DNA of 64,000 bases, taken from positions 1,488,001 to 1,552,000 of the forward strand of contig NZ_CP049256.1 in assembly GCF_011046485.1 (NCBI RefSeq), in the 5' to 3' direction. The position numbers and the translations under genes were made by a program. How positions within the stretch are numbered: position 1 is the first letter of the stretch; each line of letters opens with the position of its first letter. The DNA comes from Microbacterium sp. 4R-513 (lineage in GTDB: Bacteria > Actinomycetota > Actinomycetes > Actinomycetales > Microbacteriaceae). The notes under the pieces are model-generated. The model was not told where the DNA came from. It made no database searches and saw only the letters and a program-made list of their open reading frames with translations. Below, piece after piece: positions 1-64,000 of the stretch.

Positions 1-136
1 GGCGCTCGCCGGATCGCTCGCGCGCTCGGTTGATGCTCGCGGCGTGCGTGCGGGGGTTCGGGGCGTGATGTGTTCGCGACGCGCCGACGCCCCCGGCGTG
101 TGCCGGACGAAAGTCGTCCCGAAATCGCGGAGCAAC

Positions 137-205
137 TTGACGCTCCGCTTGCTTATGTCTAAATCAGACATTACAGTGTAGGAACAGAGACAAAGTAGTC
201 AGGAG
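137..205 (+). promoter_or_regulatory. Promoter, inverted-repeat operator and RBS of the first operon
   Basis: A -35-like TTGACG lies at 137-142 and a -10-like CTAAAT at 159-164 (16-bp spacing). Overlapping the -10 is a perfect inverted repeat, ATGTCT-N5-AGACAT (155-171). This placement suits a repressor site, for example of a GntR-type regulator, but no such regulator is in the window. An AGGAG at 201-205 sits 6 nt before the GTG start at 212. Bases 1-136 show no convincing gene on either strand; a short open frame at 2-181 has no coding character I trust. Confidence 0.5.
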
Positions 206-211
206 AACCTT

Positions 212-616
212 GTGATCCCCGATCGCATCATCGAGCAGGGAACGCTCACGACCGATGGGACGCGTACCTCTGTCGAGGTCCGACTCCCGTGGTACCGCGC
301 CCTTCCGGCCTCGTGCATCGCCGGCGCGAAACTCACCGTCGACGGCGTCGAGGCGCCCGCCGACTCGCTGCGCTGGGAGATGAACGGCAAGACCTTCACC
401 TTCGCCGAGCTCACGCCGAACACCGAGGAGTGGTGGTTCCCCACGGATTCCGCGGTCCTCTCCGGCGACATCGCGACCCCGGAGGACGGCGAGCACACCG
501 TCTCGGTCGAGCTCGTCCTCTACATCCCGTATATCGTCATCGGCGCCGACGAGGTGCTGCACATCGAGGAGAAGGACACCAAGACGATGTCCGCACGGAA
601 GGCGGTGGCGGCATGA
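212..616 (+). CDS. C-glycoside deglycosidase beta-subunit-like protein (DUF6379 family)
   Basis: This 134-aa protein is all-beta in character. Its N-terminal block VEVRLPWYRALP (residues 22-33) is shared with the protein at 3574-3990 and with the N-terminus of the fusion at 16794-18233. It belongs to the family known as the small beta subunit of C-glycoside deglycosidases, which pairs with a TIM-barrel alpha subunit to cleave the C-C bond of 3-keto C-glycosides. The GTG start is supported by AGGAG 6 nt upstream. The stop overlaps the next start (ATGA), so it is translationally coupled to an alpha-type subunit, as in known beta/alpha pairs. The substrate cannot be read from sequence. The family call rests on remembered motifs and gene order. 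Confidence 0.75.
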   Translation: MIPDRIIEQGTLTTDGTRTSVEVRLPWYRALPASCIAGAKLTVDGVEAPADSLRWEMNGKTFTFAELTPNTEEWWFPTDSAVLSGDIATPEDGEHTVSVELVLYIPYIVIGADEVLHIEEKDTKTMSARKAVAA

Positions 617-1719
617 CCGCGCTCGGCACGCCCATCCAGGGCGTCACGCTCTACAGCTTCACTCGCGCCTTCCACGGCCGCGAGTACGACCTGGAAGGGC
701 TCATCCGCAAGGCCGCGGCCGAGAACTTCGGTCCGGGCCTGGAGATCATCGGCTTCTCGAGCTTCCGCGGCTTCCCCGAGATCGACGACCAGTACGCCGG
801 CTGGTTCAAGGACCTGATCGCCGAGACGGGCCTCGTGACGACGTCCCTCGCGGTCAACGCCGACATCGGCATCCACCGCGACCGGCTGCTCACGCAGGAC
901 GAGCTCCTGGAGTACATGCGCCGCCAGATCGCCGCCGCGGCGAAGCTCGGCTTCCCGATCGCGCGCGTGCAGATCTCGATCACTCCCGACTCGATGGAGG
1001 CGCTCGCCCCGATCGCCGAGGAGTACGGCGTCACCCTCGCCCTCGAGGTGCACGCCGACCAGTACGCGTCGCACCCGCGCATCCTCGCCCTCCGCGACCG
1101 CTACGAGAAGGTGGGGTCGCCGTTCCTCGGCTTCACGATGGACTGGGGTGCGACCGTCTCGGGCTTCGCACCATCGCTCGTCGAGGCGTACCGGCGCCGA
1201 GGGGCGTCGGAGGAGCTGCTCGCGGCCGTCACCGGCCTGTGGGACGAGTTCTACCAGCAGGGGCCCCCCGCCGACCAGGCCGACCACGGCCAGCGTTTCG
1301 GCCGGTTCATCGGCCTCGCGGCGCAGTACGGTCGCCCCGACCTCGGGATCGACATGGGCATCAATGCGACCGGCCTGTTCGGGCCGGCGCGCGTCGACGA
1401 CTGGCTCGAGATCTTCCCGTGGATCAAGCACGTCCACGGCAAGTTCTTCGGCATCGACGACCAGCATGAGGAGCCCTCGGTCCCCGTGCGCGACCTCATC
1501 CGTCTGCTCGTCGAGAACGGCTACAACGGCGCGATCTCGAGCGAGTACGAGGGCTGGCACTGGAACTCCTGGCAGAGCCCCTTCGACATCATCCGCGACG
1601 AGCAGGCCGTGCAGCGTTCGGCTGCCGAGGCGGCCGGCTCCCACATGACGAGGGATGCCGCGACCGCCCGCACGCAGCTGGCCCAGTGGCTTCCCAGCAC
1701 GACAGGAGCAAAAGCATGA
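613..1719 (+). CDS. C-glycoside deglycosidase alpha-subunit-like TIM-barrel protein
   Basis: A 368-aa sugar phosphate isomerase/epimerase-type TIM barrel. The four metal ligands of the fold are visible: E145 (LALEVHA), D177 (FTMDW), H275 (KHVHGKF) and E311 (SSEYEG). The C-terminal block HVHGKFFGIDD...GAISSEYEGWHW is shared with 1716-2768 and with the C-terminal half of the fusion at 16794-18233. In C-glycoside deglycosidases this subunit carries the active-site metal and removes the aglycone from a 3-keto sugar. The start ATG overlaps the stop of the beta-type gene by 4 nt. I chose this ATG over an upstream in-frame start because the extension would lie inside the beta gene. A general isomerase role is the alternative. 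Confidence 0.72.
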   Translation: MTALGTPIQGVTLYSFTRAFHGREYDLEGLIRKAAAENFGPGLEIIGFSSFRGFPEIDDQYAGWFKDLIAETGLVTTSLAVNADIGIHRDRLLTQDELLEYMRRQIAAAAKLGFPIARVQISITPDSMEALAPIAEEYGVTLALEVHADQYASHPRILALRDRYEKVGSPFLGFTMDWGATVSGFAPSLVEAYRRRGASEELLAAVTGLWDEFYQQGPPADQADHGQRFGRFIGLAAQYGRPDLGIDMGINATGLFGPARVDDWLEIFPWIKHVHGKFFGIDDQHEEPSVPVRDLIRLLVENGYNGAISSEYEGWHWNSWQSPFDIIRDEQAVQRSAAEAAGSHMTRDAATARTQLAQWLPSTTGAKA

Positions 1720-2768
1720 CCACCGATAACGGAATCGCGGGTACGGGCATCAAGCTCGGCACGACCCTGTACTCGCTCACGAGCGAGTTCGCCGCCGGCC
1801 TGTACACGCCCGAGACCCTCATCGCCGCCGTCGCGGAGGAGGGGATCGGCCCGGGCGTCGAGTTCAACATCGCACAGCTGTTGCGCACGTACCCCGACGT
1901 CGACGACGAATTCGTCAAGCTGTGGTTCGATTCGCTCGAGAAGTACGGTCTCGAAGCGAGCGCGGTCGGCACGAACCTCGACATGGGGCGCCGCAAGGAT
2001 CGCGACATGACGCCCGACGAGGAGCACGACTTCCTCGCCCGTCAGCTGAAGACCGCGCACACGCTCGGCTTCAAGAAGGTCGTCATCCGGTCGCACGGCA
2101 AGGAGCTGCTGCGCAGCCTCCTGCCGCTCGCCGAGAAGTACGACCAGTACCTCGGCTACGAGATCCACGCGCCGTCCGGGCCGAACAACCCGGCCGTCGT
2201 GCAGATGCGCGAGATGTACGACGAGCTGCAGTCCGAGCGCCTCGGTTTCACCGCCGACTTCTCGTCGACCATGCACAGCCTGTCTCCGCTGCTGCTGGAC
2301 CAGCTCGAACTGATGGGCATGGATCCGAAGCACTTCGCCGTGATGGACGAGATCTGGCACGAGCCGATGCCTATGAACGAGCGGAACCAGAAGTTCGAGG
2401 ACTACCTGGTCGGCGAGGGCGTCGACCCGGTCGGCTTCGGGCCGCACACGCGCCTCGCGTTCAACATGCACGGACTCGTCCCGCCGGAGGAGTGGCTCGA
2501 CATCATGCCGCAGATCTTCCACGTGCACGCGAAGTTCTACGACATCGACGAGAACGGCGACGAGCCGGCGATGGACATCCCGCGCATCGTGCGGCAGTTC
2601 GTCCTGGGCGGCTACCAGGGGTACCTGTCGAGCGAGTGGGAGGGGCACGCCTTCGTCGACCTCGGCGTCGTCGACCCGATCGACGTCGTGAAGAAGCAGC
2701 ACGCGCTCATGCGCAAGGCCATCGAAGACACCGTCGCCGAGCAGTCGAAGGAGACCGCCAATGTCTGA
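1716..2768 (+). CDS. Second C-glycoside deglycosidase alpha-subunit-like TIM-barrel protein
   Basis: A 350-aa paralogue of the preceding gene. Metal ligands are at E149 (LGYEIHA), D181 (FTADF), H271 (FHVHAKF) and E307 (SSEWEGH). It starts at an ATG that overlaps the previous stop by 4 nt and has AGGAG 8 nt upstream; an in-frame ATG 30 nt earlier lacks this. It resembles the fusion protein at 16794-18233 more closely in its C-terminal block (HxKFxDID and LSSEWEGH) than its neighbour does. The beta-type gene at 3574 may be its partner, giving two alpha/beta pairs in one operon, or all four subunits may form one hetero-oligomer. Function is inferred from family and context. Confidence 0.7.
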   Translation: MTTDNGIAGTGIKLGTTLYSLTSEFAAGLYTPETLIAAVAEEGIGPGVEFNIAQLLRTYPDVDDEFVKLWFDSLEKYGLEASAVGTNLDMGRRKDRDMTPDEEHDFLARQLKTAHTLGFKKVVIRSHGKELLRSLLPLAEKYDQYLGYEIHAPSGPNNPAVVQMREMYDELQSERLGFTADFSSTMHSLSPLLLDQLELMGMDPKHFAVMDEIWHEPMPMNERNQKFEDYLVGEGVDPVGFGPHTRLAFNMHGLVPPEEWLDIMPQIFHVHAKFYDIDENGDEPAMDIPRIVRQFVLGGYQGYLSSEWEGHAFVDLGVVDPIDVVKKQHALMRKAIEDTVAEQSKETANV

Positions 2769-3564
2769 CGTTTCGACAAGCTCAACGACCGGTGTGGCCG
2801 ACATCTCGGTCGCGGAGCTCGCCGCCGAGCTCGCCGACCTCCGCGAGCAGCTCGCCGCCGCGCAGCGTCTGGCGCAGCGCGCCGAGGACCGCGGCCAGGT
2901 CGAGAACCTGTTCAACCGCTACATGTACCTGCACAACGCCTTCCAGGACGAGCAGATCATCCCGCTCTGGGTGAAGGAGGGCACCGAAGGCATCCGCGCC
3001 CGCTACACCAACGCCGGCCAGTACACGACGTGGGAGAGCGTGACGCGCTACCACCGCGGACGGCCGACGCCCGAGGGCAAGCTCATCCTGCACGCCACGA
3101 CGACGCCCGTCATCGAGGTCGCCGCCGACGGCGAGACCGCGAAGGGTGTCTGGCTCATGGCCGGAACCGAGTCGGGCCTCACCGACCCGGAGGTCGCAAA
3201 GGCTTTCCCGGACATGTACTCGCCTGAGGAGGTGCTCGGCAAGAAGGTCTGGGCGCACTGGGTGTGGTGCAAATACGCGATCGACTTCCTCAAGCAGGAC
3301 GGCGAGTGGAAGTTCTGGAAGTTCCGCTGCTACGAGCTGGCGCGCGCGCCGTTCGAGGAGAACTGGGTGAGCTTCGGGCTGAAGAACCAGGGCGCGTTCG
3401 ACCTCGACCTCATGTACTTCGGCGACGACGGGAAGCCCGTCTTCATGCCGCCCGCCGACGAACCCGTGCCGTCGAACAACCACCCGTACAGCCCCGAGAC
3501 GGTGCAGAAGCTCGAGCCGGCGCCGCCCGTGCCGCATGAGACCTTCACCGACACCTACGCCTGA
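2761..3564 (+). CDS. NTF2-like (SnoaL-type) protein of the deglycosidase operon
   Basis: A 267-aa protein. The first 45 or so residues are low-complexity and then a helix rich in Ala, Glu and Leu; the NTF2/SnoaL-type fold follows (about residues 45-210, with conserved Trp and Tyr and the segment WKFWKFRCYE), then a Pro-rich tail. NTF2-fold proteins act as small dehydratases, isomerases, hydratases or binding subunits. It overlaps the previous gene by 8 nt and lies between two deglycosidase subunit genes, so it may hydrate the enone product of C-C cleavage or be a structural partner. Both roles are inference. The codons for residues 3-10 are formed by a copy of the dispersed repeat found elsewhere in the window, which makes the exact N-terminus uncertain. 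Confidence 0.65.
   Translation: MSDVSTSSTTGVADISVAELAAELADLREQLAAAQRLAQRAEDRGQVENLFNRYMYLHNAFQDEQIIPLWVKEGTEGIRARYTNAGQYTTWESVTRYHRGRPTPEGKLILHATTTPVIEVAADGETAKGVWLMAGTESGLTDPEVAKAFPDMYSPEEVLGKKVWAHWVWCKYAIDFLKQDGEWKFWKFRCYELARAPFEENWVSFGLKNQGAFDLDLMYFGDDGKPVFMPPADEPVPSNNHPYSPETVQKLEPAPPVPHETFTDTYA
2772..2790 (-). repeat. Dispersed-repeat fragment inside a gene start
   Basis: TTCGACAAGCTCAACGACC matches the reverse complement of the CCCTGAGCTTGTCGAAGGG-type repeat at 16756, 31245 and 38086. It lies at codons 4-10 of the NTF2-like gene. In the other copies the element is intergenic. Confidence 0.6.
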
Positions 3565-3573
3565 GGAACAGCC

Positions 3574-3990
3574 ATGGCCACTCACAATTCCCTCTTCTCC
3601 GAGAAAGACGTCCGTCGCACCGACAACGGCATCGCCGTCTCGGTTCAGCTGCCGTGGTACCGGAGCCTCTGGCTGTCGGCGGTTGACGATGTGGCGGCAG
3701 CCGTCAACGGCGTCGAGATCCCCAAGGACTCGCTCCGCTTCGAGCTGCAGGGCAAGAGCTACCGCATCGAGGAGCTGCCCGAGCAGTCCGAGACGCTGTG
3801 GTTCGTCGCAGACAAGCCCGAGGTCGTCATCGACCTCGGTCGCACGCCGGAGCCGGGCGAGAAGCTGACCGTCGAAGTCGTCCTCACGATGCGCCTGCTC
3901 TACATGCAGATCATGCCGGGTGTCGACGGCGGCCCCGGCCGGTACGTCACCAACCGCGTGCCCGTCGAGCGCGAGGTCGTGCTGGCATGA
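3574..3990 (+). CDS. Second C-glycoside deglycosidase beta-subunit-like protein (DUF6379 family)
   Basis: A 138-aa paralogue of the protein at 212-616. It shares [14 protein letters not shown] (residues 22-35), a hydrophobic TLWFVAD strand and a C-terminal [17 protein letters not shown] block. A second small subunit in the same operon as two alpha-type barrels suggests two CGD enzymes or one mixed complex. The ATG has GAGGAAC about 5 nt upstream. Its stop overlaps the start of the Gfo/Idh gene (ATGA). The most likely partner is the alpha subunit at 1716, judged only by order. No catalytic residues are expected in this subunit; in the known enzymes it shapes the active site and stabilises the complex. 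Confidence 0.74.
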
Positions 3991-5183
3991 CCGGCGGTCG
4001 GCCGCTGCGGGTCGCGATGATCGGATACGGCTTCATGGGGTCCGCCCACTCCGTGGGCTGGCGTCAGGCGCCGCGCATGTTCTCGCTGCCCGCGGACGTC
4101 GAGATGGCCGTCGTGGTGGGCCGCAACGCCGAGGCGGTTCAGGATGCCGCGGCCCAGTGGGGCTGGCAGGAGTCCGCGACCGACTGGCGCGAGGTCATCG
4201 CGCGCGACGACATCGACATCGTCGACATCGTGACACCCGGCGACTCGCACGCCGAGATCGCGATCGCCGCGCTCGAGGCCGGCAAGCACGTGCTGTGCGA
4301 GAAGCCGCTCGCCAACACCGTCGAAGAGGCGGAAGCGATGGCGGATGCCGCGGCCCGCGCCGCGGCGCGGGGCATCCGCTCGATGGTCGGCTTCACCTAC
4401 CGTCGCGTCCCTGCCGTGACGTTCCTGCGCGATCTCATCGCACAGGGCGCCGTCGGCAGGATCGCGCAGGTGCGCGCCGCCTACCGGCAGGACTGGCTCG
4501 TCGATCCCGAGATGCCGCTCGCGTGGCGCCTCCAGAAGGAGCACGCCGGGTCCGGCGCTCTGGGTGACATCGGCGCGCACATCATCGACATGACGCAGTT
4601 CGTCACGGGGCTCTCGGTGGACGCGGTGTCGGGCGTCATCGACACGATCGTCAAGGAGCGTCCGCTGCTCGGCCAGGGCTCGGGTCTTTCCGGTACGGCC
4701 GCGGAAGGCTACGGGGAGGTCACCGTCGACGACGTCGCGATCTTCACCGGACGCCTCGCAACGGGCGCGCTGGTCTCCTTCGAGGCGACGCGCTTCGCCA
4801 CGGGCCGCAAGAACGACCTCTCGATCGAGGTGTCGGGCGACAAGGGCGCCCTGCGCTTCGACCTCGAAGACCTCAACACGCTCTGGTTCTACGACCGGAC
4901 GGCGCCGGAGGCGACGCAGGGCTTCACGCGCATCCTCGTCACCGAGGCTCAGCATCCCTACGTCGCCGCGTGGTGGCCGGCGGGACACATGCTCGGCTAC
5001 GAGCACGGGTTCAGCCACCAGGTCGTCGACTTGGTCACAGCGATCGCCGAGGGCAGCGACCCGCATCCGTCGTTCGAAGAGGGGCTGTCCGTGCAGCGTG
5101 TGCTCGCGGCCGTCGAGGAGAGCTCGGCGAACGATTCGGCATGGGTCCGGGTCGGCGCCGGAGTTTCCTGGCCGACACGCTGA
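3987..5183 (+). CDS. Gfo/Idh/MocA-family NAD(P)-dependent oxidoreductase
   Basis: 398 aa. An N-terminal Rossmann fold carries GYGFMG (residues 13-18), followed by the family motif CEKPLANT with E105-K106-P107. A C-terminal alpha/beta substrate domain contains the conserved [11 protein letters not shown] segment. Family members interconvert hydroxyl and keto groups of sugars; here reduction of a 3-keto sugar or oxidation of a glycoside at C3 is the natural guess. The ATG overlaps the beta-subunit stop by 4 nt, so this is the last gene of the tight operon. It is a close paralogue of 15552-16742 (long identical stretches such as WREVIARDD). The next gene is 54 nt downstream with its own strong RBS. 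Confidence 0.85.
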
Positions 5184-5237
5184 GCCGACGGAGCTCAGCG
5201 GATAGGTTTGACCCAACAACAAAGCAAAGGAGCTGCG

Positions 5238-6239
5238 ATGCCTCGTCCGATCACCCTCTTCACGGGCCAGTGGGCCGACCTCCCCTTCGAGGAGGTGGCG
5301 CGCCTCGCCGGCGAATGGGGCTATGACGGTCTCGAGATCGCCTGCTGGGGGGACCACCTCGACGTCTCGCGATGGGATGACGAGGCCTACGTGCAGTCCC
5401 GCAAGGACATCCTCGAGCGCAACGGTCTCAAGGTCTGGGCGATCTCGAACCACCTGACCGGTCAGGCCGTCTGCGACGACCCGATCGACCAGCGCCACCG
5501 CGACATCCTGTCCGATCGGGTGTGGGGCGACGGCGACGCGGAGGGCGTGCGTCAGCGTGCCGCGGAGGACATGAAGAACACCGCGCGGATCGCGGCGCGG
5601 CTCGGCGTCACGCAGGTCAACGGCTTCACCGGTTCGTCGATCTGGAAGGCCGTGGCGATGTTCCCGCCGGCAACCGACGAGTGGATCGACGCCGGGTACC
5701 AGGACTTCGCCGACCGCTGGAACCCGATCCTCGACGTGTTCGAGGAGGAGGGCGTTCGCTTCGGGCTCGAGGTGCACCCGTCCGAGATCGCGTACGACTA
5801 CTGGACCGCGAAGCGCACGCTCGAGGCGATCGGGCACCGCGAGTCGTTCGGCTTGAACTTCGACCCGTCGCACTTCATGTGGCAGCAGCTGGACCCGGTG
5901 GCCTTCGTGCTGGACTTCGCCGACCACATCTTCCACGTGCACGTGAAGGAGTCGATCACCAACCTCGACGGCCGAAACGGCGTGCTGGGCTCGCACCTCG
6001 CGTGGGCGAACCCGCGCCGCGGCTGGACGTTCGTCTCGACGGGCCACGGCGCCGTGCCGTGGGAGCCCCTCTTCCGCGCGCTCAATGCGATCGGCTACGA
6101 CGGCCCGACCTCGGTCGAGTGGGAGGACGCCGGCATGGATCGTCTCGACGGCGCTCCCGAGGCCCTCGCCTTCGTGCGCAAGCTCAACGCCATCACTCCG
6201 CCCGCGGCGGCATTCGACGCCGCCTTCTCTACGAAGTAG
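5238..6239 (+). CDS. Sugar phosphate isomerase/epimerase family TIM-barrel protein
   Basis: 333 aa, AP-endonuclease-2-like barrel. The metal ligands are E178 (GLEVHP), D209 (NFDPSH), H235 (FHVHVKE) and E294 (SVEWED). Unlike the CGD-type barrels it has the HVHVKES motif with a Lys-Glu pair, typical of keto-sugar epimerases and isomerases encoded beside Gfo/Idh genes. A role in processing 3-keto-glucose or its enol ether is likely but not proven. I chose the ATG at 5238 because AAAGGAG lies 5 nt upstream; an in-frame ATG 30 nt earlier has no such site. A hairpin follows the stop. Confidence 0.78.
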
Positions 6240-6247
6240 ACGGCGCG

Positions 6248-6273
6248 CCCGGGCGGACTCACAGCCCGGGTTT
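6248..6273 (+). terminator. Short hairpin with T3 after the isomerase gene
   Basis: CCCGGGC (6248-6254) pairs with GCCCGGG (6264-6270) across a 9-nt loop and is followed by TTT. It may be a weak terminator or attenuator within the gene series. Confidence 0.45.
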
Positions 6274-6296
6274 CCCCGCCGGCAGAAAGACAGGAC

Positions 6297-7283
6297 ATGA
6301 CGACACCGGTGATCGGCGCGCCCGAAAACGCCGCCAAGAAGGTCAAGTGGAGCTACATGGACCACTGGCGCAGCCACGGCCCCGCCGGGCCGTTCGACCA
6401 GTGGCAGTCCAGGCTGGCGATGACGCGGTTCCTGCGCCAGGTCGCGGCCGTCGGCTTCGAGGCGATCGACACCTTCGACTTCCGCTTCTGGCAGATCCTC
6501 GAGCAGTACGGGTCGGTGGCGAACTATCAGGAGTTCGTGCAGGAGCAGGGCCTCGAAAGGATCGTGAACACGTTCCACGGCGTCTACTACACGCCCGACC
6601 GCTATGCCCCGGAGGTGCCGGCGACGCATCCGACGATCCTCGAGGACTTCAAAGTCACGATGGACCGGTGGTCCGGCATCCAGCTCGACAACATCATCGT
6701 CATGCCGGGCTCCCGCTACTTCGACGAGGCCGGCGTCAGCGACGACGGGCTCAAGCACGCTGCCGACGTGTGGGGCAAGGTCGGCGAGATCACGCGGGAG
6801 TACGGTGTCAATCTGACGTGCCACCACGAGTTCTATGGCGGCATCCGCACCCGCGCGCAGATCGACACCTTCTACGAGTATGCGGACCCCGAGTTCGTGA
6901 AGTTCTTCGTCGACACCGCGCAGCACTGCATCGCCGACGTCGACCCCGTCGAGGTCTACGAAGCGCACCACGAGCGGGTGACGGGATTCCACTTCAAGGA
7001 CACCCGCACGAAGGACGTGAACGCGGACTATCGGCTGTGGCCGGATGCCGAGCTCTCGGCCGTGACGACCGAGAAGTGGTTCTACGAGATGGGTACCGCC
7101 GAAGGGCTCGTCGATTTCGAGGCCATGATGCGCTCCGTGCGCGATCACGGCTACACGGGCTGGATCAGCGTCGAGCACGACAAGGCCGACAAGCTCGGCG
7201 GTGACTACTCGGAGAGCACCGCGATCTCTCGCTGGTACGCGAAGAACGTGCTCGACGGCATCTACGCGGAAGGCACACGATGA
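6297..7283 (+). CDS. Sugar phosphate isomerase/epimerase family TIM-barrel protein
   Basis: 328 aa. Barrel metal ligands appear as E178 (TCHHEFYGG), D206 (FFVDTAQH), H232 (GFHFKDTR) and E293 (SVEHDK). The pattern FxxDTxH...FHFKDTR is typical of xylose-isomerase-like barrel proteins in inositol and keto-sugar pathways. It starts at an ATG with AGGA about 5 nt upstream and overlaps the next gene by 4 nt. With its two barrel-fold neighbours it probably carries the sugar fragment released by the deglycosidase to a common sugar; individual reactions cannot be assigned from sequence. Confidence 0.77.
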   Translation: MTTPVIGAPENAAKKVKWSYMDHWRSHGPAGPFDQWQSRLAMTRFLRQVAAVGFEAIDTFDFRFWQILEQYGSVANYQEFVQEQGLERIVNTFHGVYYTPDRYAPEVPATHPTILEDFKVTMDRWSGIQLDNIIVMPGSRYFDEAGVSDDGLKHAADVWGKVGEITREYGVNLTCHHEFYGGIRTRAQIDTFYEYADPEFVKFFVDTAQHCIADVDPVEVYEAHHERVTGFHFKDTRTKDVNADYRLWPDAELSAVTTEKWFYEMGTAEGLVDFEAMMRSVRDHGYTGWISVEHDKADKLGGDYSESTAISRWYAKNVLDGIYAEGTR

Positions 7284-8281
7284 GCGCTGTCCGATGGGCC
7301 TACGCCCTCAACCAGTGGGACACGAACATCGATGCGTTCGTCCGCCGACGCGATCACGAGCGCGCCTTCAAGACGATCTCGATCAGCGGCTTCAGCGCGG
7401 TCGAGCTCACCGCGGTGAGCTTCGGCCCGTGGGAGCCGTTCGGCAGCCCCGACGAGATCGAGAAGCTCTACGGCTCCCTCGACGGGCTGCGGGCCTTCCT
7501 CCGGGAGTGCGCGCTCGAGGGAGTGTCGAGCTACGTCTACGACCCGTTCGTCGGCTTCGAGGTCGAGATGGGGAGGGGTCCCGACCCGCTGGACCCCGGA
7601 TCGCTGGAGAGGATCGCGCAGACCGCGACCTGGTTCGCGACCGCCGTGCACCGCCTCGGCGGCGGCGCACTCGTCGTTCGCCCGGTCGGATCGGCCTGGC
7701 AGACCGGCCCGCTCACCGACGAGCAGATCGGCGTGCTCGCGCGTCTGTGGAACGAGGTCGGGCGCCGGATCGCGAAGGACGGCGTCAAACTCGGACTGCA
7801 CGTCGACTTCCTCTCCGCGCTCCGGCTTGACGGCGGCATCGACCGCCTGCTCGAAGCGACCGACCCGGACCTCGTCGGTCTCGCGCTGGACACCGCCGAG
7901 CTCGCCATCGCGGGCATCGACCCGGTCGAGCTCTTCCGCAAGCACGCGCCCCGCGTCGTGCACGTCCAACTGAAGAACGCCCGACACATCGTCGACGAAG
8001 AAGAGGCGCTCACTCCCCACGCCGAGCAGTTCATCCGGACCGAGGGCGGCCCGCGCCGGATCGAGCGCTGGTTCTTCGAGCCGACCGACGAGGGTGGGCT
8101 GATCGACTTCGAAGCGTTCGCGCAGGCCGTGGCCGACTCCGGATACTCAGGGTGGATCGTTGTCGAATCGGATCAGAGTCCCCGCCCGGCCGAGAGCGCG
8201 ATGGTCGCCGGCTGGTACGTGCAGAAGGTGTTGAGACCGATCGTCGAAGGCGGCGCGGCAGCGAGAACAGGAGCGGCGTGA
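7280..8281 (+). CDS. Sugar phosphate isomerase/epimerase family TIM-barrel protein with altered first metal ligand
   Basis: 333 aa. It has the C-terminal signature of the fold: D204 (LALDTAE), H228 (VVHVQLK) and E296 (VVESDQS). The position of the first Glu ligand is filled by His (LGLHVDF, H174), as in some IolE/IolI-type dehydratases and isomerases. It is translationally coupled to the upstream barrel gene (ATGA). Only one base separates its stop from the ThuA-like gene. An IolE-like dehydratase or an epimerase acting on a keto-sugar is plausible; the His substitution argues against the same chemistry as its two neighbours. Confidence 0.75.
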   Translation: MSAVRWAYALNQWDTNIDAFVRRRDHERAFKTISISGFSAVELTAVSFGPWEPFGSPDEIEKLYGSLDGLRAFLRECALEGVSSYVYDPFVGFEVEMGRGPDPLDPGSLERIAQTATWFATAVHRLGGGALVVRPVGSAWQTGPLTDEQIGVLARLWNEVGRRIAKDGVKLGLHVDFLSALRLDGGIDRLLEATDPDLVGLALDTAELAIAGIDPVELFRKHAPRVVHVQLKNARHIVDEEEALTPHAEQFIRTEGGPRRIERWFFEPTDEGGLIDFEAFAQAVADSGYSGWIVVESDQSPRPAESAMVAGWYVQKVLRPIVEGGAAARTGAA

Positions 8282-8282
8282 C

Positions 8283-9155
8283 ATGCCCGATGTGTTGAAT
8301 GTCCTGATCCTCTCGGGTCACATGACCCGCGAGCATGACAACGAGTTCCGCAGCTTCCGGCTGCACAGCCAGTGGATCACGACGCTGCTCGAAGACACCG
8401 GGCGCTTCAAGGTGCGCGTGGTCGAGGACCCGCGTGGCCTCGGCGCCGACATCATCGACAAGTACGACGTCCTCATCGTCGTGTTCGAGGGTCGCGACGG
8501 GTTCTTCGAGAAGGCCGTCGGATTCGGAGCCGAGACGGATGCCGCGATCCTGAAGTTCGTGCACGACGACGGCAAGGGCATCGTGTGGTTCCACGGCTCG
8601 GCCGCGCAGGAGGACCGGTGGGGCTACCCCGAGGAGTACAACGTCATGCGGGGCGCGAAGCTCAGCGCCTACGAGACCGGTCTTCGCCCGCGGCCGTGGG
8701 GCGAGGCGCAGCTCGACACGGTCGAGCCGCGGCATCCCATCACCGAGGGGATCAGCGCCCGCTGGACGGTGACCGGCGACGACATCCTCACGGGGGTCGA
8801 CCTCTACGAGGGTGCGCAGGTGCTGCTGACGACCTTCGACGATCTCGAGGCCTATGAGAAGGCGCCGGTGTGGCCCATGTCGCATTACCCGGTGGAGATC
8901 CCTGAGGGCGGCATCGCCGAGCTGAACGGCATGAACACCGACCAGCCCATCGCGTGGATCAACGAGTACGGCGAGGGGCGGTCGTTCACCATCACGATCG
9001 GCCACGACATCGACACGTTCCGTCGGATCGAGTTCATCCGGATGTTCCCGCGCGGCGTCGAGTGGGCCGCGACCGGCTCCGTGTCGCTGGAGGGACCCGA
9101 CCGCCGGGGCGAGCGCCGCTTCCTCCCGTGGCCGTACTACAACCACGAAGGATGA
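8283..9155 (+). CDS. ThuA-like family protein (trehalose-utilisation ThuA domain)
   Basis: 290 aa, a class-I glutamine-amidotransferase-like fold of the ThuA family. The start VLNVLILSGHMTREH (residues 4-18) and the conserved segment KGIVWFHGSA are visible. ThuA works with ThuB, a Gfo/Idh enzyme, in the 3-keto-disaccharide route of rhizobia. Here too a Gfo/Idh gene follows at once, so a 3-keto-glycoside role fits. The biochemical activity of ThuA proteins is not well settled. It belongs to the same transcription unit as 6297-10152. Confidence 0.75.
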   Translation: MPDVLNVLILSGHMTREHDNEFRSFRLHSQWITTLLEDTGRFKVRVVEDPRGLGADIIDKYDVLIVVFEGRDGFFEKAVGFGAETDAAILKFVHDDGKGIVWFHGSAAQEDRWGYPEEYNVMRGAKLSAYETGLRPRPWGEAQLDTVEPRHPITEGISARWTVTGDDILTGVDLYEGAQVLLTTFDDLEAYEKAPVWPMSHYPVEIPEGGIAELNGMNTDQPIAWINEYGEGRSFTITIGHDIDTFRRIEFIRMFPRGVEWAATGSVSLEGPDRRGERRFLPWPYYNHEG

Positions 9156-9159
9156 CGCC

Positions 9160-10152
9160 GTGACGGGAGAACTGAGGATCGGCATCCTGGGCGCAGGTGG
9201 CATCGCGGAGCGGGCGATGGTGGAGCCTTCGCGGGAGGTCGACGGTGTGCGTGTCGACGCGATCGGCGCACGCGACCCGGAACGCGCGGAGGCCTTCGCC
9301 GAGCGGCTGGACCTGCCGAAGCACGGCGACTACGAGACGATCCTCTCGGATCCCGACATCGACCTCGTCTACCTCGCACTGCCTCCGATCACGCACGCCG
9401 CGTGGGGAGTCCGCGCCCTCCGGGCGGGGAAGCATGTGCTGTGCGAGAAGCCGCTGTCGGTGAACGGCACGACCGCTGCGGCGATCGCGGAGGCCGCCGC
9501 CGAGACGGGCCGGCGCGCGTTCGTGGGCTTCCACTACCGGCTGCACGGCTTCACCCAGCGTCTGCTCGAAGTGATCGCCTCCGGCGTGCTGGGCGATGTC
9601 GAGCGTGCCGACATCGACTTCAGCATCCCGCACTTCGTCGTGAAGCCCGGCAACATCCGGCTCGACGGCGACCTCGGCGGCGGCGCCGTCATGGACGTCG
9701 GCTGCTATGCGGTCGACCTCCTGCGCGCCGCGTGGGGCGAGCCCGTGGTCGAGTCCGCGACGGCGGTGCTCTACGAAGATGATCCGCGGATCGACCTGCA
9801 GACGGATGCCGTCCTCCGGCTGCCGTCGGGTGCGCCGGCCTCTGTGCGGGCGTCGTTTCTCGGCGACGACAAGGGCGCCATGTCGCTGCGGGTGTCCGGC
9901 TCGGCAGCGGAGCTCGTGGCGACGAGCGTCATCGTGCCGCAGTGGGGAGCAACGCTGCGCGTCACCGCGGGCGGCGATGTCGTGATCGACGCGAAGGCCG
10001 CCGAGGGCGAGAACAGCTACGCGCGCCAACTGGAGCACCTCGTGGCCGTGCTCGCCGACGGCTCGCCGAGCATCCTCGACGCCGAGCGCGGCGTCGGCAC
10101 GATGCGCGTCGTCGACGACATCTACCGGGCTGCGGGGCTCGAACCCCGCTGA
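9160..10152 (+). CDS. Gfo/Idh/MocA-family oxidoreductase (ThuB-like position)
   Basis: 330 aa with the nucleotide-binding motif GAGGIA (residues 11-16) and the family motif [12 protein letters not shown], then GGGAVMDVGCYAVD in the substrate domain. It is shorter and more distant from the pair at 3987 and 15552. It starts with GTG, with GAAGGA about 7 nt upstream. Its position right after the ThuA-like gene matches the ThuA-ThuB pairing of trehalose/maltitol 3-keto metabolism. It is the last gene of the first catabolic block; a long inverted repeat follows, and the next gene is convergent. Confidence 0.83.
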   Translation: MTGELRIGILGAGGIAERAMVEPSREVDGVRVDAIGARDPERAEAFAERLDLPKHGDYETILSDPDIDLVYLALPPITHAAWGVRALRAGKHVLCEKPLSVNGTTAAAIAEAAAETGRRAFVGFHYRLHGFTQRLLEVIASGVLGDVERADIDFSIPHFVVKPGNIRLDGDLGGGAVMDVGCYAVDLLRAAWGEPVVESATAVLYEDDPRIDLQTDAVLRLPSGAPASVRASFLGDDKGAMSLRVSGSAAELVATSVIVPQWGATLRVTAGGDVVIDAKAAEGENSYARQLEHLVAVLADGSPSILDAERGVGTMRVVDDIYRAAGLEPR

Positions 10153-10163
10153 CCCCCGGCCTT

Positions 10164-10257
10164 GCGCTCGCCACAGCGTCGGAGATAACCACGACGTCGG
10201 ACCGAATCGGCGTCAATGACCCGAAGAAGCGGCGATCTCCGACGCTGTGGCGAGCGC
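10164..10257. terminator. Perfect 23-bp inverted repeat between convergent genes
   Basis: Bases 10164-10186 are the exact reverse complement of 10235-10257, with a 48-nt loop. The arms begin GCGCTCGCCACAGCG. There is no T-tract. It lies between the convergent Gfo/Idh and ROK genes and probably ends transcription from both sides; the function is inferred. Confidence 0.6.
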
Positions 10258-10330
10258 GCCGTGCCGAGGAGGCAGTACGGCGGATGTTGCGGCGAGGATG
10301 CGGCGGAGCCGCAGTGCCGGATGCCGGGGG

Positions 10331-11515
10331 TCAGCCGGCGAGGGAGTGGAAGGCCTCGGGCGACAGCGCGTGCTCGATCGCGAGCATCCCGGCCCCCAGC
10401 ACGGCCGCGTTCTCGGCCGCGGCCGACGGCACGATCGCGAGGTGCTCGGTGGCGAGGGGCATCGACCGCATGTAGACGACCTCGCGCACGCCCGCGATGA
10501 GGTGCTCGCCGACGCGGGCCATCGACCCGCCGAGCGCGATGACCGAGGGGTTCATGAGGCTCACGCACGCCGTGAGCACTTCGCCGATGTCCCGCCCGGC
10601 CTGGCGCACCGCCTGGATCGCGTCGAGGTTGCCGCGCTTGACGAGCGCGATGACGTCGCTGCTGTTCTGCGCGCTGACCCCCTGCTCGCGCAGCGAGCGG
10701 GCGATGGCGGGACCGGAGGCGAGGGCTTCGAGGCATCCCACGTTCCCGCAGTGGCAGGGCACGTCCGAGCCGCGTGCGACGCGCACGTGACCGATGTCGC
10801 CCGCGACGCCCTGGGCGCCCCGCTGCAGCTCGCCGCCCGAGATGACCCCCGCGCCGATGCCGGTCGCGACCTTCACGAACATCAGATGCGTCGTCGTCGG
10901 CCACGCGGTCGCGCGCTCGCCGAGGGCCATGATGTTGACGTCGTTGTCGACGAGCACAGGCACCTGCAGGTGCTGCTGAACCCAGCCGGGCACGTCGAAC
11001 CGATCCCACCCCGGCATGATTGGCGGGTTGACGGGCTGCCCCGTCGAGTGCTCGACCGGTCCGGGCACGCCGATGCCGATCGCGACGAGCGAACGGATGT
11101 CGCGGCCCGCCTCGTCGAGCAGCGCGGAGGCGGCGTCCACCATCGACGTCAGCACCGCCACGGGTCCCTCGGTCACGGCGAGCTGCTCGCTGCGCTTCGC
11201 GAGGATCGCCCCGGTCAGGTCCATGACGGCCACGGTCGTGTGCGAGGCGCCGATGTCGGCGGCGAGCACGACGCGTGCGCTCGGATTGAGCGCGAACTGC
11301 GAAGGCGGCCGCCCACCGGTGGACGCGGCATCCGCCACCGGCATGATGAGGCCCATCCGCATGAGCTCATCGACGCGCGCCGCGATCGTCGATCGTGCGA
11401 GTCCCGTCGACTTGGCGAGCTGCGCACGCGTGCGCGGTGTGCCGTCACGCAGCAACTGGAACAGCTCCATCGCGCCGCTGCCGGCGGGGGCGGATTCCGA
11501 CGAGAGAGTGACCAC
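10331..11515 (-). CDS. ROK-family transcriptional regulator
   Basis: 394 aa. An N-terminal winged helix-turn-helix (about residues 15-70) includes TRAQLAKSTGLARSTIAARV. The ROK sugar-kinase-like domain follows, with the zinc signature CHCGNVGCLE near residue 254 and the conserved DND motif. The DNA-binding domain marks it as a NagC/XylR-type regulator, not a glucokinase. It lies downstream of, and in the same direction as, the ABC importer genes, so it probably controls them, with a sugar or glycoside as inducer. The start is annotated as GTG; no clear RBS is seen. Confidence 0.85.
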   Translation of the reverse strand: MVTLSSESAPAGSGAMELFQLLRDGTPRTRAQLAKSTGLARSTIAARVDELMRMGLIMPVADAASTGGRPPSQFALNPSARVVLAADIGASHTTVAVMDLTGAILAKRSEQLAVTEGPVAVLTSMVDAASALLDEAGRDIRSLVAIGIGVPGPVEHSTGQPVNPPIMPGWDRFDVPGWVQQHLQVPVLVDNDVNIMALGERATAWPTTTHLMFVKVATGIGAGVISGGELQRGAQGVAGDIGHVRVARGSDVPCHCGNVGCLEALASGPAIARSLREQGVSAQNSSDVIALVKRGNLDAIQAVRQAGRDIGEVLTACVSLMNPSVIALGGSMARVGEHLIAGVREVVYMRSMPLATEHLAIVPSAAAENAAVLGAGMLAIEHALSPEAFHSLAG

Positions 11516-11560
11516 GATTCAGTCAATCACCGTGTCCGGCAGCGCGATGCCGCGCGAGTT

Positions 11561-11599
11561 CCCGGCGGGTGACGGATGCTTCTCCCCGCCGCCGCCGGG
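11561..11599 (-). terminator. GC-rich hairpin after the ABC permease gene
   Basis: CCCGGCGG (11561-11568) pairs with CCGCCGGG (11592-11599). On the minus strand it begins 4 nt after the permease stop codon and precedes the ROK gene. It has no T-run. Confidence 0.5.
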
Positions 11600-11602
11600 C
11601 GT

Positions 11603-12661
11603 TCACGTGGCTCGGCCGGTCGGCTTGGCGAAGCGCTGCTGCAGGAGCACGGCGACGACGATGATGATGCCCTTGGCGACCGCCTGCACCGACGACGAGA
11701 GGTTGTTCTGGATGAACACGTTCGACAGCGTCGCGAAGATGAGGACGCCGAGAACGGTGCCCGTGATCGTGCCGCGACCGCCCACGAGGAGCGTGCCGCC
11801 GACGACGACCGCTGCGATCGCGTCGAGTTCGTAGAGCGTGCCGTGCGTCGACGTCCCGGCCGTCGTGCGCCCGAGGATCATGACGGCGGCGATGCCGGCG
11901 GTGAGGCCCGAGATCGCGTAGAGCCACACGGTGTGCCGGCGGACGTTGATGCCCGCGAGGCGCGCCGCCTCGCGGTTGCCGCCGATCGCGACCGTGCGGC
12001 GGCCGAAGGTCGTGCGGTTGAGGAGGATCCAGCCGACGACCGCGACGAGCACGAAGATCCAGATCAGCACGTCGACGCCGAGGAAGTCGGCGTTGAAGAA
12101 CGTGACGAATCCGCGCTCGCGGATGACGAGCGTGCGCCGCTCGGCGAGGATCTCGGCGAGACCGCGCGCCGCGACGAGCATCGCGAGGGTCGCCATGAAC
12201 GCGACGACCTTGCCGTACGCGATGACGACGCCGTTGATGAGGCCGGCTGCGACACCGACGGCGAGCGCCGCGATGACCATGACGATCCAGTGGCTGCGGT
12301 CGGCGAAGTCCTGCATCGCGTCGAGGGTCGCGACGACCGAGGCGAGGCCCATCACCGAGCCGACCGACAGATCGATCCCGCCCGAGATGATGACGAACGT
12401 CATGCCGATCGAGATCACGCCGATGATCGAGGCCTGACGCAGGATGACGAGCATGTTGTTGACGCTCGTGAAGGTGTCGCCCGCGGTGATCGCGCCGACG
12501 ATGAAGATCAGCAGCAGCGCTACCACGAGGCCGAGGTTGCGTCCGACCGATCCGCTGAGGACGCGCCGGAGCATTGACTGATCGGACCGGTCCGGCTTCT
12601 CCGGCGCCTGACCGGGCGCCACGGCGAGGGCCTCCACGCCCGTACTCTGCTGCTCGCTCAC
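11603..12661 (-). CDS. Sugar ABC transporter permease (ribose/xylose type)
   Basis: 352 aa, very hydrophobic, with about eight to ten membrane segments. It has the RbsC-family signature GGIDLSVGSVMGLASVV. It starts with GTG overlapping the stop of the ATPase gene (GTGA), and AAAGGA lies about 8 nt upstream; a longer in-frame extension is a shadow of the ATPase gene. With the ATPase at 12658 and the binding protein at 14423 it forms a complete CUT2-type importer. The cargo is unknown; a sugar or intact glycoside feeding the neighbouring catabolic genes is the natural guess. Confidence 0.9.
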   Translation of the reverse strand: MSEQQSTGVEALAVAPGQAPEKPDRSDQSMLRRVLSGSVGRNLGLVVALLLIFIVGAITAGDTFTSVNNMLVILRQASIIGVISIGMTFVIISGGIDLSVGSVMGLASVVATLDAMQDFADRSHWIVMVIAALAVGVAAGLINGVVIAYGKVVAFMATLAMLVAARGLAEILAERRTLVIRERGFVTFFNADFLGVDVLIWIFVLVAVVGWILLNRTTFGRRTVAIGGNREAARLAGINVRRHTVWLYAISGLTAGIAAVMILGRTTAGTSTHGTLYELDAIAAVVVGGTLLVGGRGTITGTVLGVLIFATLSNVFIQNNLSSSVQAVAKGIIIVVAVLLQQRFAKPTGRAT

Positions 12662-14178
12662 GCGGCTGTTCCTTTCATGACCAGGTCGAGCACTCCGTGC
12701 TCGTCGATGTCGGAGGCGGGAAGGATGCTGAGCACCCGGCCCTCTGCGATCACGAGCACCGTGTCGGCGAGGCCGAGCACCTCCTCGATCTCGCTCGAGA
12801 CGATGACCACGGCGTTGCCGGCGGCGGCGAGGCGGCGGATGAGCGAGTAGATCTCGGAGCGGGCTCCGACATCCACGCCGCGGGTCGGCTCGTCGAGCAG
12901 CAGCACGCGCGTGCCGTGCACGAGCCATCGCGCGAGCAGGATCTTCTGCTGGTTGCCGCCCGAGAGTGTCAGCGCCGCGCGGTCGGGGTCGGGCGGGCGC
13001 AGCTCGAGCGCCTCGATCTGCTCCCGTGCGGTGCGGCGCTCGGCGCGTTCATCGAGGAAGCCCGCCTTCGCGAAGCGCCCGAACGACGAGAGTGTGACGT
13101 TGACGAAGATCGGCTCGTCGAGCACGAGTCCTTGGCTCTTGCGCTCCTCGGGCGACAGGCCGATCCCCGCCGAGACGGCTTTCGTGACCGAGCCGCGTGG
13201 GAGCGGCTTGCCGGCGACCGACACCGTACCGCCCGACCGCTTGCGGGCGCCGTAGATGGTCTCGAGGATCTCGGAGCGCCCCGACCCGACGAGGCCCGCG
13301 AGCCCGACGATCTCGCCGGCGCGGACGCTGAACGACACATCCTCGAAGACGTCGGCGAGCGAGAGGTTCTCGACAGTGAGCATCGTCGGGGAATCGGCCG
13401 GGATGGGGACCGCCGGCGGGAAGACGTTCTCGACCGAGCGGCCGGTCATGAGGCGGATGAGCTCGCTGGTGGGCGTATCGGCGACCGGCAGCCCGCTCGC
13501 CATGCTTCGTCCGTCCTTCAGCACCGTGATGCGGTCGCCGATCTGCCGGATCTCCTCGAGGCGGTGCGTGATGTAGACGACGGCGATGCCGGAGCTGGTC
13601 AGCTCGCGGACGACGTGGAAGAGGTTCTTGACCTCTTCGGTGTCGAGAACGGCGCTCGGCTCGTCCATGATGATGAGCTTGATGTCGTGGGACAGCGCCC
13701 GCGCCATCGAGACGATCTGCTTGTTGGCCGCCGAGAGCTGCCCCACCTCGGCGTGCGGCGAGAGGTTGCCGTGGCCGAGGCGGCGCAGCAGCTCGCGGGT
13801 CTGCTTGGCGGCCTCGGATCGCTTCGTGAAGCCGCCGCGAGCGAGCTCGTGGCCGAGGAAGATGTTCTCGGCGATCGTCAGGCCGTCGACGACGTCGAGC
13901 TCCTGGTACATCGTGGCGATGCCGAGCCCGATGGCGGCCTGCGGGTCGGGGATCTCGACATCCTCCCCGCGCCACACGATCGTGCCCTCGTCGGGTCGGT
14001 AGACCCCGGCGAGCAGCTTGATGAGCGTCGACTTGCCCGCACCGTTCTGCCCGAGGATGCAGTGCACCTCGCCCGGCAGCACCTGCAGGTCGACGCCCCG
14101 CAGCGCCTTCACGCCCGCGAAGGCCTTGGCCGCGCCCTTCACCTCGAGTAACGACGATGAGTGGTCATCTTTGATCAC
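12658..14178 (-). CDS. Sugar ABC transporter ATP-binding protein (RbsA/MglA type)
   Basis: 506 aa with two ABC domains, as usual for this family. The first has Walker A GQNGAGKSTL (about residues 38-47). The second has the degenerate Walker A GLVGSGRSE and the intact signature LSGGNQQK. It starts with GTG at 14178; no RBS is visible, but TATGTT lies exactly 6 nt upstream, which fits a leaderless transcript. It is transcribed divergently from the binding protein gene across a 244-nt region with a perfect palindrome. It energises the importer with the permease at 11603. Confidence 0.92.
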   Translation of the reverse strand: MIKDDHSSSLLEVKGAAKAFAGVKALRGVDLQVLPGEVHCILGQNGAGKSTLIKLLAGVYRPDEGTIVWRGEDVEIPDPQAAIGLGIATMYQELDVVDGLTIAENIFLGHELARGGFTKRSEAAKQTRELLRRLGHGNLSPHAEVGQLSAANKQIVSMARALSHDIKLIIMDEPSAVLDTEEVKNLFHVVRELTSSGIAVVYITHRLEEIRQIGDRITVLKDGRSMASGLPVADTPTSELIRLMTGRSVENVFPPAVPIPADSPTMLTVENLSLADVFEDVSFSVRAGEIVGLAGLVGSGRSEILETIYGARKRSGGTVSVAGKPLPRGSVTKAVSAGIGLSPEERKSQGLVLDEPIFVNVTLSSFGRFAKAGFLDERAERRTAREQIEALELRPPDPDRAALTLSGGNQQKILLARWLVHGTRVLLLDEPTRGVDVGARSEIYSLIRRLAAAGNAVVIVSSEIEEVLGLADTVLVIAEGRVLSILPASDIDEHGVLDLVMKGTAA

Positions 14179-14184
14179 GGCACG

Positions 14185-14190
14185 AACATA
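14185..14190 (-). promoter_or_regulatory. Leaderless -10 box of the ABC ATPase gene
   Basis: TATGTT on the minus strand, 6 nt before the GTG start at 14178. Confidence 0.45.
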
Positions 14191-14223
14191 ACATGCGGTC
14201 GGGTCCGCGTCGATGGACTGATA

Positions 14224-14243
14224 CGTGAGGCGGGCGCCTCACG
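14224..14243. promoter_or_regulatory. Palindromic operator candidate in the divergent importer promoter region
   Basis: CGTGAGGC-GGGC-GCCTCACG is a perfect 8-bp inverted repeat with a 4-bp spacer. It sits between the divergent ATPase and binding-protein genes. It is a good candidate for a regulator site, for instance that of the ROK protein at 10331. The rest of 14191-14411 holds only an AT-rich TATACA (14289-14294) that could be a -10. Confidence 0.45.
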
Positions 14244-14422
14244 CCGCCGCAGAACCGGGCGACTCTCAAATTCACTTCTGCCGCAACATATACAAAAGGT
14301 GTCGCTCTACGCGGCGGCTCTGCTACGGTGGCGGCGTCAGCGTGGACAGACGGGACCCGTGCGATGTGCTCCGGCCTCTCGCCCCGTGCGCTGAGGAACT
14401 GCATCACATTCAAGGAGGAAGC

Positions 14423-15472
14423 ATGCGTTCACTTCGGAAGGCGGGTGCCCGGACCTTCGTCGCAGGCATCGTGGCCCTCACAGCGGTCGGACTGCTGGCG
14501 GGCTGCACGGACAACGGCGGAGACAGCGAGAACGTCGTCGACCAGGGCACGACGAGCGACGAGAACCAGGCGAGCGGCGACACCGTCACGATCGGCTTCT
14601 CGGGGCCGGCCGCCGACCACGGCTGGCTTGGCGCGATCAACTCCGGCGCGCAGGCGGCGGCCGACAGCTTCGACGACGTCGAGCTGAAGATCGCGGAGGG
14701 CACCAACGACGCGAGCGCGCAGATCGCCGCTGTCGAGACGTTCATCAACGACAAGGTCGACGCCATCGTCCTGCTCCCGACCGACGGGGCGGCGCTCACC
14801 GAGGTCGCGATCAAGGCGATGCAGGCGGGCATCCCGGTGATCAACGTCGACCGCGAGTTCTCGAGCCCCTTCGCCGCCCGCAGCACGATTCTGGGCGACA
14901 ACTACGGCATGGGCGTCTCGGCCGGCACGTACATCTGCGAGCAGCTCGGCGACAAGCCCGACGCCATTGTCGCCGAGATCGCCGGCATCGACTCGCTCCC
15001 CCTCACGCAGGACCGGTCGAAGGGCTTCGCCGACGCCCTCGACGACTGCGGCCTCGAGGTGAGCGCCCGGGTCGCGGCCGACTTCACGGTGCAGGGCGGG
15101 GAGGCCGCGGCATCCCAGCTCCTCTCGGCCAACCCGCACATCGACGCCATCTGGAACCACGACGACGACCAGGGCGTCGGCGTCCTCGCCGCGATCGACG
15201 CCGCCGGCCGCAACGAGTTCTTCATGATGGGCGGCGCGGGGTCGAAGAACGCCATGGACGCGATCAAGGCCGACGACTCGGTGCTCAAGGCGACGGTCAT
15301 CTACCCGTCGACGCAGGCGGCCGACGGCATCGCCCTGGCCCGTCTCATCGCGCAGAGCAAGACGCTGAGCGACATCGTGACGCCGAGCGTTCCGAACCGC
15401 ATCGTGCTGGACGCTCCTGTCGTGACGAAGGAGAACGTCGACCAGTACTACGACCTGGCGTTCGAGTCCTGA
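14423..15472 (+). CDS. Sugar ABC transporter substrate-binding lipoprotein
   Basis: 349 aa. It has a signal peptide with the lipobox LLAGC (Cys near residue 28), then an acidic linker and a type-1 periplasmic binding fold (about residues 55-345) of the ribose/galactose-binding class (IGFSGPAADHGWLGAINSG at 55-73). It would be anchored outside the membrane and deliver ligand to the permease at 11603. The start is fixed by the strong AAGGAGGA at 14412-14419. A hairpin at 15496 follows. The ligand is unknown; no sugar-specific residues can be assigned by eye. Confidence 0.92.
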   Translation: MRSLRKAGARTFVAGIVALTAVGLLAGCTDNGGDSENVVDQGTTSDENQASGDTVTIGFSGPAADHGWLGAINSGAQAAADSFDDVELKIAEGTNDASAQIAAVETFINDKVDAIVLLPTDGAALTEVAIKAMQAGIPVINVDREFSSPFAARSTILGDNYGMGVSAGTYICEQLGDKPDAIVAEIAGIDSLPLTQDRSKGFADALDDCGLEVSARVAADFTVQGGEAAASQLLSANPHIDAIWNHDDDQGVGVLAAIDAAGRNEFFMMGGAGSKNAMDAIKADDSVLKATVIYPSTQAADGIALARLIAQSKTLSDIVTPSVPNRIVLDAPVVTKENVDQYYDLAFES

Positions 15473-15495
15473 CCGTCCGACACTGATCGTGCCGG

Positions 15496-15520
15496 GGTGC
15501 CCGCGGGGGAGGCGGGCACC
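15496..15520 (+). terminator. Terminator-like hairpin after the binding-protein gene
   Basis: GGTGCCCGC (15496-15504) pairs perfectly with GCGGGCACC (15512-15520) across a 7-nt loop. The T content downstream is low (TCGGCTCCTT). Confidence 0.55.
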
Positions 15521-15551
15521 TCGGCTCCTTCCCGCGAGAGGACACACCGCC

Positions 15552-16742
15552 GTGACCACCGAAGAGACTTCGACCCCCCGCGCTCTGAGCGTCGCCATGA
15601 TCGGCTACGGCTTCATGGGCGCCGCGCATTCGCAGGGCTGGCGCGTCGCCCCGCGCTTCTTCGATCTGCCCCTGTCGCCGTCGATGGACGTCGTCGTGGG
15701 GCGGGATGCCGCGGCCGTCGCCGCCGCGGCCGAGAAGTGGGGCTGGCGCGAGACCGCGACCGACTGGCGCGAGGTCATCGCCCGTGACGACGTCGACGTC
15801 ATCGACATCGTCACGCCGGGCGACACGCACGCCGAGATCGCGATCGCCTCGCTCGAGGCCGGCAAGCACGTCCTGTGCGAGAAGCCCCTGGCCAACACGG
15901 TGGCCGAAGCCGAGGCGATGACGGATGCCGCGTCCCGCGCCGCTGCCCGCGGCGTGCGGTCGATGGTCGGCTTCACATACCGCCGGGTCCCCGCCGCCAC
16001 CTTCGCGCGCGACCTGGTCGCCGCGGGGCGGATCGGCGAGATCCGCCAGGTGCGGGCGGAGTACCTGCAGGACTGGCTGATGGACGCCGAGGCGCCGCTC
16101 ACGTGGCGCATGCAGAAGGAGCGCGCCGGTTCGGGCGCCCTCGGCGACATCGGGGCCCATGCGATCGACCTCACCGAATACATCACGGGGCAGCGGGTCG
16201 AGACCGTCTCGGGAATCCTCGAGACGATCGTGGCCGAGCGCCCGCTGCTCGGCGAAGGCGTGGGGCTGTCGGGCACGGCACGCGAGGAGCGGGGCGCCGT
16301 GACCGTCGACGACCTGGCGCTCTTCACGGGACGGCTCTCGTCAGGCGCTCTGGCGTCGTTCGAGGCCACCCGGTTCCGCACCGGCCGCAAGAACGCGCTC
16401 CGCATCGAGATCGCCGGGTCGCTCGGCGCCCTGTCGTTCGACCTCGAGCGCATGAACGAGCTCGGCTTCTACGACGCGACGGCGCCCGGGACGGAGCTCG
16501 GCTTCCGCCGCATCCTCGTGACCGAGCACGACCACCCGTACCTCGCGCCGTGGTGGCCGACGGGGCACATGCTCGGGTACGAGCACGGCTTCAGCCACCA
16601 GGTGGCGGACTTCGTCACGGCGATCGCCGAGGGCTCTCAGCCCGAGCCGTCGTTCGAGGACGGCCTGCACATCCAGCGCGTCCTCGCCGCGGTGGAACGC
16701 AGCTCCGACGACGGCAGTGCCTGGACCCCCACCGACAGCTGA
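15552..16742 (+). CDS. Gfo/Idh/MocA-family oxidoreductase, paralogue of 3987-5183
   Basis: 396 aa. It has the nucleotide-binding motif GYGFMG (residues 18-23), E110-K111-P112 in [12 protein letters not shown], and the same C-terminal block [14 protein letters not shown] as the enzyme at 3987. The two align along their whole length, so they are recent paralogues or parallel acquisitions. Start GTG with GAGAGGA about 9 nt upstream; a longer reading start 63 nt earlier would run through the hairpin. It lies between the importer and the fused deglycosidase, suggesting a second glycoside module with its own oxidoreductase. Confidence 0.85.
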   Translation: MTTEETSTPRALSVAMIGYGFMGAAHSQGWRVAPRFFDLPLSPSMDVVVGRDAAAVAAAAEKWGWRETATDWREVIARDDVDVIDIVTPGDTHAEIAIASLEAGKHVLCEKPLANTVAEAEAMTDAASRAAARGVRSMVGFTYRRVPAATFARDLVAAGRIGEIRQVRAEYLQDWLMDAEAPLTWRMQKERAGSGALGDIGAHAIDLTEYITGQRVETVSGILETIVAERPLLGEGVGLSGTAREERGAVTVDDLALFTGRLSSGALASFEATRFRTGRKNALRIEIAGSLGALSFDLERMNELGFYDATAPGTELGFRRILVTEHDHPYLAPWWPTGHMLGYEHGFSHQVADFVTAIAEGSQPEPSFEDGLHIQRVLAAVERSSDDGSAWTPTDS

Positions 16743-16755
16743 GCCCGCCCTCCGG

Positions 16756-16781
16756 CCCCTGAGCTTGTCGAAGGGTCGAAC
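16756..16781 (+). repeat. Dispersed repeat copy
   Basis: CCCCTGAGCTTGTCGAAGGG followed by TCGAAC. It lies between convergent genes (Gfo/Idh and the fused CGD). The same word occurs at 31245, 38086 and inverted at 38136. Its palindromic core could act as a terminator. Confidence 0.65.
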
Positions 16782-16793
16782 GCCGCGCGCCGC

Positions 16794-18233
16794 TCAGGCG
16801 ACGGTGACGGATGCCCCGGCCAGCGCCGTCCTGGCGAGGGCGAGGTGCGCGCGGGTCATCGTGGCGGAGTCGTCGTCGAGCCACTCGTGGCCGCCCCACT
16901 CGCTCGTCAGCGTGCCCGTGAAGCCGACGCGCTGCAGCGCCGTGCCGATGTCGGCGATGGGCCGCGAGACCCGGCCGTCGGCGTCGTCGAGGTCCCAGAA
17001 CTTGAGGTGCACCCCGGCGGTGAGCGGCAGAAGCGGCTCGATGTCGGCCACCGTCGATCGCCCGAAGCGGATCAGGAGGTTCATGAACAGCGTGTGCACG
17101 GCGGGCGGAACGTCTCCTCCGCGGAGCGCCGAGATGACGGCCGCGTGCGTCTCCGGCTCCCGCCAGGCGGTGTCCAACCGCTCGACGAGGGCGGGGGCCA
17201 CGCCGCCCTCGCGCAGCTCGTCGAGGTAGCTCGGCGGAAGCGACGGCATCAGCATGCTGATGTCGATGAGCACGCGGATGCGCGGGTCGTCGAGTGCGTG
17301 GAGCACCTCCAGGTTCTCGGCGATCGCCGGCACGTCGAGCGTCTGCTGTCCCTGGATCTCCTCGTACAGCACGACGTCGTGCTCGGCGAGGACGGGCTGG
17401 AGTCGCCGCAGCAGCTCCGGACCCGCCTGGCCGAACGGCACCCGCACACCTCGGGCTCCGAGGAGGGCCGCGGCGCGCAGCTGCGGCTCGAGGAACGCGA
17501 CGCGCTCGTCGACGCTCCGTCGCCGGGCCGGCAGCGCCCAGTCGTCGAGGCTCCCGCCGAGGATGCTCACGGTGCCGCCGACGGCTTCCATCCGCGAGCG
17601 GAAGGCATCCACCTCGCTCGCGGACGGCTCGGGGAACGAGCGCCACAGCTGACCGGGCTCGATCTCGATCGTCGATGAGACGCCGTCCTCGACGATGCCG
17701 AGGGCGAGGTCGGTGGCGGGCCGGACGGCGCGGATCACCTCGGGAGTCCAGTTGAAGGCGCTCGCGCCGAGGTCCCACGCGGAGGAGGGCGCTTCCTCGT
17801 CGATCCGCGGCGGTTCCTCCCGCTCCGCTCGGTCCACGACCGAGGCGGGTGCCTGCGGCGGCGCGTCGAGGGTGAGGGCGGCATCGGCGCGGAAGGGCAG
17901 CGTCAGCGGACCATCGGGGCCGGCCTGGAGGTACGGAACGACCAGCGTGAACGACACCGTCACGTCGTGGGCGCCGGGGCGCAGCATCCGTCTCCCTTCG
18001 AGCGTGAGCCGGTCCTGCAGGAACCACCAGCCGGACTCGAAGGCGAGCGCCGACGGCGCGACGCGGTGCCGTTCGAGCGCCACGACGATGTCGACGGGCT
18101 CGCCGTCGATCGACACGGCGAGGTCGGTCACGCTCGCGAGCGGAAGGGAGCGGATCCAGGGGAGGCTGACGCGGAGGGCGAAGCCGGACTCGGTCGACGA
18201 CAGCGCGTCGGGCAGCAGGATCGGGAGCGGCAC
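16794..18233 (-). CDS. Single-chain C-glycoside deglycosidase-like fusion (beta domain + alpha TIM barrel)
   Basis: 479 aa. Residues 1 to about 125 match the DUF6379 beta subunits (FALRVSLPWIRSLPLASV, SGWWF, DVTVSFTLVVPYLQ). A Pro/Glu-rich linker (about 125-152) leads to a TIM barrel (about 152-479) of the alpha type. All four metal ligands are kept: E292 (YEEIQ), D324 (LIDIS), H409 (GVHLKF) and E445 (TSEWGGH). The known enzymes use two separate chains, so this is a natural fusion in beta-alpha order, the same order as the split genes at 212-1719. GTG start with GGGGAG about 7 nt upstream. It is read toward the Gfo/Idh gene at 15552. Activity is inferred. Confidence 0.72.
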   Translation of the reverse strand: MPLPILLPDALSSTESGFALRVSLPWIRSLPLASVTDLAVSIDGEPVDIVVALERHRVAPSALAFESGWWFLQDRLTLEGRRMLRPGAHDVTVSFTLVVPYLQAGPDGPLTLPFRADAALTLDAPPQAPASVVDRAEREEPPRIDEEAPSSAWDLGASAFNWTPEVIRAVRPATDLALGIVEDGVSSTIEIEPGQLWRSFPEPSASEVDAFRSRMEAVGGTVSILGGSLDDWALPARRRSVDERVAFLEPQLRAAALLGARGVRVPFGQAGPELLRRLQPVLAEHDVVLYEEIQGQQTLDVPAIAENLEVLHALDDPRIRVLIDISMLMPSLPPSYLDELREGGVAPALVERLDTAWREPETHAAVISALRGGDVPPAVHTLFMNLLIRFGRSTVADIEPLLPLTAGVHLKFWDLDDADGRVSRPIADIGTALQRVGFTGTLTSEWGGHEWLDDDSATMTRAHLALARTALAGASVTVA

Positions 18234-18343
18234 GGGCTACTCCCCGCGGAGGCGGACGGATGCGGACATGGGGCACACTTCCTCGTGTCTCGGAGCTTGA
18301 GACAGGAAGCTACACGCTTTTGTCGAAAAGCGGAAGAAGTGTT

Positions 18344-19612
18344 TCAGGCGGCCACGGCGAAGATGCCCTCGACGGTCGGGCGACCGTCCGCGAACCACCG
18401 CGGGAAGGTCGCGTCGAAGAGCTGCTCCCGCACCATCTCGGCGCCGCCGCGCAGCGGCTCCCGCACGTCGTTCACGGACTGGGCGATCGTGAGGTCGCGC
18501 GTCGCCAGGGGGAGCGACAGTTCGTACACGCGGTGCCGCACCTCGGCCAGGAAGATCTCGCCGGCGGCGGGGACGGCCCCGCCCACGACGATCGTGCTCG
18601 GATTGAACATGTTGACGAGGGCGGCGATCGACTCGCCCATGACCCGCGCGGACCGCTGCACGAGCGCGATCGCGACGGCGTCTCCGTCCTCGGCGGCCAT
18701 CGAGATCCGCTCCGGCGTGATGGTCTCGCCCTCCGCGGCAGCGCGCGCGAGGTATCCGGTCGCCCCGTCCGCGATCGCCTGCTCGGCGTCGCGGACGAGT
18801 GCCCACCCGCCGGCGACGGCCTCGAGGCATCCGATCTTCCCGCATCGGCACGGCACATCCGAGTCGCGGACGCGCACGTGTCCGATGTCGCCCGCGGCGC
18901 CGTTCGCGCCTCGGTGCAGGCGCCCCTGCGAGAGGAGTCCCGCGCCGATGCCCGTGCCGATCTTGCAGTAGATGAGGTCGGCGTGCTCGTCGCGCCGGCG
19001 CGCGCGCTCGTTGAGGGCGAGGAGGTTGACGTCGTTGTCGACCCAGACGGGCGCGCTGTAGCGCTGCTCGAATTTGCGCCGGACGTCGAAGCCGTTCCAC
19101 CCCGGCATGATCGGCGGCGCGACGGGGCGGCCGGTCAGGAAGTCGACGGGGCCGGGCACGCCCACCGCGACGCCCCAGACGGGCACATCGGGGGTGCGCT
19201 CGAGCAGCTCGTCGAGCATCGCCATCGCCGTGTCGAGGGTCTCCGCCGGCCCGCGCGAGATGTCCCATGCGCGGTGCGTCTGGTCGATGATGTCGCCCTC
19301 GAGCAGCGCGACGCCCACGTGGATGTGCAGGGCTCCCAGGGCGCAGACGACGATGCGGCCCCGCTCGCTGCGGAAGCGGAGAGTGCGGGGCGCGCGGCCG
19401 CCGGAGGAGGGACCGAACTCGCCGTCCTCGAGGAAGCCCATGTCGATCGCCTGGTCGACGCGCTGCGTCACGACGCCGCGGCCGAGGCCCGTCACGCGGC
19501 CGATCTCGGGACGCGTGGATGCCTCGTGGGTGCGCACCATGTTGACGATGCGCAGCAGGCTCGTCACTTCGTCGGTCTGGGCGCCGAAGCGCAGTGTGGA
19601 CTCCTTGGCCAT
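18344..19612 (-). CDS. ROK-family transcriptional regulator
   Basis: 422 aa from the ATG at 19612 (MAKESTLRFG). An N-terminal winged HTH (about residues 10-75, TRPEIGRVTGLGRGVVTQRVD) precedes a ROK domain with CRCGKIGCLE near residue 253 and VDNDVN. It is likely a repressor for the divergent Gfo/Idh gene at 19720 and perhaps for the fused deglycosidase downstream on its own strand. An in-frame start at 19660 would add 16 residues but would run through the palindrome at 19635. No RBS is seen at either start. It is clearly distinct from the ROK protein at 10331. Confidence 0.82.
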   Translation of the reverse strand: MAKESTLRFGAQTDEVTSLLRIVNMVRTHEASTRPEIGRVTGLGRGVVTQRVDQAIDMGFLEDGEFGPSSGGRAPRTLRFRSERGRIVVCALGALHIHVGVALLEGDIIDQTHRAWDISRGPAETLDTAMAMLDELLERTPDVPVWGVAVGVPGPVDFLTGRPVAPPIMPGWNGFDVRRKFEQRYSAPVWVDNDVNLLALNERARRRDEHADLIYCKIGTGIGAGLLSQGRLHRGANGAAGDIGHVRVRDSDVPCRCGKIGCLEAVAGGWALVRDAEQAIADGATGYLARAAAEGETITPERISMAAEDGDAVAIALVQRSARVMGESIAALVNMFNPSTIVVGGAVPAAGEIFLAEVRHRVYELSLPLATRDLTIAQSVNDVREPLRGGAEMVREQLFDATFPRWFADGRPTVEGIFAVAA

Positions 19613-19634
19613 AGCAGATTCTGACACAAGCTCG

Positions 19635-19704
19635 ATGAACCTGTGTTCATTTGGGCACATCTATCGTCACAGCGATGAAAACTTATGTACTCTTTCCGCA
19701 TAAG
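19635..19704. promoter_or_regulatory. Two inverted repeats in a divergent promoter region
   Basis: ATGAAC-CTGT-GTTCAT (19635-19650) is a perfect palindrome. CTTATG-N11-CATAAG (19682-19704) is a second one, in an AT-richer stretch. Both lie between the divergent ROK and Gfo/Idh genes and are plausible operators for the ROK protein. Confidence 0.4.
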
Positions 19705-19719
19705 CGAGGGAGGGCGAAG

Positions 19720-20751
19720 ATGCCTCACGGAGTGGGCGTGATGGGGGCGGGGCCGGGTGTTGCGGCGCTCCACCTGCCCACCGTCGCGCGTCTCGCAGAC
19801 GACTTCCGAGTCGTCCACGTGACGGATGCCGGGAGCGGCCGAGCCGCTTCGCTTGCAGCTCGCACGGGTGCGCGCTCGTCGGCCGGCATCGAGGAGCTGC
19901 TCGCCGATCCGGCTGTCGAGGTCGTCGCGATCTGCAGTCCGCCGGCCGAGCACGACGAGCAGATCCTGGCGAGCGTCGCGGCGGGCAAGCGCGCCATCCT
20001 GTGCGAGAAGCCGATCGCGACGACCATCGCCGGCGCCGAGGGGGCGATCGACGCATGTCGCCGCGCCGGCGTCGCCCTCGTCGTCGGGACGAACCACTAC
20101 TACGACCCCGCGTGGGGGAGGGCCCGGCACCACCTCTCGACCTCCGGCGGGCCGGTCGTGTCCATCTCGGTGACCCTCGCCCTGCCGCCCAACGGCCGGT
20201 ACCACGACGTCGTGACGGAGGCCTTCGAACCCTCGCCGGGACGGCCGCCGGCAGACCTCACGAACCCGGTGATCGCGGCCGGCGTCGTGCGTGCACTCCT
20301 GACGGGCCTCGCCATCCACGACATCCCGCTCGTCCGCGACCTCGCCCCCCAATTCGAGCGAGTCGTCTTCGCCCGGGCGCTGGCACCCGTGGGCTACGCG
20401 GTGGGGTACATCGCGAGCGGCGTGCCCGTGCAGCTCACGACCGTCATGCGTCCCGACGGCGCCGACGCGCTGTGGCGGCTGACCGTCACGACCGATCGCG
20501 ATCGGCTGGACGTCACCTTCCCGCCGGCCTTCGTCCATGCGGGGAGTGCCGCCGTGCGGCTCCGCGCCGTCGACGGCCGCGACACGAACTATCCGCGCGA
20601 AGAGTCCGACGGGTACGTCGCGGAATGGCGGGCGCTCGCCGAGCTGCTCGAGAGCGGGGAGCCGGTCGAGTACGAGGAGCTGCTCGACGACGTCCGTTAC
20701 GCCCTGCGGCTCGCCGATGAGGCGTCGCGACTCGTGGAGGCGTCGGCATGA
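19720..20751 (+). CDS. Gfo/Idh/MocA-family oxidoreductase
   Basis: 343 aa from the ATG at 19720, which has GAGGGAGGG about 6 nt upstream; an in-frame start at 19651 lies in the operator region. It has the nucleotide motif GAGPGVA (residues 9-15), AILCEKPIATT, and a substrate domain with the less common NHYYDPAWG. It is divergent from the ROK gene and overlaps the next gene by 4 nt. It is not close to the other three Gfo/Idh proteins, so a different substrate is likely. Confidence 0.82.
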   Translation: MPHGVGVMGAGPGVAALHLPTVARLADDFRVVHVTDAGSGRAASLAARTGARSSAGIEELLADPAVEVVAICSPPAEHDEQILASVAAGKRAILCEKPIATTIAGAEGAIDACRRAGVALVVGTNHYYDPAWGRARHHLSTSGGPVVSISVTLALPPNGRYHDVVTEAFEPSPGRPPADLTNPVIAAGVVRALLTGLAIHDIPLVRDLAPQFERVVFARALAPVGYAVGYIASGVPVQLTTVMRPDGADALWRLTVTTDRDRLDVTFPPAFVHAGSAAVRLRAVDGRDTNYPREESDGYVAEWRALAELLESGEPVEYEELLDDVRYALRLADEASRLVEASA

Positions 20752-21536
20752 GCGTGCCTGTGTTCACCTCGCTCGATCGCTACCGCGGCGCGATCGCCGA
20801 ACTGCCCGCGACGGCCGCCGTCGCTGCGTCGCCCGAAGGCGCCGTCGTCGTCCTCGACGGAGCCGGGCGGTGGTGGAACGACGTCGGCGGTGCGCTGTCT
20901 GCCGGTGCGGTCGCGGTCGTCGTCAGCCGGCCGCGCGCCGCTCCCGCCGAGGTGCTCGCCGCCGTCGCCGACCTCCCGATCGTCCTCGAGCGCCCGCTTG
21001 TGCGGCCGGACCTCGCGTCCGAGGTCGTCGAGGCGCGGTCCGCGGCCCGGCCCCCATCGGCGATCGTCGTCGAGTGCCACGCGCCGGCACCTGCGCTCGA
21101 AGCCGCCCTCGCCGAAGCCCTGGGCTGGAGCCGGTTGTTCGCCGGTGAGCAGCTCGAGGTACAGTCCGCGCGATTCACCGGCGGCCGCGGCATGGCGCTG
21201 ATCGAGGCGGGGGGCGCGGCATCCGTCTCTCTCGTCGTCGCGACGTCGACGGGTGCGCCGCCCGACGGGCGGCTGCGGGTCACGGCGCTGGGGGAGACCC
21301 TCCTGGAGCTCGAGATCGAAGACCAGGACGTGCGCTTCGCGGCGACGGATGCCTCGTCCCGCCGGATCTGGCCGACGCGGTTCGAGAGTCCGCAGCGCCT
21401 AGCCCTCCGCCGCGCCGCGGCCGTCCAGACCGGCCAGGCGCCCCCGGATGTCGCCGAGTTCGCGCGTGACCGCACGCTCGCCGAGGCGATCCTGCGAGGC
21501 GGCGCCGCGGTACGGGCCGAGGCATCCACTTCATAA
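20748..21536 (+). CDS. Protein of unknown function coupled to a Gfo/Idh oxidoreductase
   Basis: 262 aa, Ala-rich and soluble, with no signal peptide or membrane segment. I do not recognise a family. The first half alternates short strands and helices (AVVVLDGAGRWWNDVGGAL, then AVAVVVSRP and IVLERPLVRPDL), which resembles a reduced Rossmann-like fold with a degenerate EKP-like motif (ERPL). The second half could be the substrate domain of a decayed Gfo/Idh protein. It overlaps the upstream Gfo/Idh gene by 4 nt, which suggests a heteromeric partner. Coding is supported by overlap and codon pattern. Confidence 0.6.
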   Translation: MSVPVFTSLDRYRGAIAELPATAAVAASPEGAVVVLDGAGRWWNDVGGALSAGAVAVVVSRPRAAPAEVLAAVADLPIVLERPLVRPDLASEVVEARSAARPPSAIVVECHAPAPALEAALAEALGWSRLFAGEQLEVQSARFTGGRGMALIEAGGAASVSLVVATSTGAPPDGRLRVTALGETLLELEIEDQDVRFAATDASSRRIWPTRFESPQRLALRRAAAVQTGQAPPDVAEFARDRTLAEAILRGGAAVRAEASTS

Positions 21537-21560
21537 ACATCGCTGATCCGGCTGATAGGC

Positions 21561-21584
21561 GATATGCCGTTCCCCGATATGCCG
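21561..21584 (+). promoter_or_regulatory. Direct repeat upstream of the aromatic-degradation operon
   Basis: GATATGCCG occurs at 21561-21569 and again at 21576-21584. A shorter GCTGAT direct repeat lies just before it (21542 and 21551). Such tandem half-sites upstream of a catabolic operon suggest an activator-binding region. No regulator gene adjoins it. Confidence 0.4.
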
Positions 21585-21642
21585 GTCTCCGACGAAAGTT
21601 GTTGACGGGATAACCCCGATGACTCACCGAAAGGGATCGAAG

Positions 21643-22662
21643 ATGATCAAGCTGCTCTCGCACTTGTCGTACGTGGCGATCACGTCACCGGATGTCGAGG
21701 CATCCGTCGACTTCTACGTCAACCAGGTCGGACTCACGGTCGTGGACCGCGTGGACGGCGCCGTCTACCTGCGCTGCTGGGGCGACTACTACGCCTACTC
21801 CGTCGTGGTGCTGCCGGGTGACGAGCCCTCGCTCGACACCGCCGCGTGGCGAACCTCGAGCCCCGAGGCTCTCGAGGAGGCGGTCAAGCGCATCGAGGCC
21901 GCGGGCGTCCAGGGCGAGTGGGTCGACGTGCACAAGATCGGCCGCGCGTACCGCTTCACCGGCCCGTTCGGCCACACGCTGACGCTCCACTGGGACGTCA
22001 CGCGCCACAAGGACACCGAGGGCGACGCGGCGTCGATCTACCCCGACCGTCCGTCGCGCCGCAGCAAGGTCGCGGGCGCCCCGCGCCAGCTCGACCACGT
22101 GACGGTCGCGACGAGCGACGTCGACGCCTTCGTCAAGTGGTACGTCGACGTGCTCGGCTTCCGCTTCATGGCCCGCACAGTGCTCGACGAGGCCCCCATC
22201 TCGGTCTTCTCGGTGCTCACGACCAACGAGAAGTCGCACGACCTCGGCGTCGTGCTCGACGGCTCGACCCGCGCCGGCCGCGTGAACCACTACGCCTTCT
22301 GGGTCGACACCCGCGAGGAGCTGCTCATCGCGGCCGACATCCTCGGCGAGAACGGCTACCCGATCGAGTACGGTCCGTCGATCCACGGCATCGGCGAGCA
22401 GAACTTCCTCTACTACCGCGAACCCTCGTCGCTGCGCATCGAGCTGAACACCGGCGGGTACCGCAACTACGTGCCGGACTGGGAGGCCAACACCTGGCGT
22501 CCGTCGCAGGGATCGAACAACTTCTACCGCAACAGCGTCATGCCGATGTCGATGACGGAGTCGTTCCCGCCGGCCGACGGTCCGTCGGCGACGGAGGAGG
22601 GCGTGCCGGACGAGATCCGCGACGCTCTGCTCAACCCCTACGCCAAGCAGGGCCAGGGCTGA
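21643..22662 (+). CDS. Type I extradiol ring-cleavage dioxygenase (VOC family)
   Basis: 339 aa, two VOC domains (about residues 3-118 and 150-275). The iron ligands of the catalytic C-terminal domain are H152 (LDHVTV), H216 (VNHYAF) and E267 (LRIELN). The acid/base residues H199, H248 and Y257 also match catechol 2,3-dioxygenase. It would open a catechol or related dihydroxylated ring beside the hydroxyl group. I prefer the ATG at 21643, with AAAGGGA about 6 nt upstream, over the one at 21619. It heads an operon with hydrolases that handle ring-cleavage products. The aromatic substrate is not identifiable. Confidence 0.88.
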   Translation: MIKLLSHLSYVAITSPDVEASVDFYVNQVGLTVVDRVDGAVYLRCWGDYYAYSVVVLPGDEPSLDTAAWRTSSPEALEEAVKRIEAAGVQGEWVDVHKIGRAYRFTGPFGHTLTLHWDVTRHKDTEGDAASIYPDRPSRRSKVAGAPRQLDHVTVATSDVDAFVKWYVDVLGFRFMARTVLDEAPISVFSVLTTNEKSHDLGVVLDGSTRAGRVNHYAFWVDTREELLIAADILGENGYPIEYGPSIHGIGEQNFLYYREPSSLRIELNTGGYRNYVPDWEANTWRPSQGSNNFYRNSVMPMSMTESFPPADGPSATEEGVPDEIRDALLNPYAKQGQG

Positions 22663-22669
22663 CAGGCTC

Positions 22670-22707
22670 GAGGGCGGGGATGCTTCCTGAAGGGCATCCC
22701 CGCCCTC
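22670..22707 (+). terminator. Perfect 14-bp hairpin inside the aromatic operon
   Basis: GAGGGCGGGGATGC (22670-22683) pairs with 22694-22707 across a 10-nt loop. There is no T-tract. It may stabilise the dioxygenase message or reduce read-through. Confidence 0.5.
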
Positions 22708-22741
22708 GCACCACGTTCGACACCACGAACTCGGAGGACAC

Positions 22742-23716
22742 ATGACGACGACGTCAGCCGGACTGACCGCTCCTTTCGCCCTCGCACGATTCCGCGACGG
22801 CGATTCCGTGCGTCTGGGGCTCGTCGCGGGCGAGCGCATCCGCCCGCTCTCAGCGGACGACCTGGGCGCCCCCGACCTCAACGCCTTCCTCGCCCACCCC
22901 GACTGGCAGCGCCTGCGGGCGCTGGCCGAGTCCGCCGAGGGGCGGTGGATGCCGCTGGCCGACGTCGTGCTGACGGCTCCCGTCGAGCCGCGCCAGGTGC
23001 TGCAGGCGGGCGCGAACTACCGGGAGCACGTCATCGAGCTCGTCGTCGCGGGTCTGACGCAGGACAGCAGCCGCACGCCCGAGGAGGCGCGCGCCTTCGC
23101 CGCGAAGATGATGGACGACCGCGCCGCGAACGGCGAGCCCTACTTCTTCATCGGCCTGCCGACGGTCGTCGTCGGCGACGACGTCCCCCTCGTCCTGCCC
23201 TCGTACAGCGAGGTGCACGACTGGGAGCTCGAGCTCGCGATCGTGATCGGCACCGAGGCGTTCCGCGTCTCGCGCGAAGAGGCCCTCGACCACGTCGCGG
23301 GGTACACGATCGTCAACGACATCACGACGCGTGACCTCGTGTTCCGCAAGGACATGAAGGAGATCGGCACCGACTGGTACCGCGCCAAGAACGCGCCGGG
23401 CTTCCTTCCGACGGGTCCGTTCCTCGTGCCCGCGCCGTTCGTCGACGGATCGAACGTCGCGGTCCGTCTCGACCTCAACGGCGAGACGATGCAGAACGGT
23501 TCGACGAGCGACCTCCTCTTCGGCATCGCCGCCCTCATCTCGACCGCCTCGCAGACGCAGGCGCTGCTGCCCGGCGACCTGCTGCTGACCGGGAGCCCTC
23601 CGGGCAACGGCCAGCACTGGAAGCGGTTCCTGCGCGACGGCGACGTCATGACGGGGACCATCGAGGGCCTCGGCACTCAGGTCGTCCGCTGCCTCGCGGA
23701 AGGCCCCGCGGTCTGA
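22742..23716 (+). CDS. Fumarylacetoacetate hydrolase family protein
   Basis: 324 aa. The FAH-fold metal motif is visible as W161-E162-L163-E164 followed by D193 (VNDITTRD). There is an N-terminal domain of about 75 residues. Family members hydrolyse C-C bonds in acylpyruvates or decarboxylate or hydrate ring-cleavage products, as in meta-cleavage pathways. Following an extradiol dioxygenase, it probably acts on the opened ring. Start ATG with CGGAGGA about 6 nt upstream. The other FAH gene at 27008 is only distantly similar, so the two likely act at different steps. Confidence 0.86.
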   Translation: MTTTSAGLTAPFALARFRDGDSVRLGLVAGERIRPLSADDLGAPDLNAFLAHPDWQRLRALAESAEGRWMPLADVVLTAPVEPRQVLQAGANYREHVIELVVAGLTQDSSRTPEEARAFAAKMMDDRAANGEPYFFIGLPTVVVGDDVPLVLPSYSEVHDWELELAIVIGTEAFRVSREEALDHVAGYTIVNDITTRDLVFRKDMKEIGTDWYRAKNAPGFLPTGPFLVPAPFVDGSNVAVRLDLNGETMQNGSTSDLLFGIAALISTASQTQALLPGDLLLTGSPPGNGQHWKRFLRDGDVMTGTIEGLGTQVVRCLAEGPAV

Positions 23717-23737
23717 TGGAGTCCCACTTCCCTTCCC

Positions 23738-23794
23738 GCATGTCCCGAAATGCGCCGCTCAGCGGCCTCCTCACCGACCCAATTCGGGACATGC
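23738..23794. terminator. 12-bp inverted repeat with nested hairpin
   Basis: GCATGTCCCGAA (23738-23749) pairs perfectly with TTCGGGACATGC (23783-23794). The loop holds a second hairpin (GCCGCT/AGCGGC). It lies between the FAH and cyclase genes. Confidence 0.5.
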
Positions 23795-23819
23795 TCGCCA
23801 CGGCGAAGGAGAACCTGAC

Positions 23820-24818
23820 ATGACCACGCCCTCCGAGAACCCCGCGGACCTCGACCGGCAGAACCCCGAGGCCGAGATCGCGGCGCGCGCCGAGGCCTAC
23901 CGCAACTGGGGCCGGTGGGGCGATGACGACCGCCTCGGCACGCTCAACTTCATCGATGCGGCCAAGCGCGTGGACGCGGCATCCCTCGTCACCGACGGCA
24001 TCGTCATCTCGCTCTCTCAGCCCTTCGACACCGACGGGCCGCAGTCCGGCTGGCGACGCCGCACGAACCCCGTGCACACCATGACCGACACCGGCACCGA
24101 CGCCGAGCGCGGCAGTCAGGGATTCCCGCACGGCATCGGCGGCGCGGACGACGTCATCGCGATGCCGCTCCAGTGTTCGACGCAGTGGGACGGCCTCGGC
24201 CACATCTTCGATCATGGGAACGCGTGGAACGGCCGCCGGGCGGGCGACGTCGTCACGAGCGACGGCGACCTCGTCACCGGCATCGAGCACACCCGGACGG
24301 CGTTCGTCACGCGCGGCGTCCTCCTCGACGTCGCCGCGCACCTGAGCCCGGACACCGGCGAGCTGGAGGACGGGTACGCGATCTCCGCGGCCGACCTGGA
24401 TGCCACGATCGCCGCGCAGGGGCCGTCCAGTCGGGTGGGCCGCGGCGACATCGTCGTCGTGCGGACCGGCCGGTACACCCGCACCCGCCGTGAGGGCTGG
24501 AACGGGTACGCGGGAGGCTCCGCCGCCGGATTGTCGCTCACCACGGCCGGGTGGCTCCACCGCACCGAGATCGCCGGCATCGCGACCGACACGTGGGGGT
24601 TCGAGGTGCGGCCGAACGAGTTCGACGTGCCGTCCTTCCAGCCGCTGCACCAGGTCGTCATCCCCAACATGGGACTGTCGATCGGCGAGATGTGGGACCT
24701 CGACGAGCTCGCCGAGACGTGCGCGCGCCTCGGCCGGTACGACTTCTTCCTCGCCGCGCCGACGCTTCCGATCACAGGAGCGGTCGGATCCCCCGTCAAC
24801 CCCGTAGCCGTCCTCTAG
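23820..24818 (+). CDS. Cyclase-family hydrolase (kynurenine-formamidase-like)
   Basis: 332 aa, PF04199-type cyclase family. The characteristic motif CSTQWDGLGHIFDHG lies near residues 118-132 and supplies the metal-binding His and Asp residues. Relatives hydrolyse amides, lactones or thioesters, including products of aromatic degradation. It starts at an ATG with GAAGGAG about 7 nt upstream. In this operon it may open a lactone or process a ring-cleavage product. It differs from the shorter cyclase-family protein at 37145, which has another form of the motif. Confidence 0.82.
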   Translation: MTTPSENPADLDRQNPEAEIAARAEAYRNWGRWGDDDRLGTLNFIDAAKRVDAASLVTDGIVISLSQPFDTDGPQSGWRRRTNPVHTMTDTGTDAERGSQGFPHGIGGADDVIAMPLQCSTQWDGLGHIFDHGNAWNGRRAGDVVTSDGDLVTGIEHTRTAFVTRGVLLDVAAHLSPDTGELEDGYAISAADLDATIAAQGPSSRVGRGDIVVVRTGRYTRTRREGWNGYAGGSAAGLSLTTAGWLHRTEIAGIATDTWGFEVRPNEFDVPSFQPLHQVVIPNMGLSIGEMWDLDELAETCARLGRYDFFLAAPTLPITGAVGSPVNPVAVL

Positions 24819-24858
24819 GCACCCGAAATCAGATGAACCAGAACAGGGAGGTTCTGAC

Positions 24859-25992
24859 ATGACCGCAGTTCGCAAGGTCGCCATCGCCGGAAGCGGCGTC
24901 GCGGGACTCGCCGCCGCCATCCAGCTCGCCAAGGCCGGCGTCGAGGTCGATCTCTTCGAGGCCAAGTCCGAGGTGAGCGCCCTCGGATCGGGCATCTCGC
25001 TGCAGGGCAACGCGCTCCGGGTGTTCGACGCACTCGGCGCGTGGGACGACATCCGCGCGGCCGGCTACCCCTTCGAGGGACTCAACCTGCGCGCGCCCGG
25101 CCCCGGTGCGCCGATCGTCGCGCAGCTTCCGGACGTCAAGACCGGTGGTCCCGACTACCCGTCGGCGATGGGGATGCCTCGGCCCGAACTCGCCCGGATC
25201 CTCCTCGAGCACGCGCAGAAGGCGGGGGCGAACCTGCTCTTCGGCAAGAGGATCACGGGCCTCGAGCAGACCGACGACGGCGTCGTGGTCTTCGTCGACG
25301 ACGCGTCCGCCGGCCGCTACGACCTCGTCATCGGCGCCGACGGACTCAACTCGACAGTGCGCGAGCTCATCGGCATCGAGCAGAAGCCCGAGCCGACCGG
25401 CATGGGCATCTGGCGCTCGTTCGTCTCGCGCCCCGCGGAGGTCGAGCGCAGCGAGCTCTACTACGGCGGCCCGGTCTACATCGCCGGATACACCCCGACC
25501 GGCGAGGACTCGATGTACGCGTTCCTGGTCGAGAAGGCGCAGGACCGCTTCGGCGTCAGCGACGAAGATGCGACCCGCATCATGCTCGAGGAGTCGCGCG
25601 CCTACGACGGGCCGTGGAACTCGATCCGTACCGATCTCGAGAACGGCGCCCACGCCAACTACACGTGGTTCACGAAGCACATCGTCGATGCGCCGTGGAA
25701 CCGCGGCCGCGTCGTGATCATCGGCGACGCCGCGCACAGCTGCCCTCCGACGATCGCGCAGGGCGCGGCGCAGGGCCTCGAGGACGCCCTCGTCCTCACC
25801 GAGCTGCTGACGACGCGGGATGCCGTCGACCAGGCGCTGTGGGACGAGTTCCACGCCCGTCGGCTGCCGCGCGCGAAGGCCGTGGTCGAGGCATCCGTCC
25901 AGCTCGGGCAGTGGCAGATCGACGGAGACCGCGATGCGGACGCCGGCGGCCTGATCTTCGGCATCGCCCAGCAGATGGCGCAGCCCGCATGA
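24859..25992 (+). CDS. FAD-dependent aromatic monooxygenase (UbiH/PHBH type)
   Basis: 377 aa, group A flavin hydroxylase. It has the GxGxxG dinucleotide motif at residues 11-16 (GSGVAG), the DG motif at 155-168 (DLVIGADGLNSTVR) and the FAD-contacting GDAAHS at 289-294. Such enzymes hydroxylate phenolic rings, often ortho to a hydroxyl or with loss of a carboxylate, and so prepare the substrate for the extradiol dioxygenase of this operon. The RBS AGGGAGG is about 7 nt upstream. The stop overlaps the next start (ATGA). Confidence 0.9.
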   Translation: MTAVRKVAIAGSGVAGLAAAIQLAKAGVEVDLFEAKSEVSALGSGISLQGNALRVFDALGAWDDIRAAGYPFEGLNLRAPGPGAPIVAQLPDVKTGGPDYPSAMGMPRPELARILLEHAQKAGANLLFGKRITGLEQTDDGVVVFVDDASAGRYDLVIGADGLNSTVRELIGIEQKPEPTGMGIWRSFVSRPAEVERSELYYGGPVYIAGYTPTGEDSMYAFLVEKAQDRFGVSDEDATRIMLEESRAYDGPWNSIRTDLENGAHANYTWFTKHIVDAPWNRGRVVIIGDAAHSCPPTIAQGAAQGLEDALVLTELLTTRDAVDQALWDEFHARRLPRAKAVVEASVQLGQWQIDGDRDADAGGLIFGIAQQMAQPA

Positions 25993-27011
25993 GCGGGATC
26001 ACGACGGGCGTCACAGACGTCCACGCCCACGTCCTGCTGCCGTCGCTGCACGCCGAGGTCGAGCGCCGAGCCCCCGAGGGGGTCGCCGAGGCGGCGGCCC
26101 TGGACCTCCGCCGCAACGGCGCGGAGAGCCAGGCGGTCTCGGGCCCGATGGTCGGCGCCCGCGTGCCCAAGCTCACTTCGGTCGCCGAGCGCCTCGCGGC
26201 GATGGACGCCCAGGGCGTCGAGCGGCAGTGGGTGAGCGCGTCGCCGAACCACTTCTATCCGTGGGCGCCCGAGGGTCTCGGGGTGTGGATCGCCTCGGAG
26301 GCCAACCGGCTCATCGCGGAGCACGTCGCGCAGGCCCCGGACCGCCTCACGGGCCTCGGGCTCGTGCCGCTGCAGCATCCGTCGCGGATCCTCGAGTGCC
26401 TCGACGACGCGGTCCTCGGCCGCGGACTCGCCGGCGTCGAGATCTCGTCGTTCGCGGGCGACGTCGAGCTCTCGGACGAGCGGCTCGAGCCCTTCTGGGC
26501 CCGTGCCGAAGAGCTCGGAGCAGTGGTGTTCCTCCACCCCTTCGGCTGCAGCCTCGACGAGCGGCTCGACCGGTTCTACCTCGCGAACACGGTCGGCCAG
26601 CCCGCGGAGAACGCCGTCGCTCTCTCGCACCTGATCTTCGCCGGCGTCCTCGACCGGCACCCGGGTCTCAAGATCGTCGCGGCGCACGGCGGCGGGTATC
26701 TGCCGTTCGCGATCGGGCGGTCCGATCGCGCGTGGCGGGTGCGGCCCGAGGCGCAGAAGTGCGAGCACCTGCCGTCGACCTATCTCCGCAAGCTGTGGTT
26801 CGACACGGTCGTGCACGACCCGGCCGCCCTCCGGCAGCTCGTGGACGTGGCGGGTGAGAGCCAGGTCGTCCTGGGCAGCGACTTCCCCTTCGACATGGGT
26901 CTCGACGACCCCGTCGCCTTCGTCGGCGAGGCCGGACTCCCGGCCGACGTGGCTCAGCGCATCCTCTCGGGCAACGCCGAGGCGCTCCTCGAGACGCGGG
27001 TGCGCGCATGA
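25989..27011 (+). CDS. Amidohydrolase-family decarboxylase (ACMSD type)
   Basis: 340 aa TIM barrel. The metal ligands are H12 and H14 (VHAHV), H183 (FLHPFG), H233 (AAHGGGYLPF) and D298 (LGSDFPFD). The sequence LKIVAAHGGGYLPF is typical of the ACMSD group: aminocarboxymuconate-semialdehyde decarboxylase, gamma-resorcylate decarboxylase and 6-methylsalicylate decarboxylase. It may remove a carboxyl group from the aromatic aglycone or from a ring-opened acid. It overlaps both neighbours by 4 nt, so it is co-translated with the monooxygenase and the second FAH protein. Confidence 0.87.
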   Translation: MSGITTGVTDVHAHVLLPSLHAEVERRAPEGVAEAAALDLRRNGAESQAVSGPMVGARVPKLTSVAERLAAMDAQGVERQWVSASPNHFYPWAPEGLGVWIASEANRLIAEHVAQAPDRLTGLGLVPLQHPSRILECLDDAVLGRGLAGVEISSFAGDVELSDERLEPFWARAEELGAVVFLHPFGCSLDERLDRFYLANTVGQPAENAVALSHLIFAGVLDRHPGLKIVAAHGGGYLPFAIGRSDRAWRVRPEAQKCEHLPSTYLRKLWFDTVVHDPAALRQLVDVAGESQVVLGSDFPFDMGLDDPVAFVGEAGLPADVAQRILSGNAEALLETRVRA

Positions 27012-27973
27012 AGATCGCGCGCTGGGAGGCCGCGGCAGGCGTCGGCGAGGGGTTCGTCATCGACGAACGGGTCGTCCCGTTCCCCGACGGGCAGACCGTC
27101 GCCGACATCCTGGCCGGAGGACGGGATGCCGTTCACGCGGCCCTCGGGCGAGTGAAGGACGAGTTCGGCACCCCGCTCGCCGAGGTGCGGCTGCTCGCGC
27201 CGGTGGTCCCGGCATCCGTCCGCGACTTCGTGGCCTTCGAGGAGCACGTCGAGGGCGTGAGCGCGGGCGTCGAGGGAAAGAGCTTCGTCGCTCCGGAGTG
27301 GTACGAGGCGCCGACCTTCTACTTCACGAACCCGCACACCATTCTGGGTCCCGGCGACGCCGTGAGCCCGCCCGTCACGGAGCGCCTCGACTTCGAGCTC
27401 GAGATCGCCGTCGTGATCGGCAACGCCCCGGGGGTCGGCGAGTCGAACCTCACGGCGGGGGACGCGGCATCCCGAATCTTCGGGTACACGATCATGAACG
27501 ACTGGTCGGCGCGCGACGTCCAGGCCCGCGAGATGAAGGTGCGCCTGGGCCCGGCGAAGGGCAAGGACTTCGGCACGACCCTCGGCCCGTGGATCGTCAC
27601 GGCCGATGAGCTCGAGCAGTACCTCGACGCCGACGGCTTCCTCGCGATCCGCGCCGAGGTGCGCGTCAACGGCGAGCTCGTCGGCGAGGACCTCGTCTCG
27701 AACATGGGCTGGCCCTTCGGCGAGCTCGTCGCGTACGCGTCGCGCAACGCCCGGGTGGTGGCCGGCGACGTGCTCGGCAGCGGCACGGTCGGCAACGGCG
27801 GATGCCTCGGCGAGCTGTGGGGGCGGGGCTCCACCCTCCCCGCGCTGCGTGAGGGCGACGAGGTGCGCATGACGGTGGAAGGCATCGGCGAGCTCGTCGG
27901 CACCGTCGGGCCCGCCGTCGAGCCGCCGGCTCTTCCCCGCGCCAGGGAGCGCTCGCGCGCCCGCCATCGTTGA
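27008..27973 (+). CDS. Second fumarylacetoacetate hydrolase family protein
   Basis: 321 aa with the FAH metal motif FELEIAVVIG (E130, E132) and NDWSARD downstream. The N-terminal domain differs from the FAH protein at 22742. Members of this subgroup include 2-hydroxymuconate-pathway hydratases/decarboxylases and acylpyruvases. It is the last gene of the 21643-27973 operon and overlaps the ACMSD-type gene by 4 nt. It probably yields a central metabolite such as pyruvate or fumarate from the ring-cleavage product; the exact step is not readable. Confidence 0.86.
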   Translation: MKIARWEAAAGVGEGFVIDERVVPFPDGQTVADILAGGRDAVHAALGRVKDEFGTPLAEVRLLAPVVPASVRDFVAFEEHVEGVSAGVEGKSFVAPEWYEAPTFYFTNPHTILGPGDAVSPPVTERLDFELEIAVVIGNAPGVGESNLTAGDAASRIFGYTIMNDWSARDVQAREMKVRLGPAKGKDFGTTLGPWIVTADELEQYLDADGFLAIRAEVRVNGELVGEDLVSNMGWPFGELVAYASRNARVVAGDVLGSGTVGNGGCLGELWGRGSTLPALREGDEVRMTVEGIGELVGTVGPAVEPPALPRARERSRARHR

Positions 27974-27992
27974 TCCCGAATCCCGCCTTTGG

Positions 27993-28021
27993 TTGAAAAG
28001 GAACGAAAGATCGGATAGAAT
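27993..28021 (+). promoter_or_regulatory. Sigma-70-type promoter of the MFS-GMC unit
   Basis: TTGAAA (27993-27998) and TAGAAT (28016-28021) are separated by exactly 17 bp, the best housekeeping-type promoter in the window. It leaves an untranslated leader of about 100 nt before the ATG at 28127. I recognise no riboswitch in the leader. Confidence 0.7.
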
Positions 28022-28126
28022 CGACAGTGACGTCGGGGCCCGCAAGGAGCCCGTTCCCTGGGGCGAAGCCGCAGCAGGGGCACATCCCGTCGCGTCGATC
28101 GCCCGGTCGTACGGGTCTTTGCGCGT

Positions 28127-29614
28127 ATGAGCATGTCACCGTGGAGGCTCCGCCTCCTCATCGTCTCCCTCCTGACGGTGTCGCTGCTGGGTGCCCTCGA
28201 TCACACGATCGTCTCGACGTCGCTCGCGACCGTCGCGGGCGAGCTGGGCGCCCTCGAGCACATGAGCTGGGTCGTCGTCGGCTACACGCTGGCCAGCACC
28301 GTCCTCCTCCCCGTGATCGGCAAGCTGGGCGACGCCATCGGCCCGCGCGGCGTCTTCCTCACGTCGCTCACGTTCTTCCTCGCGGCGTCGCTGTGGTGCG
28401 GCTTCGCGCAGGACATGCCCCAGCTCATCGCCGCCCGCGTAGTGCAGGGGATGAGCTCGGCGGGCATCCAGCTGATGTCGCAGACGATCGTCGCCGAGGT
28501 CACCACCCCGCGGGAACGGCCCAAGTACCTCGCGATCATCGGGGCGGCCTTCCCGATCGCGATCCTGATCGGCCCCGTCGTCGGCGGTCTCATCACGGAC
28601 TACTGGGGCTGGCAGTGGGTCTTCTGGATCAACCTCCCGTTCGGGGTGGCGGCGCTCGTCCTCGCGACCGTCGCCGTGCCACACATCGCCGGCTTCGGCC
28701 GCCGTCGGTTCGACTGGGCCGGCTCGGTGAGCTTCACGATCGCGATGGTCGCCCTCGTGCTCGCGGTCACCTGGATCGGCGACGCGGCGCTGGCCGCGGC
28801 ATCCGTCGTCTGCTTCGCCGTCGCGGCGATGGCGTTCGCCGCCTTCTTCCTCATCGAGCTGCGCGCGAAGGAGCCGCTCGTGCCCCTGCGTCTCTTCGCG
28901 AACCGCACCGTCGCGGCGGGCGTCGCGCTCTCGGCGATCATCGGCGTGGGGCTGTTCTCGATCACCGCGTACCTCCCGACGTACTTCCAGATGGCGTACC
29001 GCACGAGTGCGACCGTCTCGGGCCTCGTTCCCATCGCGACGGTGTTCGGGATGCTGGTGGCCAACCTCGCATCCGGCTGGCTCGTGAGCCGCACCGGCCA
29101 CTATCGCGTGTACCCCATCGTGGGCACGGCACTGGGGGCCGCCGGCCTCTTCACGATGTCGCTGCTCCCTGCCGGGCTGCCCCTCTGGGTGCCGATGCTC
29201 GTCATGGCGGTCGTCGGCGTCGGCACCGGGGCGTTCATGAGCCTCGTCATCGCCGTCGTGCAGAGCGCCGCGCCCCGGCGCGACACCGGCTCGGTCACCG
29301 CGACGGTCAACCTCGTGCGCCAGGTCGGCTCGACCGTCGCGACCGCGATCATCGGCGGGGTCATCGGCTTCGGCGTCGCCGCGCGGCTGCCCGGGTCGAT
29401 GGATGCCTCGACCCTCACGCCCCAGCTCGTGCACGCGGCATCCCCCGACGTCCAGGCACAGGTCGCCGCGATCTACTCCGGCGTCTTCGCGCCGGTCTTC
29501 GCGGCGCTCGCCATCGTCTACGCGGCCGGCATCGTCGCCGCGATCCTCCTTCCTGCGGGCCGGCTCTCGAACGAGTCGGAGCCCGCGACTGCACCCGAAC
29601 CCGTCACCGCGTGA
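28127..29614 (+). CDS. MFS transporter, DHA2 (EmrB/QacA) type
   Basis: 495 aa with about 14 hydrophobic helices. The DHA2 motif LDHTIVSTSLATVAGEL follows the first helix (residues 24-40), and the loop 2-3 motif is GKLGDAIGPRGVF. These proteins usually export drugs or aromatic compounds with proton exchange; some import organic acids. The start at 28127 has no SD; a second ATG two codons on is equally possible. It is followed after 17 nt by the GMC oxidoreductase gene, so it may move the glycoside substrate or export a toxic aglycone. Confidence 0.87.
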   Translation: MSMSPWRLRLLIVSLLTVSLLGALDHTIVSTSLATVAGELGALEHMSWVVVGYTLASTVLLPVIGKLGDAIGPRGVFLTSLTFFLAASLWCGFAQDMPQLIAARVVQGMSSAGIQLMSQTIVAEVTTPRERPKYLAIIGAAFPIAILIGPVVGGLITDYWGWQWVFWINLPFGVAALVLATVAVPHIAGFGRRRFDWAGSVSFTIAMVALVLAVTWIGDAALAAASVVCFAVAAMAFAAFFLIELRAKEPLVPLRLFANRTVAAGVALSAIIGVGLFSITAYLPTYFQMAYRTSATVSGLVPIATVFGMLVANLASGWLVSRTGHYRVYPIVGTALGAAGLFTMSLLPAGLPLWVPMLVMAVVGVGTGAFMSLVIAVVQSAAPRRDTGSVTATVNLVRQVGSTVATAIIGGVIGFGVAARLPGSMDASTLTPQLVHAASPDVQAQVAAIYSGVFAPVFAALAIVYAAGIVAAILLPAGRLSNESEPATAPEPVTA

Positions 29615-29631
29615 CAAGAAGAGGTACTCCC

Positions 29632-31227
29632 ATGTCGCACATCCCCACCGTCGCCATCGTCGGAAGCGGACCCATCGGGTCGGCCTACGCCCGCACGATC
29701 CTCGAGAACGACCCCGACGCGCGCGTCGTGATGTTCGAGGCCGGTCCGCAGCTCACCGCGATCCCGGGCGAGAGCGTCCGCAACATCGCCGACCCTGAGG
29801 AGAAGGCCCGCGCGCGTGAGATGTCGCAGGGTCCTCAGTCCGGCGCCTATCGCGAGACCCTCGGCATCCCGGCGGGGGCCGTGGTCGAGGGGATGTTCAC
29901 CGCCCGCCAGGGCACGCACCTGCTCGACTTCGGGGGTGAGGGCTCGGCGCACGCGCCGACCTTCCCGGCCGTCGCGGCCGCGACCAACGTCGGAGGACAG
30001 GGCGCGCACTGGACGTGCGCGATCCCGCGCCCGGCCTTCAGCGAGAAGGTCGACTTCATCGACGACGAGGAGTGGGACGAACTCATCACGACCGCCGAGG
30101 GCCTGCTGCACGCGCAGAGCGCGGCGTTCGCGGACTCGCCGATCGGAGCGGCGATCCGCTCGATCCTCGACGACGAGTTCGGCGCCGAGCTGCCCCCGGG
30201 CTACGGCGTCGGCACCCTGCCGGTGGCCGGCGACCCGCAGCCCGACGGATCGATGGTGTGGGCCGGTGCGAACACGGTCCTCGGTCCGCTCATCGAGGAG
30301 GGCACCCCCGAGTCCGCCCGCTTCGAGCTGCGGGACCTCACGCTCGTGCGGCGGATCGAGCACGACGGCGGACGGGTCACGGGCGTCACGATCGAGGACC
30401 TGCGGACGAAGGAGGTCTCGTTCTTCCCGGCCGATGCCGTGGTCGTCGCCGCGGACGCCTTCCGGTCTCCGCAGCTGCTCTGGGCCTCCGGCATCCGTCC
30501 CCGCGCCCTGGGACGCTACCTCACGGAGCACCACGTCGTCATCACGACGGTCGCCCTCGACGAGGAGCGCATGGGGGCGCTGATCTCGCAGGAGGAGTTC
30601 GAGACGGAGCTCGCCCGCCGCGCGGTCAACGCCGCCGACCCGGTCGCCGCGGTGAACCGCATCCCGTTCTCGGAGCCCCAGCACCCCTTGTCGCTCCAGG
30701 TCATGTACGCCGAGAACCCGCCGTTCCAGCTCGACCCCTCGCACCCCGCTGCGGGCAACCGCTGGGGCTACGTGAACATGGGCTACGGCGTGCGCAAGCA
30801 CCCGCGCGTCGAGGACGGCGTCACGTTCGACGACGACGAGCTCGACTACCGCGGCTTCCCGAACATGACGATCGAGTACGCGCTGACGGATGCCGAGCAG
30901 CCCGAGCTCGACGAGGCCCACGCGCGCGTGCGCCGTGCCGGCGCCGCGCTCGGCACGTTCGTCGCCGAGCCGAGGCTGCTGCCGAACGGCTCGAGCCTGC
31001 ACTACATGGGCACGATGCGCATGGGCCCGGCCGACGACGGCACGTCGGTGGCCGACCCGTGGTCGCACGTGTGGGGCTTCGACAACCTCGTCGTCGGCGG
31101 CAACGCCCTCATCCCGACCGCGAACACGATGAACCCGACCCTCATGAGCGTCGCCATCGCGGTCCGCGGTGCTCGGCGCCTCGCAGAGGAGCTGTCCGCC
31201 GCACCGGCAGAGCAGGTCGTTCGATGA
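29632..31227 (+). CDS. GMC oxidoreductase, pyranose-oxidase / C-glycoside 3-oxidase-like
   Basis: 531 aa. The N-terminal FAD motif is GSGPIGSA (residues 11-18). The segment NVGGQGAHWTCAIPRP places H126 where pyranose 2-oxidase carries covalently bound FAD (its GGxxTHWTC motif). The C-terminal catalytic pair is H457 (LHYMGT) and N501 (TMNPT), spaced as in that family. Bacterial members related to CarA oxidise the glucose C3 hydroxyl of C-glycosides, making the 3-keto substrate required by C-glycoside deglycosidases. That is the missing first step for the CGD genes in this island. A plain pyranose oxidase or dehydrogenase role is possible. ATG start with GAAGAGG about 8 nt upstream. Confidence 0.8.
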   Translation: MSHIPTVAIVGSGPIGSAYARTILENDPDARVVMFEAGPQLTAIPGESVRNIADPEEKARAREMSQGPQSGAYRETLGIPAGAVVEGMFTARQGTHLLDFGGEGSAHAPTFPAVAAATNVGGQGAHWTCAIPRPAFSEKVDFIDDEEWDELITTAEGLLHAQSAAFADSPIGAAIRSILDDEFGAELPPGYGVGTLPVAGDPQPDGSMVWAGANTVLGPLIEEGTPESARFELRDLTLVRRIEHDGGRVTGVTIEDLRTKEVSFFPADAVVVAADAFRSPQLLWASGIRPRALGRYLTEHHVVITTVALDEERMGALISQEEFETELARRAVNAADPVAAVNRIPFSEPQHPLSLQVMYAENPPFQLDPSHPAAGNRWGYVNMGYGVRKHPRVEDGVTFDDDELDYRGFPNMTIEYALTDAEQPELDEAHARVRRAGAALGTFVAEPRLLPNGSSLHYMGTMRMGPADDGTSVADPWSHVWGFDNLVVGGNALIPTANTMNPTLMSVAIAVRGARRLAEELSAAPAEQVVR

Positions 31228-31244
31228 CGGATGCCTCGCACCCC

Positions 31245-31272
31245 GGTCCCTGAGCTTGTCGAAGGGTCGAAC
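31245..31272 (+). repeat. Dispersed repeat copy between convergent genes
   Basis: GGTCCCTGAGCTTGTCGAAG continuing GGTCGAAC. It matches 16756 and 38086 and is the exact inverse of 38136-38163. It lies between the GMC gene and the convergent SDR gene. Confidence 0.7.
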
Positions 31273-31287
31273 CCGTCCCGAGGAGCG

Positions 31288-32061
31288 TCAGCCCCCGGCG
31301 ATGCGGTCGGACATGAACTTCGCGCCGGCCGACGACGTGAACGCGCCGTCGACGGGGATCTCGGCGCCGGAGAGGTAGGACGCGGCATCCGATAACAGGA
31401 ACGCCACGACCTGCGCGACCTCGTCCGCGGACCCCACCCGCTCGAGCGGCGTCAGGGCGAGCTGCGCCTCGCGCATCGCCTGGGGCGCACCGGCCGTCAT
31501 GGGCGTCTCGATGAAGCCCGGATGAACGAGATTCACGCGGATGCCTCGGGGCCCGAGCTCGGTCGCCGCGGCGTGGGTCAGTCCGCGAAGCCCCCATTTC
31601 GAGGTCGTGTATGCGACCGGGTAGTGCCCGTTGAGCGCCGCCGAGGAGCCGATGTTGACGATCGACGACCCGCTCCCCATCAGCGGGGCGAGCGCCTGGA
31701 TGCCGAGCAGGGGCCCCGTGAGGTTGACGGCGAGCACGCGGTCCCAATCCTCGCGGGCCACTGCGCCGAGCCGTGCGCGGTGGGTGATACCGGCGTTGTT
31801 GACGAGCCCGCGGAGCGGCTCATCACCGAGGTCGTCGGCGAGCGATCGCCCCAGGGACGCCCAGCCAGCCTCATCCGTGACGTCGAGCCGGCGGTAGTCG
31901 ACGCCGTCGAGGTCGAGGGCCGGGGTATCCGTCACATCCGTCGCGATGACCTGAGCACCGGCGGCGGCCAGCACGAGGGCTGCGGCGGCGCCCTGCCCTC
32001 CGCCCGCCCCGGTCACGACGATCGTTCGGCCCTCGAGGCCCGGATGGCCGGCACTGCTCAT
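31288..32061 (-). CDS. Short-chain dehydrogenase/reductase
   Basis: 257 aa classical SDR. It has the coenzyme motif TGAGGGQG, NNAG, the catalytic Ser in NIGSSAAL and Y-x-x-x-K in YTTSK, followed by the usual PG motif (VHPGFIETPM). Substrate unknown; 3-alpha-hydroxysteroid or sugar alcohol dehydrogenases look alike. It is convergent with the GMC gene and divergent from the next SDR gene. TAGCGT lies 6 nt before the ATG and no SD is seen, so a leaderless mRNA is likely. It may reduce or oxidise an intermediate of the island, but nothing ties it in directly. Confidence 0.87.
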   Translation of the reverse strand: MSSAGHPGLEGRTIVVTGAGGGQGAAAALVLAAAGAQVIATDVTDTPALDLDGVDYRRLDVTDEAGWASLGRSLADDLGDEPLRGLVNNAGITHRARLGAVAREDWDRVLAVNLTGPLLGIQALAPLMGSGSSIVNIGSSAALNGHYPVAYTTSKWGLRGLTHAAATELGPRGIRVNLVHPGFIETPMTAGAPQAMREAQLALTPLERVGSADEVAQVVAFLLSDAASYLSGAEIPVDGAFTSSAGAKFMSDRIAGG

Positions 32062-32067
32062 GGCTCG

Positions 32068-32073
32068 ACGCTA
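32068..32073 (-). promoter_or_regulatory. Leaderless -10 box of the SDR gene
   Basis: TAGCGT on the minus strand, 6 nt before the ATG at 32061. Confidence 0.45.
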
Positions 32074-32168
32074 GCGGCGGACCGGGGCTCCCGGAATGCG
32101 CCATCGCTGATGCGCGGCATCGAAGAGACCGAGGGCGGCAGCCGCCTGGACGCGGGCATGATGTGAGC

Positions 32169-32954
32169 ATGGACGGCTCCCCGCTCGCGCCCGCGCGGCT
32201 CTTCTCGTGCGAGGGCCAGGTTGCGATCGTGACCGGCGCGGCGACGGGCATCGGACGCGCGACCGCCGAGGCGCTCGCCGCCGCCGGCGCGAAGGTCGTG
32301 GTCGCGGGGCTTCCGTCTTCCGGCCCTGAGGCCGCCGCGAGCGAGCTGCGCGCGCAGGGCCTCGAGGCCGTCGGCTTCGCGGGCGACGTGACGGATGCCT
32401 CGTTCCTCGCCGCCCTCGTCGGCATGACCGTCGAACGGTTCGGCCGCATCGACACGGTCGTCGCGAACGCCGGGATCGCGCTCGACGAGCCCGGCGCCGA
32501 AGACTCGGCCGAGCGGCTCGACAGGATGTTCGACCTGCACGTGCGGTCCGTTGCGCGGCTCGCCGAGGTGACGCTCCCTCTCATCGCCGAGGGTGGCGGC
32601 GGGAGCTTCATCGTCATGTCGAGCATCGCCGGGCTCCGCGGCAACCGCGTGCTGGCGGGCTACGGGGTCACGAAGGCGGCCAACGCACAGCTCGCGCGCA
32701 ACCTCGCGGTGCAGTGGGGCTCCCGCGGCATCCGGGCCAACGCCATCTCGCCGGGCGTCGTCGCAACGGACTTCGCCCGGCCGATCACCGACGACCCGGC
32801 CGCCGCTCCCGCGCGCCTGGCCAAGACGCCGCTCGGCCGCTTCGGCACGCCCGCCGAGGTCGCGGGTGCCGTGGTGTGGCTGGCCTCTCCAGCGGGAGCG
32901 TTCGTCTCGGGCCAGAACATCGTCATCGACGGCGGAACCCTGGTCTCGGACTGA
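32169..32954 (+). CDS. Short-chain dehydrogenase/reductase
   Basis: 261 aa from the ATG at 32169; a GTG two codons earlier is possible and neither has a clear RBS. Classical SDR motifs: TGAATGIG near the N-terminus, NAGIA, the catalytic Ser in VMSSIAG and YGVTK. The C-terminus ends VIDGGTLVSD, as usual for FabG-like members. Divergent from the SDR at 31288. The substrate cannot be assigned. A strong inverted repeat follows before the convergent POT transporter gene. Confidence 0.87.
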   Translation: MDGSPLAPARLFSCEGQVAIVTGAATGIGRATAEALAAAGAKVVVAGLPSSGPEAAASELRAQGLEAVGFAGDVTDASFLAALVGMTVERFGRIDTVVANAGIALDEPGAEDSAERLDRMFDLHVRSVARLAEVTLPLIAEGGGGSFIVMSSIAGLRGNRVLAGYGVTKAANAQLARNLAVQWGSRGIRANAISPGVVATDFARPITDDPAAAPARLAKTPLGRFGTPAEVAGAVVWLASPAGAFVSGQNIVIDGGTLVSD

Positions 32955-33002
32955 CGCGCATCGCCCAGCCGCGGCATCCGTCCCTTCCGACGCGGTCGAG
33001 AA

Positions 33003-33068
33003 CGTACGAACTCGCCGAAAGCACACGTTCTTCGCGACGAGGACGTGTGCTCTCGGCGAGAGCGTACG
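33003..33068. terminator. 26-bp inverted repeat between convergent genes
   Basis: Bases 33003-33028 pair with 33043-33068 (23 of 26 positions) across a 14-nt loop. Arms begin CGTACG and contain CTCGCCGA. It is placed to stop transcription from the SDR and POT genes. No T-tract. Confidence 0.6.
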
Positions 33069-33089
33069 CACGCGACACCCGCGGTGCGC

Positions 33090-34697
33090 TCAGCGCACCC
33101 CGCGCATGAGCTTGAGCACGGGCTTGACCGAGAGCCAGAGGGCGATGCCGAGCACGATCGCGATGCCGCCGAGGATCGTGAAGTACGGGACCTCGTCGTC
33201 GGGGTTGTAGAACTGCGCGAGCCAGCCGGCGATCGACGTGCCGAGCGCGACCGACAGGAAGTACAGGGCGACCATCTGCGTGTGGAATCGCTCGGGCGCG
33301 AGCTTCGTCGTCACCGAGAGGCCTGGGGGCGAGATGAACATCTCGGCGATCGTGAAGACGAAGAGGATGAGCACGATCGCGAGGAGCGGGGTCGAGTTCG
33401 GCGCGCCGTTGGCCCACGGCAGGAACAGCAGGAAAGCCAGGCCCATGATGATCGCACCGAGCGAGAACTTCACCGGCGCCGAGGGCTGGCGTGTGCCGAG
33501 CCGCGTCCAGACCGCGGCGAAGACGCCCGAGAGGATGATGACGAAGATCGGGTTGATCGAGTTCACCCACGAGACCGGCATCTCCCAGCCGAAGATGCTG
33601 CGGTTGAGGCGCTGATCCGAGTAGATCGTCAGCACCGTGAACTGCTGCTGATACAGCGACCAGAACCCCACGTTGACGATGAAGAGCGGGATGAACCCGA
33701 GCACCCTCGACCGTTCGTCCGACGAGTTCGCCTTCGACGAGGTGATGACGAAGAAGTACGCGACGGCGGCGAGAAGCGTGACGATGATGACGACGCCCGC
33801 CAGGTTGTCGGCCCGGATGACCCCGAGCAGCACCAGGGCGACGATCACGGCGAGGCCCGCGAGTGCGATGCCGATGACTGCGCCGTAGCGCTTGCGCGGG
33901 AGCGGATTGGCGACGAAGCTCGCGGATGCCGGCAGCTCCTTGCGCCCGAACGAGTACTGGATGAGGCCGATCGCCATGCCGACGGCGGCAGCGCCGAAGC
34001 CCCAGTGGAACCCGTAGTTCGTCTGCAGGAACCCTGTCACCAGCGGGCCCAGGAACGCGCCGAGGTTGATGCCGAGGTAGAAGATCGAGAAGCCGGCATC
34101 CCGGCGCGTGTCACCCGCGCGGTAGAGCGTTCCGACGACGGCCGTCGCGTTGGCCTTCAGACCGCCCGAGCCGATCGCGACGAGGATGAGCCCGACGCCC
34201 AGTCCCCACACGCTCGGCAGGAGCGCGAGCCCGATGTGGCCCGCCATGATGACGACGGCGCTCCAGAACAGCACGCGCTCCGACCCGAAGAGCCGGTCCG
34301 CGAGCCACGCCCCGAGGATCGTGCAGAGATAGACCGTGCCGCCGTAGGCGCCGACGATGCCCGTCGCGGTCGCCTGGTCGATGCCGAGGCCGCCCTGCGC
34401 GACCGAGTAGTACATGTAGAGCAGCAGGATCCCCTGCATGCCGTAGAAGCTGAACCGCTCCCACATCTCCACGCCGAAGATGTGCCACAGCGGCCACGGC
34501 TGCCCGAAGAATCGCGTGTCGTCGTTCCGCGGACCGGTCGTGCCGGCGGCATCCATTCCGCTGCGCTCCGCCGCGATCACACCCGTCGCATCGACGGCCG
34601 CCGCGCCCGCCGCTGTCGCACCGTCCGGTGCCCCCACCGGCACCTGCTCCGGTTCGTCGCCCGCCCTGCCGCCTTGCCCCCGCGCCTGGTCGTTCAT
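33090..34697 (-). CDS. POT/PTR-family proton-dependent oligopeptide transporter
   Basis: 535 aa. A low-complexity, Ala-rich cytoplasmic N-terminus of about 65 residues comes first. The POT family motif follows as FGVEMWERFSFYGMQGILLL, then about 12-14 membrane helices and YLGINLGAF in the second PTR signature. It imports di- and tripeptides with protons. I placed the start at the ATG at 34697, where TACCCT lies 6 nt upstream (leaderless type). The longer open frame runs into the adjacent MFS gene and is a shadow. Confidence 0.9.
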   Translation of the reverse strand: MNDQARGQGGRAGDEPEQVPVGAPDGATAAGAAAVDATGVIAAERSGMDAAGTTGPRNDDTRFFGQPWPLWHIFGVEMWERFSFYGMQGILLLYMYYSVAQGGLGIDQATATGIVGAYGGTVYLCTILGAWLADRLFGSERVLFWSAVVIMAGHIGLALLPSVWGLGVGLILVAIGSGGLKANATAVVGTLYRAGDTRRDAGFSIFYLGINLGAFLGPLVTGFLQTNYGFHWGFGAAAVGMAIGLIQYSFGRKELPASASFVANPLPRKRYGAVIGIALAGLAVIVALVLLGVIRADNLAGVVIIVTLLAAVAYFFVITSSKANSSDERSRVLGFIPLFIVNVGFWSLYQQQFTVLTIYSDQRLNRSIFGWEMPVSWVNSINPIFVIILSGVFAAVWTRLGTRQPSAPVKFSLGAIIMGLAFLLFLPWANGAPNSTPLLAIVLILFVFTIAEMFISPPGLSVTTKLAPERFHTQMVALYFLSVALGTSIAGWLAQFYNPDDEVPYFTILGGIAIVLGIALWLSVKPVLKLMRGVR

Positions 34698-34703
34698 GCG
34701 GTC

Positions 34704-34709
34704 AGGGTA
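34704..34709 (-). promoter_or_regulatory. Leaderless -10 box of the POT gene
   Basis: TACCCT on the minus strand, 6 nt before the ATG at 34697. Confidence 0.4.
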
Positions 34710-34738
34710 GCGGCGCAGCCCGCCGCCCGACAGGGGAC

Positions 34739-36181
34739 TCACTCGCGAAGCGACGGATGCCTCTCCTCGGCCGCGTGCCGACGCGGGATGAAGAGCGCCA
34801 CGACGAGGGCGATGACGGCGGCGATGCCGCCGAGCACGAACGACAGCGTGAACGCCGTCGGGGTGGGTGCCGGCATCCCGTCCACGTCCACGACGAATGT
34901 CGCGAGGACCGCGCCGATGACGGCGGCGGCCGTGCTCGTGCCGAGCGAGCGGAACAGGGCGTTGAGCCCGTTCGAGGCGCCCGTCTCGGACTGCGGCACC
35001 GAACGCATGATGAGCATCGGCATGGCGGCGTAGCCGAAGCCGATCCCCGCGCCGATGAGGAAGTTCGCGACGACGAGCTGCCACACCTCCGCCGAGAACA
35101 GGAGCGTGAAGCCGTAGGCGACGATGAGCGAGATGGCGCCGAGCACGAGGAGGAGTTTCGGCCCGACGGTGCGCGCGAGGCGACCGGAGAACGGTGAGAG
35201 CACCATCATGACGATGCCGGCGGGCATCACGACAAAGCTCGCGGCGAGCAGCGACAGCCCGAAGCCGCCCGCGACGGCCGGGAGCTCCAGCATCTGCGGG
35301 TACGCGACGTTCGACGCGAAGAGCGAGAACCCCATCGCGACGGACGCGAGATTGGTCAGCAGCACCGGCCGCCGCGCCGCGACCCGCAGGTCGAGGAGCG
35401 GCGCGTCGATGCGCAGTTCGAACCAGCCCCACGCGAGCAGCACGATGAGCCCGCCGAGGCCGAGCACGAGGGTGGGGGTCGAGGTCCAGCCCCACTCGTC
35501 GCCGCGCGAGATCGCGAGGAGCAGTCCCAGCAGTCCGACCGTGAGCCCCGCCGCGCCGACGAAGTCGAAGCGTCCGGCCGTCCGCAGCACGCTCACGGGC
35601 ACGATCCACAGGACCAGCCAGAAGACGATGACCCCGAGCCCCGCGGCGACCCAGAAGAGCACGTGCCAATCGGCCCGCTCGGTGATGAACGCGCTGATCG
35701 GCAGCCCGAGCGCGCCGCCCACGCCGAGGGTCGCGCTGATGAGCGCGATGGCCGAGTCGACCCGGTTCTCGTGCAGCACGTCGCGCAGGATCGAGATGCC
35801 GAGCGGGACGACGCCGACGATCGCGCCCTGCAGGGTGCGGCCGACGATGATGCCGACGATCCCCGGCGACAGCGCGGCGATGACCGACCCGATCACCATG
35901 ATCACGAGGAGCACGAGCACGATGCGCCGCTTGCCGTACATGTCGCCGAGGCGGCCCGAGATGGGCGTCAGCACGGCGGCCGCGAGCAGCGTCGAGGTGA
36001 CGACCCACGCCGTGTCTTCGCGACTCGCGTCGAGCAGCTCGGGGAGCTTCGACTGGATGGGCACGACGAGCGTGAACATGAACGACGAGGCGAGGCCCGC
36101 GATCGCGAGCACGGCGACGATCGCGCCCTGGCTTGGCATCCGGGTGAGTCGCCTTCTCGCTTCCTCATCCTTCGACGCCAC
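34739..36181 (-). CDS. MFS transporter, DHA2-like
   Basis: 480 aa with about 14 membrane helices. It has the loop motif GRLGDMYGKRRIVL and a helix-4-to-5 segment RTLQGAIVGVVPLGISILRD. Start GTG at 36181, with TAGCCT 6 nt upstream and no SD. Its relatives are efflux pumps, often of actinobacterial drug-export type. The gap to the POT gene is short, but that gene has its own -10. Substrate unknown. Confidence 0.87.
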   Translation of the reverse strand: MASKDEEARRRLTRMPSQGAIVAVLAIAGLASSFMFTLVVPIQSKLPELLDASREDTAWVVTSTLLAAAVLTPISGRLGDMYGKRRIVLVLLVIMVIGSVIAALSPGIVGIIVGRTLQGAIVGVVPLGISILRDVLHENRVDSAIALISATLGVGGALGLPISAFITERADWHVLFWVAAGLGVIVFWLVLWIVPVSVLRTAGRFDFVGAAGLTVGLLGLLLAISRGDEWGWTSTPTLVLGLGGLIVLLAWGWFELRIDAPLLDLRVAARRPVLLTNLASVAMGFSLFASNVAYPQMLELPAVAGGFGLSLLAASFVVMPAGIVMMVLSPFSGRLARTVGPKLLLVLGAISLIVAYGFTLLFSAEVWQLVVANFLIGAGIGFGYAAMPMLIMRSVPQSETGASNGLNALFRSLGTSTAAAVIGAVLATFVVDVDGMPAPTPTAFTLSFVLGGIAAVIALVVALFIPRRHAAEERHPSLRE

Positions 36182-36187
36182 GCCTCA

Positions 36188-36193
36188 AGGCTA
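36188..36193 (-). promoter_or_regulatory. Leaderless -10 box of the MFS gene
   Basis: TAGCCT on the minus strand, 6 nt before the GTG at 36181. Confidence 0.42.
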
Positions 36194-36250
36194 TCGGCGC
36201 CGCGCGGGGCGGGCGCCGGGGGGACCGGGCGGCTTAGGACGTCGGCGCGG

Positions 36251-36277
36251 GTTCGACCCCTCGACGAGTTCGGGGAC
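36251..36277 (-). repeat. Degenerate copy of the dispersed repeat
   Basis: GTTCGACCCCTCGACGAGTT followed by CGGGGAC, the inverted form of the repeat at 31245 with several changes. It lies between the divergent MFS and GNAT genes. Confidence 0.5.
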
Positions 36278-36287
36278 GGGGGCGGCG

Positions 36288-36293
36288 TAGGTT
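36288..36293 (+). promoter_or_regulatory. Leaderless -10 box of the GNAT gene
   Basis: TAGGTT, 6 nt before the ATG at 36300. Confidence 0.45.
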
Positions 36294-36299
36294 AACCGC

Positions 36300-37025
36300 A
36301 TGACCGACCCCTCCGCCGAGCCCGTCACGCCGCCCGGCATCGAGATCCGGCCCCTCACGACGGTCGAGGAGGTGTTCGCGGCATCCGAGGTCCTCGCCGA
36401 GGTGTGGGGTGGAGACCGCGGCGGGATGCCGCCGAACCTCCTGCGCGCGCTCGCGCACTCGGGCAACTACGCCGTCGGCCTCTACGACGGGGAGCGGGTG
36501 GTCGGGGCATCCGTCGCCTTCTTCGCGGCGCCCGCGGAGCGCTCGATGCACTCCCACATCACCGGCGTGCTGCCGCAGTACCAGTCGCAGGGCCTCGGAC
36601 GTGTGCTCAAGCAGCACCAGCGCGCCTGGGCGTTCGCACGGGAGGTGGGTCACATCACGTGGACGTTCGACCCGCTCGTCGCGCGCAACGCGCACTTCAA
36701 CCTGCGGGTGCTCGGCACGCGGGTGACCGAGTATCTCGTCAACCAGTACGGACCCATGGACGACGGCGTGAACCGCGGCGACGAGACGGACCGGCTGCTC
36801 GTGACGTGGGCGCTCGCCGCGCCGCCGGTCGCCACCCCCGCCGACGACGAGGTGGTCGCGACGGTCGCGATCCCGCACGACATCGAGACGCTGCGCCGCG
36901 AAGAGCCGACGGATGCCGCGGCCTGGCGTCTGCGCGTGCGCGAGGGGTTCCTCGGGCACCTCGCCGAGGGCCTCGTCGTCGAGGGCTTCGACGACGAGCG
37001 CGGGTATCTGTTCGTCCGGCCCTGA
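36300..37025 (+). CDS. GNAT-superfamily acetyltransferase-like protein
   Basis: 241 aa. An N-terminal GNAT fold (about residues 15-150) includes the acetyl-CoA motif region QYQSQGLGRVLKQHQRAWA (98-116, with Q-x-x-G-L-G). The C-terminal 90 residues are specific to a group of predicted acetyltransferases with a FDPLVARNAHFNLRVLG block. The acceptor is unknown. It is a single gene with a leaderless-type start. A hairpin follows at 37047. Confidence 0.8.
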   Translation: MTDPSAEPVTPPGIEIRPLTTVEEVFAASEVLAEVWGGDRGGMPPNLLRALAHSGNYAVGLYDGERVVGASVAFFAAPAERSMHSHITGVLPQYQSQGLGRVLKQHQRAWAFAREVGHITWTFDPLVARNAHFNLRVLGTRVTEYLVNQYGPMDDGVNRGDETDRLLVTWALAAPPVATPADDEVVATVAIPHDIETLRREEPTDAAAWRLRVREGFLGHLAEGLVVEGFDDERGYLFVRP

Positions 37026-37046
37026 GGCGGGAACGTCGGAGAAATG

Positions 37047-37089
37047 CGCGTACCTCGGAGGATTCCTGCCGAATCGTCCGAGGTTCGCG
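37047..37089 (+). terminator. 13-bp inverted repeat with inner stem after the GNAT gene
   Basis: CGCGTACCTCGGA (37047-37059) pairs with 37077-37089 with one mismatch. Inside it GATTC (37061-37065) pairs with GAATC (37071-37075). Confidence 0.5.
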
Positions 37090-37131
37090 CGATCGTCCGG
37101 ACTTCGCGAGGGACGAGGCATCCGTCGCCCC

Positions 37132-37137
37132 TAGGCT
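37132..37137 (+). promoter_or_regulatory. Leaderless -10 box of the cyclase-family gene
   Basis: TAGGCT, 7 nt before the ATG at 37145. Confidence 0.4.
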
Positions 37138-37144
37138 GACGCGC

Positions 37145-38062
37145 ATGCCCGACTACCGAGCCCACTTCGACTTCCAGATCTCGTTCGCGAACGGCGGCGA
37201 GCTCGCCGGCACCGGGTTCCGCCTGGATCTGCCGTCGGCCGACCTCGACGAGGCGGCCATCGGCCGGCTGCTCGTGCAGCACCTCGGCCTCGCCCTCGTC
37301 GACCGCGTCGAGCTGCGCGGCCTCCGCATCGTCGAGGAGCCCCACCGCGGCAGCCGCGGGGTGGCGTCCGGGACGGTGACGGATGCCGCGACCCGCGTCG
37401 TCGACCTGAGCCACCGCATCCGGGCCGGGCTCGTCACCTACCCGGGGTTACCCGCACCAACCATCACGCCGCACCTGACGCGCGAGGATTCCCGGGCGCG
37501 CTACGCGCCGGGCACGGAGTTCGCGATGGACGTCATCCACATGATCGGCAACACGGGCACCTACCTCGACTCGCCCTTCCACCGCTACGCGGACGGAGCC
37601 GACCTCGCCGGCCTCGACCTCTCGACGCTCGTCGGGCTGCGCGCCGAGGTCTTCCACCTCGAGGATGCCTGGACTCCGGAGCATCGGGGCATCCGCGCCG
37701 AGACCCTGCTCGACCGCGATGTGCGAGGCGCCGCCGTGCTGCTCCACACGGGGTGGGACCGCTGGTTCGGCCGGCCCGAGTACGGCAAGGGCTCGCCGTT
37801 CCTGACGGAGGAGGGAACCAGGCACCTCATCGATGCGGGCGCCGTGCTCGTCGGCATCGACGCGCTGAACATCGACGACACCGAGTCGGGCGGCGAGCGT
37901 CCGGCTCATTCACTGCTGCTGGATGCCGGCATCCACGTCGTCGAGCACCTCACGAACCTCGGCTCCCTCCCGCCGAGCGGCGCCCGGTTCACGGCGGCGC
38001 CGCCCGCCGTCGAGGGGTTCGGCACGTTCCCCGTGCGGGCCTTCGCCGAACTGCCCGCGTAG
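37145..38062 (+). CDS. Cyclase-family hydrolase with N-terminal extension
   Basis: 305 aa. A 75-residue N-terminal domain (RAHFDFQISFANGGELAG) precedes a PF04199-type cyclase domain beginning RVVDLSHRI. The metal motif is MIGNTGTYLDSPFHRYADG; compared with the classical HxGTHxDxPxH, the first two His are Asn and Tyr, while Asp-x-Pro-x-His is kept. This clade may bind metal differently. The reaction is unknown; formamidase or lactonase activity is possible. The start is set by the ATG with the TAGGCT box. The repeat pair at 38086-38163 follows the stop. Confidence 0.82.
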   Translation: MPDYRAHFDFQISFANGGELAGTGFRLDLPSADLDEAAIGRLLVQHLGLALVDRVELRGLRIVEEPHRGSRGVASGTVTDAATRVVDLSHRIRAGLVTYPGLPAPTITPHLTREDSRARYAPGTEFAMDVIHMIGNTGTYLDSPFHRYADGADLAGLDLSTLVGLRAEVFHLEDAWTPEHRGIRAETLLDRDVRGAAVLLHTGWDRWFGRPEYGKGSPFLTEEGTRHLIDAGAVLVGIDALNIDDTESGGERPAHSLLLDAGIHVVEHLTNLGSLPPSGARFTAAPPAVEGFGTFPVRAFAELPA

Positions 38063-38085
38063 AACCCGGGTCCCTTCGCCACGCC

Positions 38086-38163
38086 GGTCCCTGAGCCTGC
38101 CGAAGGGTCGGAGGCCGAGGCCGCGAGGCACCCAGGTTCGACCCTTCGACAAGCTCAGGGACC
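38086..38163. repeat. Inverted pair of the dispersed repeat (convergent intergenic)
   Basis: A diverged forward copy (38086-38112, CTGAGCCTGCCGAAGGGTCG) faces a perfect inverted copy (38136-38163). The two can form a long hairpin between the convergent cyclase and SDR genes, like a BIME of paired REP elements. Confidence 0.65.
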
Positions 38164-38174
38164 AGGGGCGCGCG

Positions 38175-38984
38175 TCAGCCCTTGCGCCAGTCGTCGTTCT
38201 CGAGGTGGGAGCCGGCCTGCGGGCCCATCTGCAGCATCCCGCCGTCGACCACCCAGCTCGCGCCGGTGACGAAGCTCGCGCGAGGCGAGGCGAGGAAGGC
38301 GACGACGTTCGCGATCTCCTCCGGCTTGCCGGGGCGGCCGAGCGGCACACCCGGTCGGTGGGTGCGTTCGGCATCCTCCGGTTCCTGGCTCGTCAGCGGC
38401 GTGGCGATCTCGCCCGGCGCCACGGCGTTGACCGTGATGTCGTGCTCGCCGAGCTCCTGCGCCATCGTCTTGAGCAGGCCGCCGAGGCCGTGCTTCGCGG
38501 CGACGTACGCAGCGGAGGTCACCCGGGGCTGATGCTCGTGCACGCTCGTGATCGCGATGAGGCGACCCCCCGCTCCCGCCTCGACCATCTGCCGGGCAGC
38601 CGCCTGCAGCGCGACGAACGCCCCGTCGAGGTTGAGCGACACGACCTGCCGCCAGTCGTCGACCGACATCTCGAGGAAGGGTCCGCCGGAGCCTCCGCCG
38701 GCGTTGTTCACGAAGACGTCGAGTCCGCCGAGGTGGTCGACGAGCGAGTCGACGACGCCCGGCACCTCCTCGAGCTTGGTCGCGTCGAACTGGGCGACGA
38801 ACGCGTTGCGGCCGCGGTCCCGCACGCCGTCGGCGGTGCGCTGCGCGCCCTCCTCGTCGCTGTGCCACGTGATGCCGACGTCGAGGCCGGCATCGGCGAG
38901 GGCGAGTGCCGTCGCCTGCCCGATGCCCGAGTCCGAGGCCGTCACGATCGCACGTCGGGGGAAGAACTCCTGCGTCTTGGTCAT
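38175..38984 (-). CDS. Short-chain dehydrogenase/reductase
   Basis: 269 aa. SDR motifs: TASDSGIG (variant of TGxxxGIG with Ala-Ser), NNAGGGSGG, ITSVHEHQP and the catalytic Y-x-x-x-K in YVAAK, then VAPGEIATPL. The HEHQP segment is typical of glucose-1-dehydrogenase-like SDRs. Possible substrates are sugars or small ketones. TAGCGT lies 7 nt before the ATG. It is a single gene, divergent from 39095. Confidence 0.86.
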   Translation of the reverse strand: MTKTQEFFPRRAIVTASDSGIGQATALALADAGLDVGITWHSDEEGAQRTADGVRDRGRNAFVAQFDATKLEEVPGVVDSLVDHLGGLDVFVNNAGGGSGGPFLEMSVDDWRQVVSLNLDGAFVALQAAARQMVEAGAGGRLIAITSVHEHQPRVTSAAYVAAKHGLGGLLKTMAQELGEHDITVNAVAPGEIATPLTSQEPEDAERTHRPGVPLGRPGKPEEIANVVAFLASPRASFVTGASWVVDGGMLQMGPQAGSHLENDDWRKG

Positions 38985-38991
38985 GCGACCG

Positions 38992-38997
38992 ACGCTA
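38992..38997 (-). promoter_or_regulatory. Leaderless -10 box of the SDR gene
   Basis: TAGCGT on the minus strand, 7 nt before the ATG at 38984. Confidence 0.4.
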
Positions 38998-39082
38998 GGT
39001 CGCTCCCGCCTCGCCGGCGCGGGGGTTTACAGCCGACAGACGATGGGTTATCCGCGGCTCCGGGGATGTCGGAGGCCCGCCG

Positions 39083-39088
39083 TAGCGT
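39083..39088 (+). promoter_or_regulatory. Leaderless -10 box of the beta-barrel-type protein gene
   Basis: TAGCGT, 6 nt before the ATG at 39095. Confidence 0.45.
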
Positions 39089-39094
39089 CGCAAC

Positions 39095-39610
39095 ATGAGC
39101 GACTTCGTGTCCGGCCTCGTCGCCGATGCTCCCGACCCCTCCCTCGCCGCCGAGCTCGATCTCTTCGGCCGGTTCGTCGGCTCGTGGCGGGTGCAGAACC
39201 GCTACCGATCCTCGCTCGACGAGGAGTGGACGTCGGCCGCGAGGACGTGGATCTTCTCGTGGGTGCTCGGCGGCCGGGCCATCCAGGACGTCATAATCGG
39301 CAGCGACCGAGGCGACGACCAGGTCGCGGCGGGAACGACGGTGCGGGCGTACGACCCGCGCATCGGCGCGTGGCGGGTGAACTGGTTCGGCACGCTGCAC
39401 GCGAACTACGGCGCTCTCATCGCCCGCGCCCACGGCGGCGACGGCATCCGGCAGGACGGCGTCGACTTCCGCGCCGACCGCGATGTCCCGATCCGCTGGA
39501 ACTTCAGCGACATCACCGCCGACTCCTTCACATGGGACGGCTGGTCGTCGGCCGACGGCGGCGAGACCTGGTGGCTCGAGCAGCACATGGAGGCTGTGCG
39601 GCAGTCGTGA
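39095..39610 (+). CDS. Hypothetical protein, lipocalin/DUF1579-like
   Basis: 171 aa, small and Trp-rich. It begins with a helix then ELDLFGRFVGSWRVQNRY (residues 20-37), the usual start of a lipocalin-like beta-barrel (FxGxWxv). Further strands follow (WIFSWVLGGRAIQDVI, IGAWRVNWFGTLH). Such proteins bind small hydrophobic ligands; no specific role can be given. It is a single gene with no SD and a leaderless-type start. Confidence 0.7.
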   Translation: MSDFVSGLVADAPDPSLAAELDLFGRFVGSWRVQNRYRSSLDEEWTSAARTWIFSWVLGGRAIQDVIIGSDRGDDQVAAGTTVRAYDPRIGAWRVNWFGTLHANYGALIARAHGGDGIRQDGVDFRADRDVPIRWNFSDITADSFTWDGWSSADGGETWWLEQHMEAVRQS

Positions 39611-39621
39611 CGGCGAGGCGA

Positions 39622-39627
39622 TAGCGT
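39622..39627 (+). promoter_or_regulatory. Leaderless -10 box of a small hypothetical gene
   Basis: TAGCGT, 6 nt before the ATG at 39634. It lies just after the previous stop, so the two genes need not be co-transcribed. Confidence 0.45.
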
Positions 39628-39633
39628 GTCGGG

Positions 39634-40029
39634 ATGCTTCCCGCCGACTGGACCCCGCACCGACGTGACGACGGCGAGCTGCTCGGCTGGATCCGCCCCG
39701 AGGGCGACGACTGGGTCGCCGTCGACCTGCTCGGGCACGAGGCATCCACGCCGGTCGAGTGGCTGGAGGCCGAAGCCGCGCTCGAGGCGAACGGACTCGC
39801 GTGGCTGGCGGAGGTCTGGGTGCTCGACATGCCCGAGGGCGACGCGTGGCGCGTGAAGCTCGTCGAGGTGACGCCCGGTCGCGTCGGCGCGGCCGGGCGG
39901 ATCGTCGTGCAGACCGACGACTTCGGAGCCATCGACGTGCCGGTCACGCGGTTCGAGCTGGAATGGCCGGCTCCGCCGACACTCCGGCGCCGCGAGCCCG
40001 GTGAGCCGACGTCGACGCCCTTCGGCTGA
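39634..40029 (+). CDS. Conserved-looking small hypothetical protein
   Basis: 131 aa, acidic, without signal peptide or membrane segment. It begins MLPADWTPHRRDDGELLGW and has the central segment WVLDMPEGDAWRVKLVEVTP. I do not recognise a family. Coding is supported by the precise leaderless -10 spacing, codon pattern and lack of competing frames. It contains one GGCATCC motif in frame. Confidence 0.6.
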   Translation: MLPADWTPHRRDDGELLGWIRPEGDDWVAVDLLGHEASTPVEWLEAEAALEANGLAWLAEVWVLDMPEGDAWRVKLVEVTPGRVGAAGRIVVQTDDFGAIDVPVTRFELEWPAPPTLRRREPGEPTSTPFG

Positions 40030-40123
40030 GCGGTCCACCGGGCGGCTCGCGGCCTGGTCCTCTTCGCCGTCATCCGGCGTCAAGTGGGAAGACGGCGAGG
40101 GGGTCGCGCGGTTGACTCGGAGC

Positions 40124-40897
40124 ATGACACTCAAGGAGAACGCCGACCGCCTGCTCTCGCTGCACGAGGACGCGAAGCTGCTGACACTCGTCAACGTGTG
40201 GGACCCGATCTCGGCGAAGGTCGTGGCCGCCGACCCCGCGACCCAGGCCATTGCGACGGCGAGCCACTCGATCGCGGCGAGCTTCGGCTACGAGGACGGG
40301 GAGCACATCCCGCTCGACCTGCACCTCGACGCGATCGATCGGATCGTGCAGGCCACAGACCTCCCCGTCACGGCCGATCTCGAGGCCGGGTACGGCGACG
40401 TCGGCGAGACGATCCGCCGGGCCATCGGCGTCGGGGTCGTCGGGGCCAACATCGAGGACCAGCTGAAGCCGCTCGACGAGGCCGTGCGCGGCGTCGAGGC
40501 GGCGCTCTCCGCCGGTGAGGCCGAGGGCATCCGGTTCGTGCTCAATGCCCGGACGGACGCCTTCGTGCGCGGGGCGGACCGCACCCCCGAGCAGAACCTC
40601 GAAGATGCCGTGACCCGCGGGCAGGCCTACCTCGCGGCCGGTGCGCCGGTGGTGTTCGTTCCCGGCCGCCTCGACGAGTCGCAGGTGCGCACCCTCGTGG
40701 ACGCCTTCGGACCCCGCAAGCTCTCGGTCATCGCGGTCCCCGGCTCGCTGCCACTCGCCCAGCTCGAAGAGCTCGGCGTCGCGCGCGTCTCGTATGGGCC
40801 GTTCCCGCAGCGCGTCGCGCTCACTGCCCTGCAGAGCCTCGTGCGGGATGTGCACGCGGGCGGCGGCATCCCCGAGGGCACGCAACCTCTGAACTGA
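40124..40897 (+). CDS. Isocitrate lyase / PEP mutase family protein
   Basis: 257 aa barrel of the ICL/PEPM superfamily. It has LVNVWDPISAKV (residues 22-33), TADLEAGYGD with the metal-binding Asp/Glu and GANIEDQ, then NARTDAFV. The classical isocitrate lyase motif KKCGH is absent, as in the 2-methylisocitrate-lyase-like and oxaloacetate-decarboxylase-like members. It probably cleaves or rearranges a small alpha-keto acid. I chose the ATG at 40124 (MTLKENADRL) and not the long N-terminal extension, which lies over the previous gene's end. Confidence 0.82.
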   Translation: MTLKENADRLLSLHEDAKLLTLVNVWDPISAKVVAADPATQAIATASHSIAASFGYEDGEHIPLDLHLDAIDRIVQATDLPVTADLEAGYGDVGETIRRAIGVGVVGANIEDQLKPLDEAVRGVEAALSAGEAEGIRFVLNARTDAFVRGADRTPEQNLEDAVTRGQAYLAAGAPVVFVPGRLDESQVRTLVDAFGPRKLSVIAVPGSLPLAQLEELGVARVSYGPFPQRVALTALQSLVRDVHAGGGIPEGTQPLN

Positions 40898-40957
40898 GGC
40901 CTCCGAACTGAGGGGCTTGGAACCGAAAGCCTCCGAACTGCGGCGCCGGGGCGGGGC

Positions 40958-40963
40958 TAGCCT
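40958..40963 (+). promoter_or_regulatory. Leaderless -10 box of the enolase-superfamily gene
   Basis: TAGCCT, 6 nt before the ATG at 40970. Confidence 0.45.
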
Positions 40964-40969
40964 GAATCC

Positions 40970-42103
40970 ATGCCCATCGCCCGGCCTGCGGCATCCGTCG
41001 CCCTCGAGGGATTCGAGCTGCGCGTGCTGCACCTGCCGCTCGTCTCACCCTTCACCACCTCGTTCGGGACCGAGACGGTGCGCGAGGTGATCGTCGTCCG
41101 CGCAATGACGGCCGACGGCGAGGGGTGGGGCGAGATCGTCACGCAGGACGCGCCCCTCTACTCGAGCGAATACACGCAGGGAGCGTGGGATGTCGCGACT
41201 CGCTTCCTCATCCCGGCGCTGCTCCGCCGCGGCACAGTGGCGCCGCACGAGGTGGCCGGCATACTCGAGCCCTTCATCGGCCATCGCATGGCCAAGGCCG
41301 GTCTCGAGCTCGCGCTGCTCGATGCGGCGCTCCGCCTGGAGGGTCGATCGCTCGGAGACCACCTCGGAGCGGTGCGCGACCGGGTGCCGAGCGGCGTGAG
41401 CGTCGGCATCCAGCGCGATCCCGCCGCCCTCGTCGAGACGGTCCGGGGCTACCTCGACGAGGGGTACGTGCGGATCAAGATCAAGATCAAGCCCGGCCGC
41501 GATGTCGACGACACGGCGGCGGTGCGCGACGCGTTCGGCGGCATCCCGCTGCAGGTCGATGCGAACTCCGCCTACACGCTGGCCGACGCCGGCACCCTCG
41601 CCGAGCTCGACCGGTTCGACCTCCTGCTCATCGAGCAGCCGCTGCAGGAGGACGACATCGTCGACCACGCGACGCTCGCGAAGCAGCTCAGAACCCCTGT
41701 GTGCCTGGACGAGTCGATCGTGTCGGCCAAGGCCGCGGCCGACGCGATCGCGCTGGGCTCGGCATCCGTCATCAACATCAAGGCCGGCCGCGTCGGCGGC
41801 TATCTCGAAGCCGTTCGCGTGCACGATCTGTGCCGGGATGCCTCGGTGCCCGTGTGGTGCGGAGGCATGCTCGAGACCGGAATCGGCCGCGCCGCCAATG
41901 CCGCCCTCGCCGCCCTTCCCGGCTTCACGCTCCCCGGAGACGTCTCGGCGTCGAGCCGCTTCTACCGGCGCGACATCGTGACCGAGCCCGCGGTGCTCGA
42001 GGACGGGCATGTGCGTGTTCCGACCGGCCCCGGGCTCGGCGTCGAGATCGACCCCGTGGCCCTCGACGAGGTCACGGTCGAGAAGGTCGTCGTCCGGTCA
42101 TGA
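40970..42103 (+). CDS. Enolase-superfamily protein, o-succinylbenzoate synthase / N-acylamino acid racemase type
   Basis: 377 aa. It has the catalytic K-x-K (RIKIKIKPG), metal ligands in VDANSAY, LIEQPL and CLDESI, and the second Lys in NIKAGRVGGY. The order and spacing match the OSBS/NSAR branch, which makes o-succinylbenzoate for menaquinone or racemises N-acyl amino acids. No other men genes are nearby, so an NSAR-type or dual role is as likely. It overlaps the downstream lipoprotein gene by 4 nt. Confidence 0.85.
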   Translation: MPIARPAASVALEGFELRVLHLPLVSPFTTSFGTETVREVIVVRAMTADGEGWGEIVTQDAPLYSSEYTQGAWDVATRFLIPALLRRGTVAPHEVAGILEPFIGHRMAKAGLELALLDAALRLEGRSLGDHLGAVRDRVPSGVSVGIQRDPAALVETVRGYLDEGYVRIKIKIKPGRDVDDTAAVRDAFGGIPLQVDANSAYTLADAGTLAELDRFDLLLIEQPLQEDDIVDHATLAKQLRTPVCLDESIVSAKAAADAIALGSASVINIKAGRVGGYLEAVRVHDLCRDASVPVWCGGMLETGIGRAANAALAALPGFTLPGDVSASSRFYRRDIVTEPAVLEDGHVRVPTGPGLGVEIDPVALDEVTVEKVVVRS

Positions 42104-43029
42104 GCCGGCGCCGTGCGCACGACCAGACGGCGGCACGCCGTCGCGGGGCGGGCCGGGTGCGGCGCGTCGCGCTCGGGTCGTGCGGAGCGCTCGCGCTGAC
42201 CCTGGCCCTCGCCGCCTGCACGACCGCGGGCGGCACAGGAGCGACGGATGCCTCGCCCACGGCGCTGCCCGCGCACGTCACGGTCGAGCTGCGGCAGCTG
42301 CGCTCCGACGTCGCGTCGCGCTGGGCGCAGGTCATGATCACCAACGACGGCGAAACCGATCTCGTCGTGGGCCCGCTGCACGTCGATGACCCCCGGTTCG
42401 ACGGCCCGGCCGAGCGCATCAACGACCGCGAGAGCACAGTGCGAGCAGGGTCGAAGGTCGCGATCCCCGTGCAGCTTCCGGCCGTCGCCTGCCCGGCTCC
42501 CGACGAGGGGACCGGCACGGTGACCCTCGGGTGGTCGACGGACGGAGCGTCGGGCACGGCGACCGCGCCGCTGGCCGATCCGCTCTCGTTCGTGCCGCCG
42601 CTTCACGAGCGCGAGTGCCGGGCGCAGGCGCTCGCCGAGGCCGCCGATGTGACGATCTCGTCCTTCACGCCGTCGCCATCCGGACAGCCGGCCGACCTGA
42701 CCCTCACGATCGCACCGACGGGCGACGGCGCGGCGGCGATCGACGGCATCCATTCGACCAACCTCCTGACTTGGGTCGGCTACCCCAACGTCGAGCACCC
42801 GCTCGACGTCCAGGTGAAAAAGGACGACGTCGCACCCATCGAGGTCCACCTGCCGATGGTCCCGCTGCGCTGCGACCCGCACGTCGTGCAGGAGGACAAG
42901 CGGGGCACCGTCTTCAACGTCGACATCGAGCTCGACGGCGAGCCGGGTCAGATCCAGCTCGCGGCGACCGAGGAGATGCGTGGCCGCATCCTCACGTGGG
43001 TCGGTCAGTGGTGCGGATTCCCGAGCTGA
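42100..43029 (+). CDS. Lipoprotein of unknown function
   Basis: 309 aa. Arg-rich n-region, hydrophobic core and lipobox LALAAC (Cys near residue 40) mark an exported lipoprotein. The mature part has a region with TVELRQLRSDVASRWAQVMI and four Cys (AVACP, ERECRA, LRCDP, QWCG) that could form disulphides. No family recognised. It is coupled (4-nt overlap) to the enolase-superfamily gene, though a shared function is not evident. Confidence 0.75.
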   Translation: MSRRRAHDQTAARRRGAGRVRRVALGSCGALALTLALAACTTAGGTGATDASPTALPAHVTVELRQLRSDVASRWAQVMITNDGETDLVVGPLHVDDPRFDGPAERINDRESTVRAGSKVAIPVQLPAVACPAPDEGTGTVTLGWSTDGASGTATAPLADPLSFVPPLHERECRAQALAEAADVTISSFTPSPSGQPADLTLTIAPTGDGAAAIDGIHSTNLLTWVGYPNVEHPLDVQVKKDDVAPIEVHLPMVPLRCDPHVVQEDKRGTVFNVDIELDGEPGQIQLAATEEMRGRILTWVGQWCGFPS

Positions 43030-43051
43030 GGCGACGGGGAGGGGTCGGCCG

Positions 43052-43057
43052 TAGGCT
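43052..43057 (+). promoter_or_regulatory. Leaderless -10 box of the alpha-hydroxyacid oxidase gene
   Basis: TAGGCT, 6 nt before the ATG at 43064. Confidence 0.45.
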
Positions 43058-43063
43058 GACGGG

Positions 43064-44392
43064 ATGAGCAACGTCGCTCCTCTCGATCCGGCCGCGGCCC
43101 GCGGAATCTCGCGCCGGACCCAGTCCGACATCTACCGTGCGGGCATCAGCGGCACCCGCCCTCGTGTTTCCGTCGACCCGGTCGCGCTCGAGCACGCTGC
43201 GCGCAGGGCGCTGAGCGCCGAGGCGTTCGCCTACATCGCCGGCGGTGCGGGGGCGGAGCGCACGATGGCAGCCAACCGCGCCGCGTTCGAGCGCCATCAG
43301 GTGTGGCCCCGCCCGCTCCGCGACGTCTCGACGCGCGACCTCGCGACCGACTTCCTCGGCATGCGCCGGCCGACGCCGCTGCTCCTCGCGCCGCTCGGCG
43401 TGATGGAGATGGCCCACAAGGAGGCGGATCTCGCCGTGGCGCGGGCCGCGGCATCCCTCGGCGTTCCGTACACGCTCTCCAACCAGGCCTCGTTCCCCAT
43501 GGAGCAGGTCCGGGATGCCGCGCCCGACGGCGCGCGGCTGTTCCAGCTCTACTGGTCGGCCTCCGACGAGCTCAACGCATCGCTGCTGCGGCGGGCCGAG
43601 GCATCCGGCTGCCAGGCGATCGTCATCACCCTCGACACGCACCTACTGGGGTGGCGCACGCGTGACCTCGACCTGGCCTACCTGCCGTTCACGCGCGGAC
43701 TCGGCATCGCGCAGTACACGAGCGACCCGGTCTTCCAGGAGCTCGTCCGTGGGCGTGTGCGCCGAGGACGGGATGCCGCGGCGCCCGCAGCCCCGAAGGT
43801 GCGCGTGACCCCGAAGACCGTCAAGGCGGGGGTCACGATCGCTCGCAAAGGCTCGGCGCTCACCGGGGCCGGCGTGCGCGAGAGCCTGCGCTCGCCGCTG
43901 CCGCGTGCCGCTGTCGAGACCTTCCTCGACGTCTTCTCGACGCCCGCCCTGACGTGGGACGACCTCGCGAAGGCGCGCGAGTGGACGAGCCTGCCGATCA
44001 TCCTGAAGGGCATCGTGCATCCGGACGACGCGGCGCGCGCCCTCGACGCCGGAGCCGACGGCGTGTGGGTGTCGAACCACGGCGGCAGGCAGATCGACCG
44101 GTCGGTCCCGACGCTCGACGCGCTGCCGGCCGTCGTCGAGCGGGTCGGCGGCCGCGTTCCCGTCGTCTTCGACTCCGGCGTGCGCGGGGGCGCCGACGTC
44201 GCCATCGCGCTCGCGCTGGGCGCGACGGTGGTGGCCCTCGGCCGGCCCTACGCGTACGGTCTCGCGATCGCCGGGGAGGAGGGCGTGCGCGAAGTGGTGC
44301 GCAACACCCTCGCCGAGCTCGACATCACGCTCGGCCTCGCGGGCTGCACATCGATCGCCGAGCTCGGGCGTGACTCGCTCCGCGCCGTCTAA
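43064..44392 (+). CDS. FMN-dependent alpha-hydroxyacid oxidase (lactate 2-monooxygenase-like)
   Basis: 442 aa TIM barrel. It has the FMN-binding segments LLLAPLGVMEMAH and FQLYW, the catalytic His in VSNHGGRQIDRS and VVFDSGVRGGADV near the C-terminus. The insertion between about residues 215 and 270 is longer than in simple oxidases, as in L-lactate 2-monooxygenase of mycobacteria. It would oxidise L-lactate or a related 2-hydroxyacid with oxygen. Single gene with a leaderless-type start. Its stop overlaps the convergent surface-protein stop. Confidence 0.87.
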   Translation: MSNVAPLDPAAARGISRRTQSDIYRAGISGTRPRVSVDPVALEHAARRALSAEAFAYIAGGAGAERTMAANRAAFERHQVWPRPLRDVSTRDLATDFLGMRRPTPLLLAPLGVMEMAHKEADLAVARAAASLGVPYTLSNQASFPMEQVRDAAPDGARLFQLYWSASDELNASLLRRAEASGCQAIVITLDTHLLGWRTRDLDLAYLPFTRGLGIAQYTSDPVFQELVRGRVRRGRDAAAPAAPKVRVTPKTVKAGVTIARKGSALTGAGVRESLRSPLPRAAVETFLDVFSTPALTWDDLAKAREWTSLPIILKGIVHPDDAARALDAGADGVWVSNHGGRQIDRSVPTLDALPAVVERVGGRVPVVFDSGVRGGADVAIALALGATVVALGRPYAYGLAIAGEEGVREVVRNTLAELDITLGLAGCTSIAELGRDSLRAV

Positions 44393-47300
44393 GCCGTCGA
44401 TTCCTCACGGCGCCGCCGCCGCGACCAGAGGAGCAGCAGCACGCCGGTCATCGTGAGCACCACCGCCGCGAGCGGCGTGGCCGACCCTGGCCCCGTGCCG
44501 CCGGTGACCGGCAGCGTCCCGCCGCCGCCCGAGCCGCCGCCCGAGTTCGCTACCCCGATGACGGTCGCCGAGGCCGTTGACGAGGATCCGGGCGCCAGGG
44601 TGGTCGAGGTCGAGACGGTCGCGGTGTTCTGGAACTGCCCCACCTCATCGACGGTGGCCGTGACCGAGAGGGACGCTGTCGCATCGACGGGGAGGGTCCC
44701 GATGTCGCAGCGGAAGACCCCCGCGACGATCTCGCAGCCCGGAGTGTCGGTCGACCGGGGCGTCACGCCCGCGGGGAACGGATCCTCCACGACGACGTCC
44801 TCCGCGTCGGCGGGACCGGCGTTGGAGACGGTCATGGTGAAGGTGACCGCTCCACCCGCGAGGACGGATGCCGGATCCACCGTCTTGGTGATGTGCAGCT
44901 CCGCCTCGATGGGGACCGCCGTCACGACGGCCGATGCATCGTTGTTGTCGAGATCGGGGTCGAAGACATCGGGCGCTTCCCGGGGAGCGGTCGCGACATT
45001 CTCGAAGTCTCCCACGGCATCGACGGTGGCGACGATGGTCAGGGTCGCCTGTGGCGGGGGAGTCCCTCTGCCGGCCCCGGCCAGGGGAAGGTTCGCCGCC
45101 TCGAGGTTGTCGACGGTCCACGCTCCCGTAGCCGGGTCGTAGGTGCCGATGCTCGGTGCCGCCGACACGAAGGTGAGTCCGGCGGGCAGCAGATCGTTCA
45201 CGACGACGGCGCCCGAGGCATCCGGACCGTAATTCCACAGCAGGACGGTGAAGGTCACGTCGTCGCCGACGAACACGATGGGGGCGTCGACCGTCTTCTC
45301 GACGGCAATGTCCGCCGCCGGTACGAACAGCTCGGCGTCGTCGACGTTGTTGTCCAGGTTCGGGTCGGTCTGGTCCAGTCCCAGCACGACCGCGACGTTG
45401 CGGGTCCAGCCGGGCCGCTGCACTTCGATGACGACGGTCAGCGTCGCGTCGGCTCCCGCGGCGAGGTCCCCGATGGTCCATTCACGGGTGCCCTCGTCGA
45501 AGGTTCCGGCGGTGACCGAGGAGTCGATGATGACCGCCGCAGGCATGAACGGGTCGAAGGCGATGACTCCCGTCGCGTCGTTCGGGCCGTCGTTCGCCAC
45601 CACGACCGTGTACGTGACGTGGTCGCCCGGTCGCGCGATCGCCGGATCGGCGGTCTTCGTGATCGAGAGGTCCGCCACGACGGCGCCCACGACCTGCACG
45701 GATGCGCTGTTGTTCGTCGGATCGGAGTCGATCTGCGTCAGAGAGGTGAGACTGACGGTGTTCACGAACGAGATGGCCTCCGTCACCGTGGCGACGACGG
45801 TGCGGGTCGCAGTGGCTCCCGGTGCGATCGAATCGAGGGTCCAGAGCCCTGTCGCGGGGTCGTAGGCGCCATCGCCGGCGCTCGAGACGAATTCCAGGCC
45901 GTCCGGAAGCGCGTCGGTCAGCACGACATCCGTCGCCGTGGCGTTCGACGGACCGGGGATGTTCTCGGCGGTGAGGGTGAACTCGACCTGGTCGCCGAGC
46001 GGCACGGCGTCGGGTGAGGCGCCGGAGGGCACGTCGACGCTCTTGCCGACGGCGATGTCGAGCTCAGGCTCGGCCGACGTCACCGTCGCCGAGGACGAAT
46101 TGTTCGTCGGGTCGGGGTCGTCCACGACGGGCGAGCTGATGGTCGCGGTGTTGACGAGTGTTCCCGCGTTATCGATCCGCGCCGTGACGGTGGCCGTGAC
46201 GTTCTGCTGCCCGACGGCCAGCGCGCCGATATTCCAGGTCCTCGCGTCGGGTGTGATCGTGCCGACGGTCGCCGTCGCGCTCAGCACGACGACCCCCGCG
46301 GGGATGAGGTCCGTCACCACGACCTGCTGCGCGGCATCCGGCCCGAGGTTGGACGCCGCGAGCTGATACGTCACCTCCTGACCGACCTCGATCCGCTGGG
46401 GGAAGACGGCTTTCACGACCGCGAGGTCGGAGCTCGCCGGCACCACGCGCAACGTCGCCGAGTCCGCGTTGTTGCCGGGGTTGCTGTCGGGCGGGCTCGG
46501 GTTCCCGGTCAGTGCGGCGAGGTTGACATAGCTGCCGAGCGCCGATCCGATGACGGTGATGGTCCGTGTCGCTGTGTCCCCCGCCGCGAGGGCTCCGATG
46601 TCCCAGATGCCGGTGACGGGATCGTACGTGCCGTCGTCCGGGTCTCCGGGGGCGTCGGGAACGAACGTGAGTCCGGGCGGAAGCGCATCGCGGACCTCGA
46701 CGTCGGTCGCGTCCTGCGGCCCCGAATTGGTAGCCGTCAGCGTGAAGGTCGCCTGCGCGCCGAGGGGGATCTCGGGCAGATCGACGTCCTTCGTGACCGC
46801 GATGTCCATGGACGGCTGCACCGGGTTGATCGTCACGGATGCGACGTCGTTGGTCGGATCGCGGTCCGGCTGATCGGTGCGCGACCGCACCGCCGTGTTC
46901 GTGAAGGGAGTGCCGGTGTTGACGGTCGCCGTGATCGTGAGCGTCGCCGTCTGCGTCGGCGCGAGTGTGCCCACGGTCCACGCGCCGGTGAGCGGGTTGT
47001 AAGCGCCCTGCGTAACGGTCGACGACTGGTAGACGATGCTGCCCACGGGGTCGCCGTCCGGCACGAGGTCGGTGATGACGACACCTGTCGCGGTCGCCGG
47101 TCCGTTGCCCGTTGCGGTGATCGTGAACGTGACGTCGCTGCCGACGAGGGGAGCGCTGTCGTCGACGGTCTTGGCGACCCCGACGTCGGTCGCGACCGGG
47201 ATCTGAGCCTGCGCGGGTCCCGCCGTCACCCGCTGCCCGATCGGTGTCTGACCTGTTACGGACGCCGTGTTGACGAGGAACCCGGCGCTGTTGATCTGCC

Positions 47301-48918
47301 CGGCCTGGATGGCGTGCGATCCCGAGCAGGTGGTCGAGGCGCCGGGGGCGAGCTCGCCGCTGAGGCACGTGATGGCATTGGATGCCATGCGGTCGTCGCT
47401 GACGACGAAGCCGCGGAGGATGCTGCCCCCGGTGTTCGTGAGCGTGTACGAGTACGCGACCTGCTGTCCGATCGAGTACGGAGGTGGCGTCGTCACCGAC
47501 TTCGAGATGGTCATGGTCGCTACGAGCGGGACCGTCACCGTCGCCTCGGGCGACGTGACGATTCCGCCGCCCTGCGGGACGGCGGTGGCCGTCGCGATGT
47601 TGACCACCTGGCCGGCAGCGACATCCGCCGCCGTCACGATATGCGAGCCGCGGCACACGGTGGACGAGCCCGCCGCGGGAGCCGTCGTGAGGCTCGTCGC
47701 GTCGCACACGATGTTCGCCGTGGCGATCTGGTTGTCGGTGACGAACAGGCCGGTGACAGGTGCTCCGGTGTTGGTCACGGTGTACTGGTAGGGGATAGCG
47801 GTTCCGACGGTGATCACGGGCGGCAGCGCCGTGCCGGTTCGGTCCACCTGCTTCTCGAGAGCGAGGCTGGCGAGCGGAAGAATCGTCTCGATTCGCATCT
47901 GCCGGAGCAGGTGGACGTCGTTGGACCCGCCGGTCGAGGCCGAGAAGCCGAACTTGTAGGTCGACGGCGTGTTCGACGGGGCGGGGATGTCGAGCTCGGT
48001 CACCCACGGACCCGCGTCGGTGTAGCGGATCTGCACGATAACGCGCGCGACCGGAGTGGCGGGCGTCACCGGAGTGACCTGCACGTTGACGGTTCGCTTC
48101 GACGCCGCCAGCGTCGCGGCGCGCAGCGTGCCCGTGCCGCCGTTGAGCGTCGTCCCCGGCTTCGTCGGGTTCGTGATGGGCTTCGGGACCGTCGAGTCGA
48201 GCCAGCAGTAGCCCGTCAGGTTGTTGCCCGGCCCCCGGAGGGTGACGACGTTCGGTGCGAGCGCACCTGACGCCGTCGTGGGCGATTTCTGACCGACCGG
48301 GCAGTTCGCACCGCGGTTCTCTCCGTCGCCGTAGAAGTTCCCGTACGCGTCGAGCCCGACTCCCAGGTACCCGCCGTTGACTCCGGGCTCGCTGTTGCGC
48401 TGGGCGTAGCCGAGGCTGCCGCCGAGACCGCCGGTGCTCGTCAGCGAGGTCGACCCGTCGACGAGGAAGAAGCCGATGCCGTCCGCCCCGTTCCCGCCGT
48501 ACTGGTACTGCTCGAAGGTCACCGAGATGCCGCTGCTCGCGGGCACCGGACGGTTGTACAGGATGCTTCCTGCCCGGTTGCCGGCGGTGTCGGTGAGCTG
48601 GAGGAAGCCGTCCGGCGCACCGCCCATCGGCGGCACGGGCCCCGAGCGGTGCGCGACACACGAGGGGATCTGCGCCGCACCCGCCGGCGGTGTCGCGCCG
48701 GCTGCCGCACCTGTCAGGCACGCGTCGCCCTGAACGGTCCACCCCGGGTCGGCGACGGTCGCGCCCCGGAAGGTCTCGTCGACGATGACGGAGCCACCCG
48801 TCGGGGGGTCGGCCGCGGCAGGAGCGGCGATCGCGGAAAGCCCGCCCACGAGGAGCGCGGCCGAGAGGACGGCGGCGACGGCACGTCGCACGGGCGGCCG
48901 AGAGGTACGTCGACTCAT
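44389..48918 (-). CDS. LPXTG-anchored surface protein: lectin-like domain plus about nine DUF11 repeats
   Basis: About 1510 aa. Signal peptide (LSAALLVGGLSAIAAPAAADP), a legume-lectin-like domain (about residues 20-320, with GADGIGFFLVDG and SNDVHLLRQMRIE), then roughly nine DUF11-type Ig-like repeats, each starting like ISKSV or ITKTVD with a YTLTNTG strand. The C-terminus has the sortase signal LPVTGG, a hydrophobic helix and RRRRRE. It probably acts as a wall-anchored adhesin or stalk. No sortase gene is in the window. The start is uncertain: ATG at 48918 (used here), GTG at 48933, or TTG at 48969. Confidence 0.85.
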   Translation of the reverse strand: MSRRTSRPPVRRAVAAVLSAALLVGGLSAIAAPAAADPPTGGSVIVDETFRGATVADPGWTVQGDACLTGAAAGATPPAGAAQIPSCVAHRSGPVPPMGGAPDGFLQLTDTAGNRAGSILYNRPVPASSGISVTFEQYQYGGNGADGIGFFLVDGSTSLTSTGGLGGSLGYAQRNSEPGVNGGYLGVGLDAYGNFYGDGENRGANCPVGQKSPTTASGALAPNVVTLRGPGNNLTGYCWLDSTVPKPITNPTKPGTTLNGGTGTLRAATLAASKRTVNVQVTPVTPATPVARVIVQIRYTDAGPWVTELDIPAPSNTPSTYKFGFSASTGGSNDVHLLRQMRIETILPLASLALEKQVDRTGTALPPVITVGTAIPYQYTVTNTGAPVTGLFVTDNQIATANIVCDATSLTTAPAAGSSTVCRGSHIVTAADVAAGQVVNIATATAVPQGGGIVTSPEATVTVPLVATMTISKSVTTPPPYSIGQQVAYSYTLTNTGGSILRGFVVSDDRMASNAITCLSGELAPGASTTCSGSHAIQAGQINSAGFLVNTASVTGQTPIGQRVTAGPAQAQIPVATDVGVAKTVDDSAPLVGSDVTFTITATGNGPATATGVVITDLVPDGDPVGSIVYQSSTVTQGAYNPLTGAWTVGTLAPTQTATLTITATVNTGTPFTNTAVRSRTDQPDRDPTNDVASVTINPVQPSMDIAVTKDVDLPEIPLGAQATFTLTATNSGPQDATDVEVRDALPPGLTFVPDAPGDPDDGTYDPVTGIWDIGALAAGDTATRTITVIGSALGSYVNLAALTGNPSPPDSNPGNNADSATLRVVPASSDLAVVKAVFPQRIEVGQEVTYQLAASNLGPDAAQQVVVTDLIPAGVVVLSATATVGTITPDARTWNIGALAVGQQNVTATVTARIDNAGTLVNTATISSPVVDDPDPTNNSSSATVTSAEPELDIAVGKSVDVPSGASPDAVPLGDQVEFTLTAENIPGPSNATATDVVLTDALPDGLEFVSSAGDGAYDPATGLWTLDSIAPGATATRTVVATVTEAISFVNTVSLTSLTQIDSDPTNNSASVQVVGAVVADLSITKTADPAIARPGDHVTYTVVVANDGPNDATGVIAFDPFMPAAVIIDSSVTAGTFDEGTREWTIGDLAAGADATLTVVIEVQRPGWTRNVAVVLGLDQTDPNLDNNVDDAELFVPAADIAVEKTVDAPIVFVGDDVTFTVLLWNYGPDASGAVVVNDLLPAGLTFVSAAPSIGTYDPATGAWTVDNLEAANLPLAGAGRGTPPPQATLTIVATVDAVGDFENVATAPREAPDVFDPDLDNNDASAVVTAVPIEAELHITKTVDPASVLAGGAVTFTMTVSNAGPADAEDVVVEDPFPAGVTPRSTDTPGCEIVAGVFRCDIGTLPVDATASLSVTATVDEVGQFQNTATVSTSTTLAPGSSSTASATVIGVANSGGGSGGGGTLPVTGGTGPGSATPLAAVVLTMTGVLLLLWSRRRRREESTA

Positions 48919-49070
48919 CCAGCTCGTGTGCACGCGTGAACCCCCCGGTGTGCGGATGGTGTGAGTCAATCACAGGGCCGCGGGGGAGCACACCCCCGGA
49001 TTCCCGCGCCGCAGCGCGGGGCGCGGCATCCGTCGTCCCCACCCCGGTGCACGCGGAATTCCCGGCCCTT

Positions 49071-49076
49071 TATGCT
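49071..49076 (+). promoter_or_regulatory. Leaderless -10 box of the VWA lipoprotein gene
   Basis: TATGCT, 6 nt before the ATG at 49083. Confidence 0.5.
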
Positions 49077-49082
49077 TTTCCC

Positions 49083-50957
49083 ATGATGGCCGGCCCTCGG
49101 CGCACCCTCGCCGGTTCTGAACACTCGTCGCCCCACCCGCGGGCATCGCGTTCCGCGCGGCTCGCGGCGATCTCGGTGCTGACGATCGCATCGATGGTCG
49201 CGCTCGCCGGATGCTTCGGCGCCGGGCCGGACGGCGGGGACGGCGACGGCGGCGACTTCGCCGACGACGGCTGCACGAACGTCGTCATCGCCACGTCGTC
49301 GGAGAAGGTCAACATGCTCGACGCGCTCGCCGACGCCTTCAAGGAGTCGCCCGAGTTCGACGGCCTCGACACGTGTGCCACGGTACGGCCCATCAACGTC
49401 TCGTCCGGCGACGCCACCCGCTATCTCACGGCGGGCGGCGATTGGCCCGACGAGAACACGCGCCGCTGGCCGACGATGTGGTCGCCCGCCTCCACGGTCT
49501 GGACCGAGCGGGTCGCCGCCGCGGCATCCCCGTCGCTCGTGGGCGAGCCCGAGTCGTTCACCCACACGCCCGTCGTCTTCGGCGTTCCCGAGACGATGGC
49601 CAAGGCGCTCGGCTGGCCCTCGGCCGAGATCGGCATCGCGGACTTCGCGAAGCTGTGCTCCGACCCCGAAGGCTGGGGAAGCGTCGGCAAGGACCTCTGG
49701 GGCTCGTTCAAGATCTCGAAGACGAACCCGAACACCTCGACGACGGGGCTGTCGACGATCCTGATGCAGTCGTACGAGGCATCCGGCAAGACCTCCGACC
49801 TGACGGCAGCCGATGTCGAAGCGGCCGCCGACTTCTCGCGGGTGTTCGAGGAGTGCGTCATCCACTACGGCGACACGACGGGCAAGGTGCTCTCGCGCCT
49901 CTACGACCAGACGCAGAACGGCACGGGGGGCTCGGGCTACGTCTCGGCGATCGCGCTCGAAGAGACCTCGCTCCTCAACTACAACCAGGGCAACCCCGAC
50001 TCGCACACCGTTCAGCCGGGCGAGAAGCTCACCCCTCCCAAAGAGAAGCTCGTCGCCGTCTATCCCAAGGGCGGATCGATGTGGTCCGACAACCCTGTGA
50101 CGGTGCTCGGCGCGCCCTGGGTCGACGACGTGCAGCGGGAAGCGGGCCTCGCGTTCGCGGCCTTCCTGCAGACCGAAGCCGCGCAGCGCATCCTCCCCGA
50201 GTACGGCTTCCGTCCGCTCGACGAGTCGGTGCCGTTCGGCGAGCTCTTCACCGAGAAGTTCGGCGTCGATCCGGCCAAGCCGACGGTGTCGCTGCCGAAG
50301 CCCGGCGTCGACGTCGTCTCCACGGCCATCGACCAGTGGACGCAGATCCGCAAGCCCTCGTCGGTGCTGGAGGTCATCGACATCTCCGGCTCGATGGACG
50401 ACCCGATCGGCGACGGCCGCTCGAAGCTCGACGGGGCGATCGAAGGGGCGCAGAAGACGCTCGGCCACTTCCGCCGCACCGACGAGGTCGGCGTCTGGGC
50501 TTTCACGACCGGGCTCGAATCCGCCGCCGGCGAGAACATCGCCGTCGTCCGCGACGTCTCGCCCCTCGCGTCGGACCTGGAGTCCCTGCAGTCCTCGATC
50601 GAAGACCTGCGCTTCTCCAACCGTCAGGGCACGCCGCTCTACGACGCGATCGCCGAGGCGTACGACGAGATGAAGCAGCGCGCCGAGCCCGGGCGCATCA
50701 ACGCCATCGTCGTGCTGTCGGACGGGCAGGACACCGACTCGTCGACATCGCTCGACTCGCTGCTCGCGAAAATCGGCAAGTCGTCCCGTGAGGGCAACGA
50801 CTCGGCGCCGGTCCGCATCTTCCCGATCGCGTACGGTGAAGGTGCCGACACGTCGGCGCTCCGGCGCATCGCCGAGGCGACCGGCGGCCAGTGGTTCGAC
50901 GCGTCGGACGCGGCGAAGATCGACCTCGTCTTCGCCTCGGTCATCAACAACTTCTAG
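49083..50957 (+). CDS. Substrate-binding plus VWA domain lipoprotein
   Basis: 624 aa. It has a signal peptide with lipobox MVALAGC, an acidic Gly-rich linker, an extracellular-solute-binding-like module (about residues 65-410) and a C-terminal von Willebrand A domain. The MIDAS motif D-I-S-G-S (VIDISGSMDD, near residue 430) is intact. It acts on the outer face of the membrane; the combination suggests metal-dependent protein binding, possibly with chaperone or assembly functions. No ABC partner is present. A second ATG directly follows the first. It precedes a small membrane protein gene by 14 nt. Confidence 0.82.
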   Translation: MMAGPRRTLAGSEHSSPHPRASRSARLAAISVLTIASMVALAGCFGAGPDGGDGDGGDFADDGCTNVVIATSSEKVNMLDALADAFKESPEFDGLDTCATVRPINVSSGDATRYLTAGGDWPDENTRRWPTMWSPASTVWTERVAAAASPSLVGEPESFTHTPVVFGVPETMAKALGWPSAEIGIADFAKLCSDPEGWGSVGKDLWGSFKISKTNPNTSTTGLSTILMQSYEASGKTSDLTAADVEAAADFSRVFEECVIHYGDTTGKVLSRLYDQTQNGTGGSGYVSAIALEETSLLNYNQGNPDSHTVQPGEKLTPPKEKLVAVYPKGGSMWSDNPVTVLGAPWVDDVQREAGLAFAAFLQTEAAQRILPEYGFRPLDESVPFGELFTEKFGVDPAKPTVSLPKPGVDVVSTAIDQWTQIRKPSSVLEVIDISGSMDDPIGDGRSKLDGAIEGAQKTLGHFRRTDEVGVWAFTTGLESAAGENIAVVRDVSPLASDLESLQSSIEDLRFSNRQGTPLYDAIAEAYDEMKQRAEPGRINAIVVLSDGQDTDSSTSLDSLLAKIGKSSREGNDSAPVRIFPIAYGEGADTSALRRIAEATGGQWFDASDAAKIDLVFASVINNF

Positions 50958-50971
50958 TCGGCGGGAGGATC

Positions 50972-52009
50972 ATGCCGGTTCCGCCGATCCCGCTCTCGAC
51001 GAACGGGTACATCGACGACGCCGTCGCGGCGCTGCAGAACTCGAATGTGTACGTCTCGGACGAGGTCGCGAACGCGCCGGCCCTCGCTCAGCAGCTCGAC
51101 CAGCAGGTGGGGGATGCCTCGATCGGCGTCGCCGTCTTCTCCGAGAATGCGGGGCTCGAGGGGTCGGCGTCCGACATCGTCCGCGAGCTCGCATCGGCCA
51201 ACCCCGGGTACGACACGATCGTCGTGGCGGTCGGCGACGACGTGGCGGCCGGGTCGAACGCCCTCGCCAAGGGTGAGGCGCTGCGCATCGCGAACGAGGC
51301 CGAGAACTCGAGCGACTCCGTCGACGCTGCGCTCACCCAGACGGTGCAGCAGATCATCGCCGAGACCCCGGCCACATCGTCGCCGGGGGTGGATGCCGGA
51401 CCCGTCGTCGGCATCGGCCTCACGATCGCCGTTCTCCTCGGCGCCGGCATCGCCGTCGTGGGCGTCGTGCGATCGCGTCGCCGCCGAGCGAGCGAGAACC
51501 GCGGGCTGCCGGACGCCGTGCGCGCCCAGGTCGTGGCCCTGCGCGGTCTCGTCCCGGAGTACGCGGCGGTCGGGGCATCCGGCAACGCCGTCGCCGCGCA
51601 GACGGCGCAGGAGATCGGCGTGCTCGCCGACAACGTCACCGAGCTCTTCAACCGCCTCGACCGGCGCAGCGTCGAGGACCAGGTGAACATCGCCGCCGTC
51701 GAGTACGACGACAAGCTGCGCAAGCTGACGGCGGCCCTCAACCGCGACTACCTGCTCGACATCCTGCGGCACCCCAACCTGTGGGACGACCCCGACGACC
51801 GGGTGCGCGAGGTGCAGGGCGCCCTGGACGGCGTCTCGACCGAGCTCCTCGAGAACATCAAGCAGGTCAATGCGCGTCGTGGCCTGCACTTCCAGGTCTC
51901 GCTCGACGGGCTCATCGGCCGGCGCAAGGAGCTGCAGGACTGGGACCGCGCCTTCGACCAGGCGTCGGACGACCGGCCTTTCCCGCCGCCGAAGCCCGCC
52001 GCCGAATAG
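50972..52009 (+). CDS. Single-pass membrane protein, DUF6676/TPM-like, partner of the VWA lipoprotein
   Basis: 345 aa. The N-terminal domain (about residues 1-120) looks like the TPM/DUF6676 type (LQNSNVYVSDEV...TIVVAVGDD) and should lie outside the cell. One membrane helix follows (GIGLTIAVLLGAGIAVVGVV, about 147-166) with an Arg-rich stop (RSRRRR). A helical cytoplasmic domain of about 170 residues follows. The start is set by GGGAGGA 6 nt upstream of the ATG. Tight linkage to the VWA gene suggests that the two proteins work together at the membrane. Confidence 0.72.
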   Translation: MPVPPIPLSTNGYIDDAVAALQNSNVYVSDEVANAPALAQQLDQQVGDASIGVAVFSENAGLEGSASDIVRELASANPGYDTIVVAVGDDVAAGSNALAKGEALRIANEAENSSDSVDAALTQTVQQIIAETPATSSPGVDAGPVVGIGLTIAVLLGAGIAVVGVVRSRRRRASENRGLPDAVRAQVVALRGLVPEYAAVGASGNAVAAQTAQEIGVLADNVTELFNRLDRRSVEDQVNIAAVEYDDKLRKLTAALNRDYLLDILRHPNLWDDPDDRVREVQGALDGVSTELLENIKQVNARRGLHFQVSLDGLIGRRKELQDWDRAFDQASDDRPFPPPKPAAE

Positions 52010-52031
52010 TTCCGGAGTCGCGCGGGGGGCC

Positions 52032-52763
52032 ATGGATCAGTTCGTCGAAGACGTCACTCCCGAGCCCGCGCGCCCGGTCGAGCGGCCCTTGATGGTGCAG
52101 CGCTGGCAGGAGGCGACGTTCCTGCACTGGCCCGTCGCACCGGAGGTCGTCGCACCGTTCCTCCCTGCCGGCACCCGCCCCGACATCCTCGACGGCGTCA
52201 CGTTCGTCGGCATCATCGGCTTCCGCATGGAGGGCCTCGGCCTCGGCCGCGGGCCCGGGTTGCCGTATTTCGGGACGTTCTGCGAGACCAACGTGCGGCT
52301 GTACAGCGTCGACCGCCTCGGCCGTCGCGGGGTCGTCTTCCGATCCCTCGACGCTTCGCGGCTCGTGCCGGTCCTCGGCGCACGGGCAGCGCTCCGGCTG
52401 CGGTACATGTGGTCACGGATGCGGATGACCCGCACCGGCGACGTCGTGTCCTACCGGAGCGCGCGCCATGTGACCGGCCGCGCCCCGGTGCGCTTCTCGG
52501 TGCAGGTCGGACAGCCGATCGCCGAGCCGACGCCGCTCGAGCACTTCGTCACCGCCCGCTGGGCGCTGCACACCCGCGCGTGGGGGAGGACGCTGTACGT
52601 CCCGAACGACCACCCCCGCTGGCCCCTTCACCGTGCGACCCTCACCGACCTCGACGAAGGGCTCATCGCGGCGGCCGGCCTGCCCGCACCGGACGGCCCG
52701 CCGCCGAGCGTCCTCTACTCGCCCGGGGTTCCGGTCGTCTTCGGCCGGCCCGTGCCGCTCTGA
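52032..52763 (+). CDS. DUF2071 (YqjF-like) family protein
   Basis: 243 aa. Typical opening [25 protein letters not shown] (from residue 21), then [12 protein letters not shown] and a central [17 protein letters not shown]. The family has a beta-rich fold of unknown activity, in part related to acetoacetate decarboxylase. No signal peptide. It starts 22 nt after the previous gene with GGGGGG before the ATG, so it may be co-transcribed, but no functional link is seen. Confidence 0.8.
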
Positions 52764-52818
52764 CCTCCGCGGACCCCGCGGGCGCTCGAGGCTGCGCCCG
52801 GCTAGGATTCATAGATGC

Positions 52819-52838
52819 ACGGATGCCTCGGCATCCGT
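52819..52838. repeat. Inverted pair of the GGATGCC word upstream of glyS
   Basis: ACGGATGCC-TC-GGCATCCGT, a perfect 9-bp inverted repeat in the leader of the glycyl-tRNA synthetase gene. A -10-like TAGGAT at 52803-52808 lies just before it. Confidence 0.55.
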
Positions 52839-52893
52839 CGCCCTTCCCGCGATTCCGCGACACCCCCGCACATTCCCGACCATTGGAGCCACC

Positions 52894-54282
52894 GTGGCCG
52901 AGCAGTCCCGCCTCGACAAAGTCATCGCCCTCGCCCGTCACCGCGGGTTCGTCTTCCAGGCGGGCGAGATCTACGGCGGATCCCGCTCGGCGTGGGACTA
53001 CGGTCCCCTCGGCACCGAGCTCAAGGAGAACATCCGCCGCCAGTGGTGGCAGACCTTCGTGCGCGGCCGCGGCGACATGGTCGGCCTCGACTCGTCGGTG
53101 ATCCTGCCCAAGCGTGTGTGGGAGGCATCCGGTCACGTCGCCACGTTCACCGACCCGCTTGTCGAGTGCCTCAACTGCCACAAGCGCTTCCGCGCCGACA
53201 CGCTCATCGAGGACTTCGAGGCGCGCAAGGGGCGGAAGGCCGAGAACGGGCTCGGCGACGTGCCGTGCCCCAACTGCGGCGTCAAGGGCCAGTACACCGA
53301 GCCGAAGGCCTTCTCGGGCCTCATGAAGACCTACCTCGGTGTCGTCGACGATGAGTCGGGTGTGCACTACCTCCGTCCCGAGACGGCGCAGGGCATCTTC
53401 ATCGACTTCGCGAACATCGTGACGGTCTCGCGCAAGAAGCCGCCCTTCGGCGTCGGCCAGGTGGGCAAGGCGTTCCGCAACGAGATCACGCCCGGAAACT
53501 TCATCTTCCGCACGCGGGAGTTCGAGCAGATGGAGATCGAGTTCTTCGTGCCGCCGGCGGAGGCGGGCGAGTGGTTCGAGCACTGGGTCGAGGCATCCTG
53601 GAACTGGTTCACCGACCTCGGCATCGACCCGGCGAACATCCGGCGCTACGACGTGCCGGAAGAGGACCGCGCGCACTACTCCGACGGCACGATCGACGTC
53701 GAGTACCGCTTCGGCTTCCCGGGCAAGGAGTGGGGCGAGCTCATGGGCATCGCCAACCGCACCGACTACGACCTGCGCTCGCACTCCGAGGCATCCGGGC
53801 AGTCGCTCAGCTACTTCGACCAGGCGACGAACGAGAAGTACATCCCCTACGTCATCGAGCCGTCGTTCGGCCTCACGCGGGCGATGATGGCGTTCCTGGT
53901 CGACTCGTACCACGAGGAGCAGGCACCGAATGCGAAGGGCGGCATGGACACCCGCACGGTGCTCAAGCTCGACCCGCGCCTTGCGCCGGTCAAGGTCGCT
54001 GTCCTGCCGCTCTCGCGCAACGAGCAGCTCTCACCCATCGCGCGCGGGCTCGCCGACGACCTCCGCGCCCACGGCTGGAACACCGACTTCGACGACGCCG
54101 GCGCGATCGGCCGCCGCTACCGCCGCCAGGACGAGATCGGCACGCCCTTCTGCGTCACGGTCGACTTCGACTCGCTCGACGACAAGGCTGCGACCGTGCG
54201 CGACCGCGACACGATGGGCCAGGAGCGCGTGCCGCTCGAGGGTCTCATCGACTACCTCGCCGAGCGCCTGCGCGGGGCCTGA
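52894..54282 (+). CDS. glyS: Glycine--tRNA ligase (alpha2 type)
   Basis: 462 aa, the single-chain dimeric class II enzyme of actinobacteria. Motif 2 and motif 3 regions are visible ([26 protein letters not shown] and [13 protein letters not shown]), with a zinc-type insertion CLNCHKRF...CPNCG and a C-terminal anticodon-binding domain ([12 protein letters not shown]). It charges tRNA-Gly in the cytoplasm and is essential. Start GTG with TTGGAG about 5 nt upstream; a leader of about 80 nt follows a -10-like TAGGAT (52803). A housekeeping gene, it marks the end of the accessory-looking stretch. Confidence 0.96.
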
Positions 54283-54320
54283 CCCGGCCTCCCGGGGGCG
54301 CTGGGTCGGCCGGTGGGGCT

Positions 54321-54377
54321 CGAGATCGCACGAATCACCGGTCGCGGGTCGGGCTGACGGTGATTCGCGCGATCTCG
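54321..54377. terminator. 20-bp inverted repeat between glyS and a convergent gene
   Basis: Bases 54321-54340 pair with 54358-54377 with one mismatch, around a 17-nt loop. Arms begin CGAGATCGC. No T-tract. Confidence 0.58.
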
Positions 54378-54403
54378 GCGCGGTCAGCGCGGGGCTAGCG
54401 GGA

Positions 54404-54793
54404 TCAGCGAGGAATGCGGTTCGGGGTGAGCCCCTGGTGGACGACGATGCCCCGGGATGCCTCGGCCGCCGCATCGAGGATCGCGACGCCGATCGTGCCT
54501 TCGGCCTGCCAGGGGGTATAGGCATCCGTCCACCACTGCGTGCCCTCGGGCGCCTCGGCGTCGGGGAGCAGCCGCTCGACCTCGTCGAGGCGGGGGAGCA
54601 TCCGCGGCCGCAGAACCGACAAGACGACCTCGCCGCCGGCGACGAGCTGCAGGACGGCGCCCTCGTCGAGCACGCGAACCTCCAGCGGCTCAGCATCGGC
54701 TCCGGCAGTCGCGGTCCACAAGCGGCCCGCCGCCGAGACGACGGCGTCGCCGCTGAGGGGCTCAGACGTCAGTGCGACGCTGCTGCGAGGCAT
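54404..54793 (-). CDS. Small hypothetical protein
   Basis: 129 aa, acidic, no signal or membrane segment. Segments include LWTATAGADAEPLEVRVLDEGAVLQLV and TQWWTDAYTPWQAEGT. I do not recognise a family. Its first codons and upstream bases are duplicated at 55092-55150 beside a decayed gene, so it has or had a tandem paralogue. No clear RBS. Coding is supported by that conservation, which keeps the start MPxSSVALTxEPL. Confidence 0.6.
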   Translation of the reverse strand: MPRSSVALTSEPLSGDAVVSAAGRLWTATAGADAEPLEVRVLDEGAVLQLVAGGEVVLSVLRPRMLPRLDEVERLLPDAEAPEGTQWWTDAYTPWQAEGTIGVAILDAAAEASRGIVVHQGLTPNRIPR

Positions 54794-54851
54794 CCGTTCC
54801 TCCGTTGCTCTTGCGGGCGGCGGACGTTGGATCCGCCGCGACCTGCCGAGC

Positions 54852-55134
54852 CTATCCGGCCTCGCGGAGGGGCGTGGTGACCCTTGTCACGTTGCCGGCG
54901 AGGGCTCGCATGATGGCGCCGTCCTCGACGAAGGCGCGGCTCTGATAGCCCTGGACCTACCAGCGCCCGTCGTCTTCGGTGTCACCGACGAGGACGCACG
55001 GCACACCGCCGGCCGCCTCGGCCCGCGCCAGCAGCTCGCGCGCGACGTGTCGAGCGGCCCGGCATCCAGCAGGTCAGCCATTCGTCGTCACCATCGGAGC
55101 GGCTCGGCTGTCAGTGCGACGCTGCTGAGAGGCA
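54852..55134 (-). pseudogene. Decayed paralogue of the preceding small gene
   Basis: The minus strand starts MPLSSVALTAEPLRW and then stops at once, against MPRSSVALTSEPL in the intact neighbour. Further on, another frame gives GGVPCVLVGDTEDDGRW, a TAG stop (54957-54959), then VQGYQSRAFVEDGAIMRALA and a terminal stop at 54852. The reading therefore needs a frame change and contains an internal nonsense codon. The stretch 54794-55277 holds no other gene I can support. Confidence 0.55.
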
Positions 55135-55277
55135 TCCGTTCCTCGGTCGCTCTTCCGTCGGCGTCGGGTCGATCCGAGTCGGCGAGCCTCAGCGGCGTTG
55201 CGGATCACGACAGATCGCCACGGGATCTACGTCATCGACACGAGGGCTTCGCACGTCAGACGTCACCACGCCGATGC

Positions 55278-55559
55278 TCACCGCCAGGTGAAACTGAGGA
55301 GCGACACGAGCGCTTCGCGCGCCTGGGCGTTGAGGTCCGGGCCCGTGGCGAGGAGTCGGTCAACCTCCCGCTCGGCCCAGTCGAACAGATCGTCCGCGGT
55401 CTCGTCCGGTTCGACCGCATCGAGACGCGCGATGATCCCCTCGACCTCGGCGCGTTCCTCAGAAGACTGGATGCGCTCCGGGTGCCTGCCGGGAAGAGGA
55501 CTGACGTCTAGACCGACGTAACGAAAGACGGCATCACTCAGGACAGCGTCGCTGGTCAT
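55278..55559 (-). CDS. Small acidic protein, candidate immunity protein for the adjacent toxin
   Basis: 93 aa, strongly acidic, mostly helical (EERAEVEGIIARLDAVEPDETADDLFDWAEREVDRLL). It is the last gene of the type VII unit; its ATG overlaps the toxin stop (TGATG). Small acidic proteins directly after a polymorphic toxin gene usually neutralise it. The assignment is by position and character; no immunity family was recognised. Confidence 0.6.
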   Translation of the reverse strand: MTSDAVLSDAVFRYVGLDVSPLPGRHPERIQSSEERAEVEGIIARLDAVEPDETADDLFDWAEREVDRLLATGPDLNAQAREALVSLLSFTWR

Positions 55560-58039
55560 CAGGTCCCCCTGTCGAAGAGCAGTCGCATGGATCCGGACTG
55601 CGGGTCGATCGCAATGATCCTCGTCACGGCCGGGTTGCTGCGGAGTGCGTCGAATTCGTAGGTCTCCCAGACGTTTCCGGGGCGCAGACTACGGCCGAGG
55701 ACGACGCGTACCTCGCCCGACGCGCTCTCTGCGAACTTCCGTGACACCTCGCCCCATAGGTGCTCGGTGTTTCGCCCCCAAGGGGGCATGGCGATGGCGT
55801 GGTCGCGCAGGTACAGCTCGAGCGTCGTCGCCCCGTACCGTTCCGCGAGTCCAGCGGCGATGCCGCCGCTGCCGTAGGGCTTCGTCGCTCCCGCGACATC
55901 GATCTCGGTGCGACCAGACCAGAACACGTGCTTGTCCGGGTCGATCGAGAAGACGACGTCATCGGGAGTCACGGGGCCGACCGGCGGTTCCGGCGTCGGG
56001 TTGTCGAGAACGGAGCGGATGTCGACATAGCCGGAGTCGCCTCCCCAGGAGATGCTCGGATCGCCGATCGACACCTGGTCGACGTCTTGTGGGTCCGGAC
56101 CGTTGTTCGGCGAAGCGGCACCGTCGACCGGGTTCTCTGGGCCGGTGCCCTCGGTCAGGTCGTCGCCTGAACCGTGGGTCTCATCCCCGCGAACGTCAGG
56201 ACCGTCGCTGCCCGCACCGCCGTCGTCGGGCCCATTGCCACCGGCACCGCCGGAGCTGTCGCCGGAGCCATGGCCGCTTCCGTGGCCGGCTCCGCCAGAG
56301 CCGGTATGCGTGCCGCCGGTCGTCTCGGGGTCGCGCACCACGGTCGACTCGCCCGGCCCGCCCGTCTCGGTGCGCACGGGCGCCTCGTCGACGATCGAGT
56401 TCACGGGGCCGGGACCGGTCTCGCCTCGCACGCCGCCGGCGTTCACGAGCTCGGGCTCGCGGACGGGCGACGGAACCGAGGCATCCACCCCTCCGTCGCC
56501 CCCGCGGACACCGTCGAGGGCGTTGTCGAACGAGCCCGTGGGGAGCTCGATCTTGCCGCCGGGGAACTCCAGAACGTTGTTGCCGAGACCGTCGACGTGG
56601 GCTGTGACGGTGTTCATGTCGACGCCCCAATCGTCGAGCGCCTTGAGCGCCGACGCGGTGTCGGTCGCCGTGTAGACCTCGATGTGGGGGGCGTCGAGCT
56701 TCGAACCGAGGTCGAGGTTGCCGATGATGTTGTCGAGCGATCCGAGTCCGAGGCCGCCGAGGCGCGTCACGCCGTTCAGGGCCAGCGATGCCGGGTCGAC
56801 GAGGTCGACGACGCGGGCCATCTTGGACAGGACGGATGCCGCGGTCCCGGCCGTCTTCACGCCGGTCACCGCTGCGCCGCCGGGGATGAGGATCGTGCCG
56901 ACGTTGAAGACCGACTCGCCGAGCGCGGTGCCGGGGTCGTCGGCCCACTTGTCCCAGGCGATGAGCGCCTTGCCCGTGTTGAGGGCGGCCTCGTCGGCCT
57001 TGGCCTTGAAGTCGCGGACCTCCTGCGGGAGGAACCCGCCGCCGCCGAAGGCCTCCATGCCCTGGTCTGCCCACATGAGGGGTCCGAGGACGGGGGAATT
57101 CATGACACCGGAGGCGACCAGGAGGCCGAGGTTGCCCCACGCCGCGCCGTACGCGTCGCCCGAGAACCAGTCGCCGGTCGCGGGGTTGTAGCCGAGCACG
57201 AGCGTGCCGAGGCCCTCGATCGTGCCCCATACGCCGCCGACGATGACGCCTTCCCAGAGGAAGTCCTTGAAGACGAACTTCGCGGTGGCCTCGCCGCAGC
57301 CCTCGCTGCGCTCGACCGGAGCTCCCCACGGCATCTCGGTGCCCTCGGGGATCTCATCGAGGCCGTAGCCCAGCGGATCGTTCTCGGACTCGTAGGCGTG
57401 CAGCGGCGCTCCGCCGAACAGAGCGCGGATCTTGTTGGCGCACGTGCGCTCGGCCTCCCAGAGGGCGACCTGCTGCGCGTTGACCTGGCTGATCAGATCG
57501 TTGTTGCGGTCGACGTACTCCTGGACCTCGTGCCACTCCTTCGTGACGCTCTGGTACTTGGGGATGTCGGCGGCCGCGGTCGTCGAGCTGCCGCTCGACG
57601 TCGAATACGGCGAGTAGCCGGAGTACGCCGGTGTGGTGCCGTAGTAGCCCTGGGTGCTGAGGTAGGCGGGGTTGAGCTCCTGCACCTGCACGCCGCCGGC
57701 GATCTCATCGCGGAAGGCCTGCGCCTGCAGGCGCAGCGAGTCGAGCTCGGCCTTGATCGGCCGCACGTCGGCCGCGAACTGCGTCAGCGCGCCTGCGACG
57801 ACCTCGAGGTTGTCGCCGGCCGTCGTCGCCTGCGACGACACGGGCTGCATGAGTCCCAGCAGCGTGCCCGACTCGGGGGCTTCGTAGACCCCGGCCATGC
57901 CCTGCCACTTCAGGTGCACGTTCGACCCGTTGTCGCGGACCGAGCCGCCGATCGTCTTGATCGTCGACGCGTTCGATTCGATCGCGTCCGGATCGATGTC
58001 CTTACCGGGGATCTTGTCGGGATCGATGGCAGAAGGCAC
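55559..58039 (-). CDS. Type VII-secreted polymorphic toxin
   Basis: 826 aa. The N-terminal 110 residues form a helical WXG/LXG-like secretion module. A middle part follows with hydrophobic Gly-rich stretches (about 260-440), then a Gly/Ser/Asp/Pro-rich linker (about 540-690). The C-terminal 127 residues (about 700-826) are a compact domain beginning DPDKHVFWSGRTE and containing ATTLELYL and PPWGRNTEHLW. This layout is that of a polymorphic toxin with a variable effector tip. I cannot name the tip; an FWSG start is seen in several NADase-like or uncharacterised toxin tips. GTG start directly after the upstream stop. Confidence 0.7.
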   Translation of the reverse strand: MPSAIDPDKIPGKDIDPDAIESNASTIKTIGGSVRDNGSNVHLKWQGMAGVYEAPESGTLLGLMQPVSSQATTAGDNLEVVAGALTQFAADVRPIKAELDSLRLQAQAFRDEIAGGVQVQELNPAYLSTQGYYGTTPAYSGYSPYSTSSGSSTTAAADIPKYQSVTKEWHEVQEYVDRNNDLISQVNAQQVALWEAERTCANKIRALFGGAPLHAYESENDPLGYGLDEIPEGTEMPWGAPVERSEGCGEATAKFVFKDFLWEGVIVGGVWGTIEGLGTLVLGYNPATGDWFSGDAYGAAWGNLGLLVASGVMNSPVLGPLMWADQGMEAFGGGGFLPQEVRDFKAKADEAALNTGKALIAWDKWADDPGTALGESVFNVGTILIPGGAAVTGVKTAGTAASVLSKMARVVDLVDPASLALNGVTRLGGLGLGSLDNIIGNLDLGSKLDAPHIEVYTATDTASALKALDDWGVDMNTVTAHVDGLGNNVLEFPGGKIELPTGSFDNALDGVRGGDGGVDASVPSPVREPELVNAGGVRGETGPGPVNSIVDEAPVRTETGGPGESTVVRDPETTGGTHTGSGGAGHGSGHGSGDSSGGAGGNGPDDGGAGSDGPDVRGDETHGSGDDLTEGTGPENPVDGAASPNNGPDPQDVDQVSIGDPSISWGGDSGYVDIRSVLDNPTPEPPVGPVTPDDVVFSIDPDKHVFWSGRTEIDVAGATKPYGSGGIAAGLAERYGATTLELYLRDHAIAMPPWGRNTEHLWGEVSRKFAESASGEVRVVLGRSLRPGNVWETYEFDALRSNPAVTRIIAIDPQSGSMRLLFDRGT

Positions 58040-58384
58040 TCACCTCACCCCCCGCGGAAGGTCGGGCGGGTACACCGCGGCGACCGAAGCCGACTGCGCG
58101 TTTGCGGCCATCTCGAGATCACCCGCGACGTAGGCCTCGGTGGCCTTGACGACTCCGGATGCCGCGGCACCGATCCGGGCGTTCATGCCCTGGATGCGGG
58201 GACCCTCCTCGAGCGTGAAGTACGACTGGATCGCCTCTGAGATGGCGGCGGACTGCGTCGCCGTCACCGCCCCCTCCATGGCGGGGCTCAACCCGTTCAA
58301 TGCCTCACCGAGGGCGGTCGCGTAGGTGTTGACGTCCGTGAGGACGGATACGACCCCCGACGGCTGGATGCTCCAGTGCGTCAT
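58040..58384 (-). CDS. Small WXG100-like helical protein (DUF6507-like) of the type VII locus
   Basis: 114 aa. It has a central helix-rich region (NTYATALGEALNGLSPAMEGAVTATQSAAISEAIQSYF) of the WXG100/ESAT-6 size class and begins MTHWSIQPSG. Its stop abuts the toxin start (TGAGTG), so it is probably the export partner or chaperone of the toxin N-terminus. No classical WXG motif is present. Confidence 0.65.
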   Translation of the reverse strand: MTHWSIQPSGVVSVLTDVNTYATALGEALNGLSPAMEGAVTATQSAAISEAIQSYFTLEEGPRIQGMNARIGAAASGVVKATEAYVAGDLEMAANAQSASVAAVYPPDLPRGVR

Positions 58385-58404
58385 CGATCAGTTGCGGACC
58401 GGAC

Positions 58405-58716
58405 TCAGCCGATCGACTCCACAGCCGCACGCGCCTTGCGCAGCGCGTCCTGCGCCGACTCGTCGTTGCGCTCGAGCGAGGAGCGGAGGGTGTTGATGAT
58501 GCCGCGCACCTCGGCCGCCGCGTTCTTCCAGCGGGTCTCCTTGGCGCGGTAGTCCTCGGACACGCCCTCTGCGGCGTAGTCGGCCATCGCGGCCTGCACG
58601 TCACGATCGCGCTGGTCGATCAGCGCCTCGAGCTGTGCCGCGACGCGGTTGAAGTTGTCCTGTGCGTTCTGGGATGCCGCGATGTCGTAGTCGCGACGGT
58701 CGCTCTGGTTCGCCAT
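58405..58716 (-). CDS. ESAT-6/WXG100-family small secreted protein
   Basis: 103 aa, almost wholly helical, with a long N-terminal helix (NAQDNFNRVAAQLEALIDQRD), a short turn region and a second helix containing RWKNAAAEVRGIINTLRSSLE. Size and helix-turn-helix pattern fit the ESAT-6-like family. It lies 20 nt from each neighbour in the type VII operon. Likely a secreted partner or structural subunit. Confidence 0.75.
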   Translation of the reverse strand: MANQSDRRDYDIAASQNAQDNFNRVAAQLEALIDQRDRDVQAAMADYAAEGVSEDYRAKETRWKNAAAEVRGIINTLRSSLERNDESAQDALRKARAAVESIG

Positions 58717-58736
58717 GTCTCTCAGTCCCTTCCGGT

Positions 58737-59072
58737 TCAGCGGCTCGAGCCGAAGCGCGCGGCGTCGAACGACGACCCCGCTTCGAGGCTCTGCGTCTGG
58801 TCGACCATCGCGGACTCGCCCTCGATGAACGAGCGGTTCATGCCGCCGATGCCGCCGAGCACGCCGTCGAGGGCTGCCTTGAGCTCTGCCGAGATGGCAT
58901 CGGTGCGGCCCTTGAAGCGATCGAACGCCGAGCGTCCGGCACCTTGGAACCGGCCCTCGAGCGGCTCGGCCGCCTCGAACAGCTGGCGGACGAGCACCGA
59001 CAGGTCGTCGCTCGACCCCGAGGTGGCCTTCGTCAGCGTGGTCAGGGTATCCGCACCCATTGCGAACTTCAT
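58737..59072 (-). CDS. WXG100-like small secreted protein
   Basis: 111 aa, two-helix protein. The segment LFEAAEPLEGRFQGAGRSAFDRFKGR carries a substitute (FQGAGRSAF) for the W-x-G turn. It forms a likely heterodimer with the ESAT-6-like protein encoded downstream. Start ATG with GGGATGA upstream on the minus strand; a 120-nt gap separates it from EccC. Confidence 0.72.
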   Translation of the reverse strand: MKFAMGADTLTTLTKATSGSSDDLSVLVRQLFEAAEPLEGRFQGAGRSAFDRFKGRTDAISAELKAALDGVLGGIGGMNRSFIEGESAMVDQTQSLEAGSSFDAARFGSSR

Positions 59073-59192
59073 TCGTCCGTCATCCCTTCTTCGCGGCGCA
59101 CGGAACGCACCGATCTGATTCGACTTCCGTGGACGTCCACCAGGCTAGCCGATGGTCGCACCGCCCCCGTGTCCCCTTTTCCGCGGACGCAC

Positions 59193-62100
59193 CTATGGTG
59201 TATCGGCCCTCCGCCGGCTCCGGCGGAGCGGGATCGCGTCGGTCCGAGGCGTCTCGCCGTCCCCGCCGGGGAGAGGTGCAGCACCGGTATCGACGGAGGA
59301 TTCGACGACGACGGATGCCCCGGCATCCGTCCCCTCGACCGCTTCGAGCGGCGGCGCGGCGGGGGCGGCCTCGGCCGCTGCGACCGTCGCCTCCGCGCCG
59401 AGCGGTTCGGTGGAAACCGCCGCCGACGTGGGCTCGAAGCGCGCGATCTGCACCAGCGTGGGACGCTCGCCGCGCCGCGCGAGCCGGCCGCGGCCGGCGA
59501 CCATCGGCTCGGCGTAGAGCTTCGGGAGGAGCTGACCCTCGGAGCGGTCGCCCGACATGATGAGCGCCGTGCCGCCGGTGTCGCGCACGCCCTGCAGGGC
59601 GACGTCGAACATCGCTCGCGACGCCCCGGCGACGGGGCGGCTCACCACGACGTTGAGGCGGAGATCGCGCGCGGATGCGAGGTAGGGCAGCAGCGGACGC
59701 AGCGGCTCCGCGCCGCCTGCGGCGAGGATGTCGAAGTCGTCGGCGATCACGAGGATGCGCGGGCCGCCGGCGCTGCGGTCGCCGGCGCGCTTCTCGAGCT
59801 CCGTCGCGATCGACTCGGCGAGCAGGCGGGCCTGGCGGCCCGACGTCGCATGGCCGCCGAGGTAGTCGTCCGGGACGTCGGCGGCGAGCTCTCCGCGGGC
59901 ATCCATGAGGGCGATCACCAGCTCCTCGGGCGAGTGCCGGTCGATGGCCCCCTGCACGACGCCGCGGAGCGCCGTCGTCTTGCCGCATCGAGAGTCGCCC
60001 AGCACGAGCAGGTGGGGATCGCGGTTCGCGAGGTCGAGGAGGACGGGGGTCATCGTGTCCTGGCGGATCCCCACCGCGATCTCGTCGGGCTCGTCGAGGG
60101 CGTCGGGAAGCTCGAGCGGCGTGAGATCCTCGGGAAGCAGGCGGATGGGCGCGGCGCCGGGGCCGCCCCACTGGGCGGCGCTCTCGCGGGCGATGCGCTC
60201 GAGGGCCTCGCCGACGTCGGCGTCGTCGACCTCCTCCAGGAGAGGCAGGGCCACCTGGGCGAAGAGCTTGTCGTCGGTGAGCACGCGGCCCGGCTCGTCG
60301 GCCCGCAGCGTCGACGAGAGCTTGCGCGCCACCTGCGAGTCGGCCGGGTCGTTGAGCTTGAGCTCCAGGCGCGTGCCGACGAGGCCCTGCAGGTTGAGGC
60401 GCAGCTCGTTCCACCGCGACAGGGTCACGACGACGTGGATGCCGAAGCTGCCGCCGCGCTCGAGGAGCTGTCCGAACGCCTGCTCGAGGTCTTCGAACTC
60501 CGCGCGGAGGGCGCCGAGCCCGTCGACGAGCAGCACGACGTCGGCGCTCGGCAGCTCGCGCAGCCGCCCCTCGGCGTGCTGTCGGCGCATATCGGCCAGC
60601 GAGTCGAGCCCGTGTTCGCGGAAGACCCGTTCCCGGGTCGCCAGCATGCCGGTGAGCTCCTCGAGGAGGCGGGAGAGGCGCTCGCGGTGGCCGCGCGTGG
60701 CGACGCCGCCGACGTGCGGGAACGGCTCGATCCGGGCGAGCCCGCCGCCCGTCAGGTCCATGCCGTAGAGGCTGACCTCGCGGGGAGAGTGGGTGAAGGC
60801 GAGGGAGGCCGCCAGCGTCCGCAGGAACGTCGATCGGCCCGACTGGGGTGCGCCCGTGATCGACACGTGGCCACCCGAGCGGGTCAGGTCGAGGAGCCAC
60901 GGCGCCTGCTGCTGCCGGCTGGGGTCGTCGAGCAGTCCGACGGGCGCCCGGAGGCCGCCGCGGCCCTCGGCGGTCGAGAGCACGCCGCCGAGCGTCAGCA
61001 CGGGAGGAAGGGGCGGGAGCCACACCGGACGGGTGCGGGTGACGCCGCGCGTGAGGCGCGACGTCGCGGCCTGCACGAGGGTCCGCCCCGTCGTCGGCGT
61101 CTCCGGCGCACCGGGCGAGACGACGAGATCGTCGTCGTCGGCCGCCGCCCGATCGTACGGGGGCAGCTCGAGGAGGGTCGGCTCGTCCGAGCGCGAGGGA
61201 CCCGCCTCGACGGGAGCGGGCACGGGGCCCGACACGTAGCCGGCTCGGAAGCGCGTATAGACGGAGGTGTCGACTTTCAAATAGCCGAATCCGGGGATCG
61301 CGGGGAGGTGGAAGGCGTCCGGTGTGTCGAGCACGACGGCGGACTCCGACTCCGAGAAGGTGCGCAGGCCGATGCGGTACGACAGGTAGGTGTCGAGGCC
61401 GCGCAGCCGGCCGCCCTCGATGCGCTGGCTCGACAGCAGCAGGTGCACGCCGATCGAGCGGCCGATGCGCCCGATCGTGAGCAGCAGCTCGACGAAGTCG
61501 GGCTCGGCCGTGAGCAGCTCGCCGAACTCGTCGATCACGAGGAAGAGGTGCGGCAGCGCGGGCAGGTCGGGTCGCTCTCGGCGCAGCTGGCGGTAGTGGC
61601 CGATGGATGCCGCGTTCCCCGCGTCCTTCAGCAGCCGCTGGCGTCGGACGACCTCGCCCTGGATGCTCGCCCGAGCGCGCTCGGTGAGCTGCGGGTCGTC
61701 GGCGAGGTTGTCGATGATGCCCGCGACGTGGGGCAGGCCGGCGAAGGGGGCGAAGGCCGCCCCGCCCTTGTAGTCGACGAGGATCATGCTGAGGTCGTCG
61801 GGCGAGTGCGTGAGCGCGAGGCCGAGGATGAGCGTGCGCAGGAGCTCGCTCTTGCCGGAGCCGGTCGCGCCGATGCAGATGCCGTGCGGACCCATGCCGA
61901 GCTGCGCCGACTCCTTGAGGTCCAGCAGCACCGGAGCGCCGCGGTCGTCGACGCCGATCGGCACGCGCAGGAAGTCGCCCGCCGAGCGCGGATGCCACGC
62001 CTCACGCAGGTCGATCGTGTCGACGTCCGCGATCCCGAGCAGCTCGGTGACGTCGGGCGCGAGCGTCGACTGCGCGTCCACGGCGCTCGTGCGGGTCAGC

Positions 62101-63323
62101 CGCAGGCTCGCGAGCGGCCGGGCGATCACCTCGAGGAGGGCGGTGGGCACGGGATCGGGACGGATGCCGGTCACGGCGTCCTCGCCGGCTCCGGGCGTCT
62201 CGACCTTGGCCGTTCCGTCGTCGAGCGTGACGCGGGCCGACACGGCCGAGGGCTCCTTGAGACGGTCGTCGACGACGTGGACGACCGTGATGCCGAGGTC
62301 GGCGAGGTCGAGCGCCGAGTCGAGTCTCGGCAGGGGGGAGGCGGCATCCGTCCCCTCGTCGATGAAGATCACGAGACGCGCGGGCTTCGTGCGCCGGCCG
62401 CTGCGACGGGTCGCCGCAGCGGATGCGACGCGGTCGCGGAGCTCCTCCGAGAGGAGGGTCATGAGCTCGGGCAGGGTGGGGGCGACGCGCCGCGCGGCGA
62501 CCTGCCCGTGCGGGACCGTCGACGCGGAGGCGTGGGGGAGGAGGTCGATCCCCTCCCACTCCGCGCGGGCCCACGTCGGGATGACGGCGGCGACGTGCAC
62601 GTCGTCGGGGGAGTGCAGGGCACCGATCTGCGCCGCGATGGCGCGGCAGACGCCCACGGCCTCTTCCCGCCGACCGACGACCGAGACGTGACCGCCGCGT
62701 TCGAGGTCGAGCACGGCCGGAAGGCCCTGCACGACGCCCGCGAGCTGCACCAGCCGGGCGGCGGCACCCTTCATGACCGGGTCGAAGGGCTGGACGGGGT
62801 TCTGCTCGGGAGGCAGGCGCACCTCCACGGCGCGGAGGTCGCCCGTGCCGATCCGCACCCGCAGGAAGTCCGGGTCGCCGGGGCGGCGCTCCCAGCGCCG
62901 GGCGGGATCGGCGCCGACCTCGACGAGCGTGCCGGGTGCGGGGTCGAGGGCCAGCGAGGCATCCCGGTGCGCCTCGGCGATCTCTCGGACCGTCGCGCGC
63001 TGCTCCTCGAGGTAGTCGAGGTAGCGCTCGCGCTGGATGCGGCGCTGCCGGACCGCGTTGCCGCGCGCCGTGAACGCCATGCCCAGACCGCCGACGAGCG
63101 CGACGACGAGGATGACGGCGCCCACGACGACCATGACGGGGTTGTTCCGCAGCAGCACGATCATCGTGATCGAGGAGAGGCTGCCGAGGATCGGCAGGAG
63201 CGACTGCACCGGGAAGGGGGTCGAGCTCTCGCCGATCGGCGGCGGCGATGCGAGGACGACCTCGGCCGGCTCGTCGAGGGGCTCCGTGACGCGGGCGGGG
63301 CGATGGACGACGCGGACCGTCAC
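59193..63323 (-). CDS. eccC: Type VII secretion ATPase EccC (FtsK/SpoIIIE family)
   Basis: 1376 aa. Two N-terminal membrane helices (about residues 35-80), a soluble domain, then three FtsK-type ATPase domains with P-loops GATGSGKSELLR (near 484), GAPQSGRSTFLR (near 826) and GDSRCGKTTALR (near 1111). EccC is the motor that recognises WXG100 pairs and drives export in actinobacterial ESX systems. GTG start overlaps the upstream ATPase stop by 4 nt; the longer frame is a shadow. The C-terminal tail is low complexity and contains a perfect inverted pair of the GGATGCC word (59310-59331). EccB, EccD and EccE are not in the window. Confidence 0.9.
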   Translation of the reverse strand: MTVRVVHRPARVTEPLDEPAEVVLASPPPIGESSTPFPVQSLLPILGSLSSITMIVLLRNNPVMVVVGAVILVVALVGGLGMAFTARGNAVRQRRIQRERYLDYLEEQRATVREIAEAHRDASLALDPAPGTLVEVGADPARRWERRPGDPDFLRVRIGTGDLRAVEVRLPPEQNPVQPFDPVMKGAAARLVQLAGVVQGLPAVLDLERGGHVSVVGRREEAVGVCRAIAAQIGALHSPDDVHVAAVIPTWARAEWEGIDLLPHASASTVPHGQVAARRVAPTLPELMTLLSEELRDRVASAAATRRSGRRTKPARLVIFIDEGTDAASPLPRLDSALDLADLGITVVHVVDDRLKEPSAVSARVTLDDGTAKVETPGAGEDAVTGIRPDPVPTALLEVIARPLASLRLTRTSAVDAQSTLAPDVTELLGIADVDTIDLREAWHPRSAGDFLRVPIGVDDRGAPVLLDLKESAQLGMGPHGICIGATGSGKSELLRTLILGLALTHSPDDLSMILVDYKGGAAFAPFAGLPHVAGIIDNLADDPQLTERARASIQGEVVRRQRLLKDAGNAASIGHYRQLRRERPDLPALPHLFLVIDEFGELLTAEPDFVELLLTIGRIGRSIGVHLLLSSQRIEGGRLRGLDTYLSYRIGLRTFSESESAVVLDTPDAFHLPAIPGFGYLKVDTSVYTRFRAGYVSGPVPAPVEAGPSRSDEPTLLELPPYDRAAADDDDLVVSPGAPETPTTGRTLVQAATSRLTRGVTRTRPVWLPPLPPVLTLGGVLSTAEGRGGLRAPVGLLDDPSRQQQAPWLLDLTRSGGHVSITGAPQSGRSTFLRTLAASLAFTHSPREVSLYGMDLTGGGLARIEPFPHVGGVATRGHRERLSRLLEELTGMLATRERVFREHGLDSLADMRRQHAEGRLRELPSADVVLLVDGLGALRAEFEDLEQAFGQLLERGGSFGIHVVVTLSRWNELRLNLQGLVGTRLELKLNDPADSQVARKLSSTLRADEPGRVLTDDKLFAQVALPLLEEVDDADVGEALERIARESAAQWGGPGAAPIRLLPEDLTPLELPDALDEPDEIAVGIRQDTMTPVLLDLANRDPHLLVLGDSRCGKTTALRGVVQGAIDRHSPEELVIALMDARGELAADVPDDYLGGHATSGRQARLLAESIATELEKRAGDRSAGGPRILVIADDFDILAAGGAEPLRPLLPYLASARDLRLNVVVSRPVAGASRAMFDVALQGVRDTGGTALIMSGDRSEGQLLPKLYAEPMVAGRGRLARRGERPTLVQIARFEPTSAAVSTEPLGAEATVAAAEAAPAAPPLEAVEGTDAGASVVVESSVDTGAAPLPGGDGETPRTDAIPLRRSRRRADTP

Positions 63324-64000
63324 GCGGCCACCGCCTTCCGCGCCGACAGCAGCGTCGCCGCGAGCTGCAGGACGGCGTCGCGGGCAGGCCCGGCGGGGCG
63401 GCCGCCTCCGCGCAGGCCGCGATCGAACGGGATGCCGACGACCGGCCATTCGTCGGAGGCCATCGTGCGCGCGACAGCGCCTCCCGCTCGCGAGTGGTCG
63501 ACGAGGGCGAGCACCGGCGTCGGCCGTTCCGGCAGCGCCGCGATGGCGGGTGCGACGGCCCGCGCGAGCTCGGCGGGCGAGCGCCGCCCGTCGCTGACGA
63601 GGCAGACGACGTCGCAGAGCGCCGAGCACGCGGCGAGGTCGACGAGCGGATGCCGCGTCCCGAAGTCCGTGATCGACACGTCGAAGAACCGCGTGATCGG
63701 CGCCGCCTCGGACAGCCACGCCGCGACGCCTCCATCGGGCAGAGGCGGGCGGAGTGCGTACCAGCCGATTCCGGTGGAGAGTCCCGTGAGCGCGTCCGCG
63801 GTCGTGCGCGCACCGGCACGCGCGTCGCTGGGCGCCGTCGCGGGGGCCCCGAGCCGCGCGCCGAGATCGCGCTCGCCGCCGGACACGTCGATCGCGAGGG
63901 CCGGGTCGGGGCGACGTGCCGCGATGACCCGCAGCACCTGCTCGGCGAGGGTCGTCGCACCGGCGCCCGGTTCGAGGGACACGAACCCGATGCGCCGGGA
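63320..64000 (-). CDS. ParA/MinD-like ATPase of the type VII locus (partial, cut by window end)
   Basis: At least 220 aa, incomplete at its N-terminus because the frame is open to base 64000. The visible start IGFVSLEPGAGATTLAEQVL holds a Walker A-like loop (PGAGATT) of the ParA/SIMIBI type. The following FFDVSITDFGTRHPLVDL matches the switch region with Asp. It overlaps eccC by 4 nt. Such ATPases accompany ESX loci in actinobacteria and may position or regulate the machine. Confidence 0.72.
   Translation of the reverse strand, partial: SRRIGFVSLEPGAGATTLAEQVLRVIAARRPDPALAIDVSGGERDLGARLGAPATAPSDARAGARTTADALTGLSTGIGWYALRPPLPDGGVAAWLSEAAPITRFFDVSITDFGTRHPLVDLAACSALCDVVCLVSDGRRSPAELARAVAPAIAALPERPTPVLALVDHSRAGGAVARTMASDEWPVVGIPFDRGLRGGGRPAGPARDAVLQLAATLLSARKAVAA

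Follow-up and report, generated by a model that had tools for sequence, protein, structure and literature searches.

C-glycoside cleavage has been studied for gut metabolism, drug activation and, in reverse, C-glycoside synthesis. The C-glycoside deglycosidases (CGDs) are treated as heteromeric in a 2025 review of heteromeric enzymes (PMC12141560). In AgCGD2, the metal is held by Glu147, Asp179, His269, Lys271 and Glu305, with His149 as the base and Glu307 as its partner (Mori et al., PMC8563793). Replacement of the base His by Ala left 10.4% of the activity in PuCGD and 1.8% in MiCGD (H147A), and replacement of the partner Glu by Ala left 49.8% and 1.9%, respectively (PMC8563793). The AtOGE mutant H134A was inactive (Bitter et al., PMC10628242). 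In the beta subunit of PuCGE, Tyr39beta was needed for C-C cleavage, and its change to Phe cost approximately 12000-fold on C-glycosides, whereas activity towards the O-glycoside 3-keto-phlorizin stayed at 59% of the wild-type level (PMC10628242). A single-chain enzyme, the Microbacterium testaceum C-glucosyl deglycosidase of 433-435 residues (PDB 8QRZ/8UN2), was released in April 2025.

We analysed a stretch of 64,000 nucleotides from Microbacterium sp. 4R-513 (contig NZ_CP049256.1, positions 1,488,001 to 1,552,000), hereafter the window. The ORF at 16794..18233 (minus strand, 479 aa) was confirmed as real, and its reading in an earlier note as a beta-alpha fusion of CGD-type subunits was upheld: one polypeptide carries, in this order, a beta-sandwich (residues ~1-125) and a CGD-type TIM barrel (~151-479). 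In a profile search, the beta domain scored 20.3 bits against CGDB, under the Pfam cut-off of 27.6 bits. Despite this score, PDB beta chains and fold place it with the CGDB beta-sandwiches (sequence match to 8qvc_B, E 6e-4; Foldseek fold match of the predicted model to 7dnm_B at 1.9 A), and the N-terminal part is thus of the CGD beta type, as had been proposed. The best sequence match of the alpha half was AgCGD2 (E 1e-25), which also gave the highest structural Z for the ORF model (31.9). The whole model reached a pTM of 0.88, and its confidence was lowest, at ~53, in blocks 131-150 of the linker. The top Foldseek match of the whole model was 8QRZ/8UN2, but the whole-chain fit was poor (17.9 A, TM 0.50/0.55), so that a beta domain closing the alpha active site as in solved CGDs is no more than a candidate arrangement. 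NCBIfam assigned no family to the ORF protein. The database protein for this ORF (P0012, 336 aa; window 16794-17804) begins at an ATC codon, residue 144, so that the beta half is dropped.

The ORF is a real fusion of CGD-family domains and is not the first fused CGD. The earlier note knew of no described fusion, a claim overtaken by 8QRZ/8UN2, which rules out a first-ever CGD fusion here, and by proteins of ~490 aa that are named 'C-glycoside deglycosidase beta subunit domain-containing protein' in databases. Our literature search, conducted mostly outside subscription journals, yielded no paper dealing with fused CGDs or with the clade described below, and a paper on 8QRZ may exist. CGDB domains occur at five places in the genome, a single contig of 3.91 Mb: the two split betas of the window, the ORF and two more fused ORFs, F1 and F2, which stand in tandem 12-15 kb upstream of the window. 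F1 aligned end to end with 8QRZ (806 bits). Both halves of F2, representative of the ~490-aa type, had AgCGD2 as their nearest match (7dnm_A, 434 bits; 7dnm_B, 109 bits), and the base His, the Glu and each of the five metal residues were present in 120/120 F2 proteins (the best 120 of 917 matches, F2 included). With complete residues and AgCGD2-like halves, F2, outside the window, is by its sequence this genome's better candidate for a single-chain CGD whose active site is complete; its predicted model was poor (pLDDT 69.9, pTM 0.66; 43 very similar sequences). F2 and F1 each belong to a large family of fused proteins (917 and 1220 matches, respectively, 120 listed per set). F1 proteins carry Gln at the metal-ligand His (14/14; also in the 8QRZ sequence) and keep the base His and the Glu.

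We then compared the residues of the ORF with those of the characterised enzymes (Table 1). The metal-ligand set Glu/Asp/His/Lys/Glu is complete: the four ligands listed in the earlier note (E292, D324, H409 and E445) are kept, and the fifth, Lys411, is kept too. The general base His (149 in AgCGD2, 143 in PuCGD) is replaced by Gln294, its partner Glu (307 in AgCGD2, 301 in PuCGD) by Gly447, and the leaving-group-activating Tyr39beta by Ile27. For the last position, Tyr39 of DgpB was taken as the Tyr before Arg40 in SYYRG, and Ile27 was placed via the alignment of the D. aerius beta chain. Alignments also showed changes on the aglycone side (Tyr17 to Phe160, Ser124 to Gln269), and the true substrate may therefore be something other than a flavonoid C-glycoside. 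The earlier name 'C-glycoside deglycosidase' is doubtful for this ORF, because the residues tied by mutagenesis to cleavage are replaced throughout the sampled clade, which we call QG after Gln294/Gly447. Since the ORF and its close relatives are without the known cleavage residues, it is probably not a CGD by mechanism and probably serves a different step of the same C-glycoside pathway.

Table 1. Features of the fused ORF, its surroundings in the window and the two other fused ORFs of the genome (window coordinates unless otherwise given).
Feature	Position	Strand	Remarks
Fused beta-alpha ORF of the QG clade	16794..18233	minus	479 aa, GTG start
Beta domain, residues 1-125, CGDB-type beta-sandwich	17859..18233	minus	CGDB, 8qvc_B and 7dnm_B matches
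Linker, residues 126-150	17784..17858	minus	least confident part of model
Alpha domain, residues 151-479, CGD-type TIM barrel	16797..17783	minus	
Glu292, metal ligand (Glu147 of AgCGD2)	17358..17360	minus	by alignment
Asp324, metal ligand (Asp179 of AgCGD2)	17262..17264	minus	by alignment
His409, metal ligand (His269 of AgCGD2)	17007..17009	minus	by alignment
Lys411, metal ligand (Lys271 of AgCGD2)	17001..17003	minus	by alignment
Glu445, metal ligand (Glu305 of AgCGD2)	16899..16901	minus	by alignment
Gln294, at position of base His149 of AgCGD2	17352..17354	minus	by alignment
Gly447, at position of Glu307 (partner of base, AgCGD2)	16893..16895	minus	by alignment
Ile27, at position of PuCGE Tyr39beta	18153..18155	minus	by numbering and alignment
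ROK-family regulator, directly upstream of fused ORF	18344..19660	minus	
Gfo/Idh-type oxidoreductase, divergent from ROK gene	19651..20751	plus	
Gfo/Idh-type oxidoreductase, convergent neighbour of fused ORF	15489..16742	plus	
Split CGD beta 1	212..616	plus	CGDB 62.3 bits
ORF holding split CGD alpha 1	289..1719	plus	base His and Glu kept
Split CGD alpha 2	1686..2768	plus	base His and Glu kept
SnoaL-like gene	2761-3564		between CGD alpha 2 and beta 2
Split CGD beta 2	3574..3990	plus	199 bits to AgCGD2 beta
Three further isomerase-like barrels	5208-6239, 6297-7283, 7280-8281		
F1, fused beta-alpha CGD, 433 aa	L003:132-1433 (own genome C1 ~1473053-1474354)		8QRZ homologue
F2, fused beta-alpha CGD, 493 aa	L003:1456-2937 (own genome C1 ~1474377-1475858)		complete active site

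The replacements extend across the clade as sampled. In an alignment of 118 fused proteins (117 remaining after a length filter from the 120 listed of 659 matches), the metal residues E, D, H, K and E and Gly447 were present in 118/118, Gln at position 294 in 117/118 (one Gly) and Ile27 in 117/118 (one gap) among the matches listed. In the survey of loci from species genomes, where genes of the window's own genome may be counted in more than one locus, the pattern EDHKE/QG was found in 68 of 70 QG alpha rows, 44 of them split and 24 fused (the window's own among the latter), and the pattern EDHKE/HE in 82 canonical alpha rows. The remaining two QG rows were frame-broken copies in which neither His nor Glu was seen at the two sites, and six further rows under the QG score line were partial pieces, several of them QG gene fragments. 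A cleaner alignment, restricted to alphas of at least 270 aa, showed Q/G in 67/67 QG rows and H/E in 59/59 and 36/36 canonical and 14/14 F1 rows. On the beta side, Ile occupied the Tyr39 position in 70/70 QG betas scoring >90 bits; the other betas had Tyr (71, plus 23 holding IPWYR on inspection), apart from one with Arg and three without the region. Fused and split QG members share these replacements, which are therefore not tied to fusion.

We tentatively regard QG as a metal-dependent CGD paralogue that would take keto-C-glycosides as substrates but not cleave them in the known way, perhaps as a 2-keto/3-keto isomerase or an epimerase, and give this reading somewhat less than an even chance. 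A live enzyme is suggested by the invariant metal residues and by conservation at the barrel mouth. QG also retains a conserved beta domain, the part that forms the lining of the aglycone pocket in CGDs, suggesting a substrate with a bulky group still attached; the QG enzyme would bind a keto-glycoside that retains its aglycone. Without His149, Glu307 and Tyr39, the published elimination could not run as described, and, more tentatively, the simplest remaining chemistry would be proton transfer beside the ketone, leading to isomerisation or epimerisation via an enediolate at the metal, with the metal ligands Glu292 and Glu445 serving as bases. A two-Glu base mechanism is used by related TIM-barrel keto-sugar epimerases. 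The fold relatives of the ORF model include YcjR (6wn6) and tagatose/psicose 3-epimerases, a likeness that does not discriminate, because it is common to the whole superfamily, canonical CGDs included. As a hypothetical role, the enzyme might turn 2-keto-C-glycosides back into the cleavable 3-keto form. 3-Keto-C-glycosides isomerise spontaneously in vitro to the 2-keto form, near quantitatively for nothofagin, in a step judged by the authors to need no specific catalytic help and to be effectively irreversible under their conditions (PMC13273386), so a rescue isomerase would depend on the pull of the lyase.

The intact metal site and the kept beta domain would also suit a true 3-keto-glycoside lyase, acting on C- or O-glycosides with another base (Glu192, Glu291 or a metal-bound hydroxide) and a leaving group that needs no tyrosine. 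Glu190, Glu192, Glu291 and Glu292 were each present in 118/118 fused proteins (among the matches listed), and Glu291 was QG-specific in the cleaner alignment (67/67, versus Tyr, Leu or Pro in the other groups). PuCGD retains 10.4% of its activity without the His and 49.8% without the Glu, so some elimination could survive these losses, and the Phe variant of PuCGE Tyr39beta retains 59% on 3-keto-phlorizin. However, AtOGE, itself an O-glycoside eliminase, is inactive as H134A, MiCGD H147A falls to 1.8%, and the genome is already equipped with two split CGDs of canonical type as well as the fused F1 and F2. We consider a lyase unlikely, though worth keeping in view.

The neighbourhood of the QG genes was recurrent. 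By gene families resting on heuristic gene calling, a ROK gene was found in 61/70 loci (L006-L075), at a distance of at most 250 nt from the QG genes in 54, and a Gfo/Idh gene in 51/70, within 2 kb in 48; dioxygenase genes were present in 34/70 and GMC oxidase genes in 28/70, the latter at 3.4-7.3 kb. The closeness of the ROK gene, together with the lost cleavage residues, could suit a non-catalytic relative, for instance a sensor that binds sugar, or a protein without activity of its own that partners the ROK regulator or a canonical CGD. A pseudoenzyme, however, has little reason to keep five metal-ligand residues in 118/118 proteins (among the matches listed), and we regard this explanation as very improbable. 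The Gfo/Idh enzyme bears on another alternative, a hydratase that would convert the CGD product, 2-hydroxy-3-keto-glucal, into 3-keto-glucose by adding water: the pathway includes such a hydration step, carried out in A. tumefaciens by AtHYD, a second isomerase-like barrel, and 48/70 loci have, at a distance of up to 2 kb, this enzyme that could carry out a reduction of the product. The product is, however, a small free sugar that gives no reason for a conserved aglycone-lining beta domain, and any of the three other isomerase-like barrels in the window (5208-6239, 6297-7283 and 7280-8281) could be the hydratase, which makes a QG hydratase quite unlikely in our view. The isomerase or epimerase reading accommodates the conserved beta domain and remains the one we prefer.

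The window also holds a sugar-type ABC transporter and a ring-cleaving-type dioxygenase gene, and GMC oxidase C-terminal domains were found at 1487671-1487994, immediately ahead of the window, and inside it at ~30841-31161. Of the split CGDs, alpha 1 proper seems to begin at ~613, overlapping the stop of beta 1, and the second pair has an alpha-beta order, with the SnoaL-like gene lying between alpha 2 and beta 2. The stretch that separates the fused gene from the ROK gene contains a palindrome, CTTTTGTCGAAAAG (window 18317-18330). It was considered as a ROK operator and rejected, as it is not conserved; a loose form of the pattern occurred upstream in 9/70 loci, the window's included.

We next assessed the distribution of QG across genomes. 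CGDB matches were found in 44 of 198 Microbacterium genomes sampled, and all 41 genomes with a QG protein were among these 44, with 0/154 among the others, a co-occurrence that counts related genomes and not independent events. An uninterrupted full-length QG match was present in 14 of the 41 genomes (the window's own included), and three more had one internal TGA. In a phylum-wide draw, just 5 of 396 genomes, the window's own among them, had a CGDB match. Pseudarthrobacter siccitolerans also has a divergent QG pair (L072); its glycoside 3-oxidase cluster is described with two CGD pairs, and the QG pair is unmentioned in the part of that article covered (PMC10646112). Taken in full, the proposal would make QG a dedicated enzyme of C-glycoside catabolism: a CGD that lost its cleavage residues, kept its metal site and aglycone-binding beta domain, and became a keto-C-glycoside isomerase or epimerase rescuing the dead-end 2-keto-C-glycoside beside the true CGDs, in almost all sampled Microbacterium genomes that encode such CGDs. 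We think this complete version rather unlikely. Two actinobacterial genomes (L078 and L079) carried a CGDB-like N-terminal domain scoring below the cut-off (26.2 and 22.7 bits) in open reading frames 524 and 514 codons long, whose second domain looks by eye like the uroporphyrinogen-decarboxylase type; the QG alpha model had no match in these frames. The beta fold may thus pair with another kind of barrel.

The architecture of the QG genes was variable. Among 70 of 71 loci (L005-L075; the fragmented copy L075 was left out), 24 were fused, 32 were tandem with beta before alpha, and 14, mainly from Arthrobacter and Pseudarthrobacter, were divergent; L044, L071 and L074, with broken alpha frames, were counted as tandem and are absent from the tree. 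Of the 32 tandem loci, 20 showed a 4-nt overlap between an alpha start codon and the end of the beta gene, and the linkers of the fused proteins were 2 to 38 residues long. Many split QG betas (e.g. L037:7506-7931 of A. globiformis, paired with 7992-9017) finish in an SVSRDVA-like tail just before the stop. In a quick tree of 95 alphas, which included only 7 rows each from C1, C2, F1 and F2 and carried a long-branch warning, the QG clade had an SH-aLRT of 100 and a long stem. Parsimony gave 8 changes between fused and split states within QG, 3 of them forced by strongly supported branches, and 10 overall. A single fused clade within QG was rejected (AU p 0.0123), as was a clade uniting all 40 fused rows (AU p 5.6e-6), both on this quick tree with its long branches; the groups were defined by architecture before the tree, and the choice to test them came after seeing it. 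QG and F1 stood far apart in the alpha tree, and the fused forms did not trace to a common descent in it. Arthrobacter (divergent) and Subtercola (tandem) rows branched near the QG base. These results suggest that fused and split QG forms interchanged several times; in view of the rows near the base, the direction may have been from split to fused. The suggestion that the fusion arose from a tandem operon pair thus holds in general terms, with 32/70 loci tandem beta-then-alpha, but not as a single event, given the repeated changes of state. Microbacterium-like QG clusters that fell among Microbacterium rows in the tree were also carried by two contigs with other titles, L018 (Planococcus) and L028 (Stenotrophomonas maltophilia), which are probably contaminated or mis-binned assemblies.

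The object of interest is thus the QG clade rather than the fusion itself. A clade with the CGD scaffold and metal residues, without the three cleavage residues and standing beside true CGDs in the sampled genus, points to a missing step next to the CGD reaction. Its members are natural contrasts for testing the roles of the His, the Glu and the Tyr, and switching among divergent, tandem and fused forms is so frequent that it invites the question of when an obligate two-chain enzyme becomes a fusion, and for what reason. They also call for caution, as domain hits alone are insufficient for naming such proteins deglycosidases.

Among known systems, YcjR (3-keto-D-glucoside 4-epimerase, PDB 6WN6) and the D-tagatose/D-psicose 3-epimerases share, in the fold comparison, the barrel of the ORF at low identity (9-20%); to our knowledge, they are without a CGD-type beta domain. 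AtOGE and AtHYD of Agrobacterium tumefaciens are, like the ORF, isomerase-like barrels with the same pathway logic, whereas AtOGE is without a beta subunit, has His for the first metal Glu and carries the base His134. PuCGD/PuCGE (DgpB-DgpC, PDB 7BVR/7EXZ) has the same alpha and beta folds and type of metal site as the ORF, but is a heterooctamer with His143, Glu301 and Tyr39beta. AgCGD2 (AgCarB2-C2, PDB 7DNM/7DNN), the heterodimeric CGD of Arthrobacter globiformis, has the same metal-ligand residues as the ORF; unlike the ORF, it is a two-chain enzyme in which His149, Glu307 and the conserved beta Tyr are present, and it cleaves 3-keto C8-glycosides. The M. testaceum enzyme (8QRZ/8UN2) is, like the ORF, a single chain with the same two domain types, beta then alpha, but belongs to another lineage, keeping the base His and the Glu with Gln at the metal His.
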